A stretch of 24,815 nucleotides of DNA from a virus, in IMG/VR virus record IMGVR_UViG_3300017739_000101, positions 1 through 24,815 of that record, one strand, 5' to 3'. Numbering within the stretch: the stretch's first letter is position 1; each line of letters opens with the position of its first letter. Both the position numbers and the translations under genes were made by a program. The notes under the pieces were generated by a model. The model was not told the DNA's origin. It worked only from the letters and a program-made list of their open reading frames with translations, and did no database searches. Shown one piece after another: positions 1 through 24,815 of this stretch.

Positions 1-2
1 AA

Positions 3-1511
3 GACGGTATGGACAGACCTAAAAGTGAACTTGCTTATAGGGTTCCTGCAAGTAAGTTTACGCGTAGAAAAATTACTGCAAACGAAAAGCAAGAAGAGTT
101 GGTTGGACTTGATACTACTATTGATTGGAAAAACACAGGCGATAACAGCTATGACGGTGAAAAACTTAGTCTGTTAGTACACGATGAAAGTGGTAAATGG
201 GAAAGGCCTGATAATATTCTAAACAACTGGCGAGTAACTAAAACTTGTTTAAGGTTAGGTGCTCGTATAGTTGGTAAATGCATGATGGGTTCAACGAGTA
301 ATTCGCTGGACAAAGGTGGTGATAATTTTAAAAAGCTGTATAATGATTCAGACGTTACAAGCAGAAACCGCAATGGACAAACAAAGTCTGGTTTATATTC
401 TTTGTTTATCCCAATGGAATGGAACTATGAAGGATTTATTGACGAATACGGACAGCCTGTATTTAATAACCCAGATCATGATGTATACGGACCAGACGGT
501 GAATTAATTGACATAGGTATAATTGATCACTGGAACAATGAAGCTGACGGATTAAAAGGAGATAGCGATGGATTAAATGAGTTTTATCGTCAGTTTCCTA
601 GAACTGAAGAGCATGCTTTTAGAGATGAAGCAAAAAATAGTATATTTAATTTAACAAAAATATACGAACAAATAGATTATAACGAAGGAATTAGAAATGA
701 CTCTGTAGTAACAACTGGTAGTTTTCAGTGGATTAACGGCGTTAAAGACACTAATGTAATATTTTATCCTGACAACAACGGTAGATTTAAAATTAGCTGG
801 ACGCCACCTGTTAATCTTCAGAATAAAATAATAATAAAAAATGGAGTTAAATATCCTGGGAACGAGCACATGGGCGCTTTTGGCTGCGATAGTTATGATA
901 TTAGTGGTACTGTTGATGGTCGAGGATCCAACGGATCTCTTCATGGATTAACAAAGTTTTCAATGGAAGACGCTCCGCCAAACCATATGTTTTTAGAATA
1001 TATAGCTAGACCGCAAACCGCTGAAATATTTTTTGAAGATATATTAATGGCTTGTGTATTTTATGGCATGCCGCTACTTGCAGAAAACAATAAACCAAGG
1101 CTTTTATATTATTTTAAAAGAAGAGGTTATAGAGGTTTTAGTATGAATAGACCAGATAAAGTTTGGAATAAATTATCTGTTGCCGAAAAAGAAATAGGTG
1201 GTATACCAAACTCTAGTGAAGATATTAAACAAGCTCACGCCGCCGCTATTGAAATGTATATTAATGATTACGTAGGCCACAAAGGTGATGGTGTTTATGG
1301 AAATATATATTTTAACGAAACATTAAATGATTGGGCTAAGTTTGACATAAATAAAAGAACTAAGTTTGATGCAACTATAAGCTCAGGGCTTGCTATAATG
1401 GCTTGCAATAGACATTTATATAGACCAAATGTAGAATACAATAAACAACCACTAAATATAAGTATTTCTAAATATAGCAATACTGGTAACACATCAAAAA
1501 TAATAAAATAA
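3..1511 (+). CDS. Terminase large subunit (5' partial)
   Basis: This is the packaging motor that translocates and cuts phage DNA at the portal. The reading frame is open to the left edge (Asp-Gly codons precede the first visible Met at 9), so the true start and the Walker A motif lie outside the window. Numbering from that Met, LLVHDE at 55-60 fits a Walker B strand with the catalytic Glu at 60, and GSTSN at 94-98 fits the coupling motif III. The C-terminal half resembles the RNase H-like nuclease: GAFGCDSYD places a candidate metal-binding Asp at 294, an alpha-helical stretch with YGMPLLAENN follows, and FDATISSGLA near 454 supplies a late Asp. The gene ends 4 bases before the portal gene, as expected for a packaging pair. 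Motif assignment is by eye; the family call is strong, the exact catalytic residues are inferred. Confidence 0.9.
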   Translation, partial: DGMDRPKSELAYRVPASKFTRRKITANEKQEELVGLDTTIDWKNTGDNSYDGEKLSLLVHDESGKWERPDNILNNWRVTKTCLRLGARIVGKCMMGSTSNSLDKGGDNFKKLYNDSDVTSRNRNGQTKSGLYSLFIPMEWNYEGFIDEYGQPVFNNPDHDVYGPDGELIDIGIIDHWNNEADGLKGDSDGLNEFYRQFPRTEEHAFRDEAKNSIFNLTKIYEQIDYNEGIRNDSVVTTGSFQWINGVKDTNVIFYPDNNGRFKISWTPPVNLQNKIIIKNGVKYPGNEHMGAFGCDSYDISGTVDGRGSNGSLHGLTKFSMEDAPPNHMFLEYIARPQTAEIFFEDILMACVFYGMPLLAENNKPRLLYYFKRRGYRGFSMNRPDKVWNKLSVAEKEIGGIPNSSEDIKQAHAAAIEMYINDYVGHKGDGVYGNIYFNETLNDWAKFDINKRTKFDATISSGLAIMACNRHLYRPNVEYNKQPLNISISKYSNTGNTSKIIK

Positions 1512-1515
1512 AAAT

Positions 1516-3942
1516 ATGGCAGAGTCTGTTATAAAGAGTTATTTTCCAAGTCAAGTAGTTAGCGATGCTGAAAAGCTTAGTTATGATTATGGTTTAAAAG
1601 TTGCTAAAGCAATAGAAACAGAGTGGTTTTACGACGATAGATCACAAACTAGATACGATACTAATTTCAATAATTTTCATAAATTAAGACTTTACGCAAG
1701 AGGTGAACAGCCTGTGCAGAAGTATAAAGATGAATTATCTATAAATGGTGATTTAAGTTATTTAAATTTAGATTGGACTCCAGTTCCAATTATACCTAAA
1801 TTTGTTGATATTGTTGTAAACGGCATTGCTGACAGAGCTTTTGAAGTTAAGGCGCACTCTCAAGATGAGTATGGTATTGCTAAAAGAACAGAGTATATGG
1901 AAAGTATACTAGGTGATATGGCCGCTAGAGAAATGAACGATTTTGCAGCTCAAGAGTTTGGCATAAACTTATACGAAAACGATCCTGAAACTTTACCTGA
2001 AAATCAAGAAGAATTAGAACTTCATATGCAGCTAAGTTATAAACAAGCTGTAGAAATAGCTGAAGAGCAAGCTATTAATGTTTTATTAAAAGGTAATGAT
2101 TACGATTTAATAAAAAGAAGACTCTATTATGACTTAACAGTTTTAGGTATTTCAGCAGTAAAAACAAGTTTTACAACTTCAGACGGTGTAACTATTGATT
2201 ATGTAGATCCAGCAGACTTAATTTATTCGTATACTGAGTCACCATATTTTGATGATTTATATTATGTTGGTGAAGTAAAAATGATACCAATAAACGAACT
2301 TGCTAAACAGTTTCCTCATTTAACACAAGAAGATTTAGAAGAAATACAAAACTCAGGCTATACACAAAGAAATAACTATCACTACGGTGGGCCTAGGTAT
2401 GAAGACGCAGATAGAAATAAAGTTCAAGTTTTATATTTTAATTATAAAACGTATATGAACGAAGTTTATAAAGTTAAAGAGACAGGTAGTGGGGCTATGA
2501 AGTTAATTGAAAAAGACGATAGCTTTGACCCACCTGCAGATGCTCAAGGTAATTTTTCAAAACTTGAAAGAGCTATTGAAACTCTTTATGAAGGCGCTTT
2601 AATATTAGGTACTAATAAGCTGCTTAAGTGGGAGATGTCTGAAAATATGATGCGATCAAAAAGTAATTTTACTAAAGTCAAAATGAACTATAGTATTGTT
2701 GCTCCTCGTATGTATAAAGGTAAAATTGAATCATTAGTTAGACGTATAACTGGTTTTGCTGATATGATACAGTTAACTCATTTAAAACTTCAACAAGTAA
2801 TGTCGCGTATGGTACCAGATGGCGTTTATTTAGATGCTGATGGCTTAGCTGAAGTAGATTTAGGCAACGGAACAAGCTACAATCCACAAGAAGCTTTAAA
2901 CATGTTTTTTCAAACAGGTAGTGTTATTGGTAGATCATTTACACAAGAAGGTGATATGAATCCAGGTAAAGTTCCTATACAAGAAATAACTAGTGGTAGT
3001 GGCGGCAATAAAATACAAGCCTTAATAGGAAATTATAACTATTACATGCAAATGATTAGAGATGCTACTGGTTTAAATGAAGCTAGAGACGGTAGCTTGC
3101 CAGATGAAAGAGCATTGCTTGGTGTTCAAAAATTAGCAGCCGCTAACAGTAATACAGCTACTAGACACATATTAAACTCTGGTTTATTTTTAACAGCTGA
3201 AGTTGCAGAGCAATTATCACTTAGAATATCAGATATTATAGAATATTCTCCAACTAAAGAAGCATTTATTCAAAGTATAGGTGTTCATAACGTAGCTACT
3301 CTTGAAGAAATGTCAGAGCTTCATTTGTATGACTTTGGTATATTTTTAGAGTTAGCTCCTGATGAAGAAGAAAAAGCTATACTTGAAAACAACATACAAC
3401 AAGCGTTAGCTCAAAAAACTATAGATCTTGAAGATGCTATTGATCTTAGAGAGTTGTCTAGTATTAAAGTTGCTAATCAACTATTAAAAATTAGAAGAAA
3501 CAAAAAGCAGCAGAAAGATCAACAAATGCAGCAACAAAACATACAAGCTCAAGCACAAGCTAACGTACAGCAACAACAAGCATCTGCTCAATTAGAAATA
3601 CAAAAACAACAAGCACTTAAACAAGCTGAAGCCCAAATAATGCAATTGCAAGCACAACTTGACGCTGGTAAAATACAAGCAGAGTCTCAAGTGAAAGCGC
3701 AGCTTGCAGCCCAAAAGTTTCAGTTTGATATACAGCTTAAAGCTTTAGAAACTCAAGGTATAAAAGATAGAGAAAAAACAAAAGAAGATCGTAAAGACGA
3801 TAGAACTAAAATTCAAGCTACTCAACAATCAGAGCTTATAGATCAAAGAAAATCAGGCAAGCCACCTAAAAACTTTGAGAAAACGAGTAATGATATACTT
3901 GAAGGTGGATTTGATTTAGGACCTATTGATCTTAATCAATAA
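1516..3942 (+). CDS. Portal protein
   Basis: The product (808 residues) is probably the dodecameric portal at one capsid vertex, the channel for DNA packaging and exit. Support comes from its place between terminase and scaffold/capsid, its size, and an N-terminal region rich in DWTPVPIIPKFVDIVVNG-like sequence that I associate with large podoviral portals. Residues about 663-775 are extremely rich in Gln, Ala and Lys with almost no helix breakers and should form a long helix or coiled coil, comparable to the C-terminal barrel of P22-type portals; a short acidic, Gly-containing tail (GGFDLGPIDLNQ) follows. The start at 1516 is preceded by an A-rich leader without a Shine-Dalgarno sequence. 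Family assignment rests on context plus recognition; no structure comparison was possible. Confidence 0.85.
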   Translation: MAESVIKSYFPSQVVSDAEKLSYDYGLKVAKAIETEWFYDDRSQTRYDTNFNNFHKLRLYARGEQPVQKYKDELSINGDLSYLNLDWTPVPIIPKFVDIVVNGIADRAFEVKAHSQDEYGIAKRTEYMESILGDMAAREMNDFAAQEFGINLYENDPETLPENQEELELHMQLSYKQAVEIAEEQAINVLLKGNDYDLIKRRLYYDLTVLGISAVKTSFTTSDGVTIDYVDPADLIYSYTESPYFDDLYYVGEVKMIPINELAKQFPHLTQEDLEEIQNSGYTQRNNYHYGGPRYEDADRNKVQVLYFNYKTYMNEVYKVKETGSGAMKLIEKDDSFDPPADAQGNFSKLERAIETLYEGALILGTNKLLKWEMSENMMRSKSNFTKVKMNYSIVAPRMYKGKIESLVRRITGFADMIQLTHLKLQQVMSRMVPDGVYLDADGLAEVDLGNGTSYNPQEALNMFFQTGSVIGRSFTQEGDMNPGKVPIQEITSGSGGNKIQALIGNYNYYMQMIRDATGLNEARDGSLPDERALLGVQKLAAANSNTATRHILNSGLFLTAEVAEQLSLRISDIIEYSPTKEAFIQSIGVHNVATLEEMSELHLYDFGIFLELAPDEEEKAILENNIQQALAQKTIDLEDAIDLRELSSIKVANQLLKIRRNKKQQKDQQMQQQNIQAQAQANVQQQQASAQLEIQKQQALKQAEAQIMQLQAQLDAGKIQAESQVKAQLAAQKFQFDIQLKALETQGIKDREKTKEDRKDDRTKIQATQQSELIDQRKSGKPPKNFEKTSNDILEGGFDLGPIDLNQ

Positions 3943-3959
3943 CGCTAATTTATATATTA

Positions 3960-3966
3960 TTTTATT
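3960..3966 (+). promoter_or_regulatory. A/U-rich translation initiation leader (scaffold)
   Basis: TTTTATT directly abuts the ATG of the scaffold gene, inside a 24-base A/T-only gap with no purine-rich Shine-Dalgarno element. The same heptamer directly abuts the capsid ATG (5175-5181) and starts the leader of the gene at 6763 (6746-6752). A role in ribosome recruitment, as in Bacteroidota, is inferred from position and recurrence. Confidence 0.4.
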
Positions 3967-5163
3967 ATGGAAGAAAAAGAAAACGTAGTTGAAGAAACTA
4001 CACAAGAACAAACTATTGACGAAAGTAAATTTGAAAGTGCTGGAGATGATAGTGTAATTAAAATAGATTTAGATAAACCTGTAGAAGATGCCACTAGAGA
4101 GCAAAGCACAGATGAGGTATCTGTTCGCAACGAATCCGAAACTAGCGAAGAGGTACGTGAAGAAAACGTCGAAGAAAAAGTTGAAGAACCTGCCGGAGAA
4201 GAAAAGCCCGAGCAAGTTCAAGATGAAGAGCCCGTCGTTCAAGAAGTAACTGATGAAGAAGTTGCTGAAGAAGTAGAAGAAGTAACTGAGCAAGTTCAAG
4301 AAGCAGTTGCTGAAGCTGAAGCTACAGGTAAACCACTACCTGAAAATATTCAAAAGTTAGTTGACTTTATGAATGACACAGGTGGAGACATAGAAGATTA
4401 TGTTAAGTTAAACAAAGATTATTCTAACTTAGACAATGTAAATCTTCTTAGAGAATATTATAAACAAACTAAACCTCATTTAACTACAGAAGAAGTTGAC
4501 TTTTTAATGGAAGATCAATTTTCTTTTGATGAAGAAGTTGACGAGGAAAGAGATATAAAAAGAAAAAAATTAGCTTTGAAAGAGCAAGTTGCTCAGGCAA
4601 AGAACCACTTGGAAAGTGTAAAATCCAAATATTACGATAGTATAAAGCAAGGCTCTAAGCTAACAACTGAACAGCAGAAAGCTATTGACTTTTTCAATCG
4701 TTATAACAAAGAGTCGGAAGACAATAAAAAAGTAGCTGAACAACAGCAACGAACGTTTTTAAATAAAACTAATCAACTATTCAACAAAAACTTCAAAGGT
4801 TTTGAATACAATGTTGGAGATAAAAGATTTAGATACAATGTTAAAAACACAGATACTGTTAAAGATACTCAAAGCGATATTAATAACTTTATAGGAAAGT
4901 TTCTTAATGAAAGTAATGAAATGTCAGATGCTAAGGGCTATCACAAGAGTTTATTCACGGCTATGAATGCTGACGCTATAGCACAGCACTTTTATGAACA
5001 AGGTAAAGCAGATGCTTTAAAAGAAAGTATTGCTAAGTCTAAAAATGTTAGTATGAATCCTCGCCAAGAATTTGGTGGTGTTGAAAATAACAGTGGCATG
5101 AAAGTTAAAGTGTTAGGTGACAACTCTTCTGATTTTAAATTTAAAATTAAAAAGAATAGATAA
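3967..5163 (+). CDS. Head scaffolding protein
   Basis: This 398-residue protein very likely guides procapsid assembly and is then removed. It lies directly between portal and major capsid protein, the usual scaffold position. Residues 1-115 are dominated by Glu, Asp and Val and look disordered. The middle (about 150-270) is charged and helical, with TKPHLTTEEVDFLMEDQF followed by Lys/Glu-rich coiled-coil-like sequence. The C terminus is basic (FKFKIKKNR), matching the capsid-binding basic tail of known scaffolds. The pattern LLREYYKQTKPHL followed by a DEE-rich stretch is one I recognise from marine phages. Bases about 4112-4240 are visibly richer in G and C, with codons such as CCC, GTC and TCC that are rare nearby. 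A fused protease was looked for and no Ser/His motif stands out. Confidence 0.8.
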   Translation: MEEKENVVEETTQEQTIDESKFESAGDDSVIKIDLDKPVEDATREQSTDEVSVRNESETSEEVREENVEEKVEEPAGEEKPEQVQDEEPVVQEVTDEEVAEEVEEVTEQVQEAVAEAEATGKPLPENIQKLVDFMNDTGGDIEDYVKLNKDYSNLDNVNLLREYYKQTKPHLTTEEVDFLMEDQFSFDEEVDEERDIKRKKLALKEQVAQAKNHLESVKSKYYDSIKQGSKLTTEQQKAIDFFNRYNKESEDNKKVAEQQQRTFLNKTNQLFNKNFKGFEYNVGDKRFRYNVKNTDTVKDTQSDINNFIGKFLNESNEMSDAKGYHKSLFTAMNADAIAQHFYEQGKADALKESIAKSKNVSMNPRQEFGGVENNSGMKVKVLGDNSSDFKFKIKKNR

Positions 5164-5174
5164 CATTTAAAACA

Positions 5175-5181
5175 TTTTATT
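5175..5181 (+). promoter_or_regulatory. A/U-rich translation initiation leader (major capsid)
   Basis: TTTTATT directly abuts the major capsid ATG and matches the leader of the scaffold gene exactly, including the following ATGG. No Shine-Dalgarno sequence is present in the 18-base gap. Sharing between two genes whose products are needed in large amounts suggests a strong initiation signal; this is inference. Confidence 0.4.
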
Positions 5182-6705
5182 ATGGCAATTACAGCTGGAC
5201 CTAATTTGAACAGTGTACCTGCTCCAAGAAAGCAGACACTAGCTACAAATTATCTAGATTTCACGGGAACTGCAAACTCGTGGGGACAACAATATCTGCC
5301 TGACTTAATGGAGAAAGAAGCTGAGGTTTTTGGACCTCGTACAATTTCTGGTTTCCTTTCACAAGTTGGCGCAGAAGAAGCAATGCAGTCTGATCAAGTA
5401 GTCTGGTCAGAACAAGGAAGACTACACTTATCTTACAAAGGTAAAATATTATCAGGTGCTGGTGGTACTACTGGTGCTACAGCGGTAAACGGGCAAGCTC
5501 CAACAACTATTACAATAGAGAAAGACATTGATGGTAAAGCTCTTCACGCTAATGGACACGGTATTAGAACTAACGATTTAGTTATAGTATCTGATAGTAC
5601 TAATGGTATCGTTAAATGTTTAGTTACAGGTGTTACTAGTACTACTGCTAACGTGTTACCTTACGACAGAGGCGCTGCAGGTTTATCTGCTTCTGCTGAT
5701 GCTGAATCAGTTCGTATATTAGTTTTTGGTTCTGAGTTTGGTAAAGGTATGTCTTATGTTTCTGCTGATTCTACATCTGCTACAGAGACAAGAGGTGCTA
5801 ACGAGCCAAGATTTACAACCTTTACTAACAAGCCTATTATCATGAAAGACTACTACGAAGTATCTGGATCAGATACATCTCGTATTGGTTGGGTAGAAGT
5901 TTCAACTGAAGGTGGACAAGGTGGTTACTTATGGTACTTAAAAGCTGAGTCTGACACAAGAGCTCGTTTCAATGACTATATTGAAATGGCAATGCTAGAA
6001 GCTGAGCTTAATGATAGCTCTTCTGTTATTGACGGCGCTACAGACTATATAGCTGGTTCTGCTGCTGGTGACGGTACTGTTGGAACTGAAGGTTTATTTG
6101 CTGCTATTGAATCAAGAGGTAATATTACTTCTGGTATCACTGGCGTTAACGCTGCTACTGACTTAGCTGAGTTCGATGCTATTTTAGCTGAATTTGACAA
6201 GCAAGGTGCTATTGAAGAAAACATGTTCTTCTTGAACAGAACTACTTCTTTAGCTATTGATGACATGTTAGCTTCAATGAACTCTTACGGTGCTGGTGGC
6301 ACATCTTTTGGTGTATTCAACAACTCTGAAGATATGGCATTAAATCTAGGCTTCTCTGGTTTCCGTAGAGGATCTTACGACTTCTATAAGTCTGACTTTA
6401 GATACTTAAATGATTTAGCAACAAGAGGTGCTATTAACGCTAACAACCCTGCTAACGCTATTCGTGGTGTTGTAATTCCAGCTGGTTCTTCATCTGTATA
6501 TGATCAAACTGTTGGGGCTTCTATTAAGCGTCCGTTCTTACACGTACGTTATAGAGCTTCTCAAACTGATGATCGTAGAATGAAGACTTGGACTACTGGT
6601 TCAGTTGGAGCTGCTACAACAGCATTAGATGTGATGCAACTACACTTCTTAACTGAAAGATGTTTGATTACTCAAGCAGCTAATAACTTTATGTTATTGA
6701 AGTAA
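5182..6705 (+). CDS. Major capsid protein, HK97-like
   Basis: This 507-residue protein is the probable shell subunit. It follows the scaffold gene, is followed at once by a strong terminator, and uses more C-ending codons (TTC, AAC, GAC) and more CGT for Arg than its neighbours, as expected for the most abundant virion protein. Residues 40-60 (LPDLMEKEAEVFGPRTIS) look like the N-arm/early helix region. Residues about 106-185 form a Gly/Thr/Val-rich beta module (NDLVIVSDSTNGIVKCLVTG) that looks like an insertion domain in the HK97 fold. The C-terminal part has a long Gly/Asn-rich segment, KRPFLHVRYRASQTDDRR and a closing helix LHFLTERCLITQAANNFM. The start is set by the A/U-rich leader next to it. 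No cleavage site for a maturation protease could be identified. Confidence 0.9.
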   Translation: MAITAGPNLNSVPAPRKQTLATNYLDFTGTANSWGQQYLPDLMEKEAEVFGPRTISGFLSQVGAEEAMQSDQVVWSEQGRLHLSYKGKILSGAGGTTGATAVNGQAPTTITIEKDIDGKALHANGHGIRTNDLVIVSDSTNGIVKCLVTGVTSTTANVLPYDRGAAGLSASADAESVRILVFGSEFGKGMSYVSADSTSATETRGANEPRFTTFTNKPIIMKDYYEVSGSDTSRIGWVEVSTEGGQGGYLWYLKAESDTRARFNDYIEMAMLEAELNDSSSVIDGATDYIAGSAAGDGTVGTEGLFAAIESRGNITSGITGVNAATDLAEFDAILAEFDKQGAIEENMFFLNRTTSLAIDDMLASMNSYGAGGTSFGVFNNSEDMALNLGFSGFRRGSYDFYKSDFRYLNDLATRGAINANNPANAIRGVVIPAGSSSVYDQTVGASIKRPFLHVRYRASQTDDRRMKTWTTGSVGAATTALDVMQLHFLTERCLITQAANNFMLLK

Positions 6706-6714
6706 ATTGATTAT

Positions 6715-6742
6715 GGTCGGGGCTTCGGCCCCGATCTTTTTT
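6715..6742 (+). terminator. Intrinsic terminator after the capsid gene
   Basis: A 9-bp stem (6715-6723 with 6728-6736, one G-U pair) closes on a C(UUCG)G tetraloop and is followed by six T residues at 6737-6742. It lies 9 bases after the capsid stop codon. Only 20 bases remain before the next start codon, so it probably works as a partial terminator that raises capsid transcript over downstream genes. Confidence 0.9.
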
Positions 6743-6762
6743 AACTTTTATTATATTATATT

Positions 6763-7587
6763 ATGGCAAAAAAACAAACAAAAAAGGCTGAAGTAGCGCC
6801 TGAAGTAAAAGCTACTAACGATATGGTTGAGGTTGTTATTGAAAAGCCAAAGCCAAAAAAACCAACTTGGGAAATAAAAGATAGAGTTTATTATTTAAGA
6901 GGTAGTAAAAAACCTATATCTAGATCAATAAAATCTGCAGGAGTATATTGGTTTGATCAAGAAAAAGGTTACGAAAGAGAGTTAAAGTATTGTGAAAATC
7001 AAAAAACACCTTTTGTTGATGAAATGACTGGCGATCAAAGATTATCTCACATTATATTTAGAGATGGCTCTTTATTTGTTCCAAAAGAAAAAACTACTTT
7101 ACAAAAACTTTTATCTTTGTATCACCCGCATAAAGATCAAATATACTACGAGTTTGAAGCTGATGAAGTAGCTGCTGATGAAATAGAATTATTAGAAATG
7201 GAAGCAGATGCAATATTAATGGCTAGACAAATAGATATTGATATGGCTGAGGCTATCATGCGTGTAGAAAAAGGCTCTGAGGTGTCTAAGTTTAGTTCTA
7301 AAGAACTTAAAAGAGATTTATTAGTGTTTGCGCGAAATAATCCTAGTTTGTTCTTAGAATTAGCGGCTGATGATAACGTGCAGCTTAGAAACTTTGGTAT
7401 TAAAGCTGTAGAGCTTGGAATTATTAAACTATCAAGCGATCAAAGAAACTTTTTATGGGGATCTAATGATAGAAAAATAATGACTGTACCATTTGACGAG
7501 CATCCATATACCGCTCTTGCACATTGGTTTAAAACTGATGAAGGTATGGAGATTTATGCGAATATAGAAAAGCGATTAAACGCGTAA
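6763..7587 (+). CDS. Conserved virion-associated protein of unknown function
   Basis: I cannot assign a function to this 274-residue protein, although the layout is familiar from uncultured marine phages. The first ~35 residues are Lys/Ala/Pro-rich and probably disordered. Residues ~35-125 look like a mixed alpha/beta domain (EIKDRVYYLRG, YWFDQEKGYERELKY, IIFRDGSLFVPKEKTTLQKLL). Residues ~130-190 are acidic and helical. The C-terminal ~80 residues carry SKELKRDLLVFARNNPSLF and QRNFLWGSNDRK, and the sequence ends in a helix. Position just after the capsid gene suggests a head or head-completion role, or a packaged DNA-binding protein. It is isolated between the terminator at 6715 and the hairpin at 7601, so its mRNA level is probably set separately from its neighbours. 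No catalytic motif was seen. Confidence 0.7.
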   Translation: MAKKQTKKAEVAPEVKATNDMVEVVIEKPKPKKPTWEIKDRVYYLRGSKKPISRSIKSAGVYWFDQEKGYERELKYCENQKTPFVDEMTGDQRLSHIIFRDGSLFVPKEKTTLQKLLSLYHPHKDQIYYEFEADEVAADEIELLEMEADAILMARQIDIDMAEAIMRVEKGSEVSKFSSKELKRDLLVFARNNPSLFLELAADDNVQLRNFGIKAVELGIIKLSSDQRNFLWGSNDRKIMTVPFDEHPYTALAHWFKTDEGMEIYANIEKRLNA

Positions 7588-7596
7588 TCATTTATA

Positions 7597-7626
7597 GAAG
7601 AGTAACCGCTCTTCGGGGTGGTTACT
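7597..7626 (+). promoter_or_regulatory. Intercistronic UUCG hairpin with a competing fold
   Basis: An 11-bp stem (7601-7611 with 7616-7626, two G-U pairs) closes on C(UUCG)G. A competing 6-bp hairpin pairs GAAGAG at 7597-7602 with CTCTTC at 7609-7614; the two folds exclude each other. No T tract follows (TTAACTATAAAA), so it is a poor terminator and better read as an mRNA-stabilising, processing or attenuating structure in a 58-base gap. Confidence 0.6.
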
Positions 7627-7645
7627 TAACTATAAAATATATATA

Positions 7646-8383
7646 ATGGCAATAAAAATAAATACAGTATATCAAACAGTATTAGCGTTAGCTAACAAAG
7701 AGCAAAAAGGGTATATTACGCCTCAAGAATTTAATTTATTCGCCAAACATGCTCAGATGTCTATATTTGAGCAGTACTTTTATGATTTAAATCAATTCAA
7801 AAGGATTCAAACTAACGACACAGAAGCCTTTGACATGATTAACTTAATAGAAGAAAAATTAAACTCAATTTTTTTAAGACAACTTTCAACTACTAGCGCT
7901 TTTAAAAGTTATGGTGCAGATCTTCCTAGTGATTTTTACAGACTACATGATTGTTTTTATAGACAAACAAGCTCGCCATTAGGAGCAGTAGGCAATAAAG
8001 TTGAGCACATGGAAAGACAACAAGCTGTAGAAATAGGTTCAAGTGGTCCTTTAACTAGACCTACCATAAATACACCGATAAGTTACATTTTTAGTGGTAG
8101 AATTTACATGCGGCCTATTGTTGTTCCTTCGCCGCCAAACACTGCTTTTTTCATGTCATATTATAGAAAGCCCAAAGATCCTAAATGGACTTACGTTGTT
8201 TTAAATGAAAAGCCTATGTTTAACGCAAGTGGCGGTGTTCAAGACTTTGAACTTCACCAGTCTGAAGAAACAAATTTAGTTTTAAAAATACTACAGTTAG
8301 CAGGAATTAGTGTTAAAGACTTTGGTACAGCTCAAGCAGCAGCTCAAATAGAAAATAATAAAATAGTTCAACAAAAACAATAA
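7646..8383 (+). CDS. Probable neck/ring (head-tail connector) protein
   Basis: This 245-residue protein probably forms a ring below the portal. The N-terminal pattern LALANKEQKGYITPQEFNLF followed by IFEQYFYDLNQF is one I recognise as widespread in flavobacterial and uncultured marine phages. Residues 1-90 are helical, as in podoviral adaptor proteins. The middle (PSDFYRLHDCFY and the segment after it) is mixed. A short beta region with YIFSGRIYMRPIVVP and an FFMSYYRKPKDPKW strand follows, and the C terminus is a helical, Gln-rich tail (AQAAAQIENNKIVQQKQ). It ends TAA-AAG-ATG, three bases from the next gene in the same frame, which suggests translational coupling with it. The ring role is inferred from context; no sequence similarity to P22 gp4 or T7 gp11 could be tested. 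Confidence 0.6.
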   Translation: MAIKINTVYQTVLALANKEQKGYITPQEFNLFAKHAQMSIFEQYFYDLNQFKRIQTNDTEAFDMINLIEEKLNSIFLRQLSTTSAFKSYGADLPSDFYRLHDCFYRQTSSPLGAVGNKVEHMERQQAVEIGSSGPLTRPTINTPISYIFSGRIYMRPIVVPSPPNTAFFMSYYRKPKDPKWTYVVLNEKPMFNASGGVQDFELHQSEETNLVLKILQLAGISVKDFGTAQAAAQIENNKIVQQKQ

Positions 8384-8386
8384 AAG

Positions 8387-9976
8387 ATGGCTTATTTAGA
8401 AAACTCTTCAGACTATATTTATTACAGTGATCCTTCAGCTTACGGCAATTATCAGTTTGTTTCTTTAAAAAATATTATAGATCAATTTATGGTTGCTTAC
8501 GTTGGCGATGAAAAACTTATAAAAAGAGCTAGTAAAATTGATGTATCTTTTCACGCTCAAAGAGCTTTAGCTGAAATGTCTTTTGATACTTTTAAATCTA
8601 TAAAAGCACAGCAAATAGACGTTCCCCCTAGTCTTTCTATGATACTTCCTAGAGATTATGTAAATTATACTGCAGTTAGTTGGGTAGACGCGTCTGGAAT
8701 AAAACATAATTTATATCCTACAAAATACACATCTAATCCATTTCAAGTAAAGCAAGACTCAAATCAAGAGTATGTTTTTCCTATTTTAGCAAGTGTTTTT
8801 GATAACTCTGATTTTACTAGTGGTTTAGATAACTGGAACAAAAGTCCTCAAGCAGAGTTTACCTTAGCAAAAGGAGGAGTAATGACTAGTATTGAAGTAG
8901 ATGAAACTGTAGAAAATCCTTCAGTACTTTTTAAAACTTTTTCAAATAAAGGTCTTTCTAACGCAAATCCAGCTCATGGATATTGCACTTATATATATCA
9001 AGAAGTTAACGCTTCTGATCTAGGAGCTATAAACTTTTCTGCCAATGCAACTACAACGGCCGCTTCTACTTTGACTACAACAGCAGCTGAAGTCGCTGCT
9101 TCTAGCTCTGCGTATGATAGTGCTGGAACGTTTAATACTCCTGGAAGTACAGTAAGAGTAGGTCTTAGCACTACTCCACCGAGTGAAAAAATAACATTGC
9201 AAAATTATCCTAATATAGATCCTGAAACAGGTTTACCTTACTTTGGAGGTCCAACACCAAATTCTTTTCCAAGCTACTTTGATTTAGGTTATATAGAGTG
9301 GACTCAAGGAGAAAGTGGTGTAAAAGATTACGATGGAGTTATAGATTTAACAAATGTTAGCGGCACAGTATATTTAGTTGCTATGGCTTTAATTGACCAT
9401 ACAGATACAGACGTAACTGCTTATGGTAGTTCTCTTTTGTTTGATCAGGCTACTGTTGACGATATTATAATAGATCGATTAACTGTAAAGCCATCTTTGT
9501 CACAAGAAAAATCTAGCGGTATTTCTTCAACTTTTGAAAAATTTAAATCTATAACGCCAGCTGAAAATAATAATGATGACTATAAAAACGATGATTATCA
9601 AAGAGTACCTGATGAAAGATATGGTATAGATCCTCAGTTTGCGCAAACTAATGGCTCTTTTTATATTGACGAAAGATTAGGAAAAATTAACTTTAGTTCT
9701 AATATTTCTGGAAAAACTGTAATATTAGACTATATAAGTGACAGTCTTGGAACAGAGTCTGAAATGCAAGTTCATAAGTTTGCTGAAGAAGCTATGTATA
9801 GATATATAAATCATGCTATATTAGCTACTAGAGTAAATGTACCAGAGTATATTGTTAGAAGACTTAAAAAAGAAAAAATAGCTTCTATACGTCAAGCAAA
9901 ACTAAGGTTATCTAATATTAAGTTACAAGAAATAACTCAAATATTTAGAGGTAAATCTAAGCAAATAAAACACTAG
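8387..9976 (+). CDS. Probable ring/tail adaptor protein with inserted jelly-roll-like domain
   Basis: This 529-residue virion protein has conserved ends and a large insertion. Residues 1-130 (NIIDQFMVAYVGDEKLIKR, FHAQRALAEMSFDTFKSI, ILPRDYVNYTAVSW) and residues ~400-529 (FAQTNGSFYIDERLGKINF, VHKFAEEAMYRYINHAI, IRQAKLRLSNIKLQE, ending in SKQIKH) match a core I know from crAss-like and marine phage neck proteins. Between them, residues ~139-366 form a separate beta-rich domain opening with DNSDFTSGLDNW and closing with ATVDDIIIDRL, the signature of CBM4/9-like jelly rolls. The stop is TAG, followed by TCA and the ATG of the giant tail gene in the same frame. Ring/adaptor function is inferred from position between the connector and tail genes. 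Confidence 0.6.
   Translation: MAYLENSSDYIYYSDPSAYGNYQFVSLKNIIDQFMVAYVGDEKLIKRASKIDVSFHAQRALAEMSFDTFKSIKAQQIDVPPSLSMILPRDYVNYTAVSWVDASGIKHNLYPTKYTSNPFQVKQDSNQEYVFPILASVFDNSDFTSGLDNWNKSPQAEFTLAKGGVMTSIEVDETVENPSVLFKTFSNKGLSNANPAHGYCTYIYQEVNASDLGAINFSANATTTAASTLTTTAAEVAASSSAYDSAGTFNTPGSTVRVGLSTTPPSEKITLQNYPNIDPETGLPYFGGPTPNSFPSYFDLGYIEWTQGESGVKDYDGVIDLTNVSGTVYLVAMALIDHTDTDVTAYGSSLLFDQATVDDIIIDRLTVKPSLSQEKSSGISSTFEKFKSITPAENNNDDYKNDDYQRVPDERYGIDPQFAQTNGSFYIDERLGKINFSSNISGKTVILDYISDSLGTESEMQVHKFAEEAMYRYINHAILATRVNVPEYIVRRLKKEKIASIRQAKLRLSNIKLQEITQIFRGKSKQIKH
8801..9484 (+). other. Inserted carbohydrate-binding-like domain (within the ring protein)
   Basis: Residues ~139-366 of the ring protein. 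The Asp/Asn-rich opening with an aromatic (GLDNW), a Ser/Thr/Ala-rich middle and a terminal strand VDDIIIDRL resemble CBM4/9-type beta-sandwiches. Boundaries are approximate; ligand binding is inferred only. Confidence 0.4.
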
Positions 9977-9982
9977 TCAATG
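9974..9982 (+). other. In-frame TAG-NNN-ATG junction (ring protein / giant tail protein)
   Basis: TAG (9974-9976), TCA, then ATG at 9980, all in one frame. This spacing suits termination-reinitiation. Amber read-through here would join the 529-residue ring protein to the 3127-residue tail protein. Confidence 0.5.
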
Positions 9983-12900
9983 GCTAAAATTAAAACTACA
10001 TTTATTAAAGGTCGAATGAATAAAGACCTTGACGAGCGCTTAATGCCTAAAGGTGAATATAGAGATGCTAGAAATATAGAAGTTTCAACATCTGAGGGCT
10101 CTAATGTAGGTACAGTTCAAAATATTTTAGGAAACACTCCAGTTGACAGCCTCCTTAATGGCGGTTTTATCTGCGTAGGATCTATTGCTGACGAAGGTCA
10201 AAATAAGGCTTACTGGTTTGCCTCTTCTGAAGATAAAGATGTAATAGTTGAATATGACCCTGCTTTAGAAGTGTCTTCACTAGTATTTGTTGATATAAAC
10301 AAAAGAAACACTAAAGCGTGTTTAAAGTTTGATCGAAAAATAATAACAGGCATTAATATTATAGATAATTTTCTTTTTTTTACAGATGGCTATAACGAGC
10401 CTAAAAAAATAAATATTAAAAGAAGTAAAATTGGAACAACAGACCTTAACGCTCATACTAAACTTATAGTAAGCGAAAAACATGTATATAGTGACAATAG
10501 AGGTGATGTAAGAGAAGAAAATATAACTGTAATAAAAAAGCGGCCAACAAGACCTTTGCGCGTTAAAGTAAACAAAAGCAATACTAACAAAGAAAAGGGT
10601 ATTTTTGAAAAAATATTTCCAAGATTTTCTTATAGATATAGATATGCTGATGGCGAAGTATCTGCTTATGGCCCTTTTACTAAACCTATATTTAGTGCTA
10701 ATTTTACAGACAATCTAAATTCTTTAAACTTTTTTAACTTAAAAAACGGCTACAATACATCAATGGTTAATACTATTGAGTCTATTGATTTATTAGATAT
10801 GATAGGCATGGATGCGCCAAGAGATATTGTTTCTGTAGATATACTTTTTAAAAGAGATGATTCTAACGTAGTTTATGTTGTTGAGAATGTAGATGTAATG
10901 AAGCTCGTATCTTATGGTGAGTTTAATTTATTACTTGGTAAATACACTATAACTACAGAAAATATTTTTTCAGCTATTGAAGAAAACCAAAACCTTAGAG
11001 TTTTTGATAGTGTACCTAAAACAGCTTTAGCTCAAGAAGTTACTGGCAATAGAATAGTATATGGTAATTATACTCAAGGATTTGATGTAGGCGATGTTGA
11101 AGTTAACTCTAATTATTCTGTTAAAGATTTTACTAATGAAAGTTTTTCTCAAGGAGGTATTGAATCTATTAAAGCGCAAAGAGATTATCAAATTGGAGTT
11201 GTGTTTGGAGATTATTACGGAAGAGAAACTCAAGTGTTTACTTCAAACGAAGGGTCTGTAACTGTACCTTGGAGCGATTCAAGCAAAACGCAAGGACCTA
11301 GTTATTTAGAGCCTTTAATGTTAACTTCAAGTTTATCTACTAATTTTCCTTCTTGGGCTAGCTATTACAAGTTTTATGTTAAAGAAACTTCTGGAGAGTA
11401 CTATAATCTTTTAATGGACGCTGTATATGTTCCTAGCTTAAGTACAGATTATGAAAATGAAGAAGATCATGTTTATTTATCTTTTCCATCTTCAGAAATA
11501 AATAAAATACAAGAAGACTCTTATATAATATTAAAGAAAACCTCTTCTTCTGTAGAAAAGCCTGTTAAACAATTAAATAGATATAAAGTTATTGATATTT
11601 TTCCTGAAGCTCCAGATGCAGTAGCATTTATGTATTTATCCACAGGAGAAACATCTAATCTCAGTAATAATGATAATTTATCAAACATATCTAATGAAGA
11701 CATAGGTTTATTTACTAGTCAAACTAATAGAATAGACAATGTTACAGATATTTTAGAGATAAGCGCAACTGAGTGGATAAGCGGCGGAAACTCTCCTTTG
11801 CCAGGTATGGAAGTTTCTGATGAAAATTTTACTTCAGAGCTAGATGCTTCTGACTACTATGTTTCTTGGAAAAGAGTAAGCGCTACTGGTAAAGAAACAC
11901 ATTCAAGAAGATACAGAGTTGTAAATGTATCTCAAGGATCTACAACAAAAATAAAGCTCCAAGAAAAAATATCTATTGAAGACGCTAAGCTAGCTTATGA
12001 CAATTTAGGTACTGATGTTGACGAAACAGATGACACTACAACAAATCCTATACCAGACTACGCAAACGGCGCTACTTCAAGTGCTGATAAATTACATCCA
12101 GATTTAGTTTTTTCTATTAAAAGAAAAGTAAAAAAAGATGGTGAAGATTTTTCTGGCAAGTTTTTTGTTAAAGTCTTAGCTGATGAAATTTTAAAAGAAA
12201 ACTTAATTAACTTTAGTTCAAAAAGCACTTCAGAGTTTATATCTTCTTCAAACGATACTTTTTGGTGGGGCGATGTAGCTAATGCTGACGGTAATGAAGA
12301 CTTAGGAATAAATACTATTTACGGTAATACTCCAAATACTCAGCCTGGATCAGCTGACGATCCAACAAATACTGTTACTGAGTGGGATTTACTTTTAGCA
12401 AATCATGGTAAAGCTATGTTTATAGATAACATGAGCATGGTAAGTTCTAATTTGTCTAGCTCAAACTACGCTAAACATAGTGGACAAGGCGTTAAAGCTA
12501 ATGAAGTTATATATTCTAAAAACGAATGGGACTATGAAAATGAAACTTATTGGAGTTCATCTAATGAGTATTCTATTGAAACGATGTCTGCTGTTATAGA
12601 TTCTAGTATTGAGCAAGAAGACTGGATTAATAACATAGTAAATTCTATGCATGGCATATTACAGATAAATTCTTCTTATACTGAAGGCGCTAATGCTTGG
12701 AAAAAAGATATATATAGCCAAGAGTTAGACTCTGTTTACGGTGAAGATGAAGATGCTTTTTTTATGCATTTTTCATTTTTTGCGCCAGGTAAAGATCTTC
12801 ACGATGGATCAGGCTTTGGTGATTCAGACGCTCCGTTAGACGAAGTAGAAATAGATGGAGAAAATAGTATAGCTAGCTTACTCAAAGGTATTTGGGGCGG

Positions 12901-15900
12901 TGGTGCTTTTCAATACGATGAAGATAAATTTGTTGAATTTGAAGGCAACTATTTAGACGATGATGCATTAGCAGAAGCACCAGGTCCTAACATAGGATCT
13001 GGTTATAACGTAGATTTTAAAGAGCTTCACGAAAGACAATGGGAGCCAACGTTTTCTCCTAATAGTAACTCGTTTAACTCTGACACAGAAATAGACGAAG
13101 ATTTAAAAAACTTTATACAAAATATAAAAATTGGTAAAAAGTTTAAGTTTGAAAATGACAACAATAATGAAATATACACAATACTTGATGTATCTGTAAA
13201 ACACATATATAATCATACGCCTTGGAGATCAAGATATATAAATCACTCTGCCAATGGTATATCTAGAGCTGGGGACAGCGTTGAAGAAGCAGCTAGATTA
13301 TGGGCTAAAGCAAAGGAGATAGGCACAGATCAAGTAGTTAGCGCAGAGACTAATGACGTTAGTCCTGCTCAAAACTTAGTAAATAAAATCGAAGCTTTTG
13401 GTAAGGCTAGTAATAGACGAACTTGTTATATAGTTAAACTAGATAAAAATCCTGCTTTATCTGAAAACAACCTTATAGATGGTACTGCTGACGGTATAGA
13501 TTTAGATACATCAACAAAAATACAATTTATAGATACTGAAGCTCAAGCACAGTCTGGTTTAGTAAAAAATATTTCTGCAATATTTGAAACAGAGCCTAAA
13601 GACTCGTTAGATTTAAATATATTTTACGAGGCTAGTCAAGCTATACCTACTTATTTAAACTTTTTTAATGCACCTGGTTTCGCTCCTCAAGGCTGTAGAG
13701 TTGAGTTTTTAAACTTACCACAAGCCACAAAAGGTCAACATATAGTCACTGAAAATATTATATTAGCAAATTGGGAACAAACAGAAGATGGAGATTTATT
13801 TTTTACTGTAATAAACGAAAATGCGCTAGAAGATTACTCATTTCAACCTTCAATATTTACTGGAAGTAGTGAAGAAGATGCTGAAGAAGTTGATTTTAAT
13901 CATACTATTATTAGTATAAAACAATATATAGATAGTATTGATGCAGGTATAGAAAATAATCTTGTTTTTAACAGTTTGAACAGTAGTGGTGTTAGCATAC
14001 AATATTCAGAAGCTATAGTTAGATTTTATAGAGAAGATGGTAGTTATACTTCTTGTACAATTTCTACTAATAACGATTTAATAAATTCAGGCATAGAAGA
14101 TCATAACAATAGATATGCTTTTGTTGTAAACAAAAATGTTAATCCTAATTTAAGCGTTGGGCTTAATTGGTTTAATTGTTTTAGCTTTGGTAATGGCGTT
14201 GAGTCAAACAGAATTAGAGATGATTTTAATGCTCCATTTATATCTAATGGTGCTAGAGCATCTACTACATTAGACGAGTCTTATCAAGATGAAGAACAAA
14301 GAAAATATGGTCTTATATATTCTGGAGTATATAACGCTCCAAGCGGTGTAAATAATTTAAACCAGTTCATTGCTGCAGAAAAAATAACTAAAGATTTAAA
14401 TCCTACATACGGAAGTATACAAAAACTATTTTCAAGAAGATCAGACTTAATTGCTTTTTGTGAAGATAGAGTTGTTAAAATACTAGCAAATAAAGACGCT
14501 TTATTTAACGCTGATGGTAATGTTAATTTAGTTGCTACAGAAAATGTTTTGGGTCAAGCTTCGCCTTTTGTTGGAGAATATGGAATATCACAAAATCCTG
14601 AGTCTTTTGCTAAAGAGTCTTATAGGGCTTACTTTACAGACAAAAATAGAGGCACTGTACTTAGACTCTCTATGGACGGTCTAACACCTATATCTGAAGC
14701 TGGCATGCACGATTATTTTAGAGATGAACTTCCTAAATATGGTACTTTGCTTGGAACGTATGATGATTACAAGAAACAATATAATTTGTCTTTTGGATTA
14801 GCAAGATACAATAATATTCTATTTAACTCTTATATATCTGAAGGCGAAACTTTAAATCAAAGTATATCTACTTCTCAAATTATATTAAATGGTGATTTAA
14901 ACGCTTCTGAAGAAGTTCAATTAGTTGATCCTCAGTTTTTGTATGAAAATAACGCTATAATTTCTAACGAATTTATGCAAGAACAGGTTACTATTGTTAA
15001 TTGGCCAGAAATTTTAGCTGGATCTATAGGCGCTTACTATAACGCAACAGTGACTGTACCGGCAGCTTTTCAATATGATTTAGTTTCTCAAAACTATGGA
15101 ATAGACTATTATCTTGACGGTGATGGCAATAACATAGGTCAGGCTACTACTTATGTAACAACTACTACTACTGTTGAAGTCACACCTGGAGTTTTTCCTA
15201 AGCACGGCGGTGCTAGCGATGATGATTCAAGTAGTCCGCACGGCGGATATATTCATAGAAGTATAGGTGACACAACTGGTGGTGGTTACACGCAAGATCC
15301 TTTTGCCGCTGACAACTATGGCTCTGGAAACAGTCAGTGCGCGTATTTTAATGGTGTTAAATATGGAAGATATGGAGGAGGCTCTTTTGTTCAATATATA
15401 GATCTATCAACTTATGATATTCTTGACACAGCAAACAACCCAGACAGTGACAAAGGAATACTTGTTATGAACGATACTTCTACAGAGATGAAGCGTAGTT
15501 TTGTATTTCCTTTAGGAAAATATAATGAGTCTAATCAACTAGAGACTAATGCACAAACCCAACACGCTTTTGGCTCTGAAGATCAATATTTTTCCCCTGC
15601 TCAAGATTCACTTTCTTTTGGTGGAACTATGAATCCTACTCATGTTATGAACGCAGAAGTCATAGTAGTTAAAGTTAGATATAGAGTAGTAAGAAAATGG
15701 CAATATGGTGGTGGTGATGTTGGAAAAGTTCCTATGAAAATTACTTTAATGGACGGATCTACTGATTTGTCATTTGGTGGAGTAGTAGTTTCTAATATAG
15801 AAAATACTGTGGCAGGGTCAAGCGGTGCTTTAATTGCAGGAAATACTTATATGGATCCAGACTCATATCAAAACACAATAACTAATAACGCTGCAACTAG

Positions 15901-18900
15901 TGATAATCCTTTTGTCGGTGTCAGTACTACTCTTTCTGATGGTACTAATAATGTTCATGGATCTTGGCAAATTCCACCTGCTACTTATTCTTACGAAAGC
16001 GTTGGATATACAGCTGTTGAAGAAGGAGTTTCTTCTTTAGCAGATTTAAATAACCAATTTATAGCCTTTCATAATCATTCAAGCTCAAGCTGTTCTATTG
16101 AGTTTGATACAAATCCTTACGGTTATACTCCAGCTAATAACTTGTATAACTCTACTAACAATAATAGTACGTTTTGGCCTACTATAAATGATACTTATGG
16201 TCTTCACGCTCCTTTTTATAGCCAACTTAGAACTGCTATAGTTCAATTTAGAGTTTTTGATAAAAATGATCCTTTTACTTCTAAAAGAATAATAAATAAT
16301 TTAAACGTTAACCTTTCATTTGGAGTAACAAAAGTCGATAACGCTTTTGTAGAATCTGTAGCGCTATGGAGGCAGTTTCCTTTAGAAGAAATTGGTACAC
16401 CATATAGTAGCCAAGAAGTAACAACTGATGTACCTACTCCTGCTGTTCCTGTTTATGATTTTCTTGACGTGCCAACTACAGAAACTTATTCTGGCGCAGA
16501 CGCTCTTGCTTTATATAATGCAGGTTTAGTTGCAGATCAAGCATCGCTTTTACCAGTAAATATGGGTGATCCTTGGGAAGGAACTGTTATAACAGTAAGC
16601 AACGAACAGTACACTCCGCAAGAAGTTGTTGGTAACGAGCCAGTACCAGCTGAAACAATACCTGCTTTTGCAGAAGTAATAAATATATCTACACCTGGAT
16701 TTACTTTTACTCATTTAGACGTGCCGCGCATTAACCCTTCTCCACAGTGGAACTTTTTTGCTAATTCTGATTTAGGCGATGATTTAGTTGGAGTAAGCCC
16801 TCAAGGCGAATGGGTTGAAGTTACAATAACAGATGCTAATGGTAACGATCAAACTGTTAAATATAGACAACAAACTGAAGCTGGTAGTGGTAATCTTTCG
16901 TATAATACTTACGTAGGAGATGCTATTGATAGTTTTGATGGTGAAGCGTTAGGTAGTCATTACCAAGGATCAAATACAGCGCCAACACAAGCTACTTTTG
17001 ATGGCCCTGATGGCGGTATATATTTTGGCATAAATCAACCAGAGCCTGGTGACGTGCGTATTAAAATAGAAAATGAAGATGGCTCTGATTTGTTTGTAGC
17101 TGGTAATTATTACGTTGTTGATTTGTTTTACAATGAAGAAACTCACCCTGATAGTCAAATTACAGCTCCATCATTAACAGGCGATGGCGCTAAACTTAAC
17201 GGTAGACGAGTTAGACTTGATGGCGTCGTAGACGCTGGTATTGCAGCTCAATGTCATAAAGAAACTCAAAGTTTACAAATCGAAGACAGTGCTTATCCAG
17301 CTGGTCATTTTGGTCAAATATATTATCTTGCAAATAACGACGCTGACTTAATACCGCTACCTGTAACTGTAACTGAATATGGTTCGCCACGTAAAGCACT
17401 TAGAGGTATATTTAAAGCAACTGAAAACTCAAATCAATATGTTGCTAACGGAAATAATTTTAGCCGTCTTCAAATAAGAGGTTACGGAGCTGGTGATGGT
17501 ATTGAAAACTATATACACTTTACTGGTGTACAGATTATAGATATAACACAAACAGATGCTCCAGGTGGTTTTAGTGAGTATTGGCATACAAATACTTTTC
17601 AACAACCAGAACATGCTTTTGAAGATTTATCTGCGTACTATGCTTATGGTGGTTGGAATTTTAACATACCTTCAACTCAAACAAGTCCTGATTTATTTCA
17701 AAACTATTTAGAGTATTCTTTTGAAAATAATGAGTTTAGCAGCTTATCTAGCGATGAAGTTGTTTATATACTAGAAACTAACGTACTACCAAACGGTGAT
17801 ACAGGTGTGTTTAATGGTATAGTTCAAATTAATGTTACTACACCTGTTCAAGAAGATGGGCTTGTTAAAGGAATACGCATCCAATATTCAGCTGAAGATG
17901 TTGGTAAAATGAAAGTAGCTTTTACCAATAGTGGTGAGTTTGAAATAATAGAGCCACTTGCTATAGATAGTGGTGCAACTGTAGATACTCTTGCTACTAG
18001 TGAAGGAAATAATAACTTTAATCCAGCTACTATTAACTCTCCCGGTGGAGGTGTAAAAGTAGTTATGGTAAACCCTGGTTATGAGTTTAATGCACAATGT
18101 AAAATTGAATCTATAAAGCTTTATATTGAAAGCACTGTTATTAGCGGTGGTAATATTGGCAGCTGGCTGTTTAGTAGTGTTCAACCAGTTGGTGATTTTG
18201 CGTCTGAAACGCTTAGTCCTTACAACGCTCAAGTAAATCCAGCTACTATTAACCCGCAGCCACCTGAATTTACAGGTCCTCAAATTCCTATAACATCTGA
18301 AAGCTATATTTACTTTGAAAACGAAGGAGAGTCTAACGATCAATACATAAAATTAAATAATGCTCCTGCTGGTACTCAAATTTATCAGTTTTTAGAAAAT
18401 CCACTGCAACTAGGAAATACATATGGTTTTAGTATGTTGTTTGCCGCTCTTCAATGCCCTATTGAAATATATTATTTTACACCTAACAGTGTTGATGGTA
18501 ATGCTACAGGCTTTAAGCATATATTTTCACCTGTATTTACAACAGAAGATTCTATAACACCTTTTGCCGTAGCAACATTATTACTAAATTCTATAGAAAA
18601 TTCTAGCAACCCATTGAATCTAGAAGGACAAATTTTAACTAAAAGTGTTACTATAGAAAATTACACTGGTAGTAGCGCAAATATTTTTAATTCAGAGGTT
18701 GATCTTACTGGCTGTCTTGTTATTAGAGTTTTACAGCCTTACGATAATTCTATTCCAGGATCTTTAAATAACGGACTTTTAACAGCTACTATAGATAATA
18801 TAACATTTTATCAAATAGACACTACAAACTTAATGCCTGAAACTGTTTCTTATGAAGAATCTGTAAAAGGTTGGATTAGTTTTAAAGATTTTAAAGACAA

Positions 18901-19363
18901 AAATGACCGCGGTATAGAATCTGGTTTAAGTTTAAGTAAAAAATACTATACTTTTTTAGGAGGTGCAATGTGGCAGCATTATACTAATGATACATACTCT
19001 TTGTTTTATGGCAGTGCAAGGTCGGCTAGAATAACAACTATAATTAACGATGCTCCTGATATAGTTAAACAGTTTAAAGCTTTAGAGTATGAAGGCTCTG
19101 ATGCTCTTTTCCAGGGAAGCGAAAATTATATACAAGCCCAGCAAGACGGTTTTAATACTAAAAATAGAGACGGATGGTATTGTAACAATATAAAAACGAA
19201 TATGGCAGAAGGAGATGTTAAATACTTTTTTAAAAAAGAAGATAAGTGGTTTAATTATATTAGAGGCATAAGCAGTATCAATAATTCTATTAAAGAAGGT
19301 CATTTAAATGTTCAAGGTTTAGGTATGGTATCTAGTTTAGTATTAATAAGCGAAGAAGAATAA
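9980..19363 (+). CDS. Giant tail protein (stabilisation/nozzle-like ends, large beta-rich insertion)
   Basis: This 3127-residue protein (very roughly 340 kDa) is probably the main tail component. The N terminus (FIKGRMNKDLDERL, GEYRDARNIEVSTSEGS, VGTVQNILGN) matches a family often annotated as tail or DNA-stabilisation proteins, similar in layout to P22 gp10. Residues ~211-233 (FPRFSYRYRYADGEVSAYG), ~1399 (NCFSFGNGVESNRIRDDFN) and ~1470-1600 (LFSRRSDLIAFCEDRVVKIL, YRAYFTDKNRG) continue the core, and residues ~2960-3127 (GWISFKDF, YYTFLGGAMWQHY, NDAPDIVKQFKALEYEGS) close it. The segment between ~1610 and ~2950 looks inserted: Gly/Asn/Thr-rich, almost all beta, with several jelly-roll-like modules. 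The start is set by the preceding TAG and the conserved N-terminal motif. A tail nozzle or muzzle carrying adhesion domains is the best reading; no enzymatic motif was identified. Confidence 0.75.
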   Translation: MAKIKTTFIKGRMNKDLDERLMPKGEYRDARNIEVSTSEGSNVGTVQNILGNTPVDSLLNGGFICVGSIADEGQNKAYWFASSEDKDVIVEYDPALEVSSLVFVDINKRNTKACLKFDRKIITGINIIDNFLFFTDGYNEPKKINIKRSKIGTTDLNAHTKLIVSEKHVYSDNRGDVREENITVIKKRPTRPLRVKVNKSNTNKEKGIFEKIFPRFSYRYRYADGEVSAYGPFTKPIFSANFTDNLNSLNFFNLKNGYNTSMVNTIESIDLLDMIGMDAPRDIVSVDILFKRDDSNVVYVVENVDVMKLVSYGEFNLLLGKYTITTENIFSAIEENQNLRVFDSVPKTALAQEVTGNRIVYGNYTQGFDVGDVEVNSNYSVKDFTNESFSQGGIESIKAQRDYQIGVVFGDYYGRETQVFTSNEGSVTVPWSDSSKTQGPSYLEPLMLTSSLSTNFPSWASYYKFYVKETSGEYYNLLMDAVYVPSLSTDYENEEDHVYLSFPSSEINKIQEDSYIILKKTSSSVEKPVKQLNRYKVIDIFPEAPDAVAFMYLSTGETSNLSNNDNLSNISNEDIGLFTSQTNRIDNVTDILEISATEWISGGNSPLPGMEVSDENFTSELDASDYYVSWKRVSATGKETHSRRYRVVNVSQGSTTKIKLQEKISIEDAKLAYDNLGTDVDETDDTTTNPIPDYANGATSSADKLHPDLVFSIKRKVKKDGEDFSGKFFVKVLADEILKENLINFSSKSTSEFISSSNDTFWWGDVANADGNEDLGINTIYGNTPNTQPGSADDPTNTVTEWDLLLANHGKAMFIDNMSMVSSNLSSSNYAKHSGQGVKANEVIYSKNEWDYENETYWSSSNEYSIETMSAVIDSSIEQEDWINNIVNSMHGILQINSSYTEGANAWKKDIYSQELDSVYGEDEDAFFMHFSFFAPGKDLHDGSGFGDSDAPLDEVEIDGENSIASLLKGIWGGGAFQYDEDKFVEFEGNYLDDDALAEAPGPNIGSGYNVDFKELHERQWEPTFSPNSNSFNSDTEIDEDLKNFIQNIKIGKKFKFENDNNNEIYTILDVSVKHIYNHTPWRSRYINHSANGISRAGDSVEEAARLWAKAKEIGTDQVVSAETNDVSPAQNLVNKIEAFGKASNRRTCYIVKLDKNPALSENNLIDGTADGIDLDTSTKIQFIDTEAQAQSGLVKNISAIFETEPKDSLDLNIFYEASQAIPTYLNFFNAPGFAPQGCRVEFLNLPQATKGQHIVTENIILANWEQTEDGDLFFTVINENALEDYSFQPSIFTGSSEEDAEEVDFNHTIISIKQYIDSIDAGIENNLVFNSLNSSGVSIQYSEAIVRFYREDGSYTSCTISTNNDLINSGIEDHNNRYAFVVNKNVNPNLSVGLNWFNCFSFGNGVESNRIRDDFNAPFISNGARASTTLDESYQDEEQRKYGLIYSGVYNAPSGVNNLNQFIAAEKITKDLNPTYGSIQKLFSRRSDLIAFCEDRVVKILANKDALFNADGNVNLVATENVLGQASPFVGEYGISQNPESFAKESYRAYFTDKNRGTVLRLSMDGLTPISEAGMHDYFRDELPKYGTLLGTYDDYKKQYNLSFGLARYNNILFNSYISEGETLNQSISTSQIILNGDLNASEEVQLVDPQFLYENNAIISNEFMQEQVTIVNWPEILAGSIGAYYNATVTVPAAFQYDLVSQNYGIDYYLDGDGNNIGQATTYVTTTTTVEVTPGVFPKHGGASDDDSSSPHGGYIHRSIGDTTGGGYTQDPFAADNYGSGNSQCAYFNGVKYGRYGGGSFVQYIDLSTYDILDTANNPDSDKGILVMNDTSTEMKRSFVFPLGKYNESNQLETNAQTQHAFGSEDQYFSPAQDSLSFGGTMNPTHVMNAEVIVVKVRYRVVRKWQYGGGDVGKVPMKITLMDGSTDLSFGGVVVSNIENTVAGSSGALIAGNTYMDPDSYQNTITNNAATSDNPFVGVSTTLSDGTNNVHGSWQIPPATYSYESVGYTAVEEGVSSLADLNNQFIAFHNHSSSSCSIEFDTNPYGYTPANNLYNSTNNNSTFWPTINDTYGLHAPFYSQLRTAIVQFRVFDKNDPFTSKRIINNLNVNLSFGVTKVDNAFVESVALWRQFPLEEIGTPYSSQEVTTDVPTPAVPVYDFLDVPTTETYSGADALALYNAGLVADQASLLPVNMGDPWEGTVITVSNEQYTPQEVVGNEPVPAETIPAFAEVINISTPGFTFTHLDVPRINPSPQWNFFANSDLGDDLVGVSPQGEWVEVTITDANGNDQTVKYRQQTEAGSGNLSYNTYVGDAIDSFDGEALGSHYQGSNTAPTQATFDGPDGGIYFGINQPEPGDVRIKIENEDGSDLFVAGNYYVVDLFYNEETHPDSQITAPSLTGDGAKLNGRRVRLDGVVDAGIAAQCHKETQSLQIEDSAYPAGHFGQIYYLANNDADLIPLPVTVTEYGSPRKALRGIFKATENSNQYVANGNNFSRLQIRGYGAGDGIENYIHFTGVQIIDITQTDAPGGFSEYWHTNTFQQPEHAFEDLSAYYAYGGWNFNIPSTQTSPDLFQNYLEYSFENNEFSSLSSDEVVYILETNVLPNGDTGVFNGIVQINVTTPVQEDGLVKGIRIQYSAEDVGKMKVAFTNSGEFEIIEPLAIDSGATVDTLATSEGNNNFNPATINSPGGGVKVVMVNPGYEFNAQCKIESIKLYIESTVISGGNIGSWLFSSVQPVGDFASETLSPYNAQVNPATINPQPPEFTGPQIPITSESYIYFENEGESNDQYIKLNNAPAGTQIYQFLENPLQLGNTYGFSMLFAALQCPIEIYYFTPNSVDGNATGFKHIFSPVFTTEDSITPFAVATLLLNSIENSSNPLNLEGQILTKSVTIENYTGSSANIFNSEVDLTGCLVIRVLQPYDNSIPGSLNNGLLTATIDNITFYQIDTTNLMPETVSYEESVKGWISFKDFKDKNDRGIESGLSLSKKYYTFLGGAMWQHYTNDTYSLFYGSARSARITTIINDAPDIVKQFKALEYEGSDALFQGSENYIQAQQDGFNTKNRDGWYCNNIKTNMAEGDVKYFFKKEDKWFNYIRGISSINNSIKEGHLNVQGLGMVSSLVLISEEE
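14820..18830 (+). other. Central beta-rich insertion of the giant tail protein
   Basis: Residues ~1615-2950. Repeated jelly-roll-like strands of the form L-x-G-N-x-Y occur near residues 1951 (LIAGNTYM), 2373 (FVAGNYYVV) and 2809 (LQLGNTYGF), and a terminal strand TIDNITFYQI near 2943 resembles the closing strand of CBM4/9-type domains. Other parts include a Thr run (TTTTTVEV) and His/Gly/Ser-rich loops. Probable surface-exposed binding modules; boundaries are approximate. Confidence 0.4.
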
Positions 19364-19367
19364 TAAA

Positions 19368-20576
19368 ATGTCAAATAAAATAAAAAATATTAGTATTAAT
19401 TCAAGCTCTATTTCTCAAGCTGGAGAGCTTAGAAACTTTTCTGTTACTGGAGATGTTGGAGCTACTTTTATACTAATAGTTGCCGATGCTTCAGGTAAGT
19501 TTTATGATTTTAGAACAAATACATTTTCATTAGGCCATACTCCTCAAAAAATTCTTAAAAAAACTTTAACTTCAAGCAAATACAATGGTATTATAAACTT
19601 TCCAAGTGTTGCTGGCCAAAACTATGACATTATATTAATTGGAGATCCTGCAACACATCCTGAAGGGTTTTTAATAAACAAAAGAATAAAACAATTAGGT
19701 AACATTACTTTAACTTTTTCTTTAGCTCCTAGATTTTCCACAAGTTCTTTTAAAACTTTACCAGGAGATATTACCTCTGTTAGTACTCCAGGAGGCGCTA
19801 CTTCTGCTACAGTTGTTAAAAACGTTGATTATACTATAGAAAACGCAGATACTGACGCTAATGGGTTTGGTCTTATTTTTACTCCTTCAGATATTTCTAA
19901 TATATCTTTAGCAGAAAGTGCATTTTATTTTCAAACAACAACGACTATCGATGGAGCTGTTAGTTCTAGTAAACAAGTTAAGTTAGACTCCTTAGAAAAT
20001 GTTGATATTGGCATGATTATATCAAGTGGCGCTAGTAGCGGAGAGCCTATTATACAAAGTGTAAATTATTCTACAAATGAAATAACTTTAGATTTAGCTC
20101 AAAACTTTAGTGATGGTGCTAGCGTTACTATAGAAGCAGCAGGTTTACCACGTGTAAATGCTCTTTTAAACTGCAATATATCTGCAAGTTTTACAGCGTC
20201 TGTTTTAACCGCTCCTACAACGACAGTAAGAGGTGCTGTTAGTAATAGTACTACAATAACTGTTAACGGAACATACGGAATACCTGGAGGTGGAGTTGCT
20301 ATTTACACAGGTACTAATGTAAATAACTCTGGTAGTATAACAAATAAGGTAGTGTCAGTTTCTGCTAGCTCTTCAGCTGGAAGCTTTGTAACTGGAGTAG
20401 CTCAATCGTTTAAAGGTAGTGAAGTTTTAACTTTTACACACGTAGAAACCCCTCTTCGTGAGCTTGCTGACACTTTAAGAATACAAGGAAGTATAACAAC
20501 AAGTAATTTTCCTGCTAACAATGCAACTATAAAAATAGATTTAGATAGATTAATTCAGCCAGGAGTGGCTTCATAA
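19368..20576 (+). CDS. Beta-rich virion structural protein, function unknown
   Basis: A 402-residue protein made almost entirely of short beta strands and Ser/Thr/Gly-rich loops, with few helices, no signal peptide and no membrane segment. Residues ~1-130 include LRNFSVTGDVGATFILIVAD and YDIILIGDPATHPEGF. Residues ~190-260 contain SSKQVKLDSLENVDIGMI and NEITLDLAQNFSDGASVTIE, a pattern I recognise as a recurrent Ig-like/beta-sandwich module in uncultured marine phage virion proteins. The C-terminal third repeats strand-loop units (VRGAVSNSTTITVNGTYG). The gene starts 4 bases after the tail gene stop. It may be a tail fibre or spike component, or a decoration protein; the sequence does not decide. 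A structural role is likely from its place inside the virion block. Confidence 0.6.
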   Translation: MSNKIKNISINSSSISQAGELRNFSVTGDVGATFILIVADASGKFYDFRTNTFSLGHTPQKILKKTLTSSKYNGIINFPSVAGQNYDIILIGDPATHPEGFLINKRIKQLGNITLTFSLAPRFSTSSFKTLPGDITSVSTPGGATSATVVKNVDYTIENADTDANGFGLIFTPSDISNISLAESAFYFQTTTTIDGAVSSSKQVKLDSLENVDIGMIISSGASSGEPIIQSVNYSTNEITLDLAQNFSDGASVTIEAAGLPRVNALLNCNISASFTASVLTAPTTTVRGAVSNSTTITVNGTYGIPGGGVAIYTGTNVNNSGSITNKVVSVSASSSAGSFVTGVAQSFKGSEVLTFTHVETPLRELADTLRIQGSITTSNFPANNATIKIDLDRLIQPGVAS

Positions 20577-20584
20577 TATAAGAT

Positions 20585-21043
20585 ATGCCAAAATATTTAA
20601 TGACAGTAGATAATAGTAATGGTGACTTTTCACTTTCTGTACGCGATAAAATATGGATTTATCCTAAAAGTACCTTGACTAATGTAATAGTTGCTCCATT
20701 TAGTGAAATAGGTGATTATTCTTATTCTAATAGTAGTTCTGGCGCTTATGAATTAGGATTAGTTAGAAGAATAGGTCCTTTAGGTGCTGTAGTAGATTCT
20801 GAAACAAATGAAATACTAGAACCTGCTTTAGCACTTGGAGAAATAGAAGTAGAAACTGAAGAAGTTTTTGGAGAAGATCTGTTAAAAGATCTTAAACTTG
20901 GTTTTGCTGGCTTTTATAAAGATCCTAGAGCCAATACTTCTGGTGTTAAAGGTTACTATGCAGAAGTTAATTTTAGAAATAACGCTAACTATAAGTCAGA
21001 GTTGTTTTCTGTAGGCGCTGAAGTAGTAGAAAGCAGTAAATAA
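20585..21043 (+). CDS. Small conserved virion protein, function unknown
   Basis: I do not recognise a function for this 152-residue, acidic protein. It appears folded and mainly beta: MTVDNSNGDFSLSVRDKIW, LTNVIVAPFSEIGDYSY, then an acidic linker (IEVETEEVFGEDLLKDL), then FAGFYKDPRANTSGVKGYY and a terminal strand YKSELFSVGAEVV. There is no Cys pattern, signal peptide or membrane segment. It lies 8 bases after the beta-rich structural gene, probably on the same transcript, so a partner role (chaperone or small tail/fibre subunit) is plausible but unsupported by any motif. Confidence 0.6.
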   Translation: MPKYLMTVDNSNGDFSLSVRDKIWIYPKSTLTNVIVAPFSEIGDYSYSNSSSGAYELGLVRRIGPLGAVVDSETNEILEPALALGEIEVETEEVFGEDLLKDLKLGFAGFYKDPRANTSGVKGYYAEVNFRNNANYKSELFSVGAEVVESSK

Positions 21044-21050
21044 AGTGCTT

Positions 21051-21080
21051 AAAATGTAACTATAAAAAGATAAAATGTAA
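21051..21080 (+). repeat. Direct repeat AAAATGTAA x2 in the leader of the repeat-protein gene
   Basis: AAAATGTAA occurs at 21051-21059 and 21072-21080, exactly 21 bases apart, inside the 41-base gap before the ATG at 21085. Each copy contains ATGTAA, a minimal start-stop pair. It could be an operator-like pair or tiny upstream start-stop elements; chance in AT-rich DNA is possible. Confidence 0.4.
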
Positions 21081-21084
21081 TAGT

Positions 21085-22305
21085 ATGGCAATAGTAGGTA
21101 AAATATCAGCTTTTAAAAAAAGAAAAGAAGAAAGTCCGTTTAAAATTATTCCAGCTTTAATAACTGCTGGGATTGGTTATCTTTCTGCTAAAAAAGCTAG
21201 AAGTCAAGCAAATAGATTTCGTAGACAAGATCAAGAAAAGTTTAACGAAATGCAAGAGGCTTACAATGCTATAGAATATACAAATCCTTACGAAGGCCTA
21301 GAGAATCCTTACAGCGGCTTAACAAATCAGTTTGAAGGATTAGAAAATAGATTTAGTGGTTTAACAAATCAATATGCTGGACTAACAAGTCAAGTCGCTG
21401 GTTTAGAAAACCAATACGAAGGTTTAGAAAACCAATTTACAGGTTTGCAAAATAGATTTGAAAGCGCTGAAAATGTATTTGAAGATTTACGTGTAGATAC
21501 TAGAGCTGCAGACTTTGCAAGAGAACAAGCGCAGCAATCACAGGCAAATATATTAAGTCAGTTAAGCGGCGCCGCAGGTACTAGCGGTATTGCAGGTTTA
21601 GCTCAAGCTGTAGCTGGCGCAGGTACACAGCAAGCAAGACAAGCGTCGTTAGATATTGCTCAGCAAGAAAGACAAAATCAAATGGCTCAACGCGGTGAAG
21701 CTGCAAGACTACAACAAGCACGTCTTGGTGAAGCATCAAGATTAGATCAACTTAGAGCTCAAGAAGATGCTAGATTGCAATCAATGACTGCTCAAGAGCG
21801 TGGTAGAATAGCACAGTTGCAAGCACAAGATAGAAGCAGACTACAGCAATTGCAAGCAGGTGAAGCTGGTAGATTACAACAGTTAGAAGCTACTCAATCG
21901 TCTAGACTTGATCAGCTTACAGCGCAACAACAAGGTCAGCTAGATCAGTTAATGGCTAGCGGACAATTTCAAGTAGACATGTTAGATCGTAAAGGACAAA
22001 TGTACGTAGAGCAAATGAACGCTAGACGTATTGAAGCCATGTATGGTTTAGCAGCTGGTAATTTAGCATCTTCTACAATAGCAGCAAATCAAGCTGGTAC
22101 TGCAGCATCGGGCGCTCTTGGTAATTTAGCTGGTACGTTTATTGGTGGAGTAGCTAGTGGTGATATTAATTTAGGTGGACTAACACCAAGTACTTCTAAC
22201 TTAGAGTTTGCTCCTGGCGGTGGTCTGCCAGCTTATACTACTCCAGATCCTTTTACAAGCCCTATTAGCGGACAACAGGGTTATAACTTCTACGGTAACG
22301 ACTAA
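21085..22305 (+). CDS. Probable internal virion/ejection protein with heptad and hendecad arrays
   Basis: This 406-residue protein is built from repeats. Residues 21-35 (IIPALITAGIGYLSA) form a short hydrophobic segment next to a basic patch (KKARSQANRFRR). Residues 67-136 hold ten 7-residue units of pattern N-x-[YF]-x-G-L-[ET]. Residues ~140-200 are Gln/Ala-rich with a Gly-Ala stretch (LSGAAGTSGIAGLAQAVAG). Residues 208-295 hold eight perfectly phased 11-residue units of pattern R-L-x-Q-L-x-A, a right-handed coiled-coil type. A second Gly/Ala-rich weakly hydrophobic stretch (about 325-358) precedes a disordered tail. Proteins of this layout occur in marine phages next to large internal proteins, and context supports a capsid-packaged protein that inserts in or crosses the host envelope. 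This role is inferred; an alternative is a structural coiled-coil fibre. It ends TAA-ATT-ATG. Confidence 0.65.
   Translation: MAIVGKISAFKKRKEESPFKIIPALITAGIGYLSAKKARSQANRFRRQDQEKFNEMQEAYNAIEYTNPYEGLENPYSGLTNQFEGLENRFSGLTNQYAGLTSQVAGLENQYEGLENQFTGLQNRFESAENVFEDLRVDTRAADFAREQAQQSQANILSQLSGAAGTSGIAGLAQAVAGAGTQQARQASLDIAQQERQNQMAQRGEAARLQQARLGEASRLDQLRAQEDARLQSMTAQERGRIAQLQAQDRSRLQQLQAGEAGRLQQLEATQSSRLDQLTAQQQGQLDQLMASGQFQVDMLDRKGQMYVEQMNARRIEAMYGLAAGNLASSTIAANQAGTAASGALGNLAGTFIGGVASGDINLGGLTPSTSNLEFAPGGGLPAYTTPDPFTSPISGQQGYNFYGND
21283..21492 (+). repeat. Ten-unit heptad repeat array (coding)
   Basis: Ten tandem 21-base units encode residues 67-136 with consensus N-[PQR]-[YF]-x-G-L-[ET]; the last two units are degenerate (NRFESAE, NVFEDLR). 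Codons differ between units (GGC/GGA/GGT, CTA/TTA/TTG), so the array has diverged at the DNA level while the protein pattern is kept. Confidence 0.85.
21706..21969 (+). repeat. Eight-unit hendecad repeat array (coding)
   Basis: Residues 208-295, with Arg (or Gln in the last unit) at 208, 219, 230, 241, 252, 263, 274 and 285, exactly 11 apart, each followed by Leu/Ile and then a Gln-Leu pair. No insertion breaks the phase. Hendecads favour right-handed coiled coils; Gln/Ala richness suggests extensive inter-helix packing. Confidence 0.85.
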
Positions 22306-22308
22306 ATT

Positions 22309-24141
22309 ATGGCAAAGAAAAAAAATAATCCAAATAATCTAATGAGCTTTGACTTTTTACCTAACATGAATCAAAATGTTGGCGGAGGTTTAAATGCTCA
22401 ACTAGCTAGATTAGGTCAAGTGCAGCGCATGCAACCTTTAGTTGGTATTGCTCAAACACAAGCTTTTATTACGCCTATTACTAAAATGATGCAAGATGCC
22501 CAAGCTAATATAGTTCAGGGCATGATACAGTATAACGAAGCTAATCCTGACTTAGATGACTCATTATTGTTTGATGGCACTGAAACAATACTAAATACTC
22601 AGCTTCAAGAAAATAACGTTAAATTTAAAGAGTTAAATAGAAAGCTTGGCTTTATGAGCCCTACCAGCAAAAACTACGCTGAAACAGTAAAAGAAATAAA
22701 TAACATAAATAAATCTAATTTAAACTTAAGAGATCAAAATAAAAAGTTGTTAGATATTAGAAATATAATAAAAGACAAAGATCTTCAAGAAATATCTCAA
22801 GGTAATTCTTCTGCTCACTTAAAGATGTATGAAGATATACAGCAAGGTAGAAAAGATAATTTTTCAACAGATGCAGAAGGTAATTTAATTTGGAATAACC
22901 CAAATAAACAAGGTGAAATTAAATCAATACCAATTAGCGGTGTATCTGCAGACGGTCCAGAAATGACTCAAGGCGCGGCTAACGATCAAGCATATAATAC
23001 TTTTGCTACTATAAGACAAATAAGAGCTAATGAGTTGCAGCCTGGAGATGCTTATCAAAGAATTAATACTATGGCTAGAGAAATAGGTGATAGCGGTTTA
23101 AAGTCTTTGATTTTTGATAATATGAACGCTGCAAATAGTCCTATAGGTAATACAGATAAATGGTGGAAAACTTATGCTGCTAGCGTAGGTGTTGAGCCTG
23201 AAAGTGAAGCCGGAGGTAAACTATTAGAGCAAATTAAGCTTAAAGGCATGCTTCACTCTGTAGGTGGTGTTAAAGTTAAAGATCATTTTTTAAATTGGCT
23301 TAAAGAAGAAGCTGTTAAAGCACCTAAGTTTGGTAAAGGTTTACCACCAAAGGGAAATGGAAATGAATCTACAGATCCAGCAGCTACACCTTGGAAAGAG
23401 TGGGGAGCTAGTTATAGCAGTCAATACATAAAAACAGGTGGGGCAGATGAAGTAGCTCCTATATCTATTACCTGGCAGGATGCATCTGAAAGAAGAACAA
23501 GATTAGATAATTTAGATATAGTTAAAGGAGCGCATGCTGTATATAGATATCAGCCTAAAGACGAAAACGATAAAAATCCTTGGAAATCTAGTATTGACTT
23601 TGTGATAGAAGGTAAAACAAAATCAGAGTTTACTATGTTTGAAGTGGCTGACATAGAAGGACTAATAAAAATGGGTGAAGGAAGAGCTGATTTTGAAGGA
23701 GATATTGCGGGTAGAAAAAGTGATCAAGACAAGATTAATGCAGGCCTTGCTCCTTCTACAGCTTTAAAAGAAAATGATGATGACGCTGCCTCTGGAGAGT
23801 TAAATAGAATATTTGGCATGCGAATGGGTGAAAGCGAATATTATTTCCATCCTTTTACTAGAGATATTTTTGGAGGAGGAGGCTTCAAACCTGGCTCATC
23901 AGATAATGTTTTTACTAATGATGTAATGTTAGTAAAGAAAGATGGTATAAACAAGTTAACTGGTGTGCAAGGCTATCCTGAAGCTGTTGTAGATGAAGCT
24001 ACAGGACAGCCTTACAGATTTAAAACGGGAACTGATTACAAAGAAGAACAGCTGACAATATTAAATGATTTAATGAAGCAGTTAGACTATGTTAAAAATA
24101 TTACCGGAGACACTGATAAATCGTACGAAGATAAAGAATAG
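22309..24141 (+). CDS. Probable internal virion protein
   Basis: This 610-residue protein is mostly helical and soluble-looking. The N terminus (LMSFDFLPNMNQNVGGGLN) leads into Gln/Met-rich helices (RMQPLVGIAQTQAFITPITK). Residues ~100-150 are a Lys/Asn/Leu-rich coiled-coil-like stretch (EINNINKSNLNLRDQNKKLL). The middle has DKWWKTYAASVGVEPES and HFLNWLKEEAVK, then a Pro/Gly linker (GKGLPPKGNGNES), and the C-terminal part is mixed alpha/beta with a Gly loop (RDIFGGGGFKPGSSD). No lysozyme, transglycosylase or peptidase motif could be seen. It sits between two other putative ejection proteins, at 3-base junctions on both sides in the same frame, which suggests stoichiometric, coupled synthesis. 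It ends at TAG-AAT-ATG. Function is inferred from context. Confidence 0.6.
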   Translation: MAKKKNNPNNLMSFDFLPNMNQNVGGGLNAQLARLGQVQRMQPLVGIAQTQAFITPITKMMQDAQANIVQGMIQYNEANPDLDDSLLFDGTETILNTQLQENNVKFKELNRKLGFMSPTSKNYAETVKEINNINKSNLNLRDQNKKLLDIRNIIKDKDLQEISQGNSSAHLKMYEDIQQGRKDNFSTDAEGNLIWNNPNKQGEIKSIPISGVSADGPEMTQGAANDQAYNTFATIRQIRANELQPGDAYQRINTMAREIGDSGLKSLIFDNMNAANSPIGNTDKWWKTYAASVGVEPESEAGGKLLEQIKLKGMLHSVGGVKVKDHFLNWLKEEAVKAPKFGKGLPPKGNGNESTDPAATPWKEWGASYSSQYIKTGGADEVAPISITWQDASERRTRLDNLDIVKGAHAVYRYQPKDENDKNPWKSSIDFVIEGKTKSEFTMFEVADIEGLIKMGEGRADFEGDIAGRKSDQDKINAGLAPSTALKENDDDAASGELNRIFGMRMGESEYYFHPFTRDIFGGGGFKPGSSDNVFTNDVMLVKKDGINKLTGVQGYPEAVVDEATGQPYRFKTGTDYKEEQLTILNDLMKQLDYVKNITGDTDKSYEDKE

Positions 24142-24147
24142 AATATG
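24139..24147 (+). other. In-frame TAG-NNN-ATG junction (two internal proteins)
   Basis: TAG (24139-24141), AAT, then ATG at 24145 in the same frame, with no other stop between. It is the second of only two TAG stops in the window; the other (9974) has the same arrangement. Confidence 0.5.
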
Positions 24148-24815
24148 AATACAATATACATAGTAGACGGTAAAAGATACTCAGTAGGTCAGTCTAAGCT
24201 AGAACAATTTTTAAACGATTTTCCTAACGCTGTAAGAGAAACAGAAGTGGGAAAGCAAAACGGCTTCCCGCAAGACCCGACGGCGAGCCAAGAAGATATG
24301 GGGTCGCAATTGGACGATGGTTCATCGGAATCAGTAAGTTGGTTTGATCAAACATGGTTTGGTAGAGGTTTTAGAGCTGCAAGCACTACAGGTGAAGCTA
24401 CAGATCTTATGGCTGAAGATTTTTCTAATGTTGATATAAAAAAAGTTAGAGAATTTATAGCGGCTAAAGAAGATGAAGCTAAAAATTACGTTCCTTCTGA
24501 GCGTATGCAAAAATTCCAAAAACAATACATAAAAGAAGGCAAGACTTGGTCTGCTTTTTTTAGAGGTGTAAGAAGACAACCTGGTTTATTACCAGAGCTT
24601 TTTGTCCAATCATTAGGTACTCAAATAGGTACGGCTTTTGATGCACCTGAATCATTAGCCTTTGCAGGTACTGGCGCAGCTGCCGGAGCCGCTCTTGGAG
24701 CAGTACCAGGTGCTATTGCTGGTGCTATGGGTGGTTTAGCAACATCTATGGAAGCCGCTTTAACTTTTGGTGAGCTTATAGAAAAAGAGTTAAAATTAGA
24801 AAACAAAGAGTTTAC
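24145..24815 (+). CDS. Probable large internal virion protein (3' partial)
   Basis: The frame opens at 24145 and stays open to the right edge, giving 223 complete codons; a stop was not reached, so the gene continues beyond the window. Residues 1-30 (MNTIYIVDGKRYSVG, LEQFLNDFPNA) match an N-terminal motif I know from very large capsid-internal proteins of marine and crAss-like phages. Residues 34-64 are a polar linker encoded by GC-rich, atypical codons. Residues 65-165 are helical and charged (VSWFDQTWFGRGFRAAS, KVREFIAAKEDEAKNY). Residues ~170-206 are a long Gly/Ala-rich hydrophobic stretch (GTGAAAGAALGAVPGAIAG) with a glycine-zipper look, consistent with membrane insertion during ejection. 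Any enzymatic domain would lie downstream, out of sight. A clear ATG follows the previous gene by three bases. Confidence 0.65.
   Translation, partial: MNTIYIVDGKRYSVGQSKLEQFLNDFPNAVRETEVGKQNGFPQDPTASQEDMGSQLDDGSSESVSWFDQTWFGRGFRAASTTGEATDLMAEDFSNVDIKKVREFIAAKEDEAKNYVPSERMQKFQKQYIKEGKTWSAFFRGVRRQPGLLPELFVQSLGTQIGTAFDAPESLAFAGTGAAAGAALGAVPGAIAGAMGGLATSMEAALTFGELIEKELKLENKEF
24247..24271 (+). other. Stable hairpin in a GC-rich coding patch
   Basis: GTGGGAA and GC at 24247-24256 pair with GC and TTCCCGC at 24263-24271, with a one-base A bulge and loop AAAACG. It sits about 100 bases into the last gene, inside a patch that is about 55% G+C over 24241-24300, against a clearly AT-rich background. 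Confidence 0.45.

Follow-up and report, generated by a model that had tools for sequence, protein, structure and literature searches.

A giant homologue of the crAss-type muzzle protein with a large insert at a propeller-end turn

An open frame of 3,127 codons, located on the plus strand at positions 9980–19363 of a 24,815-base virus record (the sequence analysed here in full and hereafter referred to as the window; a metagenomic contig and a fragment of a genome), encodes a giant protein of 346 kDa that profile comparisons identify as a homologue of the crAss-type muzzle (tail-tip nozzle) protein, from an uncultured crAss-like podovirus. Alignment with its relatives places a 1,349-residue insert at a hairpin-like turn between two propeller strands near the propeller end, and not at IG2. 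By the same alignments, this site lies outside the IG2 and crass-domain regions of described length variation, and is used as an insertion site or as a chain break depending on the lineage; no description of this evolutionary pattern was found in the literature searched. We regard it as probable that the protein combines a muzzle core closing the tail with a removable block displayed as glycan-contacting β-sandwich modules, which would add to the tail fibres.

The nozzle or muzzle identity proposed in the initial annotation is supported. The Pfam domain crAss_MUZ_C (PF25729) matches residues 3005–3095 (E = 2e-7; score 31.6 bits, cut-off 27), and all 26 of the 26 insert-bearing proteins scanned contain it at E ≤ 0.1, with a best value of 1.6e-13. 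In addition, three blocks of the protein (N, P and C) align in the same order to phiCrAss001 gp44 in profile–profile comparisons with hhalign, for which the reference set was eight crassvirus muzzles, two of them with stop codons under table 11 and correspondingly weaker rows. Read under table 11, the muzzle genes of crassviruses cr272_1 (L093:2524-7269) and cr115_1 (L094:1905-6077) contain 12 and 15 in-frame stops, respectively, probably from a recoded stop codon. The frame also matches phrog_14478 (E = 6e-121), and tblastn with its first 1,610 residues matched 87 phage records, including 68 Flavobacterium and 15 Cellulophaga phages. Annotated homologues include phi38:1 gp097 (1324 aa), elemoE (1470 aa), Panino (946 + 320 aa), phi46:3 (1612 + 241 aa) and a Manatee Spring phage (1551 + 183 + 267 aa). 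Sequence searches of the PDB, whether with the full-length protein, the N block or the profile of the insert, returned no significant relative. The nozzle proteins T7 gp12 and P22 gp10 are several-fold shorter than the window's muzzle.

The muzzle gene lies in a virion block with the order terminase end, portal (phrog_6547, 1e-156), Asp/Glu-rich protein, major-capsid-like protein (phrog_13704, 3e-94), 274-aa protein, 245-aa ring protein, 529-aa tail protein and giant muzzle, followed by smaller structural-type genes. The ring-protein gene (7646–8383, plus strand), two genes upstream of the muzzle, encodes a distant relative of phiCrAss001 R3/R4 (gp35/gp34; hhalign E = 4.5e-5, probability 69%), and its position also speaks for the muzzle identity. 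It is a Crassvirales trait to have several ring-protein genes (R1, R2 and R3/R4), and this R3/R4-like gene was the only ring-like gene detected in the window. The phage is not filed in Crassvirales; its relatives belong to Pervagoviridae, Pachyviridae and Elemovirus. The tail protein directly upstream of the muzzle (8387–9976, plus strand) was considered as a ring protein and rejected, as it matches none of the ring proteins. It carries about 255 extra residues (141–396) that are missing from 106 short homologues, and its length is 439–745 aa in loci with the insert and in some relatives, against 273–327 aa in nearly all two-gene loci. Homologues of the 402-aa protein encoded downstream of the muzzle (19368–20576, plus strand) are limited to loci with the insert and to some related loci that lack it.

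HMM mapping divides the muzzle into conserved blocks and variable sites, all encoded on the plus strand. The N block (residues 1–383; 11128 being the last base of 9980–11128) corresponds to gp44 residues 1–317, comprising the ring-joining domain, the first propeller blades and IG1 (hhalign E = 4e-14), and contains the invariant residues F213, F216, Y218–Y220 and Y222. The ring-joining and propeller domains of gp44 resemble the T7 nozzle (PMC10172136). The M block (residues 391–545; 11150–11614) forms the start of the IG2-equivalent region, with a weak match to gp44 366–392 (E = 0.006). The gap between the M and P blocks, designated site B (residues 546–1377; 11615–14110), is a variable stretch of 832 aa at the gp44 IG2/crass position and spans 194–959 aa in relatives; it is a second unconserved stretch, absent from the initial annotation. 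Length variation of crassvirus muzzles has been reported in the IG2/crass regions, and contact with the cell surface was suggested for the gp44 crass domain (PMC10172136). No sequence homology between site B and that domain was found apart from the weak match at the edge of the region (E = 0.006). The P block (residues 1378–1604; 14111–14791) comprises propeller blades, aligns to gp44 1050–1172 (E = 6e-7), carries the conserved residues N1399, G1404, N1405, E1408 and S1409 and others up to about 1604, and ends with the strand GTYDDYKKQYNLS. The C block, which contains crAss_MUZ_C (residues 2954–3096; 18839–19267), aligns to gp44 1200–1280 (E = 6e-13). The conserved motifs listed in the initial annotation thus recur where it had placed them, in the F213–Y222 set, the N1399–S1409 set with its continuation, and the C block.

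The insert (site C; residues 1605–2953; 14792–18838, plus strand) lies between the strand 'YNLS' and the strand ETVSYEESVKGW. Its placement at a hairpin-like turn follows from the P block ending at residue 1604, the C block starting at 2954, and the short turns found at this point in relatives: gp44 has about ten residues, reading NNDVYFTYKDHCLCYSE, that look like a tight hairpin, and phi38:1 and the L052 protein read EYVMHEKGVFTTAYS and EYVLNTGVKTLSFN, respectively. The insert is richer in Gly (8.9 versus 6.5%), Thr (8.3 versus 5.7%) and Pro (5.6 versus 2.9%) and poorer in Lys plus Arg (3.7 versus 9.3%), so that the Gly and Thr enrichment initially ascribed to a central β segment holds and the Asn enrichment does not (8.8 versus 8.9%). 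Third-position GC is equal in the insert (17.6%) and the N–M block (17.2%), and the higher GC of the insert is therefore due to amino-acid choice; a foreign origin deduced from GC was rejected, because third-position GC is the same as in the core.

Block mapping with HMMs on all fetched loci indicated that the insert is discrete, present or absent among homologues as initially proposed. A homologous insert of 586–1440 residues occurs in 32 complete single-chain relatives (total length 2401–3527 aa), whereas 31 single-chain relatives have 5–156 residues at the site; a linker of 4–12 aa takes the place of the insert in L115, L125, L004, L052 and others. In another 48 loci the chain stops 4–1285 residues (median 423) after the P block, and an ORF of its own encodes the C block; these two-gene muzzles (L005:9159-14726, L009:9156-14726, L007:9784-15804, L016, L061 and others) are cut at the window's insertion turn, and a conserved gene of about 310 aa often lies between the two parts. 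These counts refer to loci and not to independent events, because some loci are near-identical. It is hardly conceivable that the muzzle owes its length to faulty assembly or to a mobile element left unspliced (intein or intron), given 32 complete loci with a single continuous frame in nearly all, third-position GC equal to that of the core, and Pfam scans in which no intein or endonuclease domain appeared. We also observed muzzles apparently split elsewhere, before the P block (L186:1327-7797, 1719 + 427 aa; L187:3330-9818, 1696 + 464 aa), and a giant muzzle as two overlapping ORFs (632 and 2311 aa; L179:9998-18692), through either a frameshift or a genuine split, on a Sphingobacteriales MAG contig, which is a host hint only.

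Other long single-chain muzzles carry their added mass after the C block, where they have 280–1618 residues and insert-bearing ones 19–95; this exclusion tracks clades and is not an independent count. Extensions of 800–1600 residues occur in L134:13205-18058, L155:15473-18379, L141, L142 and L137. In BLAST comparisons, homology of the insert to these C-terminal extensions was not detectable. None was detectable to the C-terminal extensions or in-between genes of two-gene muzzles. The L155 protein has about 390 additional residues within the N block. When viral contigs were scanned with the later insert modules, each locus inspected was again an insert-bearing muzzle. Tentatively, and with somewhat less than even probability, the propeller-end loop may be a general docking port that different lineages leave closed, occupy with a removable adhesin reaching 1,440 residues, or cut, with the C block supplied in trans as a separate protein to complete the propeller.

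On a tree built from the N and P blocks with the insert left out (built quickly, rooted at the midpoint and supported by SH-aLRT values only), the insert trait requires three changes, for which a single gain with one loss each in L115 and L125 would be the simplest reading. Both proteins are nested inside the insert-bearing clade and retain 11 and 12 residues at the site, respectively; L125 has about 300 residues at a different site, and L115 (1830 aa) has no other added mass in the muzzle. Among giants, the insert can be aligned along its whole length at 20–50% identity and is the lowest-conserved block in 16 of 16 pairs compared. Between the window and its closest relative, L001, identity is 50% in the insert, 94% in P, 87% in B and 65% in C. 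Since site B also varies, fast divergence is not peculiar to the insert. These data bear on the unlikely alternative that the insert serves structurally, as a spacer or skirt that stiffens or lengthens the tail tip or aids passage through a thick surface layer without binding a specific ligand. Many lineages keep a large total length although the place of the added mass differs, and the upstream tail protein is also enlarged in the same wider clade, as a spacer would lead one to expect; against it, the insert is the fastest-diverging block, its modules loosely resemble carbohydrate-binding domains, and L115 lacks both the insert and any other added muzzle mass.

We predicted the structure of residues 1586–2240 and 2215–3127 with AlphaFold2, using an input alignment of 26 rows. 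The first region gave no usable model (mean pLDDT 46), and the model of module I (residues ~1605–2225; 14792–16654), which is β-rich with long variable loops, had no significant match in the PDB. The second region (mean pLDDT 58) contains three β modules at pLDDT 70–87: module II (~2277–2526; 16808–17557), with many ten-residue blocks at 66–87, and the predicted β sandwiches III (~2534–2724; 17579–18151) and IV (~2769–2949; 18284–18826), the last ending in 'IDNITFYQ' according to model and alignment. The second half of the insert is predicted as tandem β-sandwich modules, which we read as a chain of jelly-roll-like units. With these medium-confidence models, the proteins with CBM-type domains listed by Foldseek include a porphyran-binding CBM (probability 1.00, E = 0.007, TMt 0.47). 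CBM4, CBM6 and CBM16 proteins are also listed (single-CBM TMt 0.40–0.47), and the viral library yielded phage tail proteins and CBM-annotated proteins. Apart from the single CBMs, the matches are multi-domain proteins, with low whole-chain TM-scores to the query (0.05–0.18), and Pfam scans of insert-bearing proteins gave no CBM family passing the cut-off. Large multi-domain toxins among the top matches were discounted, as TM-scores near 0.1 say nothing beyond chains of β domains. Foldseek also gave weak matches (E = 1e-4 to 0.05) to alginate lyases of family 7 and to multi-domain glycosidases. The insert could instead contain an enzyme that degrades polysaccharides, in which case the muzzle would act as a depolymerase at the tail tip; we consider this improbable, since no Pfam enzyme family above cut-off was found and the glycosidase matches may stem from their CBM-like parts. 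Because the evidence consists of β-sandwich modules with loose CBM-like matches only, receptor binding by the insert is likely but unproven. We infer that its modules may bind sugars, and the adhesive role held for it in the initial annotation, with which its rapid divergence agrees, is plausible.

That annotation also had the insert acting in place of separate fibre genes, a claim that is not supported: two giant-muzzle contigs also encode tail fibres, so that in these relatives the giant muzzle is no stand-in for them. The 66-kb L122 contig, with a 2755-aa muzzle, encodes a 446-aa S74-chaperone tail fibre, a 307-aa LamG protein and a 932-aa structural protein; the 52-kb L106 contig (2906-aa muzzle), from the same 11-row clade as the window, has a downstream fibre that carries GNVGIGTTSP repeats and is about 1,080 aa long. 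S74 matches were absent from the other giant-muzzle records, which are fragments, so that this absence is uninformative. The L122 contig (L189–L192) also carries a GroEL-type chaperonin, a GroES-like protein, a B12-type ribonucleotide reductase and an M15 peptidase endolysin. In the mechanism that we favour, a core formed by residues 1–383, 1378–1604 and 2954–3096 would close the tail as a hexamer, as gp44 does, here of about 2.1 MDa, and the 1,349-residue block would be displayed outside it as a chain of β-sandwich modules contacting host surface glycans. Such tail-tip binding would supplement the work of separate fibres, not replace it, and could help to signal gate opening.

A muzzle that gains, loses or exchanges a large block at a single defined site, and that has near relatives without it, allows host sensing and opening in muzzles to be approached directly, by asking whether the tail tip itself recognizes the host. 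The comparison also helps annotation, as hundreds of 'virion structural proteins' from the environment are muzzles, many of them encoded by two genes; no account of long or two-gene marine muzzles was found in the literature searched.

Among known systems, phiCrAss001 gp44 (PMC10172136) shares with the window's muzzle the order of the N, P and C blocks, the C-terminal Pfam domain and the position after ring-protein genes, but is 1371 rather than 3127 aa long, and its chain crosses the insertion site with about ten residues. The cultured Cellulophaga phages phi46:3 and phi13:2 (Pachyviridae) have the same blocks in a chain interrupted at the window's insertion place; unlike in the window, their C block is a separate 241-aa gene, and their first protein continues beyond the P block for about 500 residues, for which no relation to the insert was detectable. 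Cellulophaga phi38:1 gp097 (Pervagoviridae) and its counterparts in the Flavobacterium elemo phages share the terminase-to-muzzle neighbourhood and the four blocks in a single chain, but are 1324 and 1470 aa long, with 6–21 residues at the insertion site and a site B of 336 and 200 aa.

What the first reader, a model, noticed from the sequence alone, without database searches (positions are those of the whole stretch)
21283..21969. Heptad array followed by a perfectly phased hendecad array in one ejection-type protein
Seen: ten N-x-[YF]-x-G-L-[ET] units (residues 67-136), then eight 11-residue units (208-295) with no phase break, joined by a Gly/Ala-rich segment and flanked by hydrophobic segments at ~21-35 and ~325-358. 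Known: related marine phage proteins carry only a few N-P-[YF] units, as far as I recall. Inference: an extendable two-part filament or channel wall whose repeat number may set length across the envelope.
Basis: partly seen in the sequence, partly recalled or inferred. Interest (0 to 1): 0.55.

Follow-up and report, generated by a model that had tools for sequence, protein, structure and literature searches.

The report
Number-locked repeat hairpin in phage ejection protein
A marine phage protein, probably one that helps the phage push its DNA into the host cell, contains two runs of repeats, of 7 and 11 residues, that pair off one-to-one like a zipper, so that in related viruses the two runs grow and shrink together.

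Summary
The 406-residue protein (window 21085-22305) has ten 7-residue units and an unbroken 11-residue array. Of 202 distinct relatives, 175 could be measured and 65 carry extra repeats. In 58 of those 65, each extra 7-mer before the hairpin is matched by exactly one 11-mer after it, and an 11-residue variant by an 18-mer. None of the 175 expands one arm alone. Unit by unit, a large residue at heptad position 6 faces a small one at hendecad position 10, and the reverse (110 of 120 units; z -7.7 in antiparallel register); sequences are related, so events are fewer. The heptads are probably a tape of about 2.4 A per residue laid along a long helix; two low-confidence models disagree on this. 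Gene order and profile homology to a Cellulophaga phage protein annotated from virion proteomics point to a small ejection protein in the position of T7 gp14. Homology to T7 gp14 itself is not shown. That repeat number sets channel length is inference.

The parts
21085..22305 (+). 406-aa repeat protein, putative small ejection (internal virion) protein
   Evidence: ORF; relatives in IMG/VR; profile homology to Elemovirus/Cellulophaga virion proteins
21133..21189 (+). weak N-terminal hydrophobic stretch (residues 17-35)
   Evidence: Kyte-Doolittle 1.17; not present in L018
21283..21471 (+). nine heptads, residues 67-129 (N-arm), each paired with one hendecad
   Evidence: size coupling
21472..21492 (+). 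core unit NVFEDLR (residues 130-136), end of the N-arm; N130, E133 and D134 invariant in A1
   Evidence: alignment A1; register
21493..21696 (+). conserved core: helix, Gly/Ser loop (model loop residues 163-169) and helix with QQERQNQM (residues 137-204)
   Evidence: alignment A1; models
21697..21993 (+). nine hendecads, residues 205-303 (C-arm), within one long predicted helix (residues 170-354)
   Evidence: (pLDDT block means 66-91 over 201-300)
21994..22146 (+). distal part of the long predicted helix (residues 304-354), beginning at Gly304, invariant in A1
9980..19363 (+). 3127-aa muzzle-like tail protein, context
   Evidence: crAss_MUZ_C PF25729 31.6 bits over cut-off 27; phrog_14478
20585..21043 (+). 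152-aa gene in the place that gp13 has in T7; identity unknown
   Evidence: position; weak phrog_18548, unknown function, E 7.2e-4; no Pfam hit
22309..24141 (+). 610-aa gene in the place that gp15 has in T7; identity unknown
   Evidence: position; no family hit
24145..24813 (+). start of a giant gene cut by the window end, in the place that gp16 has in T7
   Evidence: 3open ORF; phrog_32588, unknown function, shared with L003's 2247-aa giant protein

Best explanation
The protein is the small ejection (internal virion) protein of a marine short-tailed phage related to Flavobacterium/Cellulophaga podoviruses. Its chain folds as a long hairpin. After an N-terminal helix, an N-x-[YF]-x-G-L tape (heptads) runs toward the tip, a short helix and a Gly/Ser turn form the tip, and one very long helix (hendecads, three turns each) runs back. 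Each heptad packs on one hendecad, so an added 7-mer needs an added 11-mer. Because 11 helical residues rise 16.5 A, the tape rises about 2.4 A per residue and is not a straight alpha helix. SHOWN by sequence: the 7:11 copy-number lock, the 11:18 variant, the antiparallel order and the size-swap coupling. SUPPORTED: membership of the ejection-gene block and homology to a protein annotated from virion proteomics. INFERRED: the tape conformation, and that several copies of the hairpin form a tube wall across the envelope after ejection, each pair lengthening it by about 1.65 nm, so that natural variants are graded length rulers.
For: Lock: N=2+7k+11j with C=13+11k+18j in 58 of 65 expanded proteins, r=0.9995 over 175; shuffling C among the 65 gives 9.8 on average and 20 at most in 20,000; Fitch changes 40 for N, 40 for C, 40 for the pair; in 31 tree-disjoint pairs both arms change in the same direction in 31. 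At 70% core clustering 13 of 17 expanded representatives fit, r 0.997, and none of 175 expands one arm alone. Proteins first seen in later scans, with anchors trained on the earlier ones: 13 of 16 fit. Contacts: heptad 6 against hendecad 10 opposite in size in 110 of 120 units (null 73.8, sd 4.7), heptad 6 and hendecad 5 alike in 103 of 120 (null 80.4, sd 3.9), none of 20,000 shuffles as high; strongest of 77 column pairs z -7.7 at antiparallel shift 0, |z| at most 3.0 at shifts of 1 or 2. Tape: heptad position 5 is G/D/N in about 95% of 128 units; the L018 model leaves 52-85 non-helical but for 64-67, between helices 5-51 and 86-110. Role: similar gene order in Elemovirus and Cellulophaga phages; hhalign Prob 96.3, E 1.7e-9 over 195 columns against reversed controls of 2.4 and 2.0; phi18:3 gp120 annotated from MS/MS; best BFVD match of the L018 model named 'Internal virion protein', E 7.9e-10, 37% identity; five relatives fused to a protein like L062's downstream gene.
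Against: 7 of 65 expanded proteins break the exact rule, one of them (L108, +18/+18) clearly; L015 has 26 extra residues in the N-arm without change in C. The window model makes the heptads helical from 77 on, at block pLDDT 38-53; the L018 model is 83 falling to 53 over its non-helical stretch, so prediction does not settle the tape. The coupling counts related sequences, not events, and was significant in two hand-made groups; three others have little or no variation. Within the window-like group the pair 1 swap is absent in L003 (Ala faces Arg) and in L006-L008, where Met faces Leu at pair 1 and Leu faces Met at pair 5. PHROG 13764 does not reach the window or any of 19 relatives; T7_gp14 reaches only Elemovirus and phi38:1, below cut-off, and 2 of 14 control genomes ring too. 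No convincing solved structure. Hydrophobic flanks are weak and not conserved. No data bear on tube formation or length.
Confidence: 0.6

Rival explanations
1. The lock and contacts are real, but the protein acts inside the virion: hairpins line or fill the portal or tail barrel, and the repeat number matches the tail or head rather than the host envelope.
For: In crAss001 a cargo protein segment lines the tail barrel (PMC10172136, passages), and the window has a muzzle-type tail protein. No evidence here favours the envelope over the tail.
Against: Position next to genes in the gp15 and gp16 places suggests release into the host; the small proteins of T7 and DEV are described as ejected (PMC8954989, PMC10925440, passages).
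Confidence: 0.2
2. Both arrays are alpha helices forming an antiparallel coiled coil in which the hendecad helix is strongly tilted or wound round the heptad helix, so 7 and 11 residues cover the same axial distance.
For: Heptad positions 3 and 6 have the 3-4 spacing of a coiled coil; the window model is helical through most heptads.
Against: That stretch has block pLDDT 38-53; G/D/N at position 5 in about 95% and Asn at position 1 in 90% of units disfavour helix; the L018 model, with the deeper alignment, is mostly non-helical there. A tilt of about 50 degrees would be needed (arithmetic).
Confidence: 0.17
3. It is a tail fibre or needle with trimeric coiled coil; the Peptidase_S74-like tails of some relatives are fibre chaperones.
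For: Peptidase_S74 hits just below cut-off in L015 and L022; 24 of 202 proteins match an S74-like pattern.
Against: 178 of 202, the window among them, do not match that pattern. The same domain is noted (pfam13884) in an annotated ejection protein of Pseudoalteromonas phage H6/1. The syntenic proteins are annotated as virion structural proteins, not fibres.
Confidence: 0.06
4. The arrays are low-complexity sequence produced by replication slippage, without structural meaning.
For: Tandem repeats often arise by slippage (general knowledge).
Against: dN/dS 0.03-0.13 in the arrays in four pairs, matched indels in two separate segments, side-chain coupling.
Confidence: 0.01

Closest known systems
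Elemovirus gp20 / Cellulophaga phi18:3 gp120, phi38:1 gp099 (phrog_13764, virion structural protein)
   Same: Same place in the gene block, same hairpin core by profile alignment over 195 columns, hydrophobic N-terminus; phi18:3 gp120 annotated from virion MS/MS.
   Different: 200-228 aa in seven of the eight compared (302 in the environmental one); no heptad or hendecad array seen by eye in the translations printed.
T7 gp14 and DEV gp73 (small outer-membrane ejection proteins)
   Same: Smallest of three neighbouring genes of rising size (PMC8954989, PMC10925440 passages); about 200 aa in the shortest relatives.
   Different: No significant sequence homology to T7 gp14. The review says gp14 varies less than 30% in size (181-240 aa); here, fusions and contig-end fragments left out, lengths run from about 198 to 609 aa, extra C-terminal domains included. 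DEV gp73 was not compared.
phiX174 H protein (DNA pilot tube)
   Same: Hendecads and heptads in one DNA-delivery protein, in a decameric helical tube 170 A long (PMC7354561, passages).
   Different: There the two repeat types follow one another in one coiled-coil domain; here they face each other on two arms, in locked number, and the heptads are probably not helical. No homology was tested.
Phage tape measure proteins with variable numbers of 11-residue repeats
   Same: Variable number of 11-aa units in a phage length protein (PMC3271669, abstract).
   Different: The abstract reports one repeat type; no partner array or locking is mentioned there.
crAss001 cargo proteins gp45/gp46
   Same: Encoded next to a muzzle protein (gp44), with giant proteins beyond (PMC10172136, passages).
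   Different: Larger (90.8 and 60.2 kDa); no sequence comparison made.

Membership tests
phrog_13764 virion structural protein family (Elemovirus, Cellulophaga) | match to the PHROG profile | tested here: not met
   phrog_13764 matches in the 5 named phage records and in 0 of 20 records of this family (window and 19 contigs), E<=1; 2 of 14 control genomes ring
phrog_13764 virion structural protein family (Elemovirus, Cellulophaga) | profile-profile similarity along the chain | tested here: met
   25 family members against 8: Prob 96.3, E 1.7e-9, 195 columns; reversed controls Prob 2.4 and 2.0. 60 of 92 short members: 96.4, 152 columns, reversed 0.9 and 1.6
phrog_13764 virion structural protein family (Elemovirus, Cellulophaga) | gene order: large tail-type protein - small gene(s) - this - medium gene - giant gene | tested here: met
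   window against L040, L041, L042, L044, L047; the number of small genes differs, and phi13:2 and phi18:3 have extra genes, one of them between medium and giant
phrog_13764 virion structural protein family (Elemovirus, Cellulophaga) | presence in virions | not testable with these tools
   only the record note of phi18:3 gp120 says MS/MS; nothing for the window's virus
T7 gp14 (PF24072) | Pfam match above cut-off | tested here: not met
   0 of 25 records over cut-off; only Elemovirus 17.4 and phi38:1 13.5 bits (cut-off 27), with 2 of 14 control genomes ringing
T7 gp14 (PF24072) | profile-profile similarity to nine T7-type gp14 proteins | tested here: inconclusive
   Cellulophaga/Elemo set Prob 11.6, co-linear over 146 columns, reversed 1.2 and 0.5; the window family itself 3.4 (controls 0.1, 0.2; 23 columns) and 0.4 (controls 0.7, 2.6) in two sets
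T7 gp14 (PF24072) | outer-membrane pore after ejection | not testable with these tools
   needs purified protein
canonical heptad coiled coil | continuous alpha helix through the heptads | tested here: inconclusive
   helix from residue 77 at block pLDDT 38-53 in the window; mostly non-helical, block pLDDT 83 to 53, in L018; G/D/N at position 5 in about 95% of 128 units
beta-roll (LbR_Ice_bind PF21300) | Pfam match and beta structure | tested here: not met
   hits in 4 of 10 proteins, all below cut-off; no strands in either model
phiX174 H-type pilot tube | hendecads and heptads in series in one helix | tested here: not met
   arrays are on opposite arms, antiparallel

The most novel reading that the evidence does not exclude
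A new structural principle: two tandem arrays of different period (7 and 11, with a matched 11:18 variant) in one chain zipper one-to-one as an extended tape on a straight helix, with a knob-and-hole code at each pair. Phages use it as a modular rod that can be lengthened in steps of about 1.65 nm, only by adding matched units to both arms, to fit their DNA-delivery channel to the host envelope.
Probability: 0.4. Interest if true: 0.8.

Novelty: new variant of a known kind. Interest (0 to 1): 0.63.

Why it matters
I know of no other case (recall) in which two unlike repeat arrays in one chain are locked in number this exactly. The lock gives structural information from sequence alone: direction, register, rise per residue and a packing code, for a protein with no solved relative found. 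If the hairpins form the wall of the delivery channel, nature supplies a graded series of lengths (0 to 12 extra units, about 20 nm of helix between the extremes), which makes the old question of how short-tailed phages fit their channel to the envelope directly testable. It also suggests a modular part for designing rods of set length.

Tried and rejected
Two-part serial filament: rejected by the lock and the antiparallel coupling. Parallel pairing and register shifts: rejected; parallel shift 0 gives up to |z| 4.3 but with opposite signs, other antiparallel shifts at most 3.0. A first coupling scan with side-chain volumes was indecisive among shifts; the big/small coding used afterwards was chosen after seeing the unit lists, so its z values are optimistic, though shifts and parallel order serve as controls. 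The position of the 11-mer and the 18-mer is imposed by the parse; that it is right was read by eye. The groups were set by hand, not from the tree. Coupling to the length of the next gene: rho 0.49 over 156 proteins, which I take for a lineage effect, and -0.05 among the 58 expanded. Beta-roll: weak Pfam hits only. T7 gp14 homology: not established. tblastn of the window protein, L018 and L031 in 50,697 phage records gave nothing; L022 matched three records by its S74-like tail only. Structure searches: two PDB matches at E 5.2 and 5.9 for the window model, none for L018. PDB sequence searches: best E 0.42 and 0.67. Crude motif anchors as a check: a wrong constant made the last line show 0 fits of 110; corrected: 103 of 117 proteins (of 202) fit, 38 of the 52 expanded; some of the 14 misfits are misplaced motifs, others the known exceptions. 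Host: 4 MAG contigs, not followed. Papers: PMC8954989, PMC10925440, PMC10172136, PMC7354561, PMC11440229, PMC13288928 passages only (the last said nothing on phi38:1 gp099 in what I saw); PMC3271669 abstract and outline. Searches for a prior description showed none in the titles and abstract starts listed (12 of 115, 8 of 52, 8 of 15 and 6 of 9 papers). S74 and Hint functions, the helix rise of 1.5 A and the helix-breaking nature of G/D/N are recalled.

Full report
OBSERVATION. The gene at 21085-22305 (+) encodes 406 residues. Identity at lag 7 in residues 67-136 is 0.52 (z 13.0) and at lag 11 in residues 208-295 is 0.48 (z 9.2), with further multiples also high. Six of ten heptads fit the stated motif exactly; four are variants. 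In the register shared with relatives, nine heptads (67-129) face nine hendecads (205-303), and NVFEDLR (130-136) is a core element. Both arrays are under purifying selection: dN/dS 0.045 and 0.035 between window and L002, 0.03-0.13 over four pairs, and lower than at both ends of the protein in all four.

CONTEXT. The window is a 24,815-base virus record without end repeats. It encodes a large terminase (phrog_6681), a portal (phrog_6547), virion proteins, a 3127-aa protein ending in the crAss muzzle domain (31.6 bits, cut-off 27), genes of 402 and 152 aa, the repeat protein, a 610-aa gene and the start of a giant gene. The terminase is nearest to an environmental phage (66.7%), then to Flavobacterium phages of the genus Elemovirus (49.5%); all 87 records matched but that one are Flavobacterium, Cellulophaga, Tenacibaculum or Maribacter phages. 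Elemovirus and Cellulophaga phages have a similar order: a large virion protein, small gene(s), a protein of about 200-230 aa (302 in the environmental phage), one of about 450-640 aa, and a giant one; some have extra genes between, also on the other strand. T7 has gp14-gp15-gp16 of rising size after gp13.

RELATIVES. With the window they give 202 distinct proteins. In the 32 aligned in A1 the invariant positions include N130, E133, D134, G165, S167 and most of QQE(RQ)NQM. tblastn of the window, L018 or L031 protein in 50,697 phage records finds nothing. Profile comparison links the family to the Elemovirus/Cellulophaga virion protein over 195 columns (Prob 96.3; reversed controls 2.4 and 2.0), repeated with 60 of 92 short members (96.4; 0.9 and 1.6). 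The PHROG profile of that protein does not reach this family directly. Of those proteins, phi18:3 gp120 is annotated 'based on experimental MS/MS proteomics analysis'; I did not see the proteomics itself.

THE LOCK. Three HMM anchors (before the heptads, the core, after the hendecads) give arm lengths N and C. In the first 99 loci, 70 could be measured and 66 obeyed one rule (loci, not distinct proteins). With anchors rebuilt from 68 sequences, 175 of 202 distinct proteins could be measured; 27 lacked an anchor and were dropped. 110 carry no extra unit. Of 65 that do, 58 satisfy N=2+7k+11j and C=13+11k+18j exactly, with k up to 12 and j 0 or 1. The correlation over 175 is 0.9995, the slope among the expanded 1.58. 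Shuffling C among the 65 gives 9.8 fits on average, 20 at most in 20,000. Parsimony on a tree of the core needs 40 changes for N, 40 for C and 40 for the pair, so every change can involve both (nearly every N value goes with one C value). In 31 tree-disjoint pairs that differ, both arms change in the same direction in all 31; by my reading of the printed list 24 are exact unit multiples. Among proteins first seen in the later scans, which the rule and anchors had not used, 13 of 16 expanded ones fit. With one representative per 70% core cluster 13 of 17 fit, per 90% cluster 45 of 52. None of 175 is expanded in one arm only. Exceptions are (7,20) three times, (11,28), (18,38), (29,60) and (20,31); all but the last keep roughly the same ratio. 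L015, unmeasured in the second pass, has 26 extra residues in the N-arm alone. Cruder motif anchors give the same rule in 103 of 117 proteins, 38 of the 52 expanded.

DIRECTION AND CONTACTS. In the sequences printed the 11-residue variant is second from the N-terminal end of its arm and its 18-residue partner second from the C-terminal end of the other (read by eye), as an antiparallel hairpin requires. Pairing heptads and hendecads outward from the core, 33 proteins have k of 2 or more; 23 of them vary at heptad 6 or hendecad 5 (120 units). A large hydrophobic residue at heptad 6 goes with a small or polar one at hendecad 10, and the reverse, in 110 of 120 (shuffle mean 73.8, sd 4.7); heptad 6 and hendecad 5 agree in 103 of 120 (80.4, sd 3.9); no shuffle of 20,000 reached either, nor did shuffling between proteins at the same index for the second. 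Over all 77 column pairs the strongest signals are at antiparallel shift 0: (6,10) -7.7, (6,5) 5.8, (2,10) 5.5, (3,10) -4.3, (2,5) -3.9. Shifted antiparallel registers stay within 3.0; parallel pairing at shift 0 gives opposite signs, up to 4.3. By hand-made groups the (6,10) swap is significant in the L010-like one (14 proteins, 60 of 68 units, null 35.7) and the window-like one (8 proteins, 60 of 67, null 53.0); three groups have little or no variation. These counts are of related sequences, not events. In the window the only Ala at heptad 6 (NRFESAE, 123-129) faces the only Leu at hendecad 10 (EAARLQQARLG, 205-215); L002, L004 and L005 share this, and L051 and L052 show it too, but in L003 the Ala faces Arg, and in L006-L008 Met faces Leu there.

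SHAPE. If the hendecads form a straight helix (block pLDDT 83-91 over 221-280), 11 residues rise 16.5 A, and seven heptad residues cover that at about 2.4 A each: too extended for an alpha helix, too short for a strand. Heptad position 5 is Gly, Asp or Asn in about 95% of 128 units (from proteins without the 11-mer) and position 1 Asn in 90%, which fits repeated turns. Models disagree: the window (32 sequences, mean pLDDT 59.6, pTM 0.23) has helix 77-162 at block pLDDT 38-63 and helix 170-354; L018 (68 sequences, 71.2, 0.36) has helices 5-51, 86-110 and 116-257, with 52-85 non-helical but for 64-67, at block pLDDT 83, 69, 53, 55. I weigh the second more, because its alignment is deeper and it agrees with the geometry, but it is not decisive. 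No solved structure matched convincingly; the best viral predicted structure, 37% identical and so probably a family member, is named 'Internal virion protein'.

ROLE. Gene position, core homology to a virion protein, and five relatives fused to a protein 46-66% identical to L062's downstream gene make an ejection protein likely. In T7 the small protein forms an outer-membrane pore; in DEV gp73 forms pores in bilayers and gp72 the tunnel (PMC8954989, PMC10925440, passages). Sequence homology to T7 gp14 is not shown, so I say 'in the position of gp14', not 'a gp14'. phiX174 H shows that hendecads and heptads can build a DNA tube (PMC7354561, passages), and some tape measure proteins vary by 11-residue units (PMC3271669, abstract). 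A length ruler is therefore plausible here, but it is inference; the array length does not follow that of the next gene among expanded members, and an intravirion role is not excluded.

VERDICT. The number-locked, register-locked antiparallel pairing of a 7-residue and an 11-residue array did not appear in the listings of the searches I made.

Noticed in passing
L015, L017, L019, L022, L025, L026, L029, L039 and others, C-terminus: 24 of 202 relatives match an S74-like pattern; Pfam Peptidase_S74 just below cut-off in L015 and L022. The same domain is noted in an annotated ejection protein of Pseudoalteromonas phage H6/1.
   Followed up: partly
L010, L012, L014, L020, C-terminus: Four of 202 relatives match a Hint-like pattern; Pfam Hint_2 below cut-off in L012, L014 and L020.
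   Followed up: partly
L057, L059, L060, L064, L071: Proteins of 814-847 aa in which the repeat protein, an S74-like segment and a relative of L062's downstream 463-aa protein are one chain.
   Followed up: partly
L015, N-arm: A 26-residue insertion interrupts the heptad array without change in the hendecad arm.
   Followed up: no
window 9980-19363: The muzzle-like protein is 3127 aa, about twice the Elemovirus protein in that place (1493 aa).
   Followed up: no
window 4155-4436: Short imperfect DNA repeats in the 398-aa gene after the portal.
   Followed up: no
L282-L285: Relatives on contigs binned in MAGs of Flavobacteriaceae (2), Maricaulis and Bacteroidetes: possible hosts, or binned phage contigs.
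   Followed up: no
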